Assembly (NCBI GenBank): GCA_000309945.1
Contig: CM001633.1
Location: 2,940,199 to 3,004,198 of the forward strand
Origin: Leptolyngbyaceae cyanobacterium JSC-12
Lineage (GTDB): Bacteria > Cyanobacteriota > Cyanobacteriia > Leptolyngbyales > Leptolyngbyaceae
DNA: 64,000 nt
Direction of reading: 5' to 3'
Position numbers and translations under genes: made by a program. Each line of letters starts with the position of its first letter. Within the stretch, counting starts at the first letter, position 1. This document shows, piece after piece, positions 1 through 64,000 of this stretch. The notes beneath the pieces are model-generated. The model was not told the origin of the DNA. It saw only the letters and a program-made list of their open reading frames with translations, and searched no databases.

Positions 1-460
1 CTCCTCGCACACGACCGTTAAAGCGTCGCCCATCTTGCAGAATCACAGTGACGTTATCTGCTCCTTCCACCACGTGGGCATTGGTAAAGATGCGTCCATT
101 CGGAGAAACAATGAATCCAGACCCGGTACCTCGCTGGACTCGTTCTTGAGGAGCAGAACCACCACCAAATAGGTCAAATCCCAGATCACCAAAGGGTTGA
201 TCCACCACTCGGCTGGCATTAATTCGGACAACGGCTGGAGCAGCATCTTTGACAATCTGTGCAACAAAATCGGGGCTACCTGGAGCCAGCGAGAGAGAAG
301 AATTATCTGGCGATCGCACTGGCTGTTCTGGTTGAGCCGAAACAGATTGCTCTCTGGTTGGATTACGTTCCAAAATTGCTTGACATCCAGCACCACCCAC
401 ACTGACCAACAACATCAGATAAATCGGAAGGTGTTTCAATAAATATTTCGTCAGATCCAT
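1..460 (-). CDS. HtrA/Deg-family serine protease, N-terminal part (runs off left edge)
   Basis: Reading the minus strand from an ATG at 460 gives 153 codons that continue past the window edge. The product starts with a hydrophobic signal segment followed by a Cys near residue 26, then a Ser/Gln/Pro-rich linker. It then reads [30 protein letters not shown] and [10 protein letters not shown]. This is the start of the trypsin-like domain of HhoA/HhoB/HtrA proteases, and the His of TNAHVV is the first catalytic-triad residue. The Asp and Ser of the triad and the PDZ domain would lie outside the window. The family degrades or refolds damaged proteins in the periplasm or thylakoid lumen. The Cys in GGAGC could be a lipoprotein site, but the lipobox is weak. 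Which of the three cyanobacterial Deg paralogues this is cannot be told from the fragment. Confidence 0.9.
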
Positions 461-698
461 GGTTCAATACGGGCGAGCCAAAACATACATCTACAGCAAT
501 CCTAAATGATCTGTTATTAAATCGTTTACGCTTTTCAACAGCCCTACAAAATAAAGAGCCTTGTCAAGGACAAGACCCTCTCTAGCTCTCTAAATTGAGC
601 CACTCAACCCATTTAGATCAGGATTTTAACCACTGAAGATGCACTCAGCTAATGTGAGAAACATCCCAAACTTTGACCGACCCACAAAACGCTGATCA

Positions 699-851
699 TC
701 AATAATCGGTAGAATGGTCTTTCTTATGAAAGTCGCCATCAAAGGGTTGAACGCCCGTATTGGGATATTTATCATCACTCACTGAGAAAATACGAGAGAC
801 AGCCCCCGAAACAAACTGAATGACATCATCAATGACTTTGGGAATACTCAT
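699..851 (-). CDS. small hypothetical protein, 50 residues
   Basis: The open frame extends upstream to 926, but the ATG at 851 is preceded by a strong ribosome site (GGAGGAAGG, 4 bases before the ATG), so the 50-residue form is chosen. The product has an amphipathic N-terminus (IPKVIDDVIQFVSGAVSRIF) and an acidic tail (SDDKYPNTGVQPFDGDFHKKD). There is no signal peptide or clear membrane span. The DDxYPxTGVQPFxGD stretch resembles short conserved cyanobacterial proteins of unknown function, but I cannot name a family. It stands alone between the protease gene and a non-coding stretch. The strong Shine-Dalgarno sequence is the main reason to believe it. Confidence 0.55.
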   Translation of the reverse strand: MSIPKVIDDVIQFVSGAVSRIFSVSDDKYPNTGVQPFDGDFHKKDHSTDY

Positions 852-1257
852 AAACCCTTCCTCCAGAATGGCTGTTAATTGAAGTTTTCGTAGGGACAAA
901 GACGTTGCGATTTGAGTGAACTTCAATGCCGATAGCCTTACACTTCTATTATGCCAATTTCCCTCTTCGAGTTGGGATTCCGAAGCAATTATTCAAACCA
1001 ATTGTTGTATTGTTTGATGCTTCTTTATCTGATGTAACTCGCATCAAATCTGCCTGTTTCTCTAAAAGCTGCTGTCCATCAGAAATAGAGACCCAAAAAA
1101 GCGACGCAAATCACTTTTTTCTTAATAATCCCCCCTGCATTGGTTCATGCAATGTTGCAATTACATATATTTCTTAAAGTTAGACTCATCTTACTCCCTC
1201 ACTTTTGTCAGGACTTTAACCTCTCAATGTGAATTCGTTTCACGCTTCGGGTGTAGT
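852..1257. other. intergenic region without a convincing gene
   Basis: AT-rich sequence between the small minus-strand gene and the direct-repeat pair. The short open frames here have no ribosome site and no recognisable protein pattern. No RNA gene was recognised. Confidence 0.5.
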
Positions 1258-1366
1258 GTTGCGAGAATCCTTGCAAGCGATAAATCGTGGAGGCCGTTAT
1301 CCGTGGTGGGTGGAGATGGCGGATTGGGTGTTGCGAGAATCCTTGCAAGCGATAAATCGTGGAGGC
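1258..1366. repeat. two 37-bp direct repeats separated by 35 bp (CRISPR-like pair)
   Basis: A 37-base unit beginning GTTGCGAGAATCC and ending AATCGTGGAGGC occurs at 1258-1294 and again, identical, at 1330-1366. Identity extends two bases further left, giving 39 bp. The intervening 35 bases (1295-1329) are unrelated to the repeat. Repeat and spacer lengths are both in the normal CRISPR range, and the unit contains a short internal palindrome (CTTGCAAG). There are only two copies and no cas gene in the window, so it could equally be a dispersed genomic repeat or a local duplication. Confidence 0.6.
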
Positions 1367-1417
1367 AGATATTAGCAAACGAGGATATTTTAATAAGTTA
1401 AACTATAAGTCGTCTAA

Positions 1418-1439
1418 GGCAAAGAGATGTCTCTCTGCC
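1418..1439. promoter_or_regulatory. 22-bp imperfect palindrome upstream of the NAD cluster
   Basis: The arms GGCAAAGAGA and TCTCTCTGCC match at 9 of 10 positions around a TG centre. It lies about 125 bp before pncB and about 70 bp before the proposed promoter. Because the operon encodes its own NrtR repressor, this is a candidate operator. The distance from the promoter is large, however, and a second inverted repeat (AGCCTT...AAGGCT, 1443-1470) follows, so a terminator or other structured element is also possible. Confidence 0.35.
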
Positions 1440-1510
1440 AAAAGCCTTTTAGAAAAGCGCTTCCAAGGCTGATATCTAATCAGACATGCCAGGAACCCTT
1501 GAAAAACTCT

Positions 1511-1539
1511 TTCCCAATTATGGTTTTTCTTACTATAAT
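1511..1539 (+). promoter_or_regulatory. putative sigma70-type promoter of the pncB cluster
   Basis: A perfect TATAAT lies at 1534-1539, with TTCCCA at 1511-1516 spaced 17 bp from it. It is 26 bp upstream of the pncB ATG, so the transcript leader would be short. The -35 box matches consensus at only 4 of 6 positions. Confidence 0.45.
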
Positions 1540-1565
1540 TAGGGAGATGTGTCCTGCCACTCAAC

Positions 1566-2960
1566 ATGAGTTCTCTAACCGCTAATGTAGTGCGATCGCC
1601 CGATTTGGCAAATCAATCGCTCGTCGTCACCCCAGCCGATCTCAGCCTCTTGACCGATCTGTATCAGCTTACGATGACTGCCTGCTATGTAGGTGAACAG
1701 CTTGAGGAGCGTGTTGCCAGTTTTGAGCTGTTTGCCCGCCGTTTGCCACCAGGCTTTGGCTATTTGATCGCAATGGGGTTGGCGCAAGCATTGGATTATT
1801 TGGAAAATTTGCACTTTAGCGCTGCCCAGCTAGCGCAGTTGCAGGCAACCGGAATTTTTGCTCATGCTCCCAACGCATTCTGGTCGTTGCTAGCAGAAGG
1901 GCGATTTACTGGAGACGTGTGGGCGGTTCCAGAAGGCACAGCGCTGTTTGCGAATGAGCCGCTGTTGCGGATAGAAGCACCGCTATGGCAGGCACAACTG
2001 GTGGAAACTTACTTGCTGAATACCCTGAACTATCAAACATTAATTGCTACACGGGCGGCCCGGCTACGAGATGTGGCAGGTGCAGAGGCAACCCTGCTGG
2101 AATTTGGCACTCGGCGAGCATTTAGTCCGCAGGCATCGGTATGGGCAGCACGGGCAGCGCTGGCAGCAGGTATGAACGCAACCTCTAACGTATTGGCGGC
2201 GCTGCAACTGGGGCAAAAACCTGCCGGAACAATGGCTCATTCGCTGGTGATGGCGCTGGCAGCCATAGAAGGTGATGAAGCCCAGGCCTTCACTGCGTTT
2301 CATCGCTATTTTCCAGGTGCACCATTGCTGATTGACACCTACGACGTGGTGGCAGCGGCGAAAGCATTGGCTGAAAAGCTAGAACATGGAGAGTTAGAAC
2401 TGGCAGGAGTGCGGTTGGATTCTGGTGATTTGCTGTCATTATCCCAACAAGTCAGGCAACTGCTGCCAGGTGTACCGATTTTTGCCAGTGGCGATTTGGA
2501 TGAATATCGCATTGCTGAGTTAAGAGCAGCGGGTGCTTGTATCGATGGGTACGGATTGGGAACGCAACTGGTGACGGGGACACCTGTGAACGGAGTATAT
2601 AAACTGGTTGAAATTGATGGTATTCCAGTCATGAAAGAGTCAACCGGAAAGCTGACCTATCCAGGACGTAAGCAGGTGTTTCGCCGCTATGAAGATAGAG
2701 TGGCAGTGGGCGATCGCCTGGGGCTGATGTCCGTGGATGATGTTTCTACGGACGAGCAACCGTTATTGCAGTGTGTAATGCGGCATGGTCAGCGAGTCAA
2801 CCCACCGGAATCACTAGAGGCGATCGCTCAACGAACCGCACAGTCTGTCGCCAGTCTCCCTACAGCAACTCGCGCGATCAAGAATCCAGTTTCACTATCA
2901 GTTCAGGTGTCTTCCGAACTGAAGGCACTGGTTGAACACACCAAGCGGAGGATACAGTAG
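1566..2960 (+). CDS. pncB: nicotinate phosphoribosyltransferase
   Basis: The 464-residue product begins its family match with LSLLTDLYQLTMTACYV, the characteristic start of the PncB/NAPRTase fold. It continues with FELFARRLPPGFGYLIAMGL, the conserved EFGTRRAFSP region, GTMAHSLVMAL, DTYDV and a VRLDSGDLLSLS phosphate-binding segment. The enzyme joins nicotinate to PRPP to make nicotinate mononucleotide, the entry step of the Preiss-Handler salvage route. Length is normal for the family. The TAG stop shares one base with the GTG start of the next gene, implying translational coupling. It is the first gene of a four-gene NAD cluster. A NAMPT-type substrate preference cannot be wholly excluded from sequence alone. 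Confidence 0.93.
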   Translation: MSSLTANVVRSPDLANQSLVVTPADLSLLTDLYQLTMTACYVGEQLEERVASFELFARRLPPGFGYLIAMGLAQALDYLENLHFSAAQLAQLQATGIFAHAPNAFWSLLAEGRFTGDVWAVPEGTALFANEPLLRIEAPLWQAQLVETYLLNTLNYQTLIATRAARLRDVAGAEATLLEFGTRRAFSPQASVWAARAALAAGMNATSNVLAALQLGQKPAGTMAHSLVMALAAIEGDEAQAFTAFHRYFPGAPLLIDTYDVVAAAKALAEKLEHGELELAGVRLDSGDLLSLSQQVRQLLPGVPIFASGDLDEYRIAELRAAGACIDGYGLGTQLVTGTPVNGVYKLVEIDGIPVMKESTGKLTYPGRKQVFRRYEDRVAVGDRLGLMSVDDVSTDEQPLLQCVMRHGQRVNPPESLEAIAQRTAQSVASLPTATRAIKNPVSLSVQVSSELKALVEHTKRRIQ

Positions 2961-3586
2961 TGAACAGATGGCAGAAGACAATTCCACGACTCAACATTGC
3001 TCTGTTTGGAACTAGTGCTGATCCGCCAACTATCGGGCATCAAATCATCATTGCCTGGTTAGCTCAACGGTTTGATTGGGTAGCAGTCTGGGCAGCAGAC
3101 AATCCATTCAAAGGGCATCAAACTCCGCTGGATCACCGCATGACGATGCTGGGCTTGATGATTCAAGATCTTGATCCGCCTCGTCACAATGTGCATCTAC
3201 ATCCAGAATTAAGCCAGTCTCGCACGATTCACACATTGGAGATTGCTAAGCAACGCTGGAAAAATGCTGACTTTACGCTGGTCATCGGGTCGGATCTGGT
3301 AACACAGTTACCGAACTGGTATCGGATTGAGGAACTGTTACAAGAGGTCGATCTCCTCATTGTGCCAAGACCGGGCTATCCTTTGAGTGAGCCTTCTCTG
3401 GGGGAATTGAGGCATCGAGGAGCCAGAGTGGCGATCGCAGACTTAACCTGTCCAGATACCTCCTCCACTGCCTATCGAGCGCAAGGAAAAACCGACGGGT
3501 TAACGCCTCCCATCGAAGACTATATCCACCGGGAGCACCTATACGTATGCCAGGACGCGCCCAGAGAAAAGCAGCCAAGTCACTGA
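2960..3586 (+). CDS. nadD: nicotinate-nucleotide adenylyltransferase
   Basis: The 208-residue product belongs to the nucleotidyltransferase superfamily. GTSADPPTIGHQ near residue 17 carries the (T/H)xGH signature. SSTAYR near residue 173 is the second nucleotide-binding motif, and the C-terminal PIEDYIHREHLY is typical of NadD. It adenylates nicotinate mononucleotide to deamido-NAD, the step between PncB and NadE. The GTG at 2960 is chosen because it overlaps the pncB stop and has GGAGG at 2947-2951. The first glycine motif reads GTSADPP rather than the usual GGTFDPxH, a variant I associate with cyanobacterial members. The 3' end overlaps the next gene by 40 bases in another frame. Confidence 0.88.
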   Translation: MNRWQKTIPRLNIALFGTSADPPTIGHQIIIAWLAQRFDWVAVWAADNPFKGHQTPLDHRMTMLGLMIQDLDPPRHNVHLHPELSQSRTIHTLEIAKQRWKNADFTLVIGSDLVTQLPNWYRIEELLQEVDLLIVPRPGYPLSEPSLGELRHRGARVAIADLTCPDTSSTAYRAQGKTDGLTPPIEDYIHREHLYVCQDAPREKQPSH

Positions 3587-4293
3587 ACCACATACCGCTT
3601 GCCGACTTCAAAGTGGGGGTCGATAACGTGATTTTCTCCGTCGATACTGATCAAAATCGGCTGCTGGTACTGCTCGTAATGCGGCAAGAAGACCCCTTTT
3701 TGGGGCAATGGAGTTTGCCTGGAACATTAGTGCGCCGAGGTGAATCCCTGGAGGATGCGGCTTATCGCATCCTGGCAGAAAAAATTCGTGCCCGGAACCT
3801 CTATTTGGAGCAGTTATATACCTTTGGCGGTCCAAACCGTGACCCACGAGAAGCTCCGGATAGTTATGGCGATCGCTACCTATCTGTCAGCTATTTTGCG
3901 CTGGTGCGCTATGCCGAAGCCGAACTAATTGCCGATCGCGTCAGTGGCATTGCCTGGTATCCACTAGATCAAGTCCCGGTTCTCGCCTTTGACCACAAAC
4001 AAATTTTGGAATATGGGCATCGTCGCCTACGAAACAAGCTGGAATACAGTCCTGTCGCCTTTGAAGTGTTGCCAGAGTTGTTCACGCTGAGTGACCTTTA
4101 CCAGCTTTACACCACTGTTTTAGGCGACAACTTTTCTGACTATTCCAATTTCCGCTCTCGCCTGCTGAAGCTGGGCTTTTTAGAAGATACCGGGGTGAAA
4201 GTCTCCCGTGGAGCTGGACGACCTGCCAGCCTTTACCGCTTTGATGCCGAGGCATTTGCGCCTCACAAAGACAAACCAATGGTGTTCATTTGA
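3547..4293 (+). CDS. nrtR: NrtR-type Nudix-related transcriptional regulator of NAD synthesis
   Basis: The 248-residue product has an N-terminal Nudix fold (residues about 18-150: VGVDNVIFSVD, LLVLLVMRQEDPFLGQWSLPG) and a C-terminal winged helix (about 165-248) ending in GRPASLYRFDAEAF, which is characteristic of NrtR. The Nudix box is degenerate: RGESLEDAAYRILAEKI lacks the REUxEE glutamates, consistent with a sensor domain rather than a hydrolase. NrtR proteins repress NAD genes and bind ADP-ribose-type effectors. Lying inside the pncB-nadD-nadE cluster fits local autoregulation. The ATG at 3547 lies inside nadD; no later ATG would preserve the Nudix domain. An active ADP-ribose pyrophosphatase is the alternative but is unlikely given the motif. 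Confidence 0.85.
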   Translation: MPGRAQRKAAKSLNHIPLADFKVGVDNVIFSVDTDQNRLLVLLVMRQEDPFLGQWSLPGTLVRRGESLEDAAYRILAEKIRARNLYLEQLYTFGGPNRDPREAPDSYGDRYLSVSYFALVRYAEAELIADRVSGIAWYPLDQVPVLAFDHKQILEYGHRRLRNKLEYSPVAFEVLPELFTLSDLYQLYTTVLGDNFSDYSNFRSRLLKLGFLEDTGVKVSRGAGRPASLYRFDAEAFAPHKDKPMVFI

Positions 4294-4296
4294 TTT

Positions 4297-6015
4297 ATGA
4301 AAATTGCGATCGCCCAGCTTAATCCCATCATTGGAGACCTTTTCGGGAACGCCCAGCAAATTTTAGCCGCTGCTCAAACTGCTGCTGCCCAAGGTGCCAA
4401 CTTATTTCTCACACCGGAATTGTCACTCTGTGGCTATCCACCCCGCGACCTGTTGATGCATCCCGATTTTGTGGAAGCAATGGGGCAGGCTTTAGAACAA
4501 CTTGCGATCGCTCTTCCCCCTCAACTGATAGCATTCGTTGGAGTCGTTACCATCAATCCCCATGCAGGCATCACAGGCGGCAAACCCCTGTTTAACAGCA
4601 GCGCCCTCCTTGTGCACGGGCAAATTCAGCAGATTTTCCATAAACGCCTCCTCCCCACCTATGACGTGTTCGACGAAGACCGCTACTTTGAACCCGGTGC
4701 AAAGCCAAATCATTTCGTGTTTTCTTCCTCTCTCCACATCGGCGTAACTATCTGCGAAGACTTATGGAACGACGAGGAATTTTGGGGCAAGCGGACTTAT
4801 GACATTAATCCCATTGCTGATTTGGCACAGGTTGGGGTCAATCTCACGATTAATCTGTCGGCATCACCGTTTACAGTGGGCAAGCAGGCATTGCGCGAAG
4901 CCATGTTGAAACACGCGGCAACCCGATTTAATCAGCCTGTGATTTACGTGAATCAAGTAGGCGGCAACGACGACCTGATTTTTGACGGCAATAGTGTGGC
5001 ATTTAACCGTCGGGGAGAAATAGTTTGTCGTGCCCGTGCCTTTGAAACCGATTTGCTACTGCTGGACTATAACGAAGAGCAACAAGACCTGGTAGCAACG
5101 CCCAATGCGATTACACCATTACCCGAAAATGAGGATGCCGAAATTTGGAGAGCATTGGTACTGGGAGTCAAGGATTATGCTCGCAAGTGTGGCTTTAGCA
5201 AAGCCGTGATTGGGTTGAGTGGCGGGATTGATTCGGCACTGGTGGCAGCGATCGCCACTGCTGCCCTTGGTCAAGACAACGTATTAGGCGTATTGATGCC
5301 ATCTCCCTACAGTTCTGATCACTCGATGAAAGATGCACTCCAGCTTGCCGAAAACCTGGGCATCCCCACCCAAACTCTGCCCATCAGCAAATTGATGCAA
5401 AGCTACGACGATACCTTAGAAAAACTGTTTGCCAATACAGAATTTGGATTAGCTGAAGAAAACATCCAGTCGCGGATTCGGGGCAACCTGCTGATGGCAA
5501 TCTCCAATAAGTTCGGGTATCTATTACTTTCCACAGGCAACAAATCTGAAATGGCAGTAGGCTACTGCACCCTCTACGGCGACATGAACGGAGGGCTGGC
5601 TGTCATTGCCGATGTGCCCAAAACGCGAGTCTACTCAATTTGCAACTGGCTAAACCAAACTAGGCGATCGCACACCCATCTCCCATCTCCCATCATCCCT
5701 CCCAACATCCTGACCAAAGCCCCTAGTGCTGAACTCAAACCAGGTCAGGTAGATCAAGACTCGCTGCCACCTTACGAAGTCCTGGATGATATTCTGGTGC
5801 GACTGATCCATAATCATCAGACCCCTGATCAGATTGTGGCAGCAGGACACGATTCAGCCGTGGTAAATCGCGTCGTTCAGTTAGTGTCGCGGGCAGAATT
5901 CAAGCGTCGGCAGGCTCCCCCTGTACTAAAAGTTACTGATCGCGCCTTTGGGGTAGGCTGGCGGATGCCGATCGCCAATCGCTGGCTATCCAAAACGACT
6001 TCGGTTAACCATTGA
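4297..6015 (+). CDS. nadE: glutamine-dependent NAD+ synthetase
   Basis: This 572-residue two-domain enzyme has an N-terminal nitrilase-type glutaminase (residues 1 to about 270) with the triad visible as Glu in FLTPELSLCGY, Lys in FHKRLLPTYDVF and Cys in VTICEDLWND. The C-terminal NAD synthase domain carries the ATP PP-loop LSGGIDSALV near residue 307 and STGNKSEMAVGYCTLYGD. It amidates deamido-NAD to NAD using glutamine-derived ammonia, completing the pathway begun by pncB and nadD. It starts 3 bases after the nrtR stop. One oddity is a short Pro/His/Ser-rich insertion near residue 460, caused by heptamer repeats (5675-5695) placed between conserved blocks. Confidence 0.95.
   Translation: MKIAIAQLNPIIGDLFGNAQQILAAAQTAAAQGANLFLTPELSLCGYPPRDLLMHPDFVEAMGQALEQLAIALPPQLIAFVGVVTINPHAGITGGKPLFNSSALLVHGQIQQIFHKRLLPTYDVFDEDRYFEPGAKPNHFVFSSSLHIGVTICEDLWNDEEFWGKRTYDINPIADLAQVGVNLTINLSASPFTVGKQALREAMLKHAATRFNQPVIYVNQVGGNDDLIFDGNSVAFNRRGEIVCRARAFETDLLLLDYNEEQQDLVATPNAITPLPENEDAEIWRALVLGVKDYARKCGFSKAVIGLSGGIDSALVAAIATAALGQDNVLGVLMPSPYSSDHSMKDALQLAENLGIPTQTLPISKLMQSYDDTLEKLFANTEFGLAEENIQSRIRGNLLMAISNKFGYLLLSTGNKSEMAVGYCTLYGDMNGGLAVIADVPKTRVYSICNWLNQTRRSHTHLPSPIIPPNILTKAPSAELKPGQVDQDSLPPYEVLDDILVRLIHNHQTPDQIVAAGHDSAVVNRVVQLVSRAEFKRRQAPPVLKVTDRAFGVGWRMPIANRWLSKTTSVNH
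5675..5695. repeat. three tandem heptamers inside nadE (STRR-like)
   Basis: CCCATCT, CCCATCT and CCCATCA lie head to tail in the nadE coding region. Period 7 and exactly 21 bp keep the reading frame. This is the format of cyanobacterial short tandemly repeated repetitive (STRR) sequences, which are usually intergenic. Confidence 0.8.
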
Positions 6016-6098
6016 AATGAGATTGAGCACCCCTGTCTCTCTAACAATTCAATAGGCATCCTTCTTAATGCCAAATCCCCGATTCAGTTTAGGAATTG

Positions 6099-6155
6099 CT
6101 CATGAAGCTTGGTATCTTTCTCATGAAGCTTGTTATCTTTTAAGTAACAAAGCTT
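6099..6155. repeat. 21-bp tandem repeat and overlapping hairpin before the AbrB-type gene
   Basis: A 21-base unit, starting CTCATGAAGCTT and ending TATCTTT, occurs at 6099-6119 and 6120-6140 with one mismatch. The second copy also starts an inverted repeat: AAGCTTGTTA (6126-6135) against TAACAAAGCTT (6145-6155). It lies 22 bp before the next start codon, so it could act in the 5' leader. There is no T-run, so it is a poor intrinsic terminator. Confidence 0.6.
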
Positions 6156-6176
6156 TACTTCATCATCACATTCCCA

Positions 6177-7370
6177 ATGAGCCAAGCTGCACCGCGTCCC
6201 GCCATCAGGATAACTCCTTCATTGATGCCTTTCCTGATGATCTTCTTAGAATTGTTATTGGCAGCAGTAATTGGCTTCTGCTTGTTGTTGCTTGGCTCGG
6301 ATGGCACCTCCTGGATTTTGGGAGGCATCGCAGCTGGTGCGATCGCTTTCGTCGTTGGTCGCTTCTATTTCAATCTTGAATCGAAGCCCAATCGTACCGC
6401 TCGCAAAATTGGGCAATTGCTGGTTGGGCTAACAGTAGGGTTCTCAGTGCAACACAGCAATTGGTTGGGACTATCAGCAGATCTCCCATTATTCATCTTG
6501 CTAACAGGATGTTTGCTGCTTGGGGGAGCGACTGTTGCCTTCATCTATGCCAGGGTAGAGCGAACAGATTTGCTCACGGGTCTCCTGGCAACAACTCCTG
6601 GCAACATTGGTGTAATGGCTAGCATCGCGGCTGACTATGGCAGTAATCCTGCCCTGGTTTCGCTAGTGCAACTGATGCGCTTTACCGCTGTGACTTTTGC
6701 TATTCCTTTTCTCTCCAATATCTCCCATCCCAATGATGCCTGGGCGACGCTCTATGGTCTAGCTCACCATGCCATTGACACAGATGCCTGGTATTTGTTC
6801 TGGTTAGGATCAGTGCTGACGCTGGCTGGGATTAGCGTCAAACTGGGTGCAAACCTGCGAATTCCAGTTCCCGGTTTGATGTGTCCATTAGCGATTGGGA
6901 TTGGGTTTAATGCATTGTTTAATGCTGTCCCATTTTTCCCAGTCGTTGATTTCAATCCGCCAACGTTATTGAATGTGCTGGGTCAAATTTTGCTGGGCAT
7001 CACTATTGGGGAGTATTGGGGAATGAATCCTCATCTAGGGAAGTGGACGATCGCCCGTGCCACGATTCCAGCCACCTTAACGCTCCTTGTTGGTTTGAGC
7101 ATTGCGGGTATTGCCAAATGGCTAACCGCATGGGACTGGCTCACTTGCATATTGGTGACGGCTCCAGGTGGGTCTCCTGAAATGATCTGGATTGCCCTGA
7201 CACTAAATCAAAATGTGGAAGTGGTGACGGCTGGTCACTTAGTGCGGCTGATTGCGATTAACGCTTTGCTGCCAGTGATGATTTCAGCAGCGGGCTATGT
7301 GCAGCGATCGCCGCATTTGCAGTCAGTTCGAAGCTGGCTGACTGCAAGCAGAAAACTTTCTGAGACATAA
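6177..7370 (+). CDS. AbrB-family (PF05145-type) polytopic membrane protein
   Basis: The 397-residue product has about ten hydrophobic spans and two internally related signatures: TTPGNIGVMASIAADYGSN in the first half and TAPGGSPEMIWIALTLNQN in the second. Duplicated PGG/PGN-x-x-x-M motifs of this kind mark the AbrB/ammonia-monooxygenase-like membrane family (PF05145), whose transport or regulatory function is poorly defined. It should not be confused with the AbrB DNA-binding proteins. The ATG at 6177 is the first in frame; no strong ribosome site is visible. It lies downstream of the NAD cluster but is separated by 160 bp containing a repeat and hairpin, so it is probably a separate transcript. 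Confidence 0.8.
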   Translation: MSQAAPRPAIRITPSLMPFLMIFLELLLAAVIGFCLLLLGSDGTSWILGGIAAGAIAFVVGRFYFNLESKPNRTARKIGQLLVGLTVGFSVQHSNWLGLSADLPLFILLTGCLLLGGATVAFIYARVERTDLLTGLLATTPGNIGVMASIAADYGSNPALVSLVQLMRFTAVTFAIPFLSNISHPNDAWATLYGLAHHAIDTDAWYLFWLGSVLTLAGISVKLGANLRIPVPGLMCPLAIGIGFNALFNAVPFFPVVDFNPPTLLNVLGQILLGITIGEYWGMNPHLGKWTIARATIPATLTLLVGLSIAGIAKWLTAWDWLTCILVTAPGGSPEMIWIALTLNQNVEVVTAGHLVRLIAINALLPVMISAAGYVQRSPHLQSVRSWLTASRKLSET

Positions 7371-7410
7371 TTGTGATATTGCTGAAATTGCCGACTGCTT
7401 GCCATTCTTT

Positions 7411-7998
7411 ATGAGACTTATACCCTACCAACCACTACTGCTTCGTTTGCTCCATGGTGTTAGTGCCTTACTGGTGTTTGGTGCCTGGACAACGGGTTTC
7501 CTCGTCTACGATAGTTGGGATAAGCGCTTCGGTGGATTGGGGGTGACCGTGCGCGATCGCGGCTTGATTGATATTCATGGCACCTTCGGGTTTTTCCTAT
7601 TCTTCGTCTTCATCGCCTTCGCCATCTACAGTCTTTCAACAGGACAGAAACGCCTGGTTCAACGGGAATCTCTGAGACAACTCACCCAAGTTGGCAGACC
7701 AATCTGGTGGGTCGCACTCCAGCGAGTAACGAATACTACCATGCTGGCAGCCGCAGCATTAGCAGTTGGCTCTGGCAAGTTCCAGGATGAGAACTGGTTA
7801 CCTAACGGCGAAATGAATCACATCGCCTACTTCATTCATCTATTTGCCTGGTTACTGGTGCTACTAAGCCTCGCCGCCCATGTACTGATGAGCGCGAAAG
7901 TTGGAGGGGTTCCCTTGTTACTCTCCATGACCACTCTAAAAACCCGCTCTGATGATTGGCTCGTCAAAAAATTTCAGCGATTTGTCCTTAAGAAGTAG
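7411..7998 (+). CDS. cytochrome b561/b6-like membrane protein
   Basis: The 195-residue product has four predicted membrane helices. Each has a candidate haem-ligand His: LLHGVSALL near residue 15, IDIHGTFGFF near 56, YFIHLFAW near 142 and LAAHVLMSA near 156. This resembles the cytochrome b561/b6 superfamily and suggests a two-haem electron carrier in the cytoplasmic or thylakoid membrane. The frame opens at a TTG at 7399, but the ATG at 7411 is preferred. The gene follows the AbrB-type gene by 40 bp and converges with the cysteine desulfurase gene. Its electron partners are unknown. Confidence 0.7.
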   Translation: MRLIPYQPLLLRLLHGVSALLVFGAWTTGFLVYDSWDKRFGGLGVTVRDRGLIDIHGTFGFFLFFVFIAFAIYSLSTGQKRLVQRESLRQLTQVGRPIWWVALQRVTNTTMLAAAALAVGSGKFQDENWLPNGEMNHIAYFIHLFAWLLVLLSLAAHVLMSAKVGGVPLLLSMTTLKTRSDDWLVKKFQRFVLKK

Positions 7999-8023
7999 AT
8001 AACTGAAAGCGAGAACTACCACC

Positions 8024-9190
8024 TTAGACACTGGAAAAAACTCGCTGAGGTTGAAGGCGTTCCAGGACTTGCTTAAGCACTATCGTTGTCCAGTCAATAT
8101 CTTCAAGAGTGGTATGCCGTCCGAGGGTAAGGCGAATACCAGACTTCGCCACGCGATCGCTATAGCCCATCGCTTTTAGTACAGGGCTAGGAGTGACTTT
8201 GCCACTGCGACAAGCCGCACCTGCACTGATGCCAATACCAGCTAGATTCATTTGACGTACCAGTGCTTTCCCGGTCAAAACTTCGCCATCCGCGTATTCT
8301 ACGCAAAAGCTAGCGTGATGCGGCAAGCGCTGCCAGCGATCGCCTGTGGGTCTAAGTCCAGGTACATCTGAAAGCTGAGCAAATAAGCGATCGCGGAGTT
8401 CCAGCAGGCGCTGAGTCTCAACCAAAATTTCCTGAGCTGCCAGTTCAGCCGCAACACCAAATCCAGCAATGGCAGGAAGCGCTTGAGTCCCAGAGCGTAA
8501 GCCTGATTCCTGTCCACCGCCACCCAGAAAAGGCATGAGTTCTACACCAGGACGCACATAGAGTGCCCCTGCTCCCTGTGGACCATAAAGTTTATGGCTG
8601 GAAAGGGACAGTAAATCCACTGGAAACTGCTGTACATCAATCGGTAAACGTCCAGCAACTTGAACGGCGTCAGTATGAAACAAAGCACCATGAGAATGAG
8701 CAATCGCAGACAGAGTAGGAATTGCCTGGAGTGTCCCTACTTCACTTTGTCCATAGATAATCGACACTAAAACCGTGTTGGATTGCAGGGCTGCCCGCAG
8801 GTCAACTGGATTAATTCGCCCTTGCTGATCGACCGGGAGCCGCGTAACTTGCCAACCTTGCTGTTCCAGAAACCGAGCAGGTTCACTCACGGCAGAATGC
8901 TCAATACTGGAAATAATCAGATGTTGCGGTTCTGAATATTGACGAGCTACACCAAACAGCGCAAGGTTATCAGCTTCTGTGCCACCCGATGTAAACACGA
9001 TCGCTTCTTCTGGTGCATTAATCAGCCGAGCAACTTGTACCCGTGCTCGTTCTAAAGCTGTTGCTGCCCGTTGTCCCCATTGATGCAGGCTAGAAGGATT
9101 GCCCCACTGGTCTGAGAAAATCTGCTGCATTGCAGCGATCGCCTCCGGTCGCAGGGGAGTTGTGGCGCTGTAATCCAGGTAAATCTGCAT
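8024..9190 (-). CDS. cysteine desulfurase (NifS/IscS-type, class I-like)
   Basis: The 388-residue PLP enzyme begins IYLDYSATTPLRPEA. It shows FTSGGTEADNLAL, the substrate/PLP His in SSIEHSAV, PLP-Asp in FHTDAVQVAGRLPID, Schiff-base Lys in LSSHKLYGPQGAGALY, and the sulfur-carrying Cys in SAGAACRSGK near residue 330. It removes sulfur from cysteine for Fe-S cluster or thiolation pathways. The usual NNE(I/V)G segment is replaced by GQSEVG, removing an Asn that contacts PLP in IscS. It converges with the cytochrome gene and is followed upstream, on the same strand, by rpaB. It is not in a nif or suf cluster, so a housekeeping role is likely. Confidence 0.9.
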   Translation of the reverse strand: MQIYLDYSATTPLRPEAIAAMQQIFSDQWGNPSSLHQWGQRAATALERARVQVARLINAPEEAIVFTSGGTEADNLALFGVARQYSEPQHLIISSIEHSAVSEPARFLEQQGWQVTRLPVDQQGRINPVDLRAALQSNTVLVSIIYGQSEVGTLQAIPTLSAIAHSHGALFHTDAVQVAGRLPIDVQQFPVDLLSLSSHKLYGPQGAGALYVRPGVELMPFLGGGGQESGLRSGTQALPAIAGFGVAAELAAQEILVETQRLLELRDRLFAQLSDVPGLRPTGDRWQRLPHHASFCVEYADGEVLTGKALVRQMNLAGIGISAGAACRSGKVTPSPVLKAMGYSDRVAKSGIRLTLGRHTTLEDIDWTTIVLKQVLERLQPQRVFSSV

Positions 9191-9221
9191 AAATTCGAAA
9201 CGAGCAACCTACTCTTCCAGC

Positions 9222-9968
9222 TTACGTCTTCTCGTTTTCTCCAGGTTCTACAATTCGTTGAAAAAGATAACCTGTTCCCCGTGCAGTTAGGATAAGTTCA
9301 GGATTACTAGGATCATCCTCTAACTTGGCACGCAGTCGGGAAATGTGAACATCGACCACGCGGGTATCCACATGGCGTTCTGGGGTGTAGCCCCACACTT
9401 CTTGCAAGATTTCAGAACGGGAGAAAGCTTCTCCAGAACGGCTCACCAGCAATTCCAGCAAACTGAACTCCATCCCAGTCAACCGGATCCGTTCATCCCC
9501 CTTATACACCTGACGCTTGTTCGTATCGATCCGAATTGTGTTGATTTGGATCACACCAGAACTGGGAATACCAGAAGTCCCAGTTTTTTCTACCCGTCGT
9601 AACACGGAGCGAATTCGGGCTTCCAGTTCTTTAGGGGAAAATGGTTTTACCACATAATCATCTGCACCTAGTTCCAAGCCAGTGATGCGATCAGCAACAT
9701 CCCCCAACGCCGTCAGCATGATAATGGGCACATCCGACTCTTTGCGTAGCTCCTGACAAACACCGTATCCATCAAGCTTAGGCATCATCACATCCAACAC
9801 AACCAGGTCAGGATCAGCATTGCGAAACGTTTCTAGGGCTTCTTCTCCGTCGGCTGCCGTGACGACATCGTAACCAATCATTGAAAGACGGGTTTCAAGA
9901 ATACGACGAATACTTGCTTCGTCATCAACTACTAGGATTTTTTCTTTGTGGTTTTCCAACTTTCCCAC
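9222..9968 (-). CDS. rpaB: OmpR-family response regulator RpaB (Ycf27)
   Basis: The 248-residue product has a receiver domain (residues 10-125) with acidic pocket VVDDE, phospho-acceptor Asp59 in LVVLDVMMPKLDGYG and Lys in VVKPFSPKEL. A winged-helix DNA-binding domain (about 145-240) includes EVWGYTPERHVDTRVVDVHISRLRAKLE. The linker and overall sequence match RpaB, the essential regulator of high-light and photosystem genes that binds HLR1 elements. It is divergent from radA across a 176-bp spacer. I found no clear pair of HLR1 half-sites in that spacer. The partner kinase (usually NblS) is not in the window. Confidence 0.95.
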   Translation of the reverse strand: MGKLENHKEKILVVDDEASIRRILETRLSMIGYDVVTAADGEEALETFRNADPDLVVLDVMMPKLDGYGVCQELRKESDVPIIMLTALGDVADRITGLELGADDYVVKPFSPKELEARIRSVLRRVEKTGTSGIPSSGVIQINTIRIDTNKRQVYKGDERIRLTGMEFSLLELLVSRSGEAFSRSEILQEVWGYTPERHVDTRVVDVHISRLRAKLEDDPSNPELILTARGTGYLFQRIVEPGENEKT

Positions 9969-10144
9969 TCTCCTTAAGCAGAATTTCTAATCATTAAATT
10001 TCGTACCCTATGATTAGAAATAGTACTCCATTGCTCAAGCTTCAGATCGCTAAAATTCTCCACAGGGGGACACTTCAGACTTTTTTAAGCTTTCTTTCAA
10101 CTGTTTCTATTTGTCTATAAATGTGATTTTTTTTCTAAATACAA

Positions 10145-11635
10145 ATGCCGAAATCGCGATCGCTCTTCGTTTGCAATCAATGTGGTGCCGAGTTCTCTCA
10201 ATATTTTGGGAAATGTTTGGCGTGTGAAGCCTGGAATTCCTTAGAGGAGCAAATTGTTTCTGCTGCAAATTCCAATGCAAAACAAGCTGTTGCCTCTATG
10301 GCAAGAACATCCAGCCGCGAACGTCGCAGGTCAGAAACAATTGCTCAACCCCGCGCCTCCCTTACCCTGGCTCAAATCTCTGACCATCCTCAACAGCGCC
10401 TCCCCTCTGGCTACACTGAACTTGATCGTGTCCTGGGTGGCGGCATTGTTCCTGGATCTCTGGTACTGATTGGTGGCGATCCAGGGATTGGTAAATCTAC
10501 CTTACTGTTGCAAACTGCGAATCGGCTGGCACACCATTACCGGGTGCTATATGTCTGCGCTGAAGAATCGGGACAGCAAGTGAAATTGCGAGCAATGCGG
10601 TTAGGAGTAGGGAATCAGGATTCTTCCCCATCATCTCCCCCTTCTCCATCTTCCTCCAGTCTCCAGCCTCCAGCCCCTAGCCCCTCTTCCCTCTACCTGT
10701 TGCCCGAAATTGACCTGGACACCATTCTGACAGAACTGGAGTCGCTTCAGCCCCAGGTAGCAGTGATTGATAGTATTCAAGCGTTGTATTTCAGTGCACT
10801 AACTTCAGCTCCAGGATCGGTGGCGCAGGTGCGCGAGTGTACTTCGGTGTTGATGCAGTTGGCGAAACGGCAAAATATTTCGCTATTCATTGTGGGGCAT
10901 GTGACGAAGGAAGGAGCGATCGCAGGTCCGAAAGTGCTGGAACATCTGGTGGACACGGTGCTGTATTTTGAGGGTGATCGCTTTGCCAGTCATCGCCTGT
11001 TGCGGGCAGTGAAAAATCGCTTTGGCGCAACCCACGAAATTGGTGTGTTTGAAATGGCAGATCAGGGTTTGGATGAAGTGACCAATCCTTCTGAACTGTT
11101 TTTGGGAAATCGGGAAGAAGCTTCTCCAGGCAGTGCAACCATTGTGGCGTGTGAGGGAACTCGTCCAATTGTGGTGGAGTTGCAGGCATTAGTCAGTCCC
11201 ACGAGTTATAGTTCCCCCCGGCGATCAACGACTGGGATTGAATACAATCGCCTCTTGCAAATTTTGGCAGTGCTAGAAAAACGGGTGGGCATTCCTCTTT
11301 CTAAGCTGGATGCCTATGTTGCCTCATCCGGCGGCTTGAATGTCAATGAACCTGCGGCTGATTTGGGCGTGGCAGTAGCAGTCGTCGCTAGTTTCCGCGA
11401 TCGCGTCGTTGATCCACGCATGGTGATCATCGGCGAAGTCGGCTTAGGTGGACAGGTGCGTCCTGTATCTCAAATGGAATTGCGATTAAAAGAAGCCGCA
11501 AAATTAGGCTTCAAGCAAGCAATAATTCCCAAAGGTCAGACCTTTTCCAATGTGGGATTAGAGGTGATTCCCGTAGCGCGAGTAGTGGATGCGATCGCGA
11601 TCGCTCTTTCCGTCAAACACTCCTCTGACTCCTGA
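10145..11635 (+). CDS. radA: DNA repair protein RadA (Sms)
   Basis: The 496-residue product has a C4 zinc finger (C10, C13, C24, C27), a RecA-like ATPase with Walker A GGDPGIGKST near residue 112, the RadA-specific KNRFG motif near 296, and a C-terminal Lon-protease-like domain (ASSGGLNVNEPAADL, GEVGLGGQVR). RadA promotes branch migration during recombinational repair and transformation. Between RLGVG and LYLLPEIDLD (residues about 157-183) lies a Ser/Pro-rich insertion encoded partly by heptamer repeats. It sits on the protein surface side of a variable loop and keeps the frame, so the enzyme is probably functional. Confidence 0.95.
   Translation: MPKSRSLFVCNQCGAEFSQYFGKCLACEAWNSLEEQIVSAANSNAKQAVASMARTSSRERRRSETIAQPRASLTLAQISDHPQQRLPSGYTELDRVLGGGIVPGSLVLIGGDPGIGKSTLLLQTANRLAHHYRVLYVCAEESGQQVKLRAMRLGVGNQDSSPSSPPSPSSSSLQPPAPSPSSLYLLPEIDLDTILTELESLQPQVAVIDSIQALYFSALTSAPGSVAQVRECTSVLMQLAKRQNISLFIVGHVTKEGAIAGPKVLEHLVDTVLYFEGDRFASHRLLRAVKNRFGATHEIGVFEMADQGLDEVTNPSELFLGNREEASPGSATIVACEGTRPIVVELQALVSPTSYSSPRRSTTGIEYNRLLQILAVLEKRVGIPLSKLDAYVASSGGLNVNEPAADLGVAVAVVASFRDRVVDPRMVIIGEVGLGGQVRPVSQMELRLKEAAKLGFKQAIIPKGQTFSNVGLEVIPVARVVDAIAIALSVKHSSDS
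10654..10688. repeat. heptamer tandem repeats inside radA (STRR-like)
   Basis: CTCCAGT, CTCCAGC and CTCCAGC, followed by the diverged units CCCTAGC and CCCTCTT, run in a strict 7-bp period within the coding sequence. The surrounding stretch is pyrimidine-rich on the + strand and encodes the Ser/Pro insertion. Confidence 0.75.
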
Positions 11636-11691
11636 CTTCTAACTTTCTCCCTAGAATAGGAATCATCAGCTTGTTGCTTCATCCCAGCCTT

Positions 11692-11889
11692 ATGCCAACT
11701 ACACTGAACACCGAGCCAACCCTATAAGATCTCGCTGACAAGTTGGATAAACTCACGGTTGAGAATGAAAAGTTCAACGATAAGCTTGACAATTACCAAA
11801 AAGCGACCCAACAGGTAATGCAGCTTGCTTTTAGCCTCATCTCTAGCGCAACAATTACCGTGATTATTACGTCTGTTTTGCATATATAG
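11692..11889 (+). pseudogene. small coiled-coil/membrane protein gene broken by a nonsense codon
   Basis: Translation from the ATG at 11692 gives MPTTLNTEPTL, then TAA at 11725-11727. It then continues in the same frame for 53 codons as a Leu/Lys/Glu-rich helix (DLADKLDKLTVENEKFNDKLDNYQ) followed by a hydrophobic span (VMQLAFSLISSATITVIITSVL). The join reads as one protein if TAA was CAA (Gln), a single C-to-T change. The pattern, a charged helix with one C-terminal membrane span, resembles short cyanobacterial proteins whose role is unknown. Alternatives are an internal re-start or a sequencing error. Confidence 0.6.
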
Positions 11890-11912
11890 CTGTTTATTGG
11901 AGCGCACCAACT

Positions 11913-12365
11913 GTGGGTTTAAGACTGAGAACCTTGTTACTAGCTACCTTCACGACACTAGCTTTTGCCTGCGATGCCAAAGCTCAATTCAACGGCAACC
12001 TGATCGTGGATGTGAATGGGCTAAAGGATAGGAACGGTCTGCTCTGCATTAAAATCTTCAATGGGAGTCAGGGCTTTCCCAATAGTAACGATCGCGCCCT
12101 CAAACGAGACTGCGTCAAGATCACTGAAGAACCAATGCGCTTTGTCTACAAAGGGTTAACAGCAGGAAATTATGCAGTAGCAGTATTCCACGATTCCAAC
12201 GGCGATCGCACCCTCAACCGCAACAGTGCTGGAATGCCTACAGAAGGCTATGGTTTCTCCAGGAATCCAGTTGTAAAAACTAGTGCCCCCAAATACGGGG
12301 AAGCTGTTTTCTTGTTAGCTGGCGCTAATACCAGAACCGTGATTCAGATGAAGTACGGCAATTAG
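11913..12365 (+). CDS. secreted DUF2141-type protein
   Basis: The 150-residue product has a signal peptide (RLRTLLLATFTTLAFACDAKA, cleavage likely after AKA). The mature beta-rich domain contains GLLCIKIFNGSQGFP, YKGLTAGNYAVAVFHDSNGDRTLNRNSAGMPTEGYGFS, which matches the DUF2141 family. Function is unknown, but the NSDGD-type turn suggests possible metal binding. A GTG start at 11913 with GGAG 10 bases upstream is chosen because it gives a complete signal peptide. It lies just downstream of the broken small gene, and its own promoter is not obvious. Confidence 0.8.
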   Translation: MGLRLRTLLLATFTTLAFACDAKAQFNGNLIVDVNGLKDRNGLLCIKIFNGSQGFPNSNDRALKRDCVKITEEPMRFVYKGLTAGNYAVAVFHDSNGDRTLNRNSAGMPTEGYGFSRNPVVKTSAPKYGEAVFLLAGANTRTVIQMKYGN

Positions 12366-12474
12366 ACGACCAGCAAGCGGCAGATTGTGATTGTGGCAGT
12401 TTCAACGATTTCAGTAAGTTTGCGTTGATTGCAATAATCTAAGGTGACTGGTTTAGGTGGAAGTCTCACGAGCA

Positions 12475-12837
12475 ATGCCAGAAGATACTGACCGCGATCG
12501 CGAAGAACGGCTCTCAATGGAGATTCTAGTAGACTGCTACGACGAGATTGAGCAGGCAATGGGATGGTACGATTACTTGCAAAATCGAGTGACATTTCCG
12601 TTCAAGGCGCATTGGTCTACAGGTTCCTCAACACGGGCTGTGGATGTGCTGCGTTTAGCACATGAAGACGATTGCACGAAAACGATGATGGTTGTTGAAA
12701 TTCGATATTGGGATGATCAGGTTTCAGATGAAATTATGGTGCCTCTGGCAGAGCTTCACCCGATTAATCCGGATCCTGACACCGCTGAGGCGATCGCAGA
12801 CTGGCACTACTGGATCAAGATAGGATATAAGCTTTAG
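12475..12837 (+). CDS. CcbP-type cyanobacterial calcium-binding protein
   Basis: The product is a small acidic protein of 120 residues with REERLSMEILVDCYDEIEQAMGWYDYLQNRVTFPFKA near the start. AHEDDC, a PLAELHPI segment and AIADWHYWIKIGYKL follow at the end. This arrangement matches CcbP, a calcium-binding protein described in Anabaena as a regulator of free calcium during heterocyst formation, and found also in non-heterocystous strains. Acidic residues are spread over the surface rather than in an EF-hand. A GTG at 12457 would add six residues; the ATG at 12475 is preferred. It shows no close operon partner. Confidence 0.75.
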   Translation: MPEDTDRDREERLSMEILVDCYDEIEQAMGWYDYLQNRVTFPFKAHWSTGSSTRAVDVLRLAHEDDCTKTMMVVEIRYWDDQVSDEIMVPLAELHPINPDPDTAEAIADWHYWIKIGYKL

Positions 12838-13016
12838 GAAGCTAGTATCCTGAAACGTGACTTGTCAAGTTCTTGTATAACTCAGTGGTTTCTTTTGCAG
12901 AGTCAATTTTCAGGTTGCTAAAATTAGGCAACTAGACCACGTCCAACTCGCAAACTGGAGGCTTCTCTGAGAAAAGACCCGGAAATTTGGGTATGGACAA
13001 GAAGGTTTAATTTTAA

Positions 13017-13044
13017 GAACGCGACACAAAGAACGCGACACACA
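13017..13044. repeat. 14-bp tandem duplication
   Basis: GAACGCGACACAAA is followed at once by GAACGCGACACACA. It lies about 50 bp before the next gene, in its probable promoter or leader region. Function is unknown. Confidence 0.7.
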
Positions 13045-13096
13045 GATGCCAACTGAATTTTCTCTTAATCATTCCTTATACGAGTAATTTTTAACT

Positions 13097-13654
13097 ATGC
13101 TCCATTCTTTAGTGTTGGGCGCACTTCCCGGCTTAGACACCCTGTTTTCGACTCAAGGCATCATGGTACTTTTGCTCGCGGCTTATGCAGGTGCCATGTG
13201 GATGTTTCTCACGAGTGCACCAAAGGTTTACACCATTATGGTGTCTGATATAGAACTGGCGAGACAGATCTATGAAGGAATGCTGGAACTACCTGCGGCA
13301 GATGTTCCTTTACATTATTACTACAATTATGAACAGTCACTGGGGACAACGATGGTTGATCCGCTCTACATTTCACCAGGAGTAGGGCGCACCACATTGG
13401 GAAGCACGGGAGCACCAGACGGATTATGGTATCAGTTGAAAAAAAACACCCAATTGCATGTAATTTCAGGAGCCAGTCTCGGTGAAAACAATCGCCAGCG
13501 TCACGTCTGCTTTGATCGCGACTGCCTGGAACAAGTGCTGCTGCGTGTGCAAATGCGCCGCCTCAAACACAAAATCCGCCAGGAAAAACCCTTAAACTTT
13601 CTAATCAAGGACTATGATGGCAACGTGATTGAAATGGCAGAGGTTTCAAACTAA
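13097..13654 (+). CDS. membrane-anchored glyoxalase/VOC-like protein of unknown function
   Basis: The 185-residue product has one N-terminal hydrophobic helix (IMVLLLAAYAGAMWMFLTSA, residues about 22-42). The soluble part begins YTIMVSDIELARQIYEGMLELPAADVP, which resembles the opening beta-alpha unit of glyoxalase/VOC folds. It continues with several aromatic residues (HYYYNYEQ), then HVCFDRDCLEQVLLRVQMRRLK and a final strand FLIKDYDGNVIEMAEV that also fits a VOC C-terminus. No full set of metal ligands can be assigned, so enzymatic activity is uncertain. Neighbours give no functional hint. Confidence 0.55.
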   Translation: MLHSLVLGALPGLDTLFSTQGIMVLLLAAYAGAMWMFLTSAPKVYTIMVSDIELARQIYEGMLELPAADVPLHYYYNYEQSLGTTMVDPLYISPGVGRTTLGSTGAPDGLWYQLKKNTQLHVISGASLGENNRQRHVCFDRDCLEQVLLRVQMRRLKHKIRQEKPLNFLIKDYDGNVIEMAEVSN

Positions 13655-14117
13655 TCACTAGTGCATTGCAGCACCTTCATTCGAGATTATGCATACTCAG
13701 GATATTTACCAAAGGTGAATAACCGATCGCAGATATGGCGGTTAGCGGTAGTGATGTCCGAAATACGGCACGGGTGCTTTAGATTAGTCGAACTACGGCG
13801 ATTGAACCATTAAAAAAAGCTCATTATTTGCAAGCTGCCAATCAAGCGCTTGGCAAAACTTGAACTGATTCAGACCATCGTTAGGCTCTGCCAGTGGGAA
13901 AATTTCACTGCACCTTATCGTTTTCTCTCAATCTGTCAACGCAAAATTTACAGGTAGAACTATTTTGTATGTGGCAAAGTCGATGGCAACAGGTGAGCTT
14001 GTGATTTCCTCCAACCCTGAATTCAAAGATCTGCCTGTGACAGGAAGACGCTCAGAATAAGCAAGGATTTGTTTCTCAGAATTCTGGGCAAACTGCTAGT
14101 TGAGTGCATCTACGAGG
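13655..14117. other. 463-bp intergenic stretch, no gene recognised
   Basis: Only short open frames without ribosome sites are present. One of about 30 codons near 13974-14060 looks protein-like but has no recognisable family. It may be decayed coding sequence, but nothing here can be called with confidence. Confidence 0.4.
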
Positions 14118-14825
14118 ATGATGATGGGGCGGCGTTGGCAAGCTTTTCTCTGGATTCTGGCAAGTTTTTTGCTCCCGTTTGCGATCGCTGGAGTGATCTA
14201 TGCGCTAGCTAAACCACCACAATCTCTCAGATTGTTCTCAAACCTGCGACATTCCGATGCTTCCAAGTTGACCTGTCAAACTATCATTGCCGACCCTAAC
14301 CCGCCGCTGAACGTGCGTTCTAGCCCAGTAGTCGCTCCTGACAACAAAATTGCCAGTTTGCCCAATGGCACCCCGTTAACCATTGTGGATGAAAACGAAG
14401 GCTGGTTACGCATCACCAGTCCACTCCAGGGATGGGTCTACAAGGAACTAACTGTTACCAGTTGCGTGCGTCTGGAGGACATCATTCAAGTTAAAACTCC
14501 AGCAACTCTACCAATTGAGGATCAAGGTACCCAACTGATGGCGATCGCAACGGAACAATACCAATCTGGAAATTTGGATGGGGCGATCGCTCTAGCTAAA
14601 ACCGTGCCGATTCAAAGCCGCGCTTATCAGTCTGCCCGACTTGCCATCTTGCAGTGGCAGCACGATTGGAGCCGAGCAGAATCTGACTACTATACAGCTC
14701 AAAAAGCCCTCAGAGAAGGTCGCTGGCAAGATGTGTTGAAACGAGTGAATAGCTATCCCAACATTCGCTTTTGGAAAGAAAAAATGACTCCGCTGGTACA
14801 AAGCGCAATCGAACAGCAGCGCTAA
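14118..14825 (+). CDS. membrane-anchored SH3b-domain protein
   Basis: The 235-residue product has one N-terminal membrane helix (AFLWILASFLLPFAIAGVIYAL), an SH3b domain (about residues 55-115: LNVRSSPVVAPDNKIASLPNGTPLTIVDENEGWLRITSPLQGWVYKEL) and a helical, TPR-like C-terminal part. Bacterial SH3b domains commonly bind cell-wall or periplasmic ligands, so a periplasmic envelope role is inferred. Three consecutive ATGs (14118, 14121, 14124) follow GAGG at 14114-14117; the third has the best spacing. The gene overlaps the 3' end of the convergent aminotransferase gene by 4 bp. Confidence 0.7.
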   Translation: MMMGRRWQAFLWILASFLLPFAIAGVIYALAKPPQSLRLFSNLRHSDASKLTCQTIIADPNPPLNVRSSPVVAPDNKIASLPNGTPLTIVDENEGWLRITSPLQGWVYKELTVTSCVRLEDIIQVKTPATLPIEDQGTQLMAIATEQYQSGNLDGAIALAKTVPIQSRAYQSARLAILQWQHDWSRAESDYYTAQKALREGRWQDVLKRVNSYPNIRFWKEKMTPLVQSAIEQQR

Positions 14826-15973
14826 GGTTTGCCTAACACCAGTTTTAACGCGTCTATTAACCGATCCACACTTTCCGGCTTACTGTTGTAGCCCATCAAA
14901 CCCACTCGCCAAACTTTTCCTGCTAGTTCACCTAAACCACCACCGATTTCAATATTGTGTTCTAGCAAGAGGGTGCGGGCGATCGCTTTGGCATCCACCC
15001 CATCAGGCACCCGCACCGTGGTCAGGGTTGGTAGGCGAAATTCGCGCTCAACATGCAGTGCCAAACCTATCTCTTCCAGGCGTTGCCACAAATACTCCAC
15101 ATTCCTTTGGTGACGTTGCCAGCAAGCGGCTAACCCTTCTTCCGCGACCAAACGCAGTGCTTCCCGCAAACCGTAGTAGAGATTGATTGGAGCTGTATGG
15201 TGATAGACGCGATCGCTGCCCCAATACTTACCCAACAACCTTGCATCCAGATACCAGTTTGCGACTTTCGTTTTACGATTTTGCAGTTTCTCGATTGCCC
15301 GCGGACTCATCGTAAACGGCGACGCACCTGGCGAACAGCCTAATCCCTTTTGACTACAGCTATACGCCAGGTCAACCCCCCACTCATCCAGAAAAATTGG
15401 CACACCGCCTAAACTGGTAACCATATCCACTAGCAACAAACAGCCAAATTCTCGGCATAACTCGCCCACTCCTTCTAATGGTTGATGGGCACCGGTGGAT
15501 GTTTCGGCATGGACTAACGCTAAAATGGCGGGACGATGGGTTTCCATAGCAGTACGTAGTTCTGTCAACGAGAACACATGTCCCCAGGGTTTGGTGATAG
15601 TTCGCACGTCTGCGCCATAGCGCTCTGCCATATCCACCAGACGATTGCCGAAATATCCCATCACGCCCACTAGAACCACATCACCTGGCTCCACTGAATT
15701 GGCAATGGTTGCTTCCATCGCGGCAGACCCTGTACCACTAATGGCGATCGTCATAGGATTATCCGTCTGCCAGATATAGCGCAGCAGCAATTGAATTTCA
15801 TCCATGATGCCCAAAAAGTCAGGATCCAAATGTCCCAAAGGGATTGTACTCATGGCTTGCAGCACAGTGGGATGAGCATTGGATGGTCCCGGTCCCAGCA
15901 GTAGACGCTCCGGTACGCGCAGCGGTGCCAGTCGCAGCCGATGGCGATCGCGAATGGAAATGGTTTCAGTCAT
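14822..15973 (-). CDS. alanine/serine-glyoxylate aminotransferase-type PLP enzyme
   Basis: The 383-residue class-V aminotransferase begins RLLLGPGPSNAHPTVLQAM, continues GTGSAAMEATIANS and HAETSTGAHQPLEG, has the PLP-contacting Asp in LLVDMVTSLGGVP, and Schiff-base Lys in CSQKGLGCSPG. Close relatives transfer amino groups to glyoxylate, a photorespiratory intermediate; some cyanobacterial members were once annotated as the small subunit of a soluble hydrogenase. The ATG at 15973 is chosen over an upstream GTG at 15982. It is a single gene that converges with the SH3b gene. Whether alanine or serine is the preferred donor cannot be told. Confidence 0.87.
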   Translation of the reverse strand: MTETISIRDRHRLRLAPLRVPERLLLGPGPSNAHPTVLQAMSTIPLGHLDPDFLGIMDEIQLLLRYIWQTDNPMTIAISGTGSAAMEATIANSVEPGDVVLVGVMGYFGNRLVDMAERYGADVRTITKPWGHVFSLTELRTAMETHRPAILALVHAETSTGAHQPLEGVGELCREFGCLLLVDMVTSLGGVPIFLDEWGVDLAYSCSQKGLGCSPGASPFTMSPRAIEKLQNRKTKVANWYLDARLLGKYWGSDRVYHHTAPINLYYGLREALRLVAEEGLAACWQRHQRNVEYLWQRLEEIGLALHVEREFRLPTLTTVRVPDGVDAKAIARTLLLEHNIEIGGGLGELAGKVWRVGLMGYNSKPESVDRLIDALKLVLGKP

Positions 15974-16197
15974 ACTTGGCACATTTTCAATAGAGAATAC
16001 TTTTGAGTCTAAGGCTTAGATGGGACGAATACTCTGCAATGTTTAACGCTGCTTAACAAAGTCTGACACCAACTTCATCGAAGCTTTAAGTTCATCCGGG
16101 TGGGTGACTGGGAGCAAGCCAACAGGAGGGCGTATAAACGGTCTTGCATCAGCGAAGCTAAGAGTGTTCGGATTCAACCTCTAGATAATCAGTCGCC

Positions 16198-16404
16198 ATG
16201 ATTGCGTACATCAGCCCTCTAAACACAATCACTATTGCTCAAGTTGTAAAGCGAATTCTGAAGTCCGGCAAAATTACCCGTGCCGATGAAACGTTTTTTC
16301 TGCGGGCAATGGTAGCAGAAGATCCTTTAACCACTGAAGAAATGCAGCAAGTTCATGATTTGTTCAATCGGTTGCGAATGGGCTTGTTGAAAGTAGTTGA
16401 TTGA
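16198..16404 (+). CDS. small conserved-type cyanobacterial protein, 68 residues
   Basis: The 68-residue, mostly helical product has SPLNTITIAQVVKRILKSGKITRADETFF at the start and TTEEMQQVHDLFNRLRMGLLKVVD at the end. The pattern (short N-terminal strand, Lys/Arg-rich helix, then xGxLxVVD terminus) recurs in small cyanobacterial proteins I have seen, but their function is not known to me. There is no signal peptide or membrane span. It is a lone gene between two minus-strand genes, about 50 bp from the end of the large regulator-like gene. Confidence 0.65.
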   Translation: MIAYISPLNTITIAQVVKRILKSGKITRADETFFLRAMVAEDPLTTEEMQQVHDLFNRLRMGLLKVVD

Positions 16405-16456
16405 GGGTTATCAGGCATTCCCCCATACCTCTCCCGCTTCTGCTTAGCCGATGACA

Positions 16457-18991
16457 CTACCACCCCACGACAATCTTCCAGACTAAGGAACCAACAACAA
16501 CCATCGTCAGGTGTTGGGGCAAGAGGTTCATGAAGGGCTGACGAGCAATTTTTTGAGTCAACATCACACTAAGCCAGAAGGCAGAAATCAGGGTGACTGC
16601 TTGTAGAAACGAAATGACTGCGGGATGAGCGATTGCTACAGGCAAGTTCGCCGTACTAAACCCAAACGTCGCAAACGTGACTGGAATGATTTGTCCAGCT
16701 TCGGTCAACCCCAGTCGCAGGTAATGCGCCAGATTCGCTCCCAAGACTAACGGTAGATACCCATAGGCAAGTTCTAGAAAGGGGCGCGGTTTGACAGTCC
16801 GGTTGAACATCTGGATAAGTTGATGGCTGAGTAGCGCGATCGCCCCTGGCAAGAGCAAAGCCATAACAGACATCCCCGTATGCCAGCCGAAATTTTCCAG
16901 ATGCAGTGAGGTATGTAGCTCTACTTCAATTTCGGGTAAGCGGTGCAAAAACACAGCACCAAACAGCAAGAACAACAGGCAAACTTCGTGATAGCTAGGC
17001 GTATGCGTTGTCCACAGTTCAATCCCCGGTGGGCGCAGATTTAATTCTACTGAGCGATGAGGACAAGCTTTGAGGCAGGTCATACACAGCACACAATCCC
17101 GATTATCTTCCAGTTGTGCTGGGTGGGAATACAGCGGACAACCATTGGTTGCTTGCCCTTCCCCTTTTTGAGGTCCGCCTTTATAGCATTGATAAGTGGT
17201 ACAGGTGGCAGAGCAAATTCCTTGCTGAGCGCGTAGCTCGGTGATTGAAAGTTTAGCGAATAATCCATTCATACCGCCAATTGGGCACAGGTAGCGACAC
17301 CAAAAACGCCGTTCAAACACGAGCGAAAAGATAACGGCTCCCGCAGTGATTAGCAACAACAGACAACCGGATAGATAAGCAGTATTTTCCAGTTCCCAGA
17401 GTTCTTCCCAGAGTAGAATCAGCGTAAACATACCAAACAAGAACCACCCACCCCACTTTTGGGCTTCTTGCCGAGGCCAGGGTAGTAATTTCCGGGGATA
17501 AAGCCAGAGGGATAGCTTCTGGGCAATCTCGCCATAAATCATGAAGGGGCAAACTGCACACCATAAGCGCCCCACAAACGGAAATGCAATCAGTATTAAC
17601 ATCCACCACCATGCCCAAAACAGATTCAGCGCCAGGTTGCGTTCGCGGCTTTGCGGTCCCAACATCAATAGCAGCACCACCACCGCAAATAAACCAACGG
17701 TCACGCCATAGTTGAGGCGATCAGGATACCAGGGACTGCGAAGAAACTGGCGCAGGCGAGGGTAGCTGTTCAATAAATTGAGCCGGAAGCGCTTACTCTT
17801 GCTGCTGGGTGCCCAGAACACCTCTTCCGTTAATTCGCTTGCCCCATTCAACTGAATTACCGCCCGTTCCACCAAGCTCTCTAGTTCAGTTAAATTGCCA
17901 GGAAAATCATAGCCTTGTAGCCGTCGAATAGCCTCTGGAGTAACAGTGGGTTTTGGGATGCCCCGTTGCCGACAAAATAAGCTCAGGTAATATTCAACCT
18001 GCGCAGCAATGTCTGCCTTACGAATACGCAATGGTGCTACTTTGATAATGTGTTTAACTAATCCTTTTGGCTCTAGCGCAGGTAAAGTTCGCTCAGAGTT
18101 CATTAAAATCCGAGCATCACAGGTTTGCGGCTGGGGAAGTGGTTCGCCTTCGCGAGTAACAGGCGTGTATTTACCCGTTTTTAGCAACGTCACAACTTTA
18201 TCAAGTAATATCGGATTCAGGTCTTGCAAGTTGTTGAGCAGGACAGTGCCTCTCCCCACCCACTCCAGCAAACCAGGCTTGCCACCTGCCCGCCCAAAAA
18301 GTTCAGATCCACTTGCCTGTAAAGTTTCGCAGTTAATTTTGATCATCGGTTCGTGGCGATCGCTGGAACCAAAATGAATTAACGCCGCCACATTGTCTTT
18401 TCCCAATCCTGGTTCACCAAAAATTAGTACTGAGCCGCGATCGCACTGAGCCTTGCGAATTTCTTGCCGTTGTCGGACTGCATAGCGACTGGTTCCCACA
18501 ATACCTCGCTTCACCTTGGGAACCAGATAGGGACGCAGAGCCGCCTGGCGTTCCCGTTCGTATGCCAATTGAGCTGAAACCTGACTCAGTTCTGTGGCTA
18601 ACTGACGCGAAAACGTTTGGGAAATTTCAGGATGCTGCTTTACTAGCGCTAGAAATGCATCTCGCGGGATCAGCCACAGGATACATTCAGCCAGAGTAAT
18701 CACCGTCTGGTCAGCGACCTGATCCAACAGTAACTCTCTAAGATGAAACATTGCACCAGGCAACAATCCTACAGCCTGAGCCACAGTTGTTTGGCTAGTG
18801 CGATAGCTCTCCAATCGTCCTGTCTTGAGAATGTAGAGTGCGGTGGGAAGCGTATCTTCAAGAACAACACGGCGGTTTTCTGCAACAACTTCTTCTTGAA
18901 TAGCATCTGCGATCGCTGCCAGTACCTCGTCTGATAAAGAACCGAAAATAGTATTCTCACGCAGCCAATGAACTTTCTCCCATCGTTCCAT
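16457..18991 (-). CDS. fusion of cNMP-binding-like domain, degenerate sigma54-type AAA+ domain and membrane polyferredoxin
   Basis: The 844-residue product has three parts. Residues 8-140 form a Crp/cyclic-nucleotide-binding-like beta barrel. Residues about 163-395 form a NtrC-type AAA+ domain with Walker A GEPGLGKD (192-199), SELFGR (229-234) and DFPGNLTELESLVERAV (362-378). Residues about 428-844 hold multiple membrane helices with NapH/NosR-like Cys pairs (C478/C481, C565/C569), a Cys-rich segment (C593, C597, C602, C618) and a classical 4Fe-4S motif (C633, C636, C639, C643-Pro). The GAFTGA loop is missing and the Walker B acids are replaced (LLNNLQDL where FLDEIGDL is expected). There is no C-terminal HTH. 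Cyanobacteria lack sigma54, so this is not a conventional activator. A strong AGGAGG precedes the ATG. A redox-linked membrane sensor or electron-transfer protein is an inference. Confidence 0.85.
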   Translation of the reverse strand: MERWEKVHWLRENTIFGSLSDEVLAAIADAIQEEVVAENRRVVLEDTLPTALYILKTGRLESYRTSQTTVAQAVGLLPGAMFHLRELLLDQVADQTVITLAECILWLIPRDAFLALVKQHPEISQTFSRQLATELSQVSAQLAYERERQAALRPYLVPKVKRGIVGTSRYAVRQRQEIRKAQCDRGSVLIFGEPGLGKDNVAALIHFGSSDRHEPMIKINCETLQASGSELFGRAGGKPGLLEWVGRGTVLLNNLQDLNPILLDKVVTLLKTGKYTPVTREGEPLPQPQTCDARILMNSERTLPALEPKGLVKHIIKVAPLRIRKADIAAQVEYYLSLFCRQRGIPKPTVTPEAIRRLQGYDFPGNLTELESLVERAVIQLNGASELTEEVFWAPSSKSKRFRLNLLNSYPRLRQFLRSPWYPDRLNYGVTVGLFAVVVLLLMLGPQSRERNLALNLFWAWWWMLILIAFPFVGRLWCAVCPFMIYGEIAQKLSLWLYPRKLLPWPRQEAQKWGGWFLFGMFTLILLWEELWELENTAYLSGCLLLLITAGAVIFSLVFERRFWCRYLCPIGGMNGLFAKLSITELRAQQGICSATCTTYQCYKGGPQKGEGQATNGCPLYSHPAQLEDNRDCVLCMTCLKACPHRSVELNLRPPGIELWTTHTPSYHEVCLLFLLFGAVFLHRLPEIEVELHTSLHLENFGWHTGMSVMALLLPGAIALLSHQLIQMFNRTVKPRPFLELAYGYLPLVLGANLAHYLRLGLTEAGQIIPVTFATFGFSTANLPVAIAHPAVISFLQAVTLISAFWLSVMLTQKIARQPFMNLLPQHLTMVVVGSLVWKIVVGW

Positions 18992-19168
18992 TGGTCTTCC
19001 TCCTGGCAGATCTAGGCGATCGCGATCCCTCCGTTCATCCTACCTCCAGACCCCCCTTTATAGCGAAAACCTCTTGCTGCTGGGAATCAAGAAACTTGAA
19101 CCCTATCTGCAAGAGGCTTTGTAAATCAACAAAAATTTGACTATCTAATCAACTTAGTAGATCCCAGC

Positions 19169-19573
19169 TTAGTAGATCGAGCAAACTGCTTTGTTACCCT
19201 TCATTTTGATCAAGCCCTTGTCGCCGCTGATGACAAAAGGAACAGAATCTCTACCGACAACACGCACCAGCACAGGGCGAGCATACATGCACTTTCTAAT
19301 ATCTTCAGCCCAAACTTTGATGTCGCTACCAATGCCGTATTTACTGGTAATGGGGTTGTCAGCAAGATTATCATCCTTGGCAACCTGTACATCAATCGGC
19401 AGAGAAAATAGGGCAGGGTGAACAGGAGGGGTAGGCAACGTGTGAGATTCAGTACCCACAAAAGATTCACGAGGAAGAACGCGGGTCACTGCTTTGGGAA
19501 CTGCAGCAGCAGGCAGAGCTGTAACTGCCATCATTCCAGCAACACCAATCACAGACAGAATTCGCATGTTCAT
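19169..19573 (-). CDS. secreted hypothetical protein, 134 residues
   Basis: A clear signal peptide (MRILSVIGVAGMMAVTALPAAA) precedes a mature domain of about 110 residues with DIKVWAEDIRKCMYARPVLVRVVGRDSVPFVISGDKGLIKMKGNKAVCSIY. Two Cys could form a disulfide. I do not recognise the family. AGGAG lies 9 bases before the ATG, supporting the start. It stands between the regulator-like fusion and a glycosyltransferase gene, all on the minus strand, but spacers of 150-180 bp argue against one operon. Confidence 0.65.
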   Translation of the reverse strand: MNMRILSVIGVAGMMAVTALPAAAVPKAVTRVLPRESFVGTESHTLPTPPVHPALFSLPIDVQVAKDDNLADNPITSKYGIGSDIKVWAEDIRKCMYARPVLVRVVGRDSVPFVISGDKGLIKMKGNKAVCSIY

Positions 19574-19724
19574 TTAAGTTAACTCCTCTCAACAACCTTA
19601 ACCACAACTGAACATTATGAGGTCTCTAAAGGACTGAAATCAGTCGCTCCTTCTATTTCTACACCGTTTTGCCATTATGAGCCAGTGCTTGAACCATTAA
19701 ATTCTCACAAAGAAGCCAGGATGG

Positions 19725-20909
19725 CTACCAATCAACCTGAGCACGCTCATGCAAAATTCTGCCATACACCGCTTCAGTTTGTTGTGCCAGTTTAGACCAA
19801 CTAAACCGCCGTTCTAAATCCTCGTAGGCATTTTCAACCAGCCACAAAGCATAGTCTGGATTTTTCAAAACTTCTAAAATCCCCCAGGCAAGCGAGTCAG
19901 GATTATTCGTCCAGGTAACGATGCCAGTTTTCGCATGTCGTACAATTTCTGGGAAACCACCTGTATCAGAAACTACAACTGGAACACGTGCTGCAAAATT
20001 TTCTAGCACGACAATACCAAAGGGTTCATATAGGCTGGGAAAGACAGCACAGTCAGCAATAACTCGAAATTTATTCAAATCCTCGTCAGACATGAACCCG
20101 GTGAAGTAGCATTTGTCCCAAATGCCCAATTCTCCAGCAAATCGCTGAAAATCTTCTACTTTCCCTGTCCCAATCAAAACAAATTTGACGTTTCCACCCA
20201 TTTCTTGCAAGACTTTGGGAATTGCACTTAAAAGCACAGTTAACCCTTTTTCATAGGTCATCCGCCCCACGTAATAGACAATCTTTTCGTGATCCGCTGC
20301 AAAATATCGCCGAAAGGCTTGTTCATCAAATGGTTCACACTGCCTGCTGGCAAGATGAATGCCGTTGTAAACTACGTCAATTTTGTTCCAGGGAACTCTC
20401 AATGCTCGTTCAACCTCTAGTCGCATGTAATTCGTACACACGATGATCCGCCAGGCGTCGAAGGCTAAGGATGCTTCTTTGCTGCTAACGTAACGCTGTT
20501 GTTCGGAATAAATGCCATTGAAGCGACCGTATTCCGTAGCATGAATTGTTGCAACTAGAGGGATTTTGAAGGTATGTTTGAGCGCGATCGCAGCATCCCC
20601 CACGAGCCAATCATGAGCATGGATCAAGTCAAATTCCCCTTCCTCCATTAAAAGTTTGCCGCCGTGCCTCCCCATGCTCTCATTCATGTTTGCCACCCAA
20701 TGGAAAAAATTATGACTGGTGGCAACTTCTACCCGATGCACATGAACACCTTCCACCACCTCGTAGCGAGGAGCCTGACCAAACTCAACCGTAATGATGT
20801 GAATCTCGTGCCCACGCTTGACCAGTTCTGGATAAAGTTCTGCCACATGCCGAGCAATCCCGCCCACAATCCGAGGAGGGAATTCCCAAGCAAGTACTAA
20901 AACTTTCAT
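19725..20909 (-). CDS. GT4-family glycosyltransferase (glycogen synthase-like fold)
   Basis: The 394-residue product begins MKVLVLAWEFPPRIVGGIARHVAEL, a GT-B start with the glycine loop used for nucleotide-sugar binding. HAHDW and the C-terminal EPFGIVVLENFAARVPVVVSDTGG (the E-x7-E retaining motif) place it in family GT4. It lacks a signal peptide and would act at the cytoplasmic face on glycogen, sucrose-type or cell-envelope glycans; the acceptor cannot be inferred. The ATG at 20907-20909 is used rather than the TTG just before it. Confidence 0.85.
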   Translation of the reverse strand: MKVLVLAWEFPPRIVGGIARHVAELYPELVKRGHEIHIITVEFGQAPRYEVVEGVHVHRVEVATSHNFFHWVANMNESMGRHGGKLLMEEGEFDLIHAHDWLVGDAAIALKHTFKIPLVATIHATEYGRFNGIYSEQQRYVSSKEASLAFDAWRIIVCTNYMRLEVERALRVPWNKIDVVYNGIHLASRQCEPFDEQAFRRYFAADHEKIVYYVGRMTYEKGLTVLLSAIPKVLQEMGGNVKFVLIGTGKVEDFQRFAGELGIWDKCYFTGFMSDEDLNKFRVIADCAVFPSLYEPFGIVVLENFAARVPVVVSDTGGFPEIVRHAKTGIVTWTNNPDSLAWGILEVLKNPDYALWLVENAYEDLERRFSWSKLAQQTEAVYGRILHERAQVDW

Positions 20910-21100
20910 CAATAACTCTGTTCCAAGGTTTGACCTATCTTACTCAACTTTACATCGATAGGAGGAGAGGACTCAGACGGAATGGATGAAGAGTCATTGA
21001 GAACACAAAACCCGCTTGCTTACAGAATGTAACTCCTGGAACAAAAGGAGCATGGGAAAGAAAGAATCTTTGCTAAATTGGGAGGACAGCCAGCAATGCC

Positions 21101-22267
21101 ATGACTCAAACGTTTCCCCTGATTCTATCACCACCTCTACTACTAGCCACGGATGGATCCTCTAGTGCCCGAATGGCTCAAGGGTTGATTCGTTTGATTG
21201 CAGAGTCACTTCGCACGCAGTTAGGTGAACCTTTAGATCTGAACCCAGCAAATGAGCGGCTACCTCTGCTGACAGTTGTTACAGTGCAACCACGGATCTC
21301 TAATCAAGCGAGGCGATTTAGCAAAAAAGTGTCTAAGGAAATTCCTGAGAGCCAGCCAGCACAGGCAAAGGAACCAATCCCGTCTGCTGGGTCAGCCGTT
21401 GCACTGTCAGACGTTGAGCAGACAACTGCCCCTTTGACTGCGGAAGCATTCGCAAAGCTGATAAAGCAAGACTTCCCAGAAGATTTTCCATTAGCGCTCC
21501 AGGTAAGGCAAGGACGACCTGCTACTGAGATCCTTAACTGTGCTCGCACCATCCAAGCTGGATTGATTGCCGTGGGGCATCGAGGCATTGGTGGGATGAG
21601 GGAATTGTTGTTGGGGAGTGTATCTACGGCGATCGCCCGGTATGCACCATGTAGCGTACTAGTTGCTCGATCTCATTCCGACCATCCCGCCCCAGTTAGT
21701 TTGCGTCATGTCCTTTTGGTGGTAGATAATTCATCGGCAACTCAGCAAGCGCTAGCAGTTATTTACCAGTTAGTTGGGGCAGGTATTCACCAGTTGACAC
21801 TCTTACATGTTCAGCCACCGTTGAATGTCAGTTATCTAGTCAGCCCGTTTGTGGCACGTTCTTCTAGTCGGCAGTTGAATCAATCTCTCCAGGATGCCCA
21901 GCGAGAGCAGGGGGAGGCAATTTTGCAGCGGGCGTTGACCGCAATCGTCATCCCATCGCTGGAAGTGCAAACCCGACTGCGGATTGGCGATCCAGGTCCC
22001 ACAATTTGCCAGGTTGCCACCGATCTGGATACTAATTTAATAATTTTAGGGAGTGATCCAGCCCGGCGATCGCTGCTTTCACCGCTACAAGCCATGCGAG
22101 TGCCACACCGCCCCCGCCCAGAATCAAACAATATTTCTATCTTGCGAAATACTCGCCTCAGCGTTACGGAAGATTACGTAATTCATTACGCTCCCTGTCC
22201 AGTCTTACTATGCCGAACCAACGGAAGTGAGCAAAGGATGCCCTTCGAGAATGAGACTGGGTCGTAG
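21101..22267 (+). CDS. universal stress protein with two UspA domains
   Basis: The 388-residue product has two UspA-like domains. Domain 1 (about 8-195) begins LLLATDGSSSARMAQ and ends with GHRGIGGMRELLLGSVSTAIARYAPCSVLVAR, the G-x2-G-x9-G-(S/T) nucleotide-binding motif. A 60-residue polar insertion (residues about 65-115) splits its first half. Domain 2 (about 200-380) begins HVLLVVDNSSATQQAL and ends YAPCPVLLCRTN but has a disrupted ATP motif. Tandem Usp proteins respond to stress, often with ATP binding in only one domain. GGGAGG lies upstream. Confidence 0.85.
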   Translation: MTQTFPLILSPPLLLATDGSSSARMAQGLIRLIAESLRTQLGEPLDLNPANERLPLLTVVTVQPRISNQARRFSKKVSKEIPESQPAQAKEPIPSAGSAVALSDVEQTTAPLTAEAFAKLIKQDFPEDFPLALQVRQGRPATEILNCARTIQAGLIAVGHRGIGGMRELLLGSVSTAIARYAPCSVLVARSHSDHPAPVSLRHVLLVVDNSSATQQALAVIYQLVGAGIHQLTLLHVQPPLNVSYLVSPFVARSSSRQLNQSLQDAQREQGEAILQRALTAIVIPSLEVQTRLRIGDPGPTICQVATDLDTNLIILGSDPARRSLLSPLQAMRVPHRPRPESNNISILRNTRLSVTEDYVIHYAPCPVLLCRTNGSEQRMPFENETGS

Positions 22268-22306
22268 AATGAAAAGGATTGAAATTATTTGAACCTCCAT
22301 AAGCAA

Positions 22307-22897
22307 ATGACTCATTCAACTGATATTGCAACTCTGGCTCGTTGGATGGCAGCCGATTTTAGCAATCAAGCACAAGCCTTTGAAAATCCACCTTTTTTTG
22401 CCCACATCCGCGTTTGTATGCGTCCCTTACCCCTAGAATTACTCTCCGGTGTTAGCTTTTTGGTGGAACAGGCGTATGATTATAACCTCAACGATCCTTA
22501 TCGACTGAGGGTGTTGAAGCTAATTACACAGGATGGACACATTGAAATTGAAAACTATTGCGTCAAGGGTGAGGAAGAATTTTTTGGGGCATCCCGCGAT
22601 CTAAAGCGTCTTTCCGCTTTAAGAATCGATCAGCTAGAAATGCTTCCGGGCTGTAATATGCAAGTAGAGTGGACAGGAAGTCAGTTCAAGGGACGGGTGC
22701 AACCGGGTAAGGCGTGCATAGTAGTGCGTAAAGGCAAGACTACTTACCTGGATAGTGAGTTTGAGATTGATGCGGACAAATTTATTAGCCACGATCGCGG
22801 TCGAGATCCCGAAACAGACGAGCACGTGTGGGGTTCGGTAGCAGGGCCGTTTGAGTTCGTGCGTTGGGCAAGTTTTGCGGATGAAGTAAAGGTTTAA
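22307..22897 (+). CDS. cpcT: phycobiliprotein chromophore lyase, CpcT/CpeT family
   Basis: The 196-residue product is a CpcT-like beta-barrel with LARWMAADFSNQAQAFENPPFFAHIRVCMRPLP at the start. EQAYDYNLNDPYRLRVLKL, LPGCNMQVEW and YLDSEFEIDADKFISHDRGRD follow, all hallmarks of the family. CpcT attaches phycocyanobilin to Cys153-type sites of phycocyanin beta subunits. The ATG at 22307 is preferred to a TTG at 22289. The downstream codA start is only 5 bp after the stop, so the two are probably co-transcribed. A CpeT-type specificity for phycoerythrin is possible but no phycoerythrin gene is seen. Confidence 0.9.
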   Translation: MTHSTDIATLARWMAADFSNQAQAFENPPFFAHIRVCMRPLPLELLSGVSFLVEQAYDYNLNDPYRLRVLKLITQDGHIEIENYCVKGEEEFFGASRDLKRLSALRIDQLEMLPGCNMQVEWTGSQFKGRVQPGKACIVVRKGKTTYLDSEFEIDADKFISHDRGRDPETDEHVWGSVAGPFEFVRWASFADEVKV

Positions 22898-22902
22898 ACA
22901 TT

Positions 22903-24159
22903 ATGTACGATTTGCTCCTGCGCCAGTGCCGCTTGTTGCAAACCGACCGAGCAATTGTAGAAGTGGACATTGCTGTTGAAAATGGAGCGATCGCGGCGAT
23001 CGCTCCATTCATTCAAGCTCCAGCAAAAATCACGCTGGATATCCAACAACAGCTAGTCAGTCCACCTTTTGTGGAATCTCACATCCATCTAGATTCGGCT
23101 TTAACCGTTGGGCAACCCCGCCGGAACCAAAGCGGCACCCTGTTTGAAGGAATAGAAATTTGGCGAGAACGCAAACGTGACCTGACCCTGGATGACGTCA
23201 AAACGCGAGCCATTGAAACCCTCAAACTCCAAGCCAGTCAGGGTGTCCTATTTGTCCGTAGCCATGCAGACGTGAGTGAAAGCAGCTTAACCGCCTTGCA
23301 AGCCTTGCTGGAAGTGCGAGAAGAAGTCAAACACTGGATAACACTACAGGTCGTTGCTTTTCCTCAAGACGGAATTTATGGTAATCGCAAAAATGAAATA
23401 TTGATCGAAAAAGCCCTGGATATGGGAGCAGACGTAGTTGGGGGGATTCCTCACTACGAATTAACGCGGGAAGATGGCGTTAAATCCGTTCATCGTATCT
23501 TTGAACTGGCACAAAAGTATGATCGCCTGATTGATATCCACTGTGATGAAATTGACGATGAGCAATCCCGCTTTTTAGAAGTTGTTGCTGCCTGCGCCAT
23601 TCGAAGCGACTTGGGAGCAAAAGTCACCGCCAGTCACACCACAGCCTTTGGCTCCTACAATAACGCCTATGCTTTTAAGCTATTGGGATTTCTACAACGA
23701 ACGTCGGTCAACTTCATCGCCAATCCCCTGATTAACATCACCCTACAGGGACGCACTGACACCTACCCTAAACGACGCGGTGTGACTCGCGTGAAAGAGT
23801 TATGGCAGCAGGGAATGAACGTTAGCTTCGGACACGACTGCATTCGAGACCCCTGGTATTCTCTGGGAACTGGGAATATGCTTGATGTTGCCAGCATGGG
23901 ATTGCATGTTTGCCAGATGACAGGTACCTCAGAGATTGACGCCTGTTATGACATGGTTACCTGGAATGGTGCCAAGACGCTAAACTTAGTTGACCAGTAT
24001 GGGGTCGAAGTGGGTAAACCTGCCAATTTGATCGTGCTGGATGCAAGCGATCGCTATGATGCAATTCAGCGACGAGCAACTGTCCGTTATGTCATTTCTC
24101 GAGGGAAATTGCTGGCACGTACAGAAGCTCCTCAGACAACCTGGTATCACCCTGTTTGA
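22903..24159 (+). CDS. codA: cytosine deaminase (CodA-type amidohydrolase)
   Basis: The 418-residue amidohydrolase has metal-binding H-I-H (residues 60-62), a FPQDG segment, HCDEID near 214, SHTTAFGSYNNAY near 246, NPLINITLQGRTDTYPKRRGVTRVKEL and GHDCIRDPWYSLGTGNML near 317. These are the CodA-type active-site residues that hydrolyse cytosine to uracil and ammonia. It could also act on related triazines or pterins. It is coupled to cpcT with a 5-bp gap, an unexpected pairing of pigment attachment with nitrogen salvage that may simply be chance. Confidence 0.88.
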   Translation: MYDLLLRQCRLLQTDRAIVEVDIAVENGAIAAIAPFIQAPAKITLDIQQQLVSPPFVESHIHLDSALTVGQPRRNQSGTLFEGIEIWRERKRDLTLDDVKTRAIETLKLQASQGVLFVRSHADVSESSLTALQALLEVREEVKHWITLQVVAFPQDGIYGNRKNEILIEKALDMGADVVGGIPHYELTREDGVKSVHRIFELAQKYDRLIDIHCDEIDDEQSRFLEVVAACAIRSDLGAKVTASHTTAFGSYNNAYAFKLLGFLQRTSVNFIANPLINITLQGRTDTYPKRRGVTRVKELWQQGMNVSFGHDCIRDPWYSLGTGNMLDVASMGLHVCQMTGTSEIDACYDMVTWNGAKTLNLVDQYGVEVGKPANLIVLDASDRYDAIQRRATVRYVISRGKLLARTEAPQTTWYHPV

Positions 24160-24188
24160 TAACCCTGTTCATTACATAGACATCATGC

Positions 24189-24368
24189 TTAATCACGAGG
24201 ACGTGGCATTCTTCCACTTCGCTGAGCCAGGGTTAACAAGAAATAAATAATTGCCAGATAAGCAGTTGCAATTACTGCGATTAATAGTGGAGCATCATTG
24301 AAAGTCATAAGGCAGAGGAGCGAAGCGATCGCAGTCAACAATAGAAATAAGCAATAGAAAAATGCCAT
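24189..24368 (-). CDS. small two-helix membrane protein, 59 residues
   Basis: Minus-strand translation from the ATG at 24368 to a TAA at 24189 gives 59 residues. There are two hydrophobic spans (FFYCLFLLLTAIASLLCLM and LLIAVIATAYLAIIYFLL) joined by a short FNDAP turn, and a basic tail ending SGRMPRPRD. The positive-inside tail and helix lengths look like a genuine two-pass membrane protein. No strong ribosome site is visible, and the family is not recognised. It converges with codA. Confidence 0.5.
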   Translation of the reverse strand: MAFFYCLFLLLTAIASLLCLMTFNDAPLLIAVIATAYLAIIYFLLTLAQRSGRMPRPRD

Positions 24369-24968
24369 GCTTGAAACTGGTGAGCACTTAAAGTCTCAGC
24401 AAAAATTGAGCACACCCAGACTCTCACGACGGACGCAAATTTAATCTGCGAGAAAAACCCTACTTAGCCAGACTGTAATAGCCACGCAATCAGGGCAATC
24501 CGACCTGGATAAATCCACGTTCCTATGAGTTCACAAGCTATTGATCCATCCCGCCATTTAAAGCGAGGAGGCAAACGCCGTAGCAACCCTTAGACAGCAA
24601 CAAAAGCCTTCCTTAAAGGAAAACTCCTGTACTCAATCAACCGCCGCTTTGATCGGAAAGATTCCCATACCTACTCATGCTGTGCATCAATCCGCTGGAG
24701 CAAGCCCCAAATGCATTTCGCACGCAAAAGGGTAAGCACAAATAATCACGACTTCAAGCAAAAGGGAAAAACCCATCGATTGCTGAGCTACCAGGCGTGT
24801 TTAGTTTTTCAAATGCTTGATTCAAAATTAACACACAACCTAGGTATTGCGAGGGTTATGACGAATAGATTTTTAGATTAATTTTTCTGTCCTACTTTAG
24901 AGGGATACCTTAAAATAGAGACAGATTGCTTAAGATTTCGTAACCTTTACTGCCTGAGTCGCAACTCC
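24369..24968. other. 600-bp intergenic stretch before the prenyl synthase gene
   Basis: Only very short open frames are present, including a 22-codon one from about 24524 with no ribosome site. No tRNA, known riboswitch or repeat was recognised. The last 100 bp presumably hold the promoter of the next gene (AT-rich, TAAAAT near 24912), but this is weak. Confidence 0.35.
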
Positions 24969-25940
24969 ATGGCTTCAGCTACATCCCTATTTGCCCCTGT
25001 CGAAGACGATCTTTCTCTCTTGGCAGAAAATCTTAAAAGTTTGATTGGTGCCCGTCACCCAATCTTGTATGCGGCTGCCGAGCATTTGTTTGGGGCAAAG
25101 GGAAAACGAGTACGGCCCGCAATTGTGTTATTGGTGGCGAAAGCAACCATGCCTCAAGGTGAAGTGACCGCTCGTCATCGTCGGCTGGCTGAGATTACTG
25201 AGATGATTCACACAGCTAGCTTAGTTCATGATGATGTTGTAGATGAGTCAGAACTGCGCCGGGGTGTCCCAACTGTTCACAGCAGTTTTGGGAACCGGAT
25301 TGCTGTGCTGGCGGGCGATTTTTTGTTTGCTCAGTCGTCCTGGTATCTGGCTAATTTGGATAACTTAGAGGTGGTGAAATTACTCTCTCAGGTCATTATG
25401 GATTTGGCGGAGGGAGAGATCCAGCAAGGACTTAATCGCTTTTCAACCAACTTGTCGATCGAAGCATATCTGGAAAAGAGTTACTACAAAACCGCTAGCC
25501 TAATTGCCAATAGTTCCAAAGCTGCTGCTGTTCTAAGCGAAGTATCCACGCCCTTAACCGAATCACTCTATGGATACGGTCGTCATATCGGGCTAGCCTT
25601 TCAAATCGTTGACGACATCTTAGACTTCACTGGTTCCACAGAAGAACTGGGCAAACCTGCTGGCTCTGATCTCAAGAGCGGAAATTTGACGGCTCCAGTT
25701 TTATACGCTCTGGAAGAGAAGCCATTTTTAGAGGTGCTGATAGAACGAGAGTTTGCTCAACCTGGAGATTTGGAGCAAGCGCTGTCTTTAGTGCAGGATA
25801 GTCAGGGGATTGAGCGATCGCGAGAGTTGGCCCGACATCATGCCCAGCAAGCGATGAACTGTTTAGATGGTTTACCTTTATCCTCATCAAGGCAAGCACT
25901 TTCCAAACTAACAGATTACGTTTTGCGCCGTTTATATTGA
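24969..25940 (+). CDS. sds: solanesyl diphosphate synthase-like polyprenyl synthase
   Basis: The 323-residue trans-prenyltransferase has the first aspartate motif LVHDDVVDESELRRGVPTVH (near residue 91) and the second FQIVDDILDFTG (near 213), with GKRVRPAIVLLVAKA and LAGDFLFAQSSWYLA. Small residues before the first DDxxD motif suit a long-chain product, and cyanobacterial orthologues make the C45 solanesyl tail of plastoquinone. The chain length cannot be proved from sequence. It is a single gene flanked by non-coding stretches on both sides. Confidence 0.87.
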   Translation: MASATSLFAPVEDDLSLLAENLKSLIGARHPILYAAAEHLFGAKGKRVRPAIVLLVAKATMPQGEVTARHRRLAEITEMIHTASLVHDDVVDESELRRGVPTVHSSFGNRIAVLAGDFLFAQSSWYLANLDNLEVVKLLSQVIMDLAEGEIQQGLNRFSTNLSIEAYLEKSYYKTASLIANSSKAAAVLSEVSTPLTESLYGYGRHIGLAFQIVDDILDFTGSTEELGKPAGSDLKSGNLTAPVLYALEEKPFLEVLIEREFAQPGDLEQALSLVQDSQGIERSRELARHHAQQAMNCLDGLPLSSSRQALSKLTDYVLRRLY

Positions 25941-26966
25941 GCTTTAGGAAGACGAAGTAGAAGTTTTTGTTTGATGTAGCTGCTATTGCTCAATCCAAGA
26001 TGTTTGTTGTAGAAGCGAAATTGCAACCCTAAACTTGTTCGTTATTAGATGAACAAACAGTCCTCAAAGAAATGGTAACTATGTACGAAATTTTTATAAA
26101 TTCTGCTATTTAGAATGCATTAGCTTATAAGTTTCACTAATTTTTACTCAAGCTATAAAATATTTTAGTTATGCTTTTAGAGTATCGTTTTGTATCTAGT
26201 TCACTACATCAACCGCAAAATTGCAGAAATTTATATCCAGTTTTGAGAGTATGTTAGCGTTTTGAATCGTCATTTTCCCAAGGGTTTTACTGAATAGAAC
26301 TGTGCTAATCTCTTAGCCAAGTGTTCTTTTTTCAGAGCAATTAATTATACAGTCTGACTTTGTTACCCTATTGTTCTCTTTACGACAAGAGGAAATTTCA
26401 ATCGATAAGTTGTGTTAAAGTCTTGGCATCCGCAATTACGAAACAGTAATGCTCTGAAACTTTAACTTGGGCAGTGATTCAGGTTTGCGATGATTGCAAC
26501 TCGAACTGCAAAGAGCGATCGCATGTGTGATCTTTAGAGTATTGATTGTTTAACTGTGATTGTGCTGTTCCTGAATCGTTATGTATGTAGGTTGGAGTTA
26601 AACGATTTAGGTGTTATTGATTGATGATTGTGTATGGTCGACTGTGATTTTGTGATGAAAGTTTTACTTGGTCAAACTTCCCAAAATCCCAGCTTTAGAC
26701 TTTTTGGGTAGGTACTGACACATCTTCTAGAGCGTTGGCTTAGAAAGTTTCCTTGTTGAATACTCTACCAAAAGTGTTGCTGGAAAGTCAGCGAATTTAT
26801 ATCGTTGGAGTGGTGAGTTTAACTCAAGTAAAACCTTAAGTTATTAGCCAGATTTCTCCATTTTCTTTTGAGCAAGGGTGATTCTTAGTCGAGCTTGAAG
26901 CAGGCGATTAAGGCGAGTGGAAGCATTTTCGCTTTTCACTGCTTGATCGATTTCTAGCGATTTCAA
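25941..26966. other. 1-kb AT-rich region with no gene recognised
   Basis: About 1,026 bp between the prenyl synthase and a glycosyltransferase gene. Composition is more AT-rich than the coding sequence around it, and only short frames occur. It could hold a long regulated 5' leader or an unrecognised small RNA; no known structure was identified. Confidence 0.4.
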
Positions 26967-28262
26967 ATGTTCAGTCAAGAAAGCAAAACTATGTTTTCCA
27001 AGAACCAGAAGTGCATCGCTTTAATTTCAGTTCATGGCGATCCATCGGCTGAAATTGGCAAAGAAGAAGCAGGTGGACAAAATGTTTACGTCCGTCAAGT
27101 TGGTGAGGCGTTGTCAAAGCAAGGTTGGCAAGTCGATATGTTTACCCGGCAAGCTGACTCTGAGCAACCTGTTGTGGTTCAACACAACGATCGCTGCCGG
27201 ACAATCCGAATTACAGCTGGACCTCAAAAGTTTATCCCTAGAGATGAACTGTTTGAGTACTTGCCAGCGTTTGTCCAGGGGTTCTTAAAGTTTCAGCGGC
27301 AGTCAGGTGTGCAATACCAGGTAGTTCATACCAACTACTGGCTATCTTCGTGGGTGGGGATGCAACTAAAGAAGGTGCAACCGATTTCCCAAGTGCATAC
27401 TTATCACTCGCTGGGGGCTGTGAAATACCAGGCAATATCAACAGTACCGCTGATTGCTTCGACTCGACTGGATGTGGAAAAAACAGTTCTAGAAACGGCT
27501 GAACGCATTGTGGCAACGAGTCCTCAGGAGAAGGAACACATGCGATCACTCGTTTCTACCAAAGGCAACATTGATGTTATTCCCTGCGGTACAGACATTC
27601 ATCATTTTGGTTCCGTTTCTCGTGATGCAGCGCGTCAAACACTGAGCATTGCTCCTGATGAAAAAGTAGTGCTTTATGTCGGGCGGTTTGATCCCCGCAA
27701 AGGGATTGAGACGCTGGTTCGTGCGATCGCACGGTCTAAACTGCTGGGCAACGGCAAGCTGCGGCTAATCATTGGCGGTGGCAGTCGTCCGGGGCAGAGT
27801 GATGGCTTGGAACGGGAGCGGATCGAAGGCATTGTGGCTGAGCTAGGACTTGCTGAGATCACAGAATTTCCTGGTCGCCTCAGCCCAATGGTGTTGCCGA
27901 CTTACTTCGCCGCAGCAGATGTGTGTGTTGTACCCAGTCATTACGAACCGTTTGGACTAGTGGCAATTGAAGCGATGGCCTGTCGTACTCCAGTAATTGC
28001 CAGCAATGTGGGTGGGTTACAGTTTACTGTGCGCTCTGAGGAAACGGGTTTGCTAGTTCCAGCAAAAGATGATGCGGCATTTGCAAACGCGATTGATCGC
28101 ATCTTGCTCAACCCCGAATGGCAACAGGAACTTGGGCAGGCTGCTAGAAAACACGTAGAAGAGAAGTTTAGCTGGGATGGGATCGCCGCTCAATTAGGGC
28201 AACTCTACTTGCAACTAATGGAAGAATCATCCAAGGCAGAAACAACACCTGTTAGCGCTTAA
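26967..28262 (+). CDS. GT4-family glycosyltransferase of the sucrose/trehalose-type clade
   Basis: The 431-residue GT-B enzyme has SVHGDPSAEIGKEEAGGQNVYVRQVGEAL at the N-terminus, the GGQNVYV loop typical of the sucrose synthase/sucrose-phosphate synthase branch. FDPRKGIETLVRAI and SHYEPFGLVAIEAMACRTPVIASNVGG, with the E-x7-E motif, follow in the C-terminal domain. It probably uses a nucleotide sugar in the cytoplasm; product and acceptor are unknown. An internal ATG at 26991 (MFSKNQK) is an alternative start. A terminator-like hairpin follows at 28280. Confidence 0.82.
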   Translation: MFSQESKTMFSKNQKCIALISVHGDPSAEIGKEEAGGQNVYVRQVGEALSKQGWQVDMFTRQADSEQPVVVQHNDRCRTIRITAGPQKFIPRDELFEYLPAFVQGFLKFQRQSGVQYQVVHTNYWLSSWVGMQLKKVQPISQVHTYHSLGAVKYQAISTVPLIASTRLDVEKTVLETAERIVATSPQEKEHMRSLVSTKGNIDVIPCGTDIHHFGSVSRDAARQTLSIAPDEKVVLYVGRFDPRKGIETLVRAIARSKLLGNGKLRLIIGGGSRPGQSDGLERERIEGIVAELGLAEITEFPGRLSPMVLPTYFAAADVCVVPSHYEPFGLVAIEAMACRTPVIASNVGGLQFTVRSEETGLLVPAKDDAAFANAIDRILLNPEWQQELGQAARKHVEEKFSWDGIAAQLGQLYLQLMEESSKAETTPVSA

Positions 28263-28279
28263 GAATGTAGGAATATAGC

Positions 28280-28326
28280 AAAGTGCTGCGCGCTGAGGAC
28301 TGAGTTCAAAGCACAACAGCACTTTT
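28280..28326 (+). terminator. intrinsic terminator-like hairpin after the glycosyltransferase
   Basis: The 9-bp arms AAAGTGCTG (28280-28288) and CAGCACTTT (28317-28325) enclose a 28-base loop and are followed by another T. The large loop and short T-run make it only moderately convincing. Confidence 0.5.
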
Positions 28327-28414
28327 ACGCACTTTCATTAAGTCAGGGTGAGCATTTTGCATGCTGTTGCCTTGATTCAACCCTAAGAAAACTTAGGTAA
28401 GGTGATCGGAAGGT

Positions 28415-29119
28415 TCAGCTTTGCTTTTGATTGGCAGTCTGCAGACAGGCGATCGCATCTTCAGTTTCTACCTGGTCAAAGGTTTGGTAAAAGCGACTGA
28501 CGCTATAAAAGGGGCTGGGCGTTGCCAGCACAATTACTCGATCCGCCCAGGCATGAAGTTGGGGAAGGATTTCTGGAGGCGCAACGGGGACACAAATCCA
28601 AATCTGGGCAGGTTGCTGTGCGCGCAATGCCTGAACTGCAACTGCCATTGTCATCCCAGTAGCAATGCCATCATCTACAACCATTGCGAGCGCCCCTTGC
28701 GGATTTACAGAGGGCCGGCTAGGCGCAAACTGTTGCCATTGGCTATGTGCCTTTTCTCGTGCTTCATGCAGTGCCATTTCATAAAGATAAGCAGGCTCGC
28801 GGGGCGATCGCGATCGTGGCAACCATAGAGTGTGCCCGTCCGAAGTCACCGCTCCAATCGCAAGTTCTCGATTGTCAGGACGAGTAATCTTTTTGGCAAC
28901 AATCACATCCAGTGGACAGTTCAGCTTTTTAGCTACAGGTGCCGCAACTGCCAACCCGCCCCGTGGTAATGCATACACAATCAACGGAAGCGTCCCTGAA
29001 ATAGGCGGCTGTTCAACGAATGAAGCTAAGATTGCTTCAGCTAGACGTTCACCCGCTTCCAGCCGATTTGCAAAGCAAACCGTCGAATTAAACTTTGGTG
29101 CAGATGAACTCGATGTCAT
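28415..29119 (-). CDS. type I phosphoribosyltransferase-domain protein
   Basis: The 234-residue product has YALPRGGLAVAAPVAKKLNCPLDVIVAKKI and the PRPP-binding loop MVVDDGIATGMTM near residue 155, a type I PRTase pattern. LAIGAVTSDGHTLWL lies between. This resembles the stand-alone PRTase-fold proteins often found in cyanobacteria and annotated broadly as phosphoribosyltransferases; the base substrate is unknown. GGAG lies 7 bases before the ATG. Confidence 0.8.
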   Translation of the reverse strand: MTSSSSAPKFNSTVCFANRLEAGERLAEAILASFVEQPPISGTLPLIVYALPRGGLAVAAPVAKKLNCPLDVIVAKKITRPDNRELAIGAVTSDGHTLWLPRSRSPREPAYLYEMALHEAREKAHSQWQQFAPSRPSVNPQGALAMVVDDGIATGMTMAVAVQALRAQQPAQIWICVPVAPPEILPQLHAWADRVIVLATPSPFYSVSRFYQTFDQVETEDAIACLQTANQKQS

Positions 29120-29342
29120 TATTATCTCCCCAGCTTAGTGCAGTGGGATTAACCTTCATCATGACTGAAAAATCATCCGCTGTTCAGGCAATGATATAAG
29201 AATTTGAAAACTTTCACCCCGTTTAGTTCAACCCCTGCCAGAATTTGCCCCTATGAACTAGAAAAAATTGTTAAGCTATCTTACTCTGACTCAGAGACGA
29301 CTATACTGCTGCCCATCTACCTCAATCCGTTGACCCATTCCC

Positions 29343-30050
29343 ATGTCTGCCGAAAGCCAAATCGATTTGTTTACCTTTTCTAATACTTCAGACTCAGTTG
29401 CTGCTCAAACAAACGAGTTTGATCCCGAGTTGATTCCAACCAGTGCCACAATTTCAATTCCTCCTGGCACCTACAGCTCTATGGAGCAGATGAATGCTCA
29501 TTGTAACCGCTGCTTCCGCTGTGATTTGGGCAAGAATCGTACTCATGCTGTGGTTGGGGAAGGCAACCTAAATGCAGATGTGATGATTGTAGGGGAAGGT
29601 CCAGGGCAAACCGAAGATGAGACTGGGCGACCGTTCGTAGGACGATCAGGAGAATTGCTGGACAAAATTTTGGCATCGGTCAAGTTGACTCGTGAACACG
29701 ATGTTTTTATCTGCAACATTGTGAAGTGCCGCCCACCCGAAAATCGTGAACCGACTCTGCAAGAAGCAGATGCTTGCAAAGGATACTTGCTAGAGCAGAT
29801 CCGCATGATTGACCCCAAAATCATTCTGCTGACTGGGAAAACCGCGCTGCGTAATCTGGTGGGCATTAAGGAAGGGATTACGAAAGTGCGAGGACAATGG
29901 ATCGAGCGGGATAACCGTCTTTATATGCCGATTTTTCACCCAGCCTACCTGCTGCGGAATCCTTCGCGGGAAACAGGCAGTCCCAAATGGTTAATGTGGC
30001 AGGATATTCAGGCGGTAAAAACGAAACTGGACGAAATTCGATCGCACTAA
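29343..30050 (+). CDS. family-4 uracil-DNA glycosylase (4Fe-4S)
   Basis: The 235-residue product has a GEGPGQTEDETGRPFVGRSGELLDKIL active-site region (residues 84-110) and a C-terminal FHPAYLLRNPS motif, both typical of family-4 UDGs. Four Cys (57, 60, 129, 145) are spaced as in the 4Fe-4S ligands of thermophilic family-4 enzymes (2, 68 and 15 residues between them). It removes uracil from DNA after cytosine deamination. The first 45 residues are a variable polar extension. It is a single gene, and the start ATG is the first in frame. Confidence 0.9.
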   Translation: MSAESQIDLFTFSNTSDSVAAQTNEFDPELIPTSATISIPPGTYSSMEQMNAHCNRCFRCDLGKNRTHAVVGEGNLNADVMIVGEGPGQTEDETGRPFVGRSGELLDKILASVKLTREHDVFICNIVKCRPPENREPTLQEADACKGYLLEQIRMIDPKIILLTGKTALRNLVGIKEGITKVRGQWIERDNRLYMPIFHPAYLLRNPSRETGSPKWLMWQDIQAVKTKLDEIRSH

Positions 30051-30144
30051 AACCACTGACCAAATCACTGAGCAGAAGAACCTGTCAAACTGCCGCTGTG
30101 TGACTGTGGAGTGATGAACCAGAGTTGGGAAGTGACCCGCACGA

Positions 30145-30364
30145 GACCTGATTGACTTGCTGATTCGTGTTTGAAGTGGTTATGGAAAGACTGCACTGAC
30201 TATTACGTAACTGGCAACCTAACCATCTACTTCAGCGCGGAACAGGAGCACCAACGTGCCGAACAAGAACGAGAACAGGCTGAGCAGGAACGACAGCGAT
30301 CGCAGCTGCAGCACGATAAGCAAAGTTGCGCGAATTAGGCATTGACCCAGAGACCATCACGTAA
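30145..30364 (+). pseudogene. remnant of a Uma2-family (PD-D/ExK-type) protein gene
   Basis: Three blocks in different frames align with the ends of cyanobacterial Uma2-type proteins. DLLIR (30154-30168) shifts frame into WLWKDCTDYYVTGNLTIYFS (30177-30236). This runs directly into the Glu/Gln/Arg coiled coil AEQEHQRAEQEREQAEQE. After a further frame change near 30320 it ends KLRELGIDPETIT at a TAA (30362-30364). The catalytic middle, about 150 residues in intact relatives, is absent. A one-base loss after CGT and a frame shift near the end make it clearly non-functional. The assignment rests on remembered family patterns. Confidence 0.65.
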
Positions 30365-30649
30365 CAGATCTCAACATTGGGAGGAACCGTTCGTTTGTTG
30401 CAGTGTTGTATACTCACCGCAACAGATTTTTTTAATTGTTCGCGTTTTATTAACCTCAACTTACTTCTATTCCATCTGTCTCAGGTTTGGAGTGAATTGA
30501 GCACCAACAGTGGGGAAAACGATCCGCAATCTAGCGATCGTGCGGTCTGATCAATTGACCACAACTGAATATCAAGTGCGGAGCTGAATTTTGTCCTTGT
30601 CAATTGATTGGGCTGAATTGACCAACACTTTAATATTCGGAGAGTCACG

Positions 30650-32251
30650 ATGAAAGCATTACTGCTTTGGCCTATCATGCCTAATTCCTTTTGGTCCTAT
30701 CAGGAAACTCTAGACATGGCAGGGCTACGAGCGACTAATCCGCCCCTGGGCTTAATTACCGTTGCCGCCTTACTACCGCCCACTTGGGAGTTGCGATTTT
30801 ATGACCGTAATGTTTGCGAGGAAACTGACGCAGATTGGGAGTGGTGCGGTCTGGTAATTATCTCGGCAATGATCATTCAAAAGCAGGATTTTTATTCTCT
30901 TATTCAAAAAGCGTTATCGCTGGGTAAAAAAGTCGCAGTTGGTGGTCCTTATCCCACCTCTTATCCAGAAGTTGCCTTGGAAGCAGGCGCTCAATACCTG
31001 ATTCTGGATGAGGGAGAATGCACCATTCCCTTATTTGTAGAAGCCATTGAACGAGGCGACGAAAGCGGGATCTTTCGCTCAGCAGAAAAACCCGACATAA
31101 CAGAAACCCCGATTGCCCGCTATGACCTGCTCGATCTCAACGCCTATCTTGCCATCACGGTTCAATTCTCACGCGGTTGTCCATTCCAGTGTGAATTTTG
31201 CGACATCATTAACCTGTATGGGCGTAAACCTCGTACCAAAACCCCAGAACAGATGCTGAGAGAATTTGAAACACTCTACAACCTGGGCTGGCGGCGTTAT
31301 ATTTTCGTAGTGGATGACAACTTTATTGGTAACAAGCGCAACGCTAAAGTCTTCTTGCGGGAATTAATTCCCTGGATGGAAGCGCATCATTATCCCTTTA
31401 AGCTGATTACCGAAGCCTCCTTAAATCTGGCAGAAGATGATGAACTGATTGAATTGATGGTTAAAGCTGGGTTTGTGCTCGTGTTCATGGGCATCGAAAC
31501 ACCTGATGTGGATAGCCTGGTTGGCATTAACAAAATCCAAAATACTCGCCAGGCTTTAATTGCTTCTTGCCACAAAATCACCCGTGCTGGGTTGCAAATC
31601 ATGTCGGGCTTTATCATGGGGTTTGATCATGAAAAGCCAGGGGCTGGCGATCGCATTCGGAATTTCATTCAAGACACTGGCATTCCGCAGGGGCAATTCA
31701 GCCTATTGCAAGCGCTGCAAAATACCGCGATGTGGAATCGCCTTAAGCAAGAGGGACGATTAAAAGACGGACTAGGCACTTTCCATCAGGGTGCGATTAT
31801 GAACTTTGTACCAACTCGTCCAGTAGAAGAAATTACGCGGGAATACATTGATGCCTTTTGGGAAATTTACTCACCCGGACCCTATCTCAAGCGCACCTTC
31901 CGCCACTTTATGATGATGAGCGGCTGGCGTGGCAAGAGCGATCGCCCGATTACCGCAGCAGAACGGCAACTTTTCTGGAAATTGCTTTGGCGACAGGGGG
32001 TTGTCCGTTCAGTTCGGTTGCGCTTTTGGTGGCAACTCGCTGTCATTGCCCTACGCAAGCCCCGCCTCCTGAGTGAATATCTCGCAACGTTAGGAATTGG
32101 GGAACATTTCTTCAACTATCGCTATGAAGTCAGAACGCAACTGGAAAAGCAGCTTGAAACCTTAAAACAAATGCAGCTAAAACACATAGAAGAGGATGCA
32201 GATCGAGAAAGTATCGCTTCATCTCCGCAACTAACCGTGCCAGTTCGCTAA
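30650..32251 (+). CDS. B12-binding-type radical SAM protein with DUF4070-like tail
   Basis: The 533-residue product has an N-terminal cobalamin-binding-like Rossmann domain (residues 1-150), without a clear DxHxxG motif. A radical SAM core follows, with FSRGCPFQCEFCDI carrying the CxxxCxxC cluster ligands near residue 178, and a long C-terminal domain resembling DUF4070. IINLYGRKPRTKTPEQMLREFETLYNLGWRRYIFVVDDNF is typical. The family includes methyltransferases such as the hopanoid C-2 methylase HpnP, but this cannot be assigned from sequence alone. GGAGAG lies 5 bases before the ATG. Confidence 0.85.
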   Translation: MKALLLWPIMPNSFWSYQETLDMAGLRATNPPLGLITVAALLPPTWELRFYDRNVCEETDADWEWCGLVIISAMIIQKQDFYSLIQKALSLGKKVAVGGPYPTSYPEVALEAGAQYLILDEGECTIPLFVEAIERGDESGIFRSAEKPDITETPIARYDLLDLNAYLAITVQFSRGCPFQCEFCDIINLYGRKPRTKTPEQMLREFETLYNLGWRRYIFVVDDNFIGNKRNAKVFLRELIPWMEAHHYPFKLITEASLNLAEDDELIELMVKAGFVLVFMGIETPDVDSLVGINKIQNTRQALIASCHKITRAGLQIMSGFIMGFDHEKPGAGDRIRNFIQDTGIPQGQFSLLQALQNTAMWNRLKQEGRLKDGLGTFHQGAIMNFVPTRPVEEITREYIDAFWEIYSPGPYLKRTFRHFMMMSGWRGKSDRPITAAERQLFWKLLWRQGVVRSVRLRFWWQLAVIALRKPRLLSEYLATLGIGEHFFNYRYEVRTQLEKQLETLKQMQLKHIEEDADRESIASSPQLTVPVR

Positions 32252-32274
32252 AGCTCGAACTTGGCAAACATAAA

Positions 32275-32300
32275 ACAGGGTGGGCAAACACTCACCCTGT
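32275..32300. terminator. terminator-like hairpin between converging genes
   Basis: The 8-bp arms ACAGGGTG (32275-32282) and CACCCTGT (32293-32300) enclose 10 bases, between the ends of the radical SAM and peroxiredoxin genes. It is A-rich on the left and has CTGTT on the right, so bidirectional use is plausible. Confidence 0.5.
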
Positions 32301-32328
32301 CCTGTTAGACTTCACTCAAGTAAAACCC

Positions 32329-32964
32329 TTATTTATTAGGTTGAGGGGTCATGCGCAGATAAGGCTTCACCTCAGTCACGCCCTTAGGAAACTTCTGCTT
32401 TGCCTCTTCGGTAGGAATAGAAGGGACAACGACTACATCATCACCGTCTTTCCAGTTGACAGGAGTAGCAACGCCATAATTATCGGTCAGTTGCAGTGAA
32501 TCAATTACACGCAGGATTTCTTCAAAGTTGCGTCCGGTGCTGGGAGGATAGGTTAGCGTCAGGCGCAGTTTCTTCTGGGGATCGATCACAAACACGGTAC
32601 GCACCGTCACCTTGGCATTAGCGTTGGGGTGGATCATGCCGTACAGGTCGGACACTGATTTATCAGCATCCGCAATGATGGGATAGTTGACGGTAGTATT
32701 TTGAGTTTCGTTGATGTCGTTGATCCAACCTCGATGAGAGTCGGTATCGTCCACGCTAAGTGCGATCACTTTAACATTACGCTTATCAAACTCAGGTTTG
32801 AGTTTGGCGACTTCGCCAAGTTCCGTGGTGCAAACGGGGGTATAGTCAGCAGGGTGAGAAAACAAGACAACCCAGCTGTCGCCAGCCCATTCGTAGAAAT
32901 CGATTTCACCTTCAGAGGTTTGCTGTTTGAAGTTTGGTACCGTATCGCCTAATTGGAGAGCCAT
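32329..32964 (-). CDS. 1-Cys peroxiredoxin (Prx6 type)
   Basis: The 211-residue product has the peroxidatic Cys45 in FSHPADYTPVCTTELGEVAKL and Arg in KVTVRTVFVIDPQKKLRLTLTYPPSTGRNF, with no resolving Cys at the usual 2-Cys positions. The length and C-terminal dimerisation domain (NWKDGDDVVVVP...KFPKGVTEVKPYLR) match Prx6-type enzymes. It reduces hydrogen and organic peroxides in the cytoplasm. It converges with the radical SAM gene and is divergent from the PPIase gene across 441 bp. Confidence 0.92.
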   Translation of the reverse strand: MALQLGDTVPNFKQQTSEGEIDFYEWAGDSWVVLFSHPADYTPVCTTELGEVAKLKPEFDKRNVKVIALSVDDTDSHRGWINDINETQNTTVNYPIIADADKSVSDLYGMIHPNANAKVTVRTVFVIDPQKKLRLTLTYPPSTGRNFEEILRVIDSLQLTDNYGVATPVNWKDGDDVVVVPSIPTEEAKQKFPKGVTEVKPYLRMTPQPNK

Positions 32965-33405
32965 AGCTGAAATACTTCCTTGCAGATTCCAATAATATGC
33001 GACCTAAAAACTGCCGCTTATTGATCATGCCATAGAACTCCGGTTTTCCGGTCGGAGTTTAGATCTATTTACGATTTGCAGTTGAATGCGATCGCTAACG
33101 ATCAACTCAAGCCTGACTTTCTATCCCTCAGGATCCCCCCTAACAAATAAACTTGAGTCACCAGTCAGCAAACAAACGCTCAAAGGGCTAATTTTGCTAG
33201 TCAACAGCCGAAATATTGCTAATTATCGTTGCAGTAACCACAATAAGCATTTAGAAGCATTCGTCTGTTGAGCTAGGATAGTGAACGCGAAACCGTCCTC
33301 AACTTGCAAGTGTTTGCACTGATTTAAGATATCAGAGTTGCGGTAACTATAGAAAGATTGTTAATGAACAATCGAGTGTTCGTACCGTTCTAACACAAGA
33401 GATTC
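32965..33405. other. 441-bp divergent spacer with an inverted repeat
   Basis: This spacer separates the peroxiredoxin and PPIase genes. AACTCCG (33036-33042) pairs with CGGAGTT (33053-33059), with nested CCGG-TTTT-CCGG-like symmetry, about 80 bp upstream of the peroxiredoxin start. It could be an operator or a short hairpin. No gene was recognised in the rest. Confidence 0.4.
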
Positions 33406-34167
33406 ATGGATTCAAAAGCACTGTTGATTGTTGATGAACAACCCCTTTCTCTCAGACAATGCCTGAGATACCTGCAAATAGCAGGCAAACTCCAAGGGTT
33501 CATTGGTGATATTCTGCGCCAATACGTACTAGAGCGGGAATTGGAAACCCGAGAAGATTTAGATGTTAATCCAGCGATCGTGGAACAGGCAGTGGTTGAC
33601 TTCCGCCTACAAAACAAGCTAACTGAGCCTCAAGCTTTTCAGGAGTGGTTAGCGAAAAATGGCAGCAACTACGAACTTTTCCATAATCAGATCAGCAGCA
33701 GCTTTAAACTAGAAAAGCTGAAAACACAGATTGCCGAAGCCCGTCTGCAAGAACATTTTATTGAACGCAAGCTCATGCTTGATCGCGTTGTGTTATCTCG
33801 GATTGTGGTGGAAAGCAAAGAATTGGCAGAAGAGCTATACACCCAGATTACTGAAGGGGCAAGCTTTGAGCGGCTGGCTCAGGAATACTCCAAATCAGAT
33901 GAGCGTATCGCTAATGGCATGATGGGTCCGGTTAGCCGTGGCACGATGCCAGACATCCTAAGAGCAGCGATCGACTCGGTTAATCCAGGAGAACTTGTTG
34001 GTCCCATGCAGGTTGAGAACTACTGGGCAATTTTCCGGGTTGAGCAATTCCTCCCCGCTACTCTGGAGGACAACCAACTGAAACTAGCGATGCAAAACGA
34101 ACTCTTTGACCGCTGGATCGCCGAAAAAATTCAAACTATGACCGTGAAACTACAAGTCACTGAATAG
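33406..34167 (+). CDS. parvulin-type peptidyl-prolyl isomerase (SurA/PpiC-like)
   Basis: The 253-residue product has an N-terminal helical SurA-like region (1 to about 115) and a parvulin domain (about 120-220) with LSRIVVESKELAEELYTQITEGASFERLAQEYSKSDERIANGMMGPVSRGTMPDILRAAIDSVNPGELVGP. It has no signal peptide, so it would act in the cytoplasm or be exported by another route. It lies 92 bp before the ABC exporter gene, suggesting a chaperone for the secreted substrates; this link is inferred. Confidence 0.83.
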   Translation: MDSKALLIVDEQPLSLRQCLRYLQIAGKLQGFIGDILRQYVLERELETREDLDVNPAIVEQAVVDFRLQNKLTEPQAFQEWLAKNGSNYELFHNQISSSFKLEKLKTQIAEARLQEHFIERKLMLDRVVLSRIVVESKELAEELYTQITEGASFERLAQEYSKSDERIANGMMGPVSRGTMPDILRAAIDSVNPGELVGPMQVENYWAIFRVEQFLPATLEDNQLKLAMQNELFDRWIAEKIQTMTVKLQVTE

Positions 34168-34259
34168 CCTCAGTTTTTGCTTTCCCAGTTCTTGATTTTC
34201 CAAATTCTGCCCCCGCTTAGCTTAAATCTTAGCTCTACTCCACTCAATCAAGGCACTCC

Positions 34260-36836
34260 ATGCTTGCAAACGACTTAACCACCAACTTGCCCTGGGATAC
34301 TCCACCACTTAGCCTGTTAAGTCCTGAGCAACAGGTTCAGTTCAAACAAAAGGTTCAAGTTCGGCGATACAGTTTAGGCGAGGTGCTTTGGTCAACTGAG
34401 CAACCAGGCAGTCAACTGTTGGTGGTCTCTGGTAAAGTTCGGCTAGTGCCGGAAGAAGGGCAATCTGTTTTACTGAAACCCGATGACTGGGTGGGAGACT
34501 TGCTGGAATTGCCAGGAGCCTGGAAAGCCAGAGCCGCAGATAAGGAAACGATTGTTGCTGTGTGGGATGCGAGTTTGTGGCGAGGCATCAGTTCCACCGA
34601 GTTAGACCGCTACTGGATCTCGCAACGAGTTCGGCTCCAACCCAAAACCTCAGATGCGCCACAGCCAGTTTCCGGTTTTCCGTTTGTTGCCGGGGTGAAT
34701 TCAGGTGCTGCCTGTTTAACTATGGTGGCAAACCACTTGCAAAACTCCACGCAACTGGAATGGGTGCAGCGGCAACTTCGAGGGCAACGCCCCCCGGAGG
34801 TGGTAGACGCCGCTGAAAAACTGGGATTGCAACTGCGTCGAGTGGAAGTTGATTGGGCGGGGTTACGCCGGTTGAGTTTGCCAGCCTTGATGTTGTGGCA
34901 AGGAGTTAGTTCTACTAGTGCAACTTCGAACGGTGCCATGAATGGCACTGGTGGCACCTCGCACTGGGTTGTTGTCTACAGCATGAAGGGCGATCGCCTG
35001 ATCATTGCCGATCCCCTCAATCCTAACCAAACCTGTGAGAGTATTCCCTTTTCGCTGATTGAACCAGGCTGGACAGGTGAACTGTGGCAAGTTGAACCAA
35101 TCCAAAAGCAAGAGCGATTTAACCTTAGTTGGTTCCTGCCAGCTGTCTGGAAATATCGAGTCTTATTAAGTGAAGTGCTACTGGCATCCTTCACCCTTCA
35201 AATTCTCGGTCTAGCAAGCCCCATCATTACCCAAGTCGTGATCGACAAAGTCATGGTGCAGGGCAGTCTTTCCACCCTGGATGTCATGGCATTTGCCTTA
35301 CTTGCAGTTGCCTTCTTTGAAGGAATTCTAGGGACGCTCCGCCTGTTTATCTTCACCCATACCGCCCGCCGACTTGATCTCAGCCTCTCTGCTCAGCTTT
35401 TCCGCCACTTGATGCGGCTCCCTCTCTCCTACTTTGAATCCCGACGGGTTGGGGATACAGTTGCTCGAGTGCAAGAACTGGAGAATATTCGTCAGTTCTT
35501 GACTGGCACCGCCATGACAGTTGTGCTGGATGCCATCTTTGCAGTGGTCTACCTGACCATTATGTTCTACTACAGCCCCACCCTGACCTGGGTATCTCTG
35601 GCAGTTTTGCCTCTATTTGCTGCCCTCACGCTGATTTCAACTCCTATTTTGCGCAAATGGCTCAATGAAACGTTCAATCGCAGTGCCGATAGCCAATCCT
35701 TCCTGGTAGAAACCGTTACCGGGATTCACTCAGTCAAAGCTCACACTGCAGAACCCGTCTCACGTGAGCGCTGGGAAGGGCTATTTGCACGGTTTGTCCG
35801 AACAGGGTTTAGAGCTTCCACCACCTCGAATATCAGCAACAACATCGCTAACTTTCTCACCAACCTTTCCTCACTGCTTATTTTATGGTTTGGGGCCAAG
35901 CTCGTGATTGAGCAGAAGCTCACGATTGGTCAGTTGGTAGCATTTCAGATGTTGTCTGGGCGAATGACAGGTCCACTGCTGCGCCTGATCCAGCTCTGGC
36001 AAAACTTGCAGCAGGTCTTGCTTTCGGTTGATCGCATTGGTGATATTCTCAACACTGCACCAGAAGCTGAAGCAGGCAGCGGATTAGTGCTACCACCTTT
36101 GAAGGGGCAGGTTGTTTTTGACCAGGTCTTTTTCCGCTATAAGCCGAATCAGGAACCCGTCTTACGGGGAATCTCCTTTACTGCAGAACCAGGCATGCTA
36201 GTCGGTGTGGTTGGGCGCAGTGGTTCTGGAAAGAGCACTCTCTCTAAAATGATTCAACGTTTATATCCTCTTGAATCTGGGCGAATTCTCATCGACGGAT
36301 TCGATATTCGCACCGCTGATTTAGGCTCCCTCCGGCAGCAAATCGGGGTGGTTTTACAAGAAGACTTCATGTTTAACGGCACGATCTATGACAACATCAG
36401 CCTCGGTAATCCTGATGTCAGTCCAGAGCAGGTAATCGAAGCAGCTCGGCTAGCTGCAGCCCATGATTTCATTAGTGAACAACCTCACGGGTATGAAACC
36501 AATATTGGGGAACGGGGAACTGCCCTCTCAGGAGGGCAACGGCAGCGACTTGCACTAGCTCGGCTCTTTCTCTCTGACGCACCCATCCTGCTACTGGACG
36601 AAGCTACCAGCGCACTGGATTCTGAAACAGAACAACAAGTGCTGCAAAATTTGCAAAAAGTGACTGAAAACCGCACTGTATTTTTGATTGCACATCGCTT
36701 TGCTCCCCTTAAAAAAGCAGACTTAATTTTAGTGCTGGAGAAGGGGGTTTTGGTAGAGAAGGGAACCCATGATGATTTGTTGCGAAGTAAAGGGCTATAT
36801 TGGTCACTTTATCAACGCCAACAAGCCGCTGTGTAA
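34260..36836 (+). CDS. type I secretion ABC exporter with cNMP-like and inactive C39-like domains
   Basis: The 858-residue product is an HlyB-type exporter. Residues about 20-125 resemble a cyclic-nucleotide-binding barrel. Residues about 138-270 form a peptidase-C39-like domain in which the catalytic Cys is replaced (NSGAAC, Ser148 where Asp/Cys-Gly is expected), with HWVVVY later. A six-helix ABC membrane domain (about 285-580) and an ATPase (about 605-850) with Walker A GRSGSGKST, signature LSGGQRQRLALAR and Walker B LLLDEATSALD follow. A dead C39 domain acts as a substrate-recognition site in HlyB. It probably exports the nearby signal-peptide-less repeat proteins. No HlyD-type adaptor or TolC gene is seen here. 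Confidence 0.88.
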   Translation: MLANDLTTNLPWDTPPLSLLSPEQQVQFKQKVQVRRYSLGEVLWSTEQPGSQLLVVSGKVRLVPEEGQSVLLKPDDWVGDLLELPGAWKARAADKETIVAVWDASLWRGISSTELDRYWISQRVRLQPKTSDAPQPVSGFPFVAGVNSGAACLTMVANHLQNSTQLEWVQRQLRGQRPPEVVDAAEKLGLQLRRVEVDWAGLRRLSLPALMLWQGVSSTSATSNGAMNGTGGTSHWVVVYSMKGDRLIIADPLNPNQTCESIPFSLIEPGWTGELWQVEPIQKQERFNLSWFLPAVWKYRVLLSEVLLASFTLQILGLASPIITQVVIDKVMVQGSLSTLDVMAFALLAVAFFEGILGTLRLFIFTHTARRLDLSLSAQLFRHLMRLPLSYFESRRVGDTVARVQELENIRQFLTGTAMTVVLDAIFAVVYLTIMFYYSPTLTWVSLAVLPLFAALTLISTPILRKWLNETFNRSADSQSFLVETVTGIHSVKAHTAEPVSRERWEGLFARFVRTGFRASTTSNISNNIANFLTNLSSLLILWFGAKLVIEQKLTIGQLVAFQMLSGRMTGPLLRLIQLWQNLQQVLLSVDRIGDILNTAPEAEAGSGLVLPPLKGQVVFDQVFFRYKPNQEPVLRGISFTAEPGMLVGVVGRSGSGKSTLSKMIQRLYPLESGRILIDGFDIRTADLGSLRQQIGVVLQEDFMFNGTIYDNISLGNPDVSPEQVIEAARLAAAHDFISEQPHGYETNIGERGTALSGGQRQRLALARLFLSDAPILLLDEATSALDSETEQQVLQNLQKVTENRTVFLIAHRFAPLKKADLILVLEKGVLVEKGTHDDLLRSKGLYWSLYQRQQAAV

Positions 36837-37066
36837 AAACTTTCTATGACAAATTAAGCTACAGCAAGCTACGGCAAAGTCTCCATTATTTTTTGGGGCT
36901 GCTAAGGAGCGATCGCAATTCATCTTTTTCAGAAAATTACGTGTAATCACGGTATAAGTTTTGCTTGACTTATGATTTGTGCTCAAGACACGTAGGTAAT
37001 TTGGCTTATTTTTGTAAAGATCTACAAATTGTGTAAGTCACATTCGACTCATGGGGCATCATATCA

Positions 37067-40000
37067 ATGCCATTTCATGGGGTTATAGCAGCAATGCCGG
37101 ACAGTATAGGTAATACCCTCAACGACGCTCAATCCATCATTATCGGTACTGCCACAAAAAGATTCTCAGATTCGGTTGAATTTGGCGATAATGACTATTT
37201 TCGCTTCACCTTAAATAGTTCCAGTGGGTTCTCCCTCACCCTCTTTGGGTTAAGTGCCAATGCCGACGTTGAGATCCTGAACAGTTCCGGAAATCTTGTC
37301 ACATCTAACACAGTTCCACTTCGATCAACCAACGAAGGGACGCTGACCGAATCGATCAATGCGATTTTGGATGCTGGAACCTACTTCATTCGAGTCTTTC
37401 CAGGTCCTCCAGCAGATCCAGCTAATCCCGCTGGCACCACCCCCAGCACCAACTACACTCTGGATGTTCGAGCAGATAACGGCATCACCAATGAAATCGT
37501 TTGGCGCTACTATGCCGCGAATGTGGCCACGAATGGGATTTGGCGCTTTGATGGAACCACTTTTTTGTCTGGTGAAGCTCTAAATCCCTCGACTCCAGAT
37601 GCTCTTTGGGCAATTGTAGGAACAGGTGATTTCAACAATGACAACTCTTACGACCTGCTCTGGCGCTATTACGGAACGCTTCCAGAATTGCAAGGAGTCA
37701 ATGGTATTTGGCTACTAGACAATGGAACCCTGACGACCTTCTTCGCGCTTAATCCTGATCCTGATTTAAGCTGGCAAATTCGAGGCGTTGGTAATTTTGA
37801 TGGAGGCATCGGCAAGCCCGACATCATCTGGCACAATCCTACAACTGGTGCAATTAGAGTCTGGTTTTTAGATGATGCTTATCAGACAACAGCCGTCACA
37901 TTTTTAGATCGCGGCTTAACTGGTTGGGAACTGCAAGCCGTTGGAGACTTTAACGGCGACGGCAACACTGATTTAGTTTGGCGATCCGGTGCCCTGAATG
38001 GCATCTGGTATTTGAATGGCACCAACTTCGTCAGCGCCGAGTTAATTATTCAAGAGTTCGATACTAACAAGCAAATTCAAGGTGCGGGAGACTTTAACTC
38101 TGATGGATCTCCTGATTTACTATGGCGCAACTTTGCTACAGGTGAGAATGAAATTTGGTTGATGGAAGGCACTAGCCGTACATCGATTGTTCCACTTCCA
38201 ACAGTATTTGACCCGGCATGGCGAGCCATTACTCCATTTGAACGTCGTGATCCAGTCGCCCTGGCAGATCTAGCTGGTAACCAAATACCCACTGCTTTTA
38301 GGATTGGACCTTTGAATGGTAGTGGTGTTTATCGGGATGCCATTGCGGTAGGGGATGCAGATGATTTCTACCAATTCTCGTTGGGTAGCCAAACTCGCTT
38401 AAACCTGACTCTCGATGGCTACGGCACTAATTCGTTGTTAGGCAACCTAAACGTCCAGATTCTTAGCGGCACAGGCGTAGTTATCAGCCAAAGTGTCAAT
38501 GGAGGTACTTCCCCCGAAACAATTGCGAACTTAGATCTCAATCCTGGAACATACTTTATTCGAGTCTTTGCAGGGGATGCAGGAGCAGCTTCTCCCTATG
38601 ACTTAAATCTGTCAGTCAATAACCTGCCGGTGCTGGTGTCAAGTGGGCCTTTGACGGTTAGCGAGGGGCAAACTCAAACTCTGAGTAATACTCTGCTGCT
38701 TGTTACAGATGGAAACGATCCGGCAAATCGCCTGACCTATACCTATGTATCAACCTTCCAGAACGGCAACTTACTCTCTAACGGACAGGCATTAATTGCT
38801 AACAGCACATTTACTCAGGCAGATATCAATGCAGGCAGAATTGCCTATCAGCAAAATGGGGGCGAAGGTGCACTCGACACATTCGTATTTGCAGTCTCAG
38901 ATGGACGAGGCGGCACCATTCCAAACACAACGTTCACCGTTAATGTGACTCCGGTCAACGATCCACCTGTTCTTGTTTCCCTAAGTCCAATTACGGTTTC
39001 TGAAAACAGTTTGGTAACCTTGAGTAACACCAGTCTCCTGGTTACAGATGTTGAGCAAACCCCTAGTCAATTGGTTTACAGCCTTAACAGCTTGCCTGTC
39101 AATGGCACTCTATCATTCCTTACAGGTCCGGTGCTTGGACCTTTAACGCTGGGCAGTCAGTTTACTCAAGCAGACATCAATAGTGGACGCATTGGTTATC
39201 GCCAAAATGGCAGTGAGACAACTGCAGACAGATTCACTTTTACAGTCACGGATGGTGCTGGTGGCTTTTTGAACCCTCAGATTCAAACGTTGTCTATCAA
39301 CATCACACCAGTTAATGATCCGCCTGTCTTAGTTACTAATGTGCCATTAACCGTGAGTCAGGCTGGGCCAAATATCATCAGCACAGCATTTTTAAGCGCA
39401 ACTGATGCTGAACTGACGACCCCAGCCCAGCAAGACCAGATCATCTTCTCGGTCACTCAGTTACCAACTCAAGGAACTCTATTCTTAGGTGGAACGGCAA
39501 TTACAACGCCGTTTACTTTCAGTCAGGCAGATTTAAATGCAGGGGTGCTGACTTATGCTCAAAGTGGAACTCCGGTCAACAGCGATCGCTTTAACTTCCG
39601 CTTGAGTGATGGGACAGCAACCGTTCCGGCAACTGGAGACTTTACCTACGAAATCTTTGTTCAACGGGTTGCTGGTCCACCCGTTTTAGCGACCATCGCG
39701 CCTTTGACAGCCAGTGAAGGAGTTGCAACCGTCATTAACAGCACTCTACTGCAAGTCACTGATCCAGATAGTGCTCCTCCTTTCATTACCTATTCGCTTG
39801 CCTCATTACCCAGCGTAGGTAGCATCCTGAAAGCAGGTACAGCGCTCACAGTAGGGCAAACATTCACACAGGCTGATATTGATCAGGGACGAATTGCATA
39901 TTTGCAAAACGGTAGTGAACAGCCAACTTTCAACGATGCTTTTACGTTTACCTTCACGGATGAAAGAGGCCAAGGTCCTGCTACAACTCGTACATTCAGC

Positions 40001-43000
40001 ATTTCAATCTTGCCAGTCAACGACTTACCCACCATTCTGACTCCCACCCCTCAGGCTACGGTGACAGAAGGCTTTGGAATTGATATCACAGCAGGGCTTT
40101 TGAATGCAACCGATCCAGACAATTTGCCATCTCAGCTAACTTACCAAATCATCTCTGCACCAACTAATGGCAGTCTGGTTCGCTCAGGAACAGTTGTTAC
40201 AAGCTTTACTCAAGCTGATATCAACGGCGGTCAGATTAAGTATCTGCAGGATGGCACCGAATCTACTGCAGATGCTTTTACATTCACGGTAACTGACTTA
40301 TCTGGAACACCAGTTGGTCCAAATACGTTTAACATCAATGTCATCCCATTCAATGATCCACCTGGTTTAGCCGTCTTTAATCCGATTACGCTAGATGAAG
40401 GAGAAACTTACACATTCTCCTCCATTACTGATTTGCAAATCACAGACATTGACGGTCCAGGACCCTTAACCTACACAGTCGGCACCTTACCAGCAAATGG
40501 GGTGTTAAGAGTTGGGAACCTGACGCTGACATCAGGGGGAGTTTTCTCACAGGCAGATATTAATAATGGACAATTGTTCTACATCCACAATGGCAGCGAA
40601 ACAACCAGCGATCGCTTCACCTTTACGGCTTCTGACGGTGCAACAACCGGATTGGGAGCACCAGGATTGTTAGGGACCCGAACTCTCAGTATCAACGTTC
40701 TTCCAGTCAATGACTCGCCCCTTTTGACATCCAACAATATTCTTACCCTGTCTGAAGGAGCAACGGGTTCAATTCGGAACACTTTATTGAGTGCATTCGA
40801 TCCTGATAACTTGCCTGCTCAACTAACCTACACTCTCAGTGCACCTCCAGCATATGGCACGCTGTTAAGCGCTGGAACAGCAGTTACTAGTTTTACCCAG
40901 GCAGCGCTGAATGCAAATCAAATCAGCTATCAACATAATGGTAGTGAAACGACCTTAGATAGCTTTATTTTTGATGTTTCTGACGGTTCTGCCAGTCTGC
41001 CAGGTGGTTCTGCGACCTTCACAATTGCAATTACACCAGTTAACGATTCGCCCACGCTGCTCTCGAATGCTGGTTTAACCTTAGATGAAGGAGGAACAGG
41101 GGCTATTCCGGATACAGTATTGCTCGTGACTGACCCTGATGGTCCCAGCCCCAGCGTGATCTTTACGCTCGGTGCTGCGCCTGCCCAGGGAGTGTTGCTA
41201 AACAATACTGTTACCCTATCAGCAGGGCAAACCTTTACCCAGGCAGACATTTCCAATGGTTTGCTGTCCTACATCCACAACGGCAGCGAAACAACTAGCG
41301 ATCGCTTTACCTTCACCGCCTCTGACGGCTCTACAGGTGTACTCTCCTTAAGAACCTTTAGCATCACTGTCAACCCAGTCAACGACTCGCCAATTATTAC
41401 AATTCCCACAACTTCAGCTTCTACTGTATCGGTAGATGAAGACGTGACATTCACCTTCGCAGGCGCAAATCGGGTCAGTATTACTGATGTTGATGGGGGA
41501 CCAACCTTCAATGCATCGTTCAGCACTTCCAATGGCGGCACCCTGAATTTAAGTGCTACACCTGGTCTGACCAATAACAACTCCAGCAATGTAACTTACA
41601 CTGGCCCACTGAGCGGGTTGAATACTGCGCTGAATAACTTCAGATATACAGGAGTACAAAACTTTAATGGGGTTGAACTTCTAACCATTAGTGTGAGTGA
41701 TGGTAATGGTGGAGTTGATACCAAGACAATCACAATAAACGTGGTGCCAGTCAATGATGCTCCCACTCTAACTCTCCCCAGTAGCAGCATCACCATTAAC
41801 GAAGACACTCCAACAACTGCTCTGGGCTTGTTGGTGAATGATGTAGATGCCGATGTCAACCCATTGAGAGTCACCTTATCTGCCACAAACGGGGCACTCA
41901 CTGTCAATGACAACGGGGCACTGACCTTCCTCAGCGGAACTGCCAATGGTGGTAGCTCCGTTATCTTTACTGGTACCTTGCCCGATATTCAAACAGCGCT
42001 CTCTGGCTTGGTATATCAAGGACGGCAGGATTACTTCGGCAGCGATCGCATTATTGTCACAGTAGATGATCAAGGAGCTACTGGCAGACCAGGACCACTG
42101 TCAGTCACCCGAACAATCTCTGTCAATGTGTTGTCAGTCAATGACAAACCCACTTTTACAGGCGGAGCAGATCAGTTCGTAGTAGAAGATTCAGGACAAC
42201 AAATCATTCCCAACTGGGCAACCAATATTTCTCGTGGCGCAGCAAACGAGGCAAGCCAATCCATTGGTTTCGCTATCACTAGTTCTAACCCAACATTGCT
42301 CAGCGAGCTGTTTACCAGTACTCCGAGCATCAGCCCCACAACAGGGAATCTCACTTTCACCCCAAGAGCCGATGCAAACGGCACAATTCAGCTCACGGCT
42401 GTCCTGCAAGATAACGGCGGAACCGCGAATGGTGGGAATGACACCTCAGACCCCTTCATCTTTACGATTGCAGTTGGTCAGAGAAACGATGCACCAACCT
42501 TTGTTCGAGGTTCAAACGTCACCATTAACGAAGATCCCGATCCAGGAAACGGTAACACCGTTGTGATCAGTAACTGGGCAACCAACATTCGTCCTGGTCC
42601 CCTGACCCCAGCGGCAAATGAAATCAGTCAGGGACTTAATTTCCTGATCGATACTAACAATCCAGCACTTTTTGCTGCACCACCCACTATCACTATCAGT
42701 GGACCAGCAGGTAATCAGGTTGGGGCATTGACTTTTGCACCGAATCCTAACGCTAATGGCACCGCAGTTGTCACAGTCCGATTGCAGGATGATGGCGGAA
42801 CAAACTTCGGTGGACAAGATACTTCCCCCCCACAAACCTTTACCATCGTGGTGCGTCCAGTTAACGATGCTCCCACGTTTACCCCGCTAGTTACAACCAG
42901 CATCGACATTCTAGAAGATGCACCGCAGCAGGCGATTCAGTTTGCGACAGATATTCTGGCAGGTCCTCCTAACGAATCCTCACAAACTGTCAGTTTCCTG

Positions 43001-45292
43001 TTGAGCAATAGTAATCCTAGCTTGTTCGCCGCGACCAATGGTGGGATTGCGCCAACGATCGACCCCAGTACAGGTATCCTTACCTTTAGACCTGCTACAA
43101 ATGCCTTTGGTTCAGCAGTTCTCACTGCAACGCTGAGAGACAACGGCGGTACAACCAATGGTGGAATTGACTCTTCCGTACCTTATGTCTTCACCATTAA
43201 TGTTTTGCCTGTGAATGATGCACCGTCTTTCACTCGTGGAGCAAACCAGACAGTTAATGAAGATGCTCCGGCACAAACTATTGTGAACTGGGCAACTGGT
43301 ATTTCGCCAGGTCCCAACGAAGCAGGGCAGGTCGTTGCCTTCCAAGTATCCAACGATAACAATGCTTTGTTCTCGGTACAACCGACAATTAGCTCAACGG
43401 GGACACTAACTTACACACCTGCTCCCAATGCGTTTGGAACGGCAACTGTCACAGTGTCTTTGGTGGATAACGGTGGCACGGCGAATGGCGGAGTAGACAC
43501 CTCTGCGCCCCAAATCTTTACGATTATTGTAAATCCGGTGAACGATACACCAACGCTGACCTTGCCATCCGCCCAAGTGACAGCAGAGGATACGCCAATC
43601 AATTTCACAGGACCGATTGGTATCTTCCTGACAGACATTGACTCTGGCAGCAATCCGATTGATGTCACCTTCAGAGTGAACAATGGGACGATTAACTTGC
43701 CATCAACGAACGGGCTGACGGTATCATCCGGAGCCAATGGCAGCAGTAGTGTTACCTTCCGAGGAACAGTTAGCGACTTGATTGCCGCGATCGCGAGTGT
43801 TGTTTACACGCCCAATTCCAACTTTAGTGGTTCAGACACATTGACGGTTACAGTTAACGACCGAGGCTTCTTTGGTAGCGGTGGAGCCAGAACAGCAGTT
43901 GGTACAGTTGGTATCACAATCACTGCTGTAAATGACCCACCAGAGTTGGTAACGCTCAACTCCCTATTGCTAGAAGAAGGCGGCAACCGAACGATTAGTA
44001 ATAGTTTGCTCAGAACAACGGATACCGATAATACGGCCGCCCAGCTAATTTATACCCTGGTGAGTTTACCCAGTTCCGGCGTCTTACGACTGCAATCAGG
44101 TGCAACCTTTACCACGATTGGCTTAAATGGCACCTTTACCCAGGCTGACATTGATGCCAACCGTCTCAACTATCTGCACAATGGTAGCGAGACAACATCC
44201 GATAGCTTCTCCTTCCGCGTCTCAGATGGTCAAATTACATTGTCAGATTCGATCTTCAACATCAATATCATTCCTGTGAATGACGCCCCTGGTTTATCAG
44301 TGAATGCGCCCCTGACCTTGAGTGAAGGAGAAATTAGCACCATCTCGAGCAGTCTGTTACAGTTCACAGATAACGACAACACCTCTGCTCAGCTAACTTA
44401 TACAATTACCAGTGCTCCAATTAATGGAACGCTGCGATTAGGTGGCACTGATCTAACCCAAGGTTCAACCTTTACGCAGGAGCAACTGAACAGTAGTCTG
44501 TTGACCTACGAACATAATGGCAATGAGACAACAGCGGATGGCTTTAACTTTAGTTTAGGAGATGGCACAACCAGCGTACCAGGCTCCTTCAACATCAGCG
44601 TGATTCCAGTAAATGATATCCCATCGGTTATTTCCAGCGGACCATTAACAGTGAATGAAGGGGCTTCTGTACCTGTACTGAGTACAGTCTTAAATACCAC
44701 TGACCCTGATAATCCGCCCACTCAGGTAGTCTACACGCTTGCTGGAGGCCCTGGCTTCGGTACGCTCTTGCTGAACAGTACAACAACATTGACGAATGGC
44801 AGCACCTTTACACAAGCGCAAATTAACTCAGGTGCGATTACCTATCGTCATAACGGCAGCGAGAACCTCAGCGATGCGTTTTTCTTCAATGTGTCAGATG
44901 GTCAGGCTGCGCCCACTTCTGGGATTGTCAACATTAATGTTAATCCGGTGAATGATGCACCAGTTCTGGTGCGGAACACAGGTTTAACCTTGCCTGTGGG
45001 TGTGCCATCCAGTCGAGCCATTAGTAACAGCCAGTTGTTTGCTACTGATGTAGATAACACGGTGGGACAAATCCTGTATCGGCTGACTGTTTTACCAAGT
45101 GCAGGTACGCTGAGGCTGGGTACAGGAGCGCTGGCAGTTGGACAAACCTTCAGTCAGCAAGATATTAACCAAGGTCGGGTTGTTTATCAATACTCAGGTA
45201 CGGGCACCAGTGACGGCTTCCAGTTTGCGTTAGTGGATACTAACGGCGGGGCTGGAGGTACTGGTTTCTTCCAAATCTCGTTTACTAGCTAG
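37067..45292 (+). CDS. giant repeat adhesin: PPC, FG-GAP-like, PPC head and 19 tandem CSPG/cadherin-like repeats
   Basis: The 2741-residue product has no signal peptide. Two PPC-like domains (about 10-125 and 400-515) flank five WR-x-G-x-W-x-NGT / DFNxDG repeats (about 130-395) with calcium-binding-type DxDxDG loops. From residue 519 there are 19 tandem domains of 100-130 residues, each ending PVNDxP or similar. Eight are CSPG (Cadherin_3)-type with FTQADINxGxxxYxxNGSExxxDxFxFxVxDG. Seven are of two other kinds (a GxLxDIQTALxxxxY type and an NWATxIxxGPxNE type). Four more CSPG repeats follow. It is most likely a secreted or surface-displayed adhesin exported by the ABC gene upstream. An internal ATG at 37094 is an alternative start. 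No RTX tail is present. Confidence 0.85.
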   Translation: MPFHGVIAAMPDSIGNTLNDAQSIIIGTATKRFSDSVEFGDNDYFRFTLNSSSGFSLTLFGLSANADVEILNSSGNLVTSNTVPLRSTNEGTLTESINAILDAGTYFIRVFPGPPADPANPAGTTPSTNYTLDVRADNGITNEIVWRYYAANVATNGIWRFDGTTFLSGEALNPSTPDALWAIVGTGDFNNDNSYDLLWRYYGTLPELQGVNGIWLLDNGTLTTFFALNPDPDLSWQIRGVGNFDGGIGKPDIIWHNPTTGAIRVWFLDDAYQTTAVTFLDRGLTGWELQAVGDFNGDGNTDLVWRSGALNGIWYLNGTNFVSAELIIQEFDTNKQIQGAGDFNSDGSPDLLWRNFATGENEIWLMEGTSRTSIVPLPTVFDPAWRAITPFERRDPVALADLAGNQIPTAFRIGPLNGSGVYRDAIAVGDADDFYQFSLGSQTRLNLTLDGYGTNSLLGNLNVQILSGTGVVISQSVNGGTSPETIANLDLNPGTYFIRVFAGDAGAASPYDLNLSVNNLPVLVSSGPLTVSEGQTQTLSNTLLLVTDGNDPANRLTYTYVSTFQNGNLLSNGQALIANSTFTQADINAGRIAYQQNGGEGALDTFVFAVSDGRGGTIPNTTFTVNVTPVNDPPVLVSLSPITVSENSLVTLSNTSLLVTDVEQTPSQLVYSLNSLPVNGTLSFLTGPVLGPLTLGSQFTQADINSGRIGYRQNGSETTADRFTFTVTDGAGGFLNPQIQTLSINITPVNDPPVLVTNVPLTVSQAGPNIISTAFLSATDAELTTPAQQDQIIFSVTQLPTQGTLFLGGTAITTPFTFSQADLNAGVLTYAQSGTPVNSDRFNFRLSDGTATVPATGDFTYEIFVQRVAGPPVLATIAPLTASEGVATVINSTLLQVTDPDSAPPFITYSLASLPSVGSILKAGTALTVGQTFTQADIDQGRIAYLQNGSEQPTFNDAFTFTFTDERGQGPATTRTFSISILPVNDLPTILTPTPQATVTEGFGIDITAGLLNATDPDNLPSQLTYQIISAPTNGSLVRSGTVVTSFTQADINGGQIKYLQDGTESTADAFTFTVTDLSGTPVGPNTFNINVIPFNDPPGLAVFNPITLDEGETYTFSSITDLQITDIDGPGPLTYTVGTLPANGVLRVGNLTLTSGGVFSQADINNGQLFYIHNGSETTSDRFTFTASDGATTGLGAPGLLGTRTLSINVLPVNDSPLLTSNNILTLSEGATGSIRNTLLSAFDPDNLPAQLTYTLSAPPAYGTLLSAGTAVTSFTQAALNANQISYQHNGSETTLDSFIFDVSDGSASLPGGSATFTIAITPVNDSPTLLSNAGLTLDEGGTGAIPDTVLLVTDPDGPSPSVIFTLGAAPAQGVLLNNTVTLSAGQTFTQADISNGLLSYIHNGSETTSDRFTFTASDGSTGVLSLRTFSITVNPVNDSPIITIPTTSASTVSVDEDVTFTFAGANRVSITDVDGGPTFNASFSTSNGGTLNLSATPGLTNNNSSNVTYTGPLSGLNTALNNFRYTGVQNFNGVELLTISVSDGNGGVDTKTITINVVPVNDAPTLTLPSSSITINEDTPTTALGLLVNDVDADVNPLRVTLSATNGALTVNDNGALTFLSGTANGGSSVIFTGTLPDIQTALSGLVYQGRQDYFGSDRIIVTVDDQGATGRPGPLSVTRTISVNVLSVNDKPTFTGGADQFVVEDSGQQIIPNWATNISRGAANEASQSIGFAITSSNPTLLSELFTSTPSISPTTGNLTFTPRADANGTIQLTAVLQDNGGTANGGNDTSDPFIFTIAVGQRNDAPTFVRGSNVTINEDPDPGNGNTVVISNWATNIRPGPLTPAANEISQGLNFLIDTNNPALFAAPPTITISGPAGNQVGALTFAPNPNANGTAVVTVRLQDDGGTNFGGQDTSPPQTFTIVVRPVNDAPTFTPLVTTSIDILEDAPQQAIQFATDILAGPPNESSQTVSFLLSNSNPSLFAATNGGIAPTIDPSTGILTFRPATNAFGSAVLTATLRDNGGTTNGGIDSSVPYVFTINVLPVNDAPSFTRGANQTVNEDAPAQTIVNWATGISPGPNEAGQVVAFQVSNDNNALFSVQPTISSTGTLTYTPAPNAFGTATVTVSLVDNGGTANGGVDTSAPQIFTIIVNPVNDTPTLTLPSAQVTAEDTPINFTGPIGIFLTDIDSGSNPIDVTFRVNNGTINLPSTNGLTVSSGANGSSSVTFRGTVSDLIAAIASVVYTPNSNFSGSDTLTVTVNDRGFFGSGGARTAVGTVGITITAVNDPPELVTLNSLLLEEGGNRTISNSLLRTTDTDNTAAQLIYTLVSLPSSGVLRLQSGATFTTIGLNGTFTQADIDANRLNYLHNGSETTSDSFSFRVSDGQITLSDSIFNINIIPVNDAPGLSVNAPLTLSEGEISTISSSLLQFTDNDNTSAQLTYTITSAPINGTLRLGGTDLTQGSTFTQEQLNSSLLTYEHNGNETTADGFNFSLGDGTTSVPGSFNISVIPVNDIPSVISSGPLTVNEGASVPVLSTVLNTTDPDNPPTQVVYTLAGGPGFGTLLLNSTTTLTNGSTFTQAQINSGAITYRHNGSENLSDAFFFNVSDGQAAPTSGIVNINVNPVNDAPVLVRNTGLTLPVGVPSSRAISNSQLFATDVDNTVGQILYRLTVLPSAGTLRLGTGALAVGQTFSQQDINQGRVVYQYSGTGTSDGFQFALVDTNGGAGGTGFFQISFTS

Positions 45293-45354
45293 CTTTGGCT
45301 TAAGCGATCGCGTTCACGAATGAGTGCGATCGCCCCTCTATCAGACGCAAAATC

Positions 45355-45392
45355 GCCAGAAGTTCAGTGTATTGACTTCTGGCTTTATTTTT
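45355..45392 (+). terminator. intrinsic terminator after the adhesin gene
   Basis: The perfect 9-bp arms GCCAGAAGT (45355-45363) and ACTTCTGGC (45375-45383) have an 11-base loop and are followed by TTTATTTTT. It lies 63 bp after the adhesin stop codon. Confidence 0.8.
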
Positions 45393-45564
45393 GGGTTGCA
45401 GCTTTGCTCAGAACGCTTAGGAACAAGAATTAAATAACCTGGGAATCTATGCTGCCCTCACTCCCCTTGCCCCCTTCTCCTCTCCGTATGCTATTCATGC
45501 ACATAGCGTCGGCTGTAGACTTGTGATTCACTCCAGTTGTGATTCGATCTAGCAGCAATCATTC

Positions 45565-46164
45565 CTATCCAAATACGTAATTAAAACTGACACTGATTCG
45601 TTCTTCATTGCTCAGGTTTGGATCAACCCCATGCTTTAACCAACTTGGAAAAATCAGTAACAGTCCGGCTTGCGGGGCATAGGCAACTGCATCAGCCGTA
45701 TAGGCAGTAAATGTTTGAACAGCTGGTTTATAAAACGTCCGGGCTTCACGCGGATCGTAAAACATAAGATTACCGGAATCTTTTGGCGTTTTCACGTAGT
45801 ACACGCCGCTAAATAAGCAGTTGGCGTGGTCATGAATTTTGTTGCTAGCGTATTTCGGATTAACGTTTGCCCAACAGTTCGCCGGACGAATTCGCACATG
45901 AGCATATCCCATAGCATTGGCACATTCTGCGATCGCCGCCGTGACAACTTCCTGAAATGGCTTGAGGGCTGCTAGATCAAACAAATTTCCCTGGCTATGC
46001 CAACCCAAGACGTTTGAGGCAACCCGCCCAGCATCAGACTGCCTGAGTTGAGCAATCACTGTCATAAGAAGTTGATCCAACTCTTCGTGATTATGCAATT
46101 GAAACGAAAACAGTGCAGTTGGAAATAACGTATGACAAGTTGCCACCCAGCGATCATGTGTCAT
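45565..46164 (-). CDS. 2OG-Fe(II) oxygenase-like protein (TIGR02466 type)
   Basis: The 199-residue product has the metal-site region KIHDHANCLFSGVYYVKTPKDSGNLMFYDPR and a C-terminal FPSWLKHGVDPNLSNEERISVSFNYVFG, where His is the third iron ligand and Arg binds 2-oxoglutarate. This arrangement matches the TIGR02466 group of putative 2OG-Fe(II) oxygenases with unknown substrates. It lies between the two paralogous surface-protein genes on the opposite strand. A role in modifying secreted proteins would be a guess. Confidence 0.8.
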   Translation of the reverse strand: MTHDRWVATCHTLFPTALFSFQLHNHEELDQLLMTVIAQLRQSDAGRVASNVLGWHSQGNLFDLAALKPFQEVVTAAIAECANAMGYAHVRIRPANCWANVNPKYASNKIHDHANCLFSGVYYVKTPKDSGNLMFYDPREARTFYKPAVQTFTAYTADAVAYAPQAGLLLIFPSWLKHGVDPNLSNEERISVSFNYVFG

Positions 46165-46354
46165 GGTTTTGAACCAATTCTCAAGTTAAACAACCAATGA
46201 GTCTCAAAATTTATTTAATCGCACTCCCGTAGAATTACGGTTGACAAATAGATCTGGAAGGAAGCTGCAAAGATCCAATAAAGTTTTTATCAAAGGTGCT
46301 TGTTAATTGCGCGAAGTAGGGAAAGCTAACCATGCGATCGTAGAGGGTCTCCAA

Positions 46355-48736
46355 ATGGCTGACAATAACATTTTTGATAATTCCCTAACTGGAACTCAGC
46401 GCCTCATTCAGGCAACGGCTGGTATCCTCACCTTTTCAAACTCCCCTACAGACAATAGTTTTTCAATCGGTCCTGGAGATTCAGATGATTACTACAGGCT
46501 CACAGTAAGTCGCAGTAGTAACGTCATTGTTAAACTCTACCCGGATGGGGGTAATCTAAACCTTGCTGTATTGGATGCAACTGGTAATCCTGTTCCTGGT
46601 CTTGCCACGAATAATCCCAGCGCTTTGACAGATGTTGTTGTTACGGATGCTGCAAGTCCTCTACAGGCTGGGGAGACCTATTATATTCGAGTCTCTGGCA
46701 ACAGCACCACAGAAATCAACTATACCCTTTCTGTTGAAACTACCCCAGTTACCCGGGCTGATATTTTATGGCGAAACATTAGTCCTCCAGGTTCCCCTGT
46801 GAGTGGCGTCAATGGTATCTGGCGTATGAATGGCACGACACTAGTGTCTGCTGAAGTGATTGGCTCACCTGTTGATCCAGTTTGGCGGCTGGCAGCAGCG
46901 GCTGACTTTGATGGCGACGGGGTAGAAGACTACTTTTGGCAAGAGACAAACACTGGAGGATTAGGGATTTGGCTAATGGACGGGACAGGTACCGTCATTA
47001 AGTCTGTCGCTGGCATTCCTTTTATCGTTCCAGGCGAATGGTATATCGCTGGTGTGGGTGACTTTGGTGGAAACTCTAGCCTTGACATCGTATGGCGCAA
47101 CAGTAATACCGGGTTTACCGGAGTCTGGATTATGAATGGCACCAGCTTAGCTGCCATCGCGGAGATTGATTACCTCGACAACCTAGCTTGGGTAATTGAA
47201 GATGTAGCTGACTACAATGGTGATTCCAAGCCTGACTTCTTCTACCGCAACCTCGTAACTGGACAGAATGTGCTCTGGATGATGAATGGCACCCAGTTTG
47301 AATCCGCTATCAGCTTACCAACTGTAGCTCTTGACTGGCGGATGGAAGGTTCTGGTGATGTAGACGGTGATGGCGATGCCGATTTCTTCTGGCGAAATTA
47401 TGCATCTGGGGAAAACGGCGTCTGGTTCATGAACAGAACTGAGTTTATTCAGCCAGCCTCTACTTCATTTGTCGATCCATCCTGGACAATCGCAGGCATT
47501 CTCAAAAAGGTTCCACCGATTGACATAGCTGGAAACGCGATCGGCTCCGCCTTTTACATTGGTAAACTTGACAACACCGCTACCTATCAAGACACTATTG
47601 GGCCCGCTGATACTCAAGATTTCTATGCCTTTAATCTAGCAATTGGTTCTAAGGTAGGCATCACTGCCAGAGGTATAGGTCTTTCCGCAGCCACCGAGAT
47701 TGATATCCTCGCAGCAGATGGCAGCACCATTGTAGGTAGCACAACGGCCAACGGTGCAGACGAAGAACGACTCAGCAATTTAATCCTGAATCCTGGCAAC
47801 TACTTCGTTCGAGTCAGATCTTTCTCCTCTACCAACATTCGTTACACCATCGACATCGCTGCAGAAGAGCAACTCCCAGTTAACCTTCTTTTCCCCACCA
47901 CTCCGCCCATCACTACCTTCAAAAATTTGAACGGATCGACATTCACGTCCGCCACAGACGTGAGCGTCGTCAATCCATTTACGTTCGATCTAGAGTACAA
48001 AGTGACTTACACAGGTAGACCCCTGAATGAATTCAAGGTTGGATTCTTCTTGTCTAAAAATGGAATTCTAGATGCGAGTGATTTACGTTTAGACCTGAAC
48101 AATGACGGACAAGGTAATGCAAACGATTTTGCCCTGATTACGGGTGCTCAACCGAATACCGAAATCACTCGGACTCAGCGGCTTACTTTACCCAGTAAAG
48201 ACAGCCCATTCTGGATAGATGAAGGACTTTACAACATCATTATTGTGCTCGATCCCGATAATGAAATTCTTGAACAAAATCAAACTGGGAACCCTGCTGA
48301 AAATGACAACACGTTTGCAGCTCAAATCCGCGTTAGAGATGCCCGCCGACCAGACTTAATTCCTCAAAACTTTGATGTAACACAATCAACAGTCTCCAGA
48401 GGTAGCATTGTCAATCTAACTGGTGCCGTACAAAACATTGGTACTGCAGCCTCTGACACCCTTCTACAAGCAGGTGCGCCTTTCCCTGTATCGTTTTACC
48501 TATCGACTGATCAACAATTTAGTAGAAATGATAGATTCTTGAGAACTATCCAAATTTCGACACTTGCAGCAGGTGCTCAAACTAGCATTGGTAGTGCTGT
48601 AACAGTAACCATCCCTACAAACATTTCCCCAGGTCAATACTTCATCTTGATGGTGATCGATCCAGACCGTAATTTAGAAGAACTGACGGGTGGTGAACTA
48701 AATAATGTTGCGTTTGACACAATCACAATTACGTAA
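46355..48736 (+). CDS. surface protein paralogue: PPC, five-repeat FG-GAP-like, PPC head with CARDB tail
   Basis: The 793-residue product has the same head as the giant adhesin. A PPC domain (about 15-120) is followed by five WRN-x-x-x-G-x-x-x-W-x-MNGT / DFxGDxxxD repeats (about 125-380) and a second PPC domain (about 385-510). The tail differs: two CARDB-like Ig domains (about 520-790), the second starting RPDLIPQNFDV and ending ISPGQYFILMVIDPDRNLEEL. The ATG at 46355 has GAGGG 7 bases upstream and is preferred to the TTG at 46307. No signal peptide is seen. Secretion by the local type I exporter is likely but inferred. Confidence 0.8.
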   Translation: MADNNIFDNSLTGTQRLIQATAGILTFSNSPTDNSFSIGPGDSDDYYRLTVSRSSNVIVKLYPDGGNLNLAVLDATGNPVPGLATNNPSALTDVVVTDAASPLQAGETYYIRVSGNSTTEINYTLSVETTPVTRADILWRNISPPGSPVSGVNGIWRMNGTTLVSAEVIGSPVDPVWRLAAAADFDGDGVEDYFWQETNTGGLGIWLMDGTGTVIKSVAGIPFIVPGEWYIAGVGDFGGNSSLDIVWRNSNTGFTGVWIMNGTSLAAIAEIDYLDNLAWVIEDVADYNGDSKPDFFYRNLVTGQNVLWMMNGTQFESAISLPTVALDWRMEGSGDVDGDGDADFFWRNYASGENGVWFMNRTEFIQPASTSFVDPSWTIAGILKKVPPIDIAGNAIGSAFYIGKLDNTATYQDTIGPADTQDFYAFNLAIGSKVGITARGIGLSAATEIDILAADGSTIVGSTTANGADEERLSNLILNPGNYFVRVRSFSSTNIRYTIDIAAEEQLPVNLLFPTTPPITTFKNLNGSTFTSATDVSVVNPFTFDLEYKVTYTGRPLNEFKVGFFLSKNGILDASDLRLDLNNDGQGNANDFALITGAQPNTEITRTQRLTLPSKDSPFWIDEGLYNIIIVLDPDNEILEQNQTGNPAENDNTFAAQIRVRDARRPDLIPQNFDVTQSTVSRGSIVNLTGAVQNIGTAASDTLLQAGAPFPVSFYLSTDQQFSRNDRFLRTIQISTLAAGAQTSIGSAVTVTIPTNISPGQYFILMVIDPDRNLEELTGGELNNVAFDTITIT

Positions 48737-48755
48737 AGCTCTGATTGTGTAAGCG

Positions 48756-48783
48756 TTTTTCTTGACGAAAAGGTCAAGAAAAA
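48756..48783. terminator. hairpin with perfect 11-bp arms after the CARDB protein gene
   Basis: TTTTTCTTGAC (48756-48766) pairs with GTCAAGAAAAA (48773-48783). The T- and A-rich outer stem gives T-runs for transcription in either direction. It lies 20 bp after the + strand stop codon. Confidence 0.7.
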
Positions 48784-48810
48784 GCAGGGTGCGATCGCGC
48801 ATCCTGCTTT
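48781..48810 (-). terminator. terminator hairpin after cupA
   Basis: The 13-bp arms AAAGCAGGGTGCG and CGCATCCTGCTTT have one G/A mismatch position and the loop ATCG (the stem includes HIP1). On the minus strand it is followed by TTTTTCTT. It lies 25 bp after the end of cupA. Confidence 0.7.
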
Positions 48811-48834
48811 GCCATGAGGTGTGTGTGGAAGGAA

Positions 48835-50136
48835 CTAGCGGTAGCTTTGCGACTGAATATCGCGGAGGCGGGCTTCGGGGCGAAGAAAGCGATCCATTTG
48901 AGACTCGAAGAATTTGCGGTTTGCCATCAGATGTTTGGGGTTGGGATCATCCAGAGGATAGAGGAGGGCAGTTCTCAATGCCTGAATCACCGCAGAGGTC
49001 ACGCAATACATTGATCGCTGGAAGCTAATTGCCAACTGAATCAACATATCGTCTTCTCCGCGACAGTGCTGCTGGTAGTACTTCACGAGATAATCGGGTA
49101 GAAAATGCAGCATGTCTTGTGCCAACAGAGTAGGGGGGATTCCTGCCGTCCCCACGGGAAACTTGTCAGCATATAACACGCCATAGTGGAAGTCTTTTTG
49201 GTCTTCAGGCACCTGTCCAGCCTGAGCATTGTAAGATTTGGTGCCCCGGAAAGGAGAAGTGCGGTAAAACACTGCTTCTACATACGGCAAAGCTGCTTCG
49301 TAAAGCCAGGTGAAGCCTTTTGATTTAGGAATAATTTCGTAGCACTCGCCCCGAATATAGACATGGTGATAAATTGGACGACCTGCGATCGCGAATATGC
49401 CATTTACCAAAAAGTTCATCGCATCGGGAACGCTGGCAATCTTACCTTCATCGTAGAGGTCTGACATCTCGAAGAATACAGGAGCCATCACTTCCCAGAA
49501 CAAGCCTAAATTGGCATAGTAAGATGCCTGGCGGCACTGTTCCAAAAACATTTCAGGAAACACTTTGTATAATCCCAGCATCAAGGGATTACCTTTGAAA
49601 TAAGCACGAATCGCACGATCAGCATTTTCCCGGTACTCGTCACTGTCCAGATAGGGATCAAATTGGTTAACAGGAGCGTACATATTGCGGTGCCATAGCA
49701 TTGCCCGCATACACTCCTCTGCAAATTCCATATTGATGCGATCGTGCCAGAGGTGATGAAACAATCGGGGTAGACCCTTTTTCAATTCACCCTTTTTGAT
49801 GAACTCCTCTAGTTCTGGATGAACCGTTCCGCGACCACGCCAGATGCGCAAGTCGGCGTTGTCTCCGGCATAATGATTTTCTCGCTGGAGGTATTCATCC
49901 GAAATGAAGTATTTGAAAAAAGGTAGCGGATTCAGAAACACTTGCTCTCCGATGTAGAGCAGATCTCGCCAGTAAAAATCCATGGGCACGGCATAGGCTT
50001 TGTATAACCCAATGATTTGCATCAAGTTTTCTGGCGTGTCGGGAAGCATCGCTCCCCCCGCTTCTAGCCGATGAATGATTTCGGCAAAGGGATGATTTGA
50101 GGGAGGAATTTTGGCTTGGGGTGCAGGCATATTCAT
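48835..50136 (-). CDS. cupA: CO2 hydration protein CupA (ChpY) of the NDH-1MS complex
   Basis: The 433-residue soluble product matches the ChpX/ChpY family (TIGR01964 type): FAEIIHRLEAGGAMLPDTPENLMQIIGLYKAYAVPMDFYWRDLLYIGEQVFL near the start, and WHDRINMEFAEECMRAMLWHRNMYAPVNQFDPYLDSDEYRENADRAIRAYF in the middle. CupA binds the NdhD3/NdhF3 form of NDH-1 and hydrates CO2 to bicarbonate using redox energy. The gene follows ndhD3 and ndhF3, which points to the low-CO2-inducible NDH-1MS complex rather than the constitutive CupB form. The ATG at 50136 is preferred over a TTG upstream. Confidence 0.88.
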   Translation of the reverse strand: MNMPAPQAKIPPSNHPFAEIIHRLEAGGAMLPDTPENLMQIIGLYKAYAVPMDFYWRDLLYIGEQVFLNPLPFFKYFISDEYLQRENHYAGDNADLRIWRGRGTVHPELEEFIKKGELKKGLPRLFHHLWHDRINMEFAEECMRAMLWHRNMYAPVNQFDPYLDSDEYRENADRAIRAYFKGNPLMLGLYKVFPEMFLEQCRQASYYANLGLFWEVMAPVFFEMSDLYDEGKIASVPDAMNFLVNGIFAIAGRPIYHHVYIRGECYEIIPKSKGFTWLYEAALPYVEAVFYRTSPFRGTKSYNAQAGQVPEDQKDFHYGVLYADKFPVGTAGIPPTLLAQDMLHFLPDYLVKYYQQHCRGEDDMLIQLAISFQRSMYCVTSAVIQALRTALLYPLDDPNPKHLMANRKFFESQMDRFLRPEARLRDIQSQSYR

Positions 50137-50218
50137 AGGGCGCAATTCCTGGATAAAGAGAATGAAGTGATAGGCAAACGGAACACAAGCCGAGAGTCTT
50201 GCTCAAGAAAAGAGGAGA

Positions 50219-51763
50219 TTATAGGTGAGACGCGATCGCGTCAGGCCTTGGCATCGCGGCTTGGCTCACTACAATTTGTCGCTCAACCGGAGTTGCTGCA
50301 ACCAATGCGGCTGTTGTTGTTTCAGTCCATCGCACCAACCAGGTTGGTTGAACTCCCAGCCATAAAATCAGTCCTGTGAGGGCTAGTGCTGGAATATGCT
50401 CTTTGAAAGTGACACGCGGGTAATACGCTGTTTTGTTATCCAGTTTGCCGAAGCAAGTGCGGTTGAGCAAAATCACGAAATAAACAGCCGTTAACCCTGA
50501 ACCCACAACACCAAGGAGTGTAGGGATAGGAAAAGTTCTAAAACTGCCTTGGAACACAAGGAATTCTGAAATAAAGCCAACCATGCCAGGAATCCCCGCG
50601 CTCGCCATACCTGCCAGAATCAGTAAAGCACTGGTCATGGGTAAACCCCGGATAGCGTTGAGTAAACCATTTAGCACATCCAGTTCGCGGGTTCCCACCT
50701 TAACTTCAATCACTCCAACCAGGTAGAACAACAACGCCAGAATCAGCCCGTGGCTTACCATCTGCGAAACAGCACCAACCATACTCAAAGGGGTTAAGGC
50801 TGACATACCAAGCAACACGTAGCCCATATGCCCAATGGAACTGTAGGCAACCATACGTTTGATGTCTTTTTGGGCGATCGCTGCCATTGCACCGTACATC
50901 ACACACACGGCAGCAATCACGGATAGACCTGGTGTAATCAATGACCAAGTTTCAGGGAACAAGCCCACCCCAAAGCGAGCAAGTCCGTAGGTTCCCAGCT
51001 TTGACAACACCCCACCTAGCAAAATCGCCGTTGGTGTGGAGGCTTCTACATAGGCATCAGGCAACCAGGTATGCAACGGCACAAGGGGAATCTTAATCCC
51101 AAAACCCACCAGCACCAGGGTCAATAAAATCAGTTGAACACGCTGAGACAATTCACCCGTTTGGATAGCGCTGTATTCAAAATTGGCAGATCCAGTCAGC
51201 CAGCCGATCGCCAGGAATGCCGCCAAAATTAAGATGCCAGACGTAGCTGTGTAGATCAGGAATTTAATCCCAGCGTACTCCCGCTTACTGCCGCCCCAAA
51301 TCACAATTAGCAAGTAAAACGGAATCAGTTCTAACTCATAGAAGAAGAAAAACAACAATAGGTTTTGTGCTAGTAATGCACCTGCCATACCAGCACTAAT
51401 CAACAACAAGAGCGCATAAAACAGACGAGGACGCTTCAGTTCAGTCGATTTCGGCGTGAGGTTATCGCTGCTAAACGCAACTAACAAAGTCAACAGATTA
51501 CTAAGCGCCACTAATGGCAATGACAAGCCATCTAGACCCAATGAATAATTAATGCCCAAAGTCGGAATCCAGGGAAGAAATTCTTGCATCTGGAGACCTG
51601 TGGCGTTTGAGTCAAATTGGGTAAATAGCCAGCAGGTCCACAGCAGAGCAAAACCACTAACTGCGATCGCCCCCCAACGAAACCGATTCGCAGGCAACGT
51701 TCCTGGGAAAAAGCCAATTAAGGCAGCACCCAAAACTGGAAGCCAAATCAGAGTACTTAGCAT
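50219..51763 (-). CDS. ndhD3: NDH-1 subunit NdhD3 (NuoM-like, CO2-uptake form)
   Basis: The 514-residue polytopic product has the NuoM/NdhD signature segments FFFFYELELIPFYLLIVIWGG, LPDAYVEASTPTAILLGGVLSKLGTYGLARFG and DIKRMVAYSSIGHMGYVLLG. About 14 membrane helices fit the antiporter-like fold. Clustering with cupA and ndhF3 marks it as the D3 paralogue of the NDH-1MS complex, which drives proton pumping coupled to CO2 hydration at the thylakoid. GGAGG lies before the ATG, and the ndhF3 stop is 19 bp upstream. The D4 alternative is less likely given the Fas1 and LysR neighbours. Confidence 0.88.
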   Translation of the reverse strand: MLSTLIWLPVLGAALIGFFPGTLPANRFRWGAIAVSGFALLWTCWLFTQFDSNATGLQMQEFLPWIPTLGINYSLGLDGLSLPLVALSNLLTLLVAFSSDNLTPKSTELKRPRLFYALLLLISAGMAGALLAQNLLLFFFFYELELIPFYLLIVIWGGSKREYAGIKFLIYTATSGILILAAFLAIGWLTGSANFEYSAIQTGELSQRVQLILLTLVLVGFGIKIPLVPLHTWLPDAYVEASTPTAILLGGVLSKLGTYGLARFGVGLFPETWSLITPGLSVIAAVCVMYGAMAAIAQKDIKRMVAYSSIGHMGYVLLGMSALTPLSMVGAVSQMVSHGLILALLFYLVGVIEVKVGTRELDVLNGLLNAIRGLPMTSALLILAGMASAGIPGMVGFISEFLVFQGSFRTFPIPTLLGVVGSGLTAVYFVILLNRTCFGKLDNKTAYYPRVTFKEHIPALALTGLILWLGVQPTWLVRWTETTTAALVAATPVERQIVVSQAAMPRPDAIASHL

Positions 51764-51782
51764 AGGTTAACCTCCTTTTCTC

Positions 51783-53669
51783 CTATCCCACCGATTGCTG
51801 AAGCAAGCTTGCCGTCACCACGAGCGCCATATGCGATAGGAACGGGAAGCAAAGGAACAAGCCAAGCATCGTAATACCCAGCAAAATGGTTAATGCATAA
51901 AACTGAGATTGTCCAGATGTGCTGTAGCGAAGACTTTGTCCGCCAAAAATTGTTGCCAAGCCAAACAAATTGACAATGCCATCGACAAAGTACTTATCGA
52001 ACCAAGAGGTGAGGCGAGAAATGAGATCAACCGTCACTACAACGCTGGAGCGATACAGCTTCGGTGTGTAGAAATCATAGGCAACCAAGTCTTGCAACAC
52101 TTTTGAAGGAAAGTGAACAGGTTTTGGAATCGTTTTGCCCAGATAAACAATAGCACTCAAACTGCAACCGAAAATGCTTGACCAAGTGAACAACAGAGCA
52201 ATGTCCTTGCTCATCTCTGCCCAACTGGGTAGCAGCGAAGAGGCCTGCAACACAAGCGGAACATGCAACGTAAAGCCAAGTAACACAGTCATCGGCAACA
52301 TCATGGGCCAATGCACTTCGGGCGATCGCTGGGACATCTGCTTTGCCTCACCACAAAACACCAGGCAAAACACTCTCGTCAGCCCAAATGCAGTCAGCGC
52401 ATTAACCAGCAGCAATACACCTACTAACCAAGGCTGAGTATCTTGCAAGCCATCTGCCAATTCTTGAATTGCCCAAAAGCTACCGAAAGGCGGGAACGCT
52501 ATCAATCCTAATGTTCCAAAAATGAATGCCAAACCAGAAATTGGGCGACGCGACCATAACCCACCTAGTTGAGTAACATCCTGCGTAATGCTGTTCCAGA
52601 TGATGCCACCAATGCTCATAACTAGCAGCGCGATCGCGACTGCATGAGTCAACACTAACAACAGGGCTGCCTTGGTAAACCCAGTGCTGACTGCGATAAA
52701 CACAATACCCATGTAGGCACTCACCAAATAGGAAAGTGTCCGCTTGATATCAATTTGAGCCAAGGCAATTAACGAACCCCCCACAGCTGTTACTGAGCCA
52801 ATCCAGGTTGCAAACGATAATGCAACTGGGGAAAGCGCCAGCACTGGCTGCAACTTTACCAATACCCAAGCACCCGTCGCTACCACCACAGAATTTCGCA
52901 GGATGGTAGACGGAATCGGTCCTTCCATTGCCTCATCCAACCATAGATGAAGGGGAAATTGAGCGCATTTGCCCATAGGTCCTGCAATCAAACCCAAAGC
53001 AATCAACGTGATCACGGTCGGGTCAACCTGAGCCGTCTTTGTCCACTCTGCCAACTCTGAAAAGTCCCAGGTTCCCGCCAGAGGATAGAGCGCAACTACT
53101 GCCATCAGCAGGAACAAGTCTCCCACCCGTTTGGTTAAGAAAGCATCTCGTGCACCGGTCACAACTAATGGCTGATTGAACCAAAAACCCACAAGCAGAT
53201 AGGTTCCTAACGTGAGGATCTCCAGAATCATGTAGCTGAAAAACAGCGAATCACAAAGAACCAGAGCTGTCATTCCAGCTTCAAATATTGCTAGCAAGGA
53301 GAAAAACCGTGCCCAGCCCCAGTCCATCTCTAAATATCCAAACGCAAACACCTGCGCCAATAGATTCATACCGGAGATGAGGGCGATCGCGCTAACAGTC
53401 ACGACAGAAATATTGACCGGAATCGACAGGGATAAACCTGCTACATCTAGCCATTGAAACGAGACCTCATAGGGCAGTTGACCCCAAACGGCTGGAAGCG
53501 CCAAGACTGCATGCACAAAAGTAAGCAGCGTCATGAACGCATTAATGTACCCTGCCGGACGCGGTCCAGTTCGACGGGTAATAGACGGAAACCAAATTAC
53601 AGACAGGGCAGCCCCTATCAGCGAATAGAAGGGAACCAACCAGATATTGTGCAAGAAGAGGGAAGCCAT
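51783..53669 (-). CDS. ndhF3: NDH-1 subunit NdhF3 (NuoL-like, CO2-uptake form)
   Basis: The 628-residue NuoL-like product has the core antiporter helices with FFSYMILEILTLGTYLLVGFWFNQPLVVTGARDAFLTKRVGD, FPLHLWLDEAMEGPIPSTILRNSVVVATGAWVL and IDIKRTLSYLVSAYMGIVF. It lies first in a three-gene ndhF3-ndhD3-cupA block and so defines the NDH-1MS form. GAGGTG precedes the ATG. It has a 396-bp upstream spacer with an A/T palindrome, TTGATTTTTTTCAA (53755-53768), about 90 bp before the start. Confidence 0.88.
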   Translation of the reverse strand: MASLFLHNIWLVPFYSLIGAALSVIWFPSITRRTGPRPAGYINAFMTLLTFVHAVLALPAVWGQLPYEVSFQWLDVAGLSLSIPVNISVVTVSAIALISGMNLLAQVFAFGYLEMDWGWARFFSLLAIFEAGMTALVLCDSLFFSYMILEILTLGTYLLVGFWFNQPLVVTGARDAFLTKRVGDLFLLMAVVALYPLAGTWDFSELAEWTKTAQVDPTVITLIALGLIAGPMGKCAQFPLHLWLDEAMEGPIPSTILRNSVVVATGAWVLVKLQPVLALSPVALSFATWIGSVTAVGGSLIALAQIDIKRTLSYLVSAYMGIVFIAVSTGFTKAALLLVLTHAVAIALLVMSIGGIIWNSITQDVTQLGGLWSRRPISGLAFIFGTLGLIAFPPFGSFWAIQELADGLQDTQPWLVGVLLLVNALTAFGLTRVFCLVFCGEAKQMSQRSPEVHWPMMLPMTVLLGFTLHVPLVLQASSLLPSWAEMSKDIALLFTWSSIFGCSLSAIVYLGKTIPKPVHFPSKVLQDLVAYDFYTPKLYRSSVVVTVDLISRLTSWFDKYFVDGIVNLFGLATIFGGQSLRYSTSGQSQFYALTILLGITMLGLFLCFPFLSHMALVVTASLLQQSVG

Positions 53670-54065
53670 TCAAATCACCTCATGGGGGTTGGGAACAAAA
53701 ATTGATAACATACGAACGCCCCAAGGAAATTCCTCCTTGAGCACTTACGTTGATTTGATTTTTTTCAATCTTTTTCCTATTTAATATCTAACATTCTCAA
53801 TGCAAAAAGATAAACCACCGATGATTTGAAATTTACTGACCTGATTATTAAAAAACTTAATAGACAAATCACCTGAACCATGAGCAGCGAAGAGAACTGA
53901 TAACAGACCATTGACAAGACTCAAGCGTTTTCATTTGGGAACATCTATCTTGAGACTGCTGTTATTCACAGAGGCATAAAAATACCTCCTCACTACCCTC
54001 AACGGAGGACAAGGAGAAGGAAAATAATCCAAAATTTTGGTCACGAAATGAAATTTTGTACTAAA
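53670..54065. other. 396-bp leader/promoter region of ndhF3
   Basis: AT-rich spacer between ndhF3 and the Fas1 gene, both on the minus strand. TTGATTTTTTTCAA at 53755-53768 is a 14-bp palindrome and could be a LysR-type half-site arrangement. I found no clear match to a TCAATG-N10-ATCAAT type element. Confidence 0.4.
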
Positions 54066-54467
54066 TCATCCCATCAAAATAACAGTGTCAATTACATGAA
54101 TAACACCATTATCTGCCTGGATATCTGGAGCAATAACCGTAGCATTCTTAACCTCAAAATTTTCGGAGCAATCAATTGGAATCGTAGAACCTTCAACCGA
54201 AGTCACGACTCCTAGATCTGCTAACTCCGCCTTTGTAAGCCTCCCAGGCACAACATGAAACTTGAGAATTCGAGTAAGTTGAGGAATATTTTGCACCAAA
54301 GTTTGAATCGTTCCTGCAGGTAGTTTTGCAAACGCATCATCATTAGGTGCAAACACCGTAAAGGGACCTGGACTTTTCAAGGTTTCAACCAAACCTGCCG
54401 CTTGAACAGCAGCTACAAGGGTTGTAAAAGAACCTGCGCTAACTGCAATGTCAACAATATCTGCCAT
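54066..54467 (-). CDS. fasciclin (Fas1) domain protein, probable CupS
   Basis: The 133-residue single Fas1-domain product reads [52 protein letters not shown], then [16 protein letters not shown] and [15 protein letters not shown], the H1 and H2 blocks of the domain. It has no signal peptide. CupS, the small subunit of the NDH-1MS complex, is a protein of this kind and is normally next to cupA. Here the gene lies upstream of ndhF3 instead, so the assignment to CupS rests on domain and neighbourhood. A generic Fas1 protein is the alternative. Confidence 0.78.
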
Positions 54468-54506
54468 GATTAGAAGATCGAACGGTTAGATATCAGAAAA
54501 ACGTGA

Positions 54507-54532
54507 TCATAATCGATTGAAACCGATTATGA
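54507..54532. promoter_or_regulatory. 9-bp perfect inverted repeat before the Fas1 gene
   Basis: TCATAATCG (54507-54515) and CGATTATGA (54524-54532) flank 8 bases. It lies 40 bp upstream of the Fas1 start, on the side facing the LysR-type gene, where an operator would be expected. The spacing fits a dimeric regulator. Binding is unproved. Confidence 0.5.
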
Positions 54533-54735
54533 CGAACTCAAAAAAATCCAGGGATAATTGCAACTGACTAAAAGTAAAGCCTTTATCAACGAGCTACATA
54601 AACCAACCATGCCCTTAAATCGTTCTAACCTTGTTGGTCATCTAACCTTGTCGGTCAAGATAAGATAAGAACATCAAGCGCAAACCATCACCTTACACTG
54701 AACGGTGCTGATTGATGGTTACAGTCCTAAATGGA

Positions 54736-54874
54736 AGACTCTTAAAAAAAGCGTTGCACAATTTGGAGGATAGGATACCAGTATCAAACATTTCGATAAA
54801 TTCACCGAAGTTTGATATCAGCATTATCAAAACTGACTTGTGCAACGCTTCTTGGAAGGGAGCATAGACTCTTA
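54736..54874. mobile_element. MITE-like foldback element with 9-bp flanking direct repeats
   Basis: AGACTCTTA occurs at 54736-54744 and 54866-54874. Between them lie 13-bp perfect inverted arms AAGCGTTGCACAA (54749-54761) and TTGTGCAACGCTT (54838-54850). A second nested pair, TATCAAAC (54782-54789) and GTTTGATA (54810-54817), sits symmetrically inside, 20 bp from the outer arms on each side. The arms are not equidistant from the flanking repeats (4 and 15 bp), so the 9-bp repeats may not be true target duplications. There is no transposase. A structured regulatory RNA or attenuator is the alternative. Confidence 0.5.
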
Positions 54875-54972
54875 GCAATGATAATAACCCTGGAATTTAT
54901 AAATAAAAATCGTTGTTTCTGATTAGACTAATAGAAGTAAATCTATGACGCTCGTTGTCGGGAGATCCACTC

Positions 54973-55947
54973 TTGAGACAAGCCACTCTCCATCAACTGA
55001 AGGTGTTCGAGGCAGTAGCCCGCCATAATAGCTTTACGCGTGCTGCCGAGGAGTTGTTTCTAACACAGCCCACTGTTTCCATGCAAGTGAAGCAGTTGTC
55101 AAAGGCGGTAGGGTTGCCGTTATTTGAGCAGGTTGGTAAACGATTATACTTAACCGACGCGGGAAAAGAACTGTACACCACTTGCCGGGAGATTTTTGAG
55201 CGCCTGTCGCAGTTTGAGATTGCGATCGCGGATATGAAAGGGCTGAAACAGGGATCTTTGCGATTAGCAGTGGTAACTACAGCAAAATATGTGATCCCAC
55301 GTTTGCTGGGACCCTTTTGTCAACGATACCCCGGCATTGATGTGTCGTTGACTGTGACTAATCACGAATATGTGCTCGAAAGTCTAGCAAATAATCGACA
55401 CGATCTCTACATTCTCAGTCAGCCCCCGGATGATCTGGATGTCTCACTTCATCCGTTCCTTGACAATCCCCTGGTCGTCATTGCCTGGCACGATCATCCT
55501 CTTGCCAAAGAGAAAAACATTCCGATCAAACGGCTAGAGGAGGAAACCTTCATTATGCGGGAGCCTGGGTCGGGAACCCGTAAAGCCGTGCAAAAACTGT
55601 TTGACGAACAGGGCGTGTCGCTAAAAGTCAAGCTCGATTTGGGTAGCAATGAGGCAATTAAGCAAGCGATCGCGGGGGGGTTGGGGGTTTCCGTTTTATC
55701 GATCCACACCCTGGCCCTAGAAGGAACCAACAGTCAATTGACGATTTTGGATGTAGAAAACTTCCCAATCCAGCGCTACTGGTATGTGGTGTATCCATCT
55801 GGTAAGCAACTTTCTATCATTGCGCAAACTTTTTTTGAATACTTGCTGAACGAAGGCAAAACAGTTGCTGAACAAACTGCGTTTGAAGGCATTTTTAGTC
55901 AGGCTCATAAACCGGATGGGCAAGCCAACGTTGACAAGAACGAATAA
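54973..55947 (+). CDS. LysR-type regulator of the CcmR/NdhR/CmpR group
   Basis: The 324-residue product has an N-terminal winged HTH: ATLHQLKVFEAVARHNSFTRAAEELFLTQPTVSMQVKQL. An effector-binding domain (about 90-305) follows, with GSLRLAVVTTAKYVIPRLLGPF and REPGSGTRKAVQKLFDEQ. The sequence fits the CcmR/NdhR/CmpR subgroup that controls inducible carbon uptake, with 2-oxoglutarate, RuBP or 2-phosphoglycolate as effectors in studied members. It is divergent from the Fas1-ndhF3-ndhD3-cupA genes, its likely targets. The TTG at 54973, with GGGAG 8 bases upstream, is preferred to a TTG at 54955. Which member of the group it is cannot be told from sequence alone. Confidence 0.85.
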   Translation: MRQATLHQLKVFEAVARHNSFTRAAEELFLTQPTVSMQVKQLSKAVGLPLFEQVGKRLYLTDAGKELYTTCREIFERLSQFEIAIADMKGLKQGSLRLAVVTTAKYVIPRLLGPFCQRYPGIDVSLTVTNHEYVLESLANNRHDLYILSQPPDDLDVSLHPFLDNPLVVIAWHDHPLAKEKNIPIKRLEEETFIMREPGSGTRKAVQKLFDEQGVSLKVKLDLGSNEAIKQAIAGGLGVSVLSIHTLALEGTNSQLTILDVENFPIQRYWYVVYPSGKQLSIIAQTFFEYLLNEGKTVAEQTAFEGIFSQAHKPDGQANVDKNE

Positions 55948-56303
55948 TCCCAAAACTCAGTAAATTGGCTCGCACCTACGGCTTTCTCTGGAAAATGCTG
56001 TATCACTTCATACAATCTTAAAGTTTGACGTTTTCCAGATTACGTTGTTTTCACGAAGCAAAAGTGTAGCGTGATTTGGGCGATTGCGAAGGATCACAAT
56101 CACCCAGTAAGTTTACCTATTCTTAAAACCTATTGATTCAGCAAAGTACGAGGCGCTCCATGAACCCCAAGGTTTATGGGCACGTCAAGTTTGCTTTGGC
56201 ATTATAGCGACTTGGGTTGCAGCGCCGTGTTCTGCTGGATGGGATGGGTTCAGTTCGCCCGGTTTGATTTCCCACTCGTTCACCGCTGCCATGAGGTTTG
56301 TTT
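55948..56303. other. 356-bp spacer between the regulator and the nuclease gene
   Basis: No convincing gene. One 48-codon frame ends inside the nuclease gene and has no ribosome site. The GAGG at 56293-56296 is the ribosome site for the nuclease. Confidence 0.4.
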
Positions 56304-59300
56304 ATGCCCGCAATTAGCCTGAGTAGCCCCTACACCCAAACATTTGATTCACTCCTTGCATCCGGTTCTGGAACCTGGGTAAACGATCCAGCCGCAGATA
56401 GTAGCACTGGCTTAGCTGGATGGTATACCGCCCGGACTGGCACTGGCACCACGATCGCCGCGGACACTGGCTCTAACAATGCTGGTAATTTATACAGTTA
56501 TGGTTTGGCTGGCAGTAGTGATCGGGCGTTGGGTTCGATTGGCTCTGGCAATGCCGCTGCAGGTAACTTTTTTTGGGGTATTCGCCTCATCAACGATACC
56601 AACAATATTATCTCTTCACTTAATATTAGCTATACTGGAGAGCAATGGCGCTACAGCGGAACTGCCGCCGCCCAAACGGTTGATTTTCAATACCAAATTG
56701 GAGCCACCAGCCTTACTTCTGGCACCTGGATTGACTTCAACCCCCTTGATTTTGTCAGCCCAGTGATTTCGGGAACGACTGGCGCATTGAATGGAAACCT
56801 AGCATCTAACCAGACAGCTATTTCCAGTACCTTGAGCGGGATCTCTTTGACACCAGGGCAAGAGATCTGGCTGCGCTGGTCTGATATTGATCATCCTGGC
56901 AGCGATCACGGTTTGGCGATCGATAATTTTTCCGTGTCCACCACCGCTACTCCGCCACCGGGCGCAGGCATCATAGTCACGCAATCGGGTGGCAGCACGG
57001 ATGTGAACGAGCAGGGCGAAACTACTGATACCTACACGATTGCACTCAACACGGTTCCCACAGCAGCCGTCAATATTACAATCACAGCTGATACTCAAAC
57101 GGTAGTGAGTGTGGATGGGGTCAACTTCTCTAGCTCCCGAACCCTGACCCTGACAGATATCACACCTGCAACCGTTACTGTGAGAGCTGTCAACGATACA
57201 GTGCAAGAAAGCTCTCCGCACATTGGCGTTATCACTCACGCGATCGCTAGTGCTGACGCCACTTACGCTGCTCTCACCATTCCCAACATCAACGTCAATG
57301 TTCTGGATAACGACGTAGCACTACAACTCACTAAAATCAGCACCATTCAGGGTACTGGTTCCACCGCTACGGCTGGAACCTTCACTATCGAAGGTATTGT
57401 AATTGGCAACTTCCCTGGCACCACTAACAATGGCTTTTACGTGCAGGAAGAAGATGCCGATGCGGATGGTAACCCGTTGACTTCCGAAGGGATCTTTGTC
57501 AACTCTTCAGTTGCTGTGAATTTTGGCGATCGCGTGCGGATTACTGGAACTGTAGTCGAGAATTCCTCTTCTCCCTCCTTCAACCAGGCAATCATCACAC
57601 CCACCAGTACAGCAGACGTAGCCATCACCGGGACTGGGCTACAAAACCTGGTCACACCCACCAAGATTATGCTGGGAACTGATCCAGGCGAAATTCCTAA
57701 CAACCAACTGGAACGTTACGAAGGAATGCTGGTTACATTTGCCCAGCCCCTCACCGTCATCGAAACCTTCCAACTCGGGCGATTTGGGCAAATTGCCTTA
57801 TCGTCTACCGGCATCCAACGCACCCCCACCGACTTCATTGACCCCAACGACAACCCTGCTTCTGGCACTAACTCTAGCGGCACCAGCAACGTAGTAGCTG
57901 TAACCGCCCAACAAACTGAGAATGCCCAAAACCGCATCTTTTTAGATGATGGCTTCAACAACTCCTTCCGTTTCCCCACGCCCTACATCAATCGCACGCC
58001 CGGACAACCAGAAACCCTGCGAACAGGCACCACCGTTGAAAATCTGACTGGAGTGTTGGGCTTTGGCTTCAATGCTTATCGAGTTCATCGGAACCCTTAT
58101 GATGCTAACGATCTGCTTAACCAACTGTATCCGCTGAACTTTAACTATGCTCCCCGTCCTGAAACCCCTCCTGCTGTGGGTGGGGGGATCAAAGTTGCCA
58201 GCTTTAATGTGCTGAACTACTTCACAACGTTGAGCAATGGCGCGAACAATGCCAGAGGCGCGAACAGTCCAGCAGAGTTTGAGCGGCAGCAAGCCAAGAT
58301 TGTGGCAGCAATTACTCAACTCAACGCCGATGTATTGGGCTTGATTGAACTGGAAAACAACGGTTCAGCCGCCATCAGCAATTTGGTCAATGCTCTGAAT
58401 GCCGTTGCTGGAGCAGGCACCTATGCCTTTATCGCAGATCCTGCTGACTATACCAGCCTCCCAGGTGGAACCGATGCGATTAAGGTGGGCTTTATTTATA
58501 AGCCCAGCGTAGTAACTCCTGTGGGGGCTGCGATTGCCCCTGCCGATCCTGCCTTTAGTAGTGCCAGAGCACCGATCGCCCAAACCTTCCAGGTGAACTC
58601 GACAGGCGCTATCTTTACCCCCATCATCAATCACTTCAAGTCAAAAAGTTCTAGTGCTGGGTTACCCGGTGATGCTGACCAAGGTGATGGACAGGGACTC
58701 TCCAATGCCTCCCGCAAAGCCCAAGCCGAAGCCTTGCTGAACTTCGTCAACAACATCGTGATTCCTCAATCGGGAGATACCGATGTAATGTTGCTGGGCG
58801 ACTTCAATGCCTATAGCGAAGAAGACCCCATCGACATTTTGCGGGCAGGTGGATACACCTTGCTAGAAACAAATCCCAGCTACATTTTTAATGGACAGGT
58901 GGGTTCACTTGACCACGTTTTGGTAAGCCAATCCATGCTTAACCAAGTTGTCCGTGCTCAAACCTGGAATATCAACTCCCTGGAACCCAACGTGTTGGAC
59001 TACAACGACAATGTATTGAATCCAGGTGAAACTAGCAGTAACCCGCCACTGAACGATCCAACCTTGTATCGCCCCGATCCTTTCCGTTCCTCCGATCACG
59101 ACCCAGTGCTGGTAGGACTCAATCTCACTGTTGCGGGTGCAGGGCGAGAAATCAACGGCACCCGTAATGCCGACAATCTGCTGGGTACAGCTGGTGATGA
59201 CATCATTCGTGGGAATGACGGCAATGATACGATTCGGGGCAATGATGGCAACGACACGATCGAAGGCGGACGGGGCGGCGACATTATCTATGGTGGCTTC

Positions 59301-60008
59301 GGTGATGATTTGCTCGCTGCTGATCGCATTGATCGCTTTGATGATTTCGATGGTAGGGTCAGTGAACTGTACGGCGAGGCTGGCAACGACACGCTGCTGG
59401 GCGGTGGCAAAAATGACCTGCTGGATGGCGGTTTTGGCAATGATGTGCTGGATGGCAAAGCTGGTCATGACACTTTGAACGGCGGCGCAGGCAACGACAC
59501 GCTGTTCGGAAGTCTGGGCAATGACACTCTCAACGGTGGTGTTGGCATTGACACGGTTGATTACTCTGATCTGGTATTCAACGGTGTATTTGGCGCGATC
59601 GCTGGATTGGACATCAACCTGGCAGCAGGCATTACAAAACATTCCAGCACTAACAACAGTCTGGGTTCAACCGATGTGCTAATAGGCATCGAAAACATCA
59701 TCGGCACCAGCCGCAATGATCGCTTTATCGGTGATGCGAACGATAACGTGATCAATGGTGGTGGACAGGTTGGGCGCAGCGATCGCCGCACCACGTTCAC
59801 CGATCTCGATGGTGATGTTTACACTGTGATTGCCGACGTAGTGGAATACAGTGGCAATCGGGCAGACTTCCAGATTCTACCGGGCGGCAGTGCTAGCAAC
59901 TTCCGCATCACTGGATCTGGAATTGGCACAGATACGCTGCTCAACATCGAGTTCTTGAAGTTCAACGATGGGTTAATCACAACCAGCAGTCTATTTACAA
60001 CTCCATAA
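56304..60008 (+). CDS. extracellular ExeM/NucH-type endonuclease with RTX repeats
   Basis: The 1234-residue secreted nuclease has a beta-sandwich N-terminal region (about 1-215), a Calx-beta-like domain (about 220-335), and an OB-fold-like region (about 340-600). An endonuclease/exonuclease/phosphatase domain follows (about 625-945) with GIKVASFNVLNYF, LGLIELENNG, VMLLGDFNAY, LDHVLVS and SSDHDPVLVGLNL, the last containing the catalytic DH pair. RTX nonapeptides (GGxGxDxxx type, about 955-1090) bind calcium and mark type I secretion. It has no signal peptide. GAGG lies 7 bases before the ATG at 56304. It is likely used to degrade extracellular DNA for nutrients or matrix remodelling. Confidence 0.88.
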   Translation: MPAISLSSPYTQTFDSLLASGSGTWVNDPAADSSTGLAGWYTARTGTGTTIAADTGSNNAGNLYSYGLAGSSDRALGSIGSGNAAAGNFFWGIRLINDTNNIISSLNISYTGEQWRYSGTAAAQTVDFQYQIGATSLTSGTWIDFNPLDFVSPVISGTTGALNGNLASNQTAISSTLSGISLTPGQEIWLRWSDIDHPGSDHGLAIDNFSVSTTATPPPGAGIIVTQSGGSTDVNEQGETTDTYTIALNTVPTAAVNITITADTQTVVSVDGVNFSSSRTLTLTDITPATVTVRAVNDTVQESSPHIGVITHAIASADATYAALTIPNINVNVLDNDVALQLTKISTIQGTGSTATAGTFTIEGIVIGNFPGTTNNGFYVQEEDADADGNPLTSEGIFVNSSVAVNFGDRVRITGTVVENSSSPSFNQAIITPTSTADVAITGTGLQNLVTPTKIMLGTDPGEIPNNQLERYEGMLVTFAQPLTVIETFQLGRFGQIALSSTGIQRTPTDFIDPNDNPASGTNSSGTSNVVAVTAQQTENAQNRIFLDDGFNNSFRFPTPYINRTPGQPETLRTGTTVENLTGVLGFGFNAYRVHRNPYDANDLLNQLYPLNFNYAPRPETPPAVGGGIKVASFNVLNYFTTLSNGANNARGANSPAEFERQQAKIVAAITQLNADVLGLIELENNGSAAISNLVNALNAVAGAGTYAFIADPADYTSLPGGTDAIKVGFIYKPSVVTPVGAAIAPADPAFSSARAPIAQTFQVNSTGAIFTPIINHFKSKSSSAGLPGDADQGDGQGLSNASRKAQAEALLNFVNNIVIPQSGDTDVMLLGDFNAYSEEDPIDILRAGGYTLLETNPSYIFNGQVGSLDHVLVSQSMLNQVVRAQTWNINSLEPNVLDYNDNVLNPGETSSNPPLNDPTLYRPDPFRSSDHDPVLVGLNLTVAGAGREINGTRNADNLLGTAGDDIIRGNDGNDTIRGNDGNDTIEGGRGGDIIYGGFGDDLLAADRIDRFDDFDGRVSELYGEAGNDTLLGGGKNDLLDGGFGNDVLDGKAGHDTLNGGAGNDTLFGSLGNDTLNGGVGIDTVDYSDLVFNGVFGAIAGLDINLAAGITKHSSTNNSLGSTDVLIGIENIIGTSRNDRFIGDANDNVINGGGQVGRSDRRTTFTDLDGDVYTVIADVVEYSGNRADFQILPGGSASNFRITGSGIGTDTLLNIEFLKFNDGLITTSSLFTTP

Positions 60009-60293
60009 GCCCTCTATCCGCGATCGCAAGTCCATTTCATCAAAGGCAACCCCAATTAATTAACAGATGGAGTGTGCGGCGATCGCGGTTCGCTTCTTCT
60101 GCAATTACCGAAATTTTTACAGATAACCGCAAACCACAATCAACACCAACTTCTACTTGGATGTCACTAACTTGTTAAAGCGACATGATTTTGCCATCCC
60201 AGAGGCTTCGACGATAGGATCTTGTTAACATCGACACATAAAGCGTTACCCTAGAAGACGAATTGAGTCGTGTAATATAGAAGAACAAGGCAC

Positions 60294-60673
60294 GGGGCTG
60301 TAACGGTTTCGACGTTTTGGCGAACGTTACATCATGACGCAGGTCGAGAGTGAGCACCTCTCGTGAATCCAGGCTCAAAAAAATAGATGCAAACAACATC
60401 GTACCTTTTGCTCGTAAGCAAGCACTCGTTGCTGCCTAAATACCTCTAACGGTTCGAGCGTCTGTCATTTGACTCCGTTAAGGATGGCGGACAAACCCCA
60501 ACGGATGCGCTAGACCACCACCTCTGGTTGGTGCCTGGCTAAGACCTTACCAGAGCATCCTATCGTCCGGGATAATGGACGATTCCCGCCGTGAGGATCA
60601 GATCGGCTAAACCTGTGAATGAGTGATGTATTAATACCCAGAGCGGACACGGGTTCGACTCCCGTCAGCTCCA
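60294..60673 (+). ncRNA. ssrA: transfer-messenger RNA (tmRNA)
   Basis: The 5' end GGGGCTGTAACGGTTTCGACG and the 3' end GGGTTCGACTCCCGTCAGCTCCA form the tRNA-like part (acceptor stem plus T-arm). The 3' CCA is not encoded. The coding part begins at GCA (60389) and encodes the tag ANNIVPFARKQALVAA, ending at TAA (60437-60439). It is one-piece, not circularly permuted. TAATAT at 60272-60277 is a possible -10 box. tmRNA rescues stalled ribosomes and marks their products for proteolysis. Confidence 0.97.
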
Positions 60674-60724
60674 TTCGATAATTTCTCAACCTTTACATTA
60701 GAAATTATGACCCCGTAGTTGCTG

Positions 60725-62269
60725 CTATTTAGCGCTGACGAACCGTTCTTTAGCGATCGCCCGTAGCACTTCCAGGTCTTCCCGCCGAGAAATCGATAAT
60801 GGCACGGTGGAGTGGATAGCGTCCAGCAGCAATTCAGTGGTCAGTGGTTGTTTTAGGTAAAGGGCATGATAGAGCGCGGTGATCACGGCTTGTTCAATTT
60901 CAGCACCGCTGTAGCCAGCAGTTGCAGCAACTAGAACAGGGAGATCAAAGGCTTGCAGGAGTTGTTTGCGCTGGGTCAAATGGATTTGCAGAATGACTTC
61001 TCGCTCTTGGGCATCGGGTAAATCGACAAAGAAAATTTCATCAAACCGTCCCTTTCGCAGCAGTTCTGGTGGAATTTTGGAAATATCATTAGCAGTCGCA
61101 ACGACAAACACCTCCTGTGACTTTTCTTGCATCCAAGTGAGAAACGATCCAAACATCCGCCGACTCAATCCGCCATCCGCTTCGCTATCACTTGCACCCA
61201 GGCTTTTCTCAATTTCATCGATCCACAAGACGCAGGGAGCCATTGATTCCGCCAATTTAATGGCTTCCCGGAAGTTCTTTTCCGATTCGCCTACATATTT
61301 GTCGTACAGTTTTCCGGCATCCAGTTTCAGCAGGGGCAATTTCCAGTCATGGGCGATCGCTTTTGCCGCCATCGATTTACCGCAACCCTGAATACCCACA
61401 ATTAAAATACCTTTGGGCGGAGTCAAGCTCAATGCCTGCGCCTGGGAGCTAAAGCCAAGTCGTGCCCGTGATAACCAGTGTTTGAGCCCAGCAAATCCGC
61501 CCAATTCAGGAGTGTTGCCATTGGTAGGCAAGTACTCTAACATGCTTTCTTCCCGAATAATCTGCGCCTTTCGATGCAGAATACGCTCCACATCGTTAAT
61601 CGTGAGTTTGCCATCATCCAGAGCAGCGTAGGCGACCACTTGACGGGCTTGCTTCAGCGTCATGCCGCGCAGGGCAAACACCAGAGATTGCATCTCATGA
61701 GCTTGAATTTGTACTTGAATGCGGTTTTTGGCAGAAAGCGATCGCACCACCTCTGAAACAACCTGTTGCAACTCATCTCGTCCTGGCAATTTCAGATCAA
61801 AATACACCGCATCATGGGCAATTTCCGGCGGTAAGGATATGCTACTACCGCTCACTACCAGAGCAGAACGATTATGAGAAAACTGTTGCGCTACTTCCCG
61901 AAACTGTCTCTGCACCACTGGATCGCTCAAATGTTTAGCAAAATCTTTCAGCCAAAAGACAGCTCGTAACGAGACCTCCTGAATAGTCTCCAACACATCT
62001 ACTGGATCAACCGTGCGTTCCAGGGCAGCAGGCTTCTGAATTCCAGCAGCACTAGCACACTCATCCGTCCAGCGATTCTCATTTCCAGGAGAACGGTACA
62101 GTCCACGTGTGATGCTCCATTCAAACAGAGCAATTTTCATTTGGTGCACCGCTTCTTTGAGCAAGGTTTGAACCCGCTCTTCTTCCACGGTTTCAATCAC
62201 AATTACAGGATGAAATGACAATAGTAGAGTTTGAAAACAATGAATGCGATCTAGAAGTGTCATGGTCAT
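60725..62269 (-). CDS. ycf46: Ycf46-like AAA+ ATPase
   Basis: The 514-residue product has a poorly conserved N-terminal region (1 to about 240) and a single AAA+ domain (about 255-460) with Walker A IQGCGKSMAAKA, Walker B CVLWIDEIEKSLG, sensor region VFVVATANDISKIPPELLRKGRFDEIFF and a lid helix GYSGAEIEQAVITALYHALY. The pattern matches Ycf46, an AAA+ protein encoded in cyanobacteria and red-algal plastids. A Synechocystis member is linked to photosynthesis regulation and inorganic-carbon use. It lies about 50 bp after tmRNA on the opposite strand. Confidence 0.85.
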   Translation of the reverse strand: MTMTLLDRIHCFQTLLLSFHPVIVIETVEEERVQTLLKEAVHQMKIALFEWSITRGLYRSPGNENRWTDECASAAGIQKPAALERTVDPVDVLETIQEVSLRAVFWLKDFAKHLSDPVVQRQFREVAQQFSHNRSALVVSGSSISLPPEIAHDAVYFDLKLPGRDELQQVVSEVVRSLSAKNRIQVQIQAHEMQSLVFALRGMTLKQARQVVAYAALDDGKLTINDVERILHRKAQIIREESMLEYLPTNGNTPELGGFAGLKHWLSRARLGFSSQAQALSLTPPKGILIVGIQGCGKSMAAKAIAHDWKLPLLKLDAGKLYDKYVGESEKNFREAIKLAESMAPCVLWIDEIEKSLGASDSEADGGLSRRMFGSFLTWMQEKSQEVFVVATANDISKIPPELLRKGRFDEIFFVDLPDAQEREVILQIHLTQRKQLLQAFDLPVLVAATAGYSGAEIEQAVITALYHALYLKQPLTTELLLDAIHSTVPLSISRREDLEVLRAIAKERFVSAK

Positions 62270-62897
62270 GGGGGCATGTAGCTAGCCTTAGTATGCCCAT
62301 AGCTTCAAGCAGTTCACGGAAGGTTCCAGACACCTAGAACATTCTTAATCACAAGTCAGTTATTGCCTTGAATTGCATTTATGTCTCAGAGGATGCTTTA
62401 AAGGTCTAATGCGAAGGTATTGGGATGGCTAAAGCTAGCACTATAAGCTGAAAAATCCTGACAGGGACTAATTGGTTTTAATCCTCTCAACATCTCCTCT
62501 GACTTTGGTAAGACCCATTCCATATAATTTTCGGGCTTGATTCCGCCGTAGATCTTAAACTGTTGCTTCATATAGCTACATAGGAGCTTCATAAATTCTG
62601 TCCGGATCGAAAAGTCCAGAAGGTGTAACAGTTGGTGCGTCGAATCATCAGCAATTTTACTGAGATTTGTAAAGCATTGCAGGAGAAGAAACTGACAAGT
62701 TCAGGGAAAGCACTGATAGGAGCTTCACGGTTTCCAGCAGCGTCAGGCTCAAACCAATGTCTTAACCAAATCGATGAAGCGTTGCTGCTGTTCGACAAGC
62801 TGCATCAGGGAGCATCACAACTACAGACCCAGCCTGTTGCCAGTGGGTCTATCAGCGATCGCAAGTTGATGTGTGCCACCTAAGGAGTTCCGAGTTC
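62270..62897. other. spacer with two doubtful small frames
   Basis: A 64-codon minus-strand frame (62398-62592) with MKQQFKIYGGIKPENYMEWVLPKS and an 83-codon + strand frame (62632-62883, TTG start) are present, but neither has a recognisable family or a good ribosome site. They could be gene debris. AAGGAG at 62882-62887 is the ribosome site of the next gene. Confidence 0.4.
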
Positions 62898-64000
62898 ATG
62901 AATCCGCTGCCTTCTGCTCAACTGCTGTTTCCCCAAGATCCGTCTCTCAATCCCTTCAACTCCATCCCGCCATTCCAGACTCCTATCAACGAACTGAATA
63001 CCCCGGTGTTTCGCTCTGCCTCCAGCAGCTATGAGGTGGTGTTTATCGATAGTGCGATCGCTGATACCCAGGCGCTTCTAGTAGGAGTGAGTGCCAGTGC
63101 TGAAGTAGTGCTCCTGGATGCTTCCCGGGATGGTATTGCCCAAATTAGTGACTTTCTGGCACAGCGCAGCAACATTTCCGCCCTGCATATTGTGTCTCAT
63201 GGCAGTGCGGGCAATCTGTTACTGGGAAATGCTGCTCTCAACGTCAACACGCTTGATTATTACGCCACATCGCTGCAAGGCTGGGCAAAATCTTTCACCA
63301 CGGGCGCAGATATTCTTTTGTACGGCTGTGATGTAGCAGCGGGTGATTTAGGCAACCACTTTGTACGATCGCTGGGTTTTCTCACTGGGGCCGACATTGC
63401 TGCGTCTAATAACCTGACGGGGAATGCAGCTCTGGGTGGGGACTGGGAATTAGAGGTAAATACTGGGGAGATCGCCGCAAATCTAATCTTTCGAGCCGAG
63501 GCGATCGCAAACTATCAGGGCACCTTCGCCATTATTGATGCGGCTGATTACAACGCTTTGCGGAATGGGGTGAATCAGTTTCTCAATGCAGCGCAAACTG
63601 CGATGAATACTCTGGTTTGGGCAAGTAATTTACCACTGGTTGGCAATCAACTCGCCAGTACAACCCAACTTTTCCAGGATGTGTTCACCAACGTGCAGGC
63701 TGCCTGGACAGCGCTGGACGCGATCGCCAATGCAGACAGTGACAGCAACGGTATCCCCGACGGCGTTGATAGCATCATCATTCAAACCCAGTTAGCGACT
63801 CAGCTTGCCCCGTGGTTAGCACCAGCGGGCATTACGATTGATGAAACAGCCACCAATTTACGATTCACGCTAAATCTGAGTCGATTGATCAGTTCTACAT
63901 TGGGGTTTGATCTGGGACTGGGCGCGATCGGGCTATCAGTCAACGGCAACGTCAGCACTGGCTTAGATTATCAACTGCCCCTCACCTTTGGCGTGGATCT
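62898..64000 (+). CDS. DUF4347-domain surface protein, N-terminal part (runs off right edge)
   Basis: The ATG at 62898 has AAGGAG 10 bases upstream and opens a frame to the window end (367 codons). Residues about 45-205 are a DUF4347 domain: YEVVFIDSAIADTQALLVGVSASAEVVLLDASRDGIAQISDFLAQRSNISALHIVSHGSAG, then ILLYGCDVAAGDLGNHFVRSLGFLTGADIAASNNLTGNAALGGDWEL. The domain caps many giant cyanobacterial type I-secreted proteins. The rest (to 367) has no repeat yet visible, with a DSDSNGIPDG calcium-type loop near residue 285. Its true size cannot be known here. Confidence 0.85.
   Translation, partial: MNPLPSAQLLFPQDPSLNPFNSIPPFQTPINELNTPVFRSASSSYEVVFIDSAIADTQALLVGVSASAEVVLLDASRDGIAQISDFLAQRSNISALHIVSHGSAGNLLLGNAALNVNTLDYYATSLQGWAKSFTTGADILLYGCDVAAGDLGNHFVRSLGFLTGADIAASNNLTGNAALGGDWELEVNTGEIAANLIFRAEAIANYQGTFAIIDAADYNALRNGVNQFLNAAQTAMNTLVWASNLPLVGNQLASTTQLFQDVFTNVQAAWTALDAIANADSDSNGIPDGVDSIIIQTQLATQLAPWLAPAGITIDETATNLRFTLNLSRLISSTLGFDLGLGAIGLSVNGNVSTGLDYQLPLTFGVD

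What the first reader, a model, noticed from the sequence alone, without database searches (positions are those of the whole stretch)
16457..18991. Fusion of a cNMP-like domain, an inactivated sigma54-type AAA+ domain and a membrane polyferredoxin
Seen: one open frame joins a Crp-like barrel, an NtrC-type AAA+ domain and a NapH/NosR-like membrane part with two Cys-rich segments, one with a classical CxxCxxCxxxCP motif. The GAFTGA loop is missing. The Walker B Asp-Glu pair is replaced by Asn-Asn while Walker A and the PGNLxELE segment remain. Known: cyanobacteria lack sigma54, so a standard enhancer-binding role is impossible. Inference: the AAA+ domain is now a nucleotide- or protein-binding regulator of a membrane redox module, perhaps sensing electron-carrier redox state. 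No HTH means DNA binding is unlikely.
Basis: partly seen in the sequence, partly recalled or inferred. Interest (0 to 1): 0.8.

Follow-up and report, generated by a model that had tools for sequence, protein, structure and literature searches.

The report
FesM: cyanobacterial membrane iron-sulfur protein

Summary
The 844-codon frame at 16457-18991 (-) is real. It carries a Crp-like barrel, an NtrC-type AAA+ domain with lid, and a NapH-like membrane part with two CP motifs and two 4Fe-4S sites. It is no assembly artefact: 104 of 386 cyanobacterial genomes have the family, mostly full length. The single homologue in Picosynechococcus PCC 7117, same genus as PCC 7002, has the same parts. The family is therefore almost certainly FesM (Xu et al. 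2005), a membrane Fe-S protein needed for PSI cyclic electron flow. I could not read that paper; that it describes this architecture is from memory.

The AAA+ domain is a pseudo-ATPase. Walker B is Asn-Asn in 127 of 128 main-clade members, and GAFTGA and the arginine-finger segment are missing. The P-loop glycine is usually Glu, so 'Walker A remains' holds for this sequence but not the family. The Crp-like pocket is degenerate and the domain was lost several times, whereas all 12 redox cysteines are invariant.

A paralogue clade often sits next to cysteine synthase, sometimes near variant psbA and petC.

Verdict: known kind, new details, open mechanism.

The parts
16457..18991 (-). fesM orthologue, 844 aa, whole gene
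18999..19004 (-). Shine-Dalgarno AGGAGG, 7 nt before the ATG
   Evidence: read from the sequence
18632..18886 (-). cNMP_binding (Crp-like barrel), residues 36-120; phosphate-binding Glu and Arg replaced (L84, A93)
18080..18502 (-). Sigma54_activat AAA+ core, residues 164-304, no GAFTGA loop
18395..18418 (-). Walker A GEPGLGKD, residues 192-199
18230..18247 (-). Walker B position TVLLNN, residues 249-254, Asp-Glu replaced by Asn-Asn
17843..18028 (-). AAA_lid_14, residues 322-383, with PGNLTELE
17318..17731 (-). TM helices 1-4, residues 421-558
17546..17560 (-). CxxCP motif, residues 478-482
17282..17299 (-). CxxxCP motif, residues 565-570
17063..17215 (-). two 4Fe-4S ligand sets, Cys 593, 597, 602, 618 and 633, 636, 639, 643
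   Evidence: invariant in all 149 homologues
16466..17002 (-). TM helices 5-9, residues 664-842

Best explanation
This is the FesM orthologue of a Leptolyngbya-like cyanobacterium. [quoted passage not shown] The working part is the NapH-like membrane module: two 4Fe-4S clusters and two CP motifs on the cytoplasmic (stromal) face, carried by about nine membrane helices, placed to pass electrons between a stromal donor (ferredoxin or NADPH) and the plastoquinone pool or cytochrome b6f. The AAA+ domain is a pseudo-ATPase that cannot hydrolyse ATP and most likely serves as a docking, oligomerisation or sensing platform. The Crp-like domain has lost the canonical cAMP pocket and is dispensable in several lineages. 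Shown here: architecture, conservation, loss of catalytic residues, topology bias, loss of the barrel. From literature: the requirement for cyclic electron flow. Inferred: direct electron transfer, its donor and acceptor, and the role of the AAA+ part.
For: Picosynechococcus PCC 7117 (named through its identical 4675-bp plasmid) has one homologue at E <= 1e-60, 58% identical, with all the same Pfam domains. FesM is cited as a membrane iron-sulfur protein for PSI cyclic electron flow in PCC 7002, whose loss prevents mixotrophic growth with glycerol. Twelve Cys are invariant in 149 homologues. The CP/Fe-S segment is 92% identical on average, against 66% for the AAA+ core and 52% for the Crp-like domain. 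Loop charges put both CP motifs and the Fe-S segment on the inside (net +2.6 and +2.7, against about -1 for most of the opposite loops). Walker B acids, GAFTGA and the arginine-finger segment are missing.
Against: The 2005 paper is not held, so the match of architecture rests on memory of its abstract plus the single Picosynechococcus homologue; PCC 7002 FesM itself was not aligned. No electron transfer was measured anywhere here. A requirement for cyclic flow could also reflect regulation. The family is absent from 282 of 386 sampled genomes at the threshold used, so it is not a universal part of cyclic flow.
Confidence: 0.6

Rival explanations
1. FesM is a redox sensor rather than an electron carrier: the clusters read the stromal or plastoquinone redox state and the pseudo-AAA+ domain signals to a partner such as NDH-1, PSI or a soluble regulator.
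For: Regulatory-type modules are fused at the N-terminus and keep conserved surfaces (GGKxGLLEWLG, NN). In VpsR and FleQ, fold matches of the AAA+ part, AAA+ domains of this type bind c-di-GMP.
Against: Both regulatory pockets are degenerate and the Crp-like domain is lost in several lineages while the redox part is nearly unchanged.
Confidence: 0.25
2. It is a membrane-tethered transcription regulator of the bEBP type working with a sigma-70 factor, as old names such as 'nitrogen assimilation regulatory protein' suggest.
For: The AAA+ fold is that of bEBPs (Z about 20); a clade B homologue bears that name; GAFTGA-less, sigma-70-type bEBPs such as VpsR exist (own knowledge).
Against: No DNA-binding domain, no sigma-54 in the genome, about nine membrane helices, Walker B lost.
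Confidence: 0.05
3. It is a CcoG-like maturation factor that reduces a metal or disulfide for a membrane complex.
For: CP motifs plus clusters resemble CcoG, NapH and NosR (for NapH and NosR; CcoG from own knowledge); a stand-alone homologue in Deinococcus ficus follows a gene for a His-rich exported protein.
Against: No conserved metal-handling or assembly genes near the cyanobacterial genes; the reported phenotype is in cyclic flow.
Confidence: 0.1

Closest known systems
FesM of Synechococcus sp. PCC 7002 (Xu, Liu and Zhao 2005, doi 10.1104/pp.105.061549)
   Same: Membrane iron-sulfur protein (title); from memory, cAMP-binding domain, NtrC-like domain, redox motif and 4Fe-4S motif; single homologue of this family in a same-genus strain
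   Different: Different genus; 58% identity to the PCC 7117 homologue; residue-level decay of the AAA+ and Crp-like pockets is described here and I do not know whether it was reported
NapH/MauN and NosR membrane ferredoxins
   Same: Membrane helices with two CP motifs followed by two 4Fe-4S sites
   Different: Scores 50 and 41 bits against cut-offs of 213 and 234; extra five helices after the clusters; fused N-terminal domains; first cluster has unusual spacing
NtrC/PspF-type sigma-54 activators, and atypical ones (FleQ, VpsR)
   Same: AAA+ core and lid fold, Z about 20
   Different: No GAFTGA, no Walker B acids, no arginine-finger segment, no DNA-binding domain, membrane-bound

Membership tests
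FesM | Crp-like + NtrC-like AAA+ + membrane 4Fe-4S fusion in one chain | tested here: met
   Pfam; the description of FesM itself is from memory
FesM | Orthology to the PCC 7002 gene | tested here: inconclusive
   Only homologue at E <= 1e-60 in the same-genus strain PCC 7117; PCC 7002 FesM sequence was not at hand
FesM | Needed for PSI cyclic electron flow and growth with glycerol | not testable with these tools
   Literature for PCC 7002 only
Sigma-54 activator (bEBP) | GAFTGA loop | tested here: not met
Sigma-54 activator (bEBP) | Walker B Asp-Glu | tested here: not met
   NN in 127 of 128 main-clade members
Sigma-54 activator (bEBP) | DNA-binding HTH and a sigma-54 in the genome | tested here: not met
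Cyclic-nucleotide sensor | Phosphate-binding Glu and Arg | tested here: not met
   Aligned positions are L84 and A93; no Glu or Arg among the common residues at these positions
NapH/MauN family (TIGR02163) | Curated score cut-off | tested here: not met
   50.1 bits against 213.05; relatedness is clear, membership is not
NapH-like membrane ferredoxin | Two CP motifs and eight cluster cysteines | tested here: met
   12 of 12 Cys invariant in 149 sequences

The most novel reading that the evidence does not exclude
FesM is itself a ferredoxin:plastoquinone reductase outside NDH-1, and its dead AAA+ domain builds a ring or dock for ferredoxin, FNR or PSI. Clade B would then be a specialised version used with variant D1 and Rieske proteins and a cysteine synthase, perhaps under sulfide or low oxygen.
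Probability: 0.15. Interest if true: 0.75.

Novelty: new member of a known kind. Interest (0 to 1): 0.35.

Why it matters
How electrons return from ferredoxin to plastoquinone in cyanobacteria outside NDH-1 is not settled (own knowledge). FesM has a reported phenotype, but I found no later mechanistic work in the held library, and its name hides what the residues show: the regulatory parts are dead as enzymes and the redox part is almost frozen. That gives clear mutants to make. The clade B islands suggest a specialised version for sulfidic or low-oxygen life.

Tried and rejected
Operon partners of the main clade: none widely conserved; the gene stands alone. A separate cNMP gene beside copies without that domain: none found within the loci read. 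Structural relatives of the membrane part: nothing with E <= 0.001, best Z 5.4; the Fe-S segment was modelled at pLDDT under 50, so this is inconclusive. The Cupriavidus match at residues 1-394 is an ordinary PrpR-like activator with GAFTGA and Walker B intact. Literature under sigma-54 and AAA+ terms gave nothing. Synechocystis slr1529 ('nitrogen assimilation regulatory protein', lower under iron deprivation and high copper) may be an orthologue, but its sequence was not at hand, so I did not use it. In the automatic count of cNMP presence L123 and L124 are wrongly counted as having the domain, because their open frames run on upstream; one search is the correct test. No promoter signal above chance.

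Full report
The frame 16457-18991 (-) codes for 844 residues with a good ribosome-binding site (AGGAGG, 7 nt before ATG). Pfam finds cNMP_binding, Sigma54_activat, AAA_lid_14 and Fer4_5 in that order and no helix-turn-helix. The best solved-structure matches of the middle part are NifA, PspF and FleQ; in the predicted model it fits sigma-54 activator AAA+ domains at Z about 20 over 229 residues, and the N-terminal part fits cyclic-nucleotide domains at Z about 17. The genome, one contig of 5.53 Mb, has no sigma-54 DNA-binding domain, while E. coli, B. subtilis, Caulobacter and Bacteroides controls ring.

It is not an artefact. Of 386 cyanobacterial genomes, 104 have the family at E <= 1e-60, and the named-genome scan gave 80 loci, all but one matched over essentially the full length (the exception, L111, has a shorter frame). 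A three-clade picture comes out of 149 sequences. Main clade A (128) includes the window. Clade B (about 900 aa, about 40% identity) and clade C (one family of 2.3-3.7 Mb genomes, without the Crp-like domain) are each monophyletic with 100/100 support.

The AAA+ domain is a pseudo-ATPase. In clade A Walker B is Asn-Asn in 127 of 128; the invariant Walker A Lys is followed by Asp; and the P-loop Gly197 is Glu in 87, Gly in 35 and something else in 6. That site changed at least 14 times on a quick tree, which argues against a kept nucleotide pocket in most members. GAFTGA and the segment with the arginine fingers are deleted. Clade B has a proper GKT and usually keeps the Walker B Asp, but all 8 readable members have Asn for the catalytic Glu. 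Catalysis is therefore predicted to be lost throughout, while nucleotide binding may remain in clade B. The AAA+ core still averages 66% identity and its lid 70%, so the domain is constrained for some other reason.

The Crp-like domain is also worn. Aligned with protein kinase A, the phosphate-binding Glu and Arg fall on residues 84 and 93, which are Leu and Ala here and hydrophobic or small in the family. The domain is absent in clade C, in L131, L132, L133/L134 and in L135, with no separate gene nearby. cAMP binding of the canonical kind is unlikely.

The redox part is the constant core. All 12 cysteines (478, 481, 565, 569, 593, 597, 602, 618, 633, 636, 639, 643) are invariant in 149 sequences, and the CP/Fe-S stretch averages 92% identity. 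Hydropathy, the two models and loop charges agree on four helices, a cytoplasmic Fe-S segment, then five helices, with both CP motifs inside. The Fe-S segment itself is modelled at pLDDT under 50, so cluster geometry is not known. A stand-alone homologue in Deinococcus ficus shows that the module can exist without the N-terminal domains.

Identity. The protein recalled FesM of Synechococcus PCC 7002. Two held papers cite it as a membrane iron-sulfur protein required for PSI cyclic electron flow, and one says its loss prevents mixotrophic growth on glycerol. The original paper is not held. From memory its abstract lists a cAMP-binding domain, an NtrC-like domain, a redox sensor motif and a 4Fe-4S motif. 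As an independent check, held genome G058 carries a 4675-bp plasmid identical to one of Picosynechococcus PCC 7117, the same genus as PCC 7002. It has one family member at the search threshold, with the same Pfam domains. The link is strong but not a direct alignment with FesM.

Clade B deserves a note. In 7 of 11 loci a cysteine synthase follows directly; PsbA lies within reach in 4 and a PetC in 2, on two plasmids and several other contigs, with rhodanese, DsrE, DUF4079 and glutaredoxin-like genes on the plasmids. This ties the family to photosynthetic electron transport and suggests a sulfide or low-oxygen setting. That reading is inference.

What is left is a clear residue-level case that both regulatory modules are dead by the usual criteria, and an open mechanism.

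Noticed in passing
L113, L115, L117, L118, L138, L161 (AP018309.1), L162 (NZ_CP112877.1): Clade B FesM-like gene followed by a cysteine synthase on the same strand in 7 of 11 loci; PsbA in 4 and PetC in 2, with rhodanese, DsrE, DUF4079 and glutaredoxin-like genes on plasmids: perhaps a sulfide or low-oxygen photosynthesis island.
   Followed up: partly
window 16198-16404 (+): A 68-aa frame converging on the end of fesM is conserved at the same place in 12 loci of related cyanobacteria; function unknown.
   Followed up: no
L160 (Deinococcus ficus pDFI1) 7042-9323: Stand-alone homologue of the FesM membrane module directly after a gene for a His-rich exported protein; possible metal or redox pair.
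   Followed up: partly
window 19169-19573 (-): Small secreted-looking protein of 134 aa upstream of fesM, similar in 4 loci, no Pfam match.
   Followed up: no
L136 (G054), L137 (G066): Second, diverged clade A copies in genomes that also hold a normal copy; they group together on the tree.
   Followed up: no
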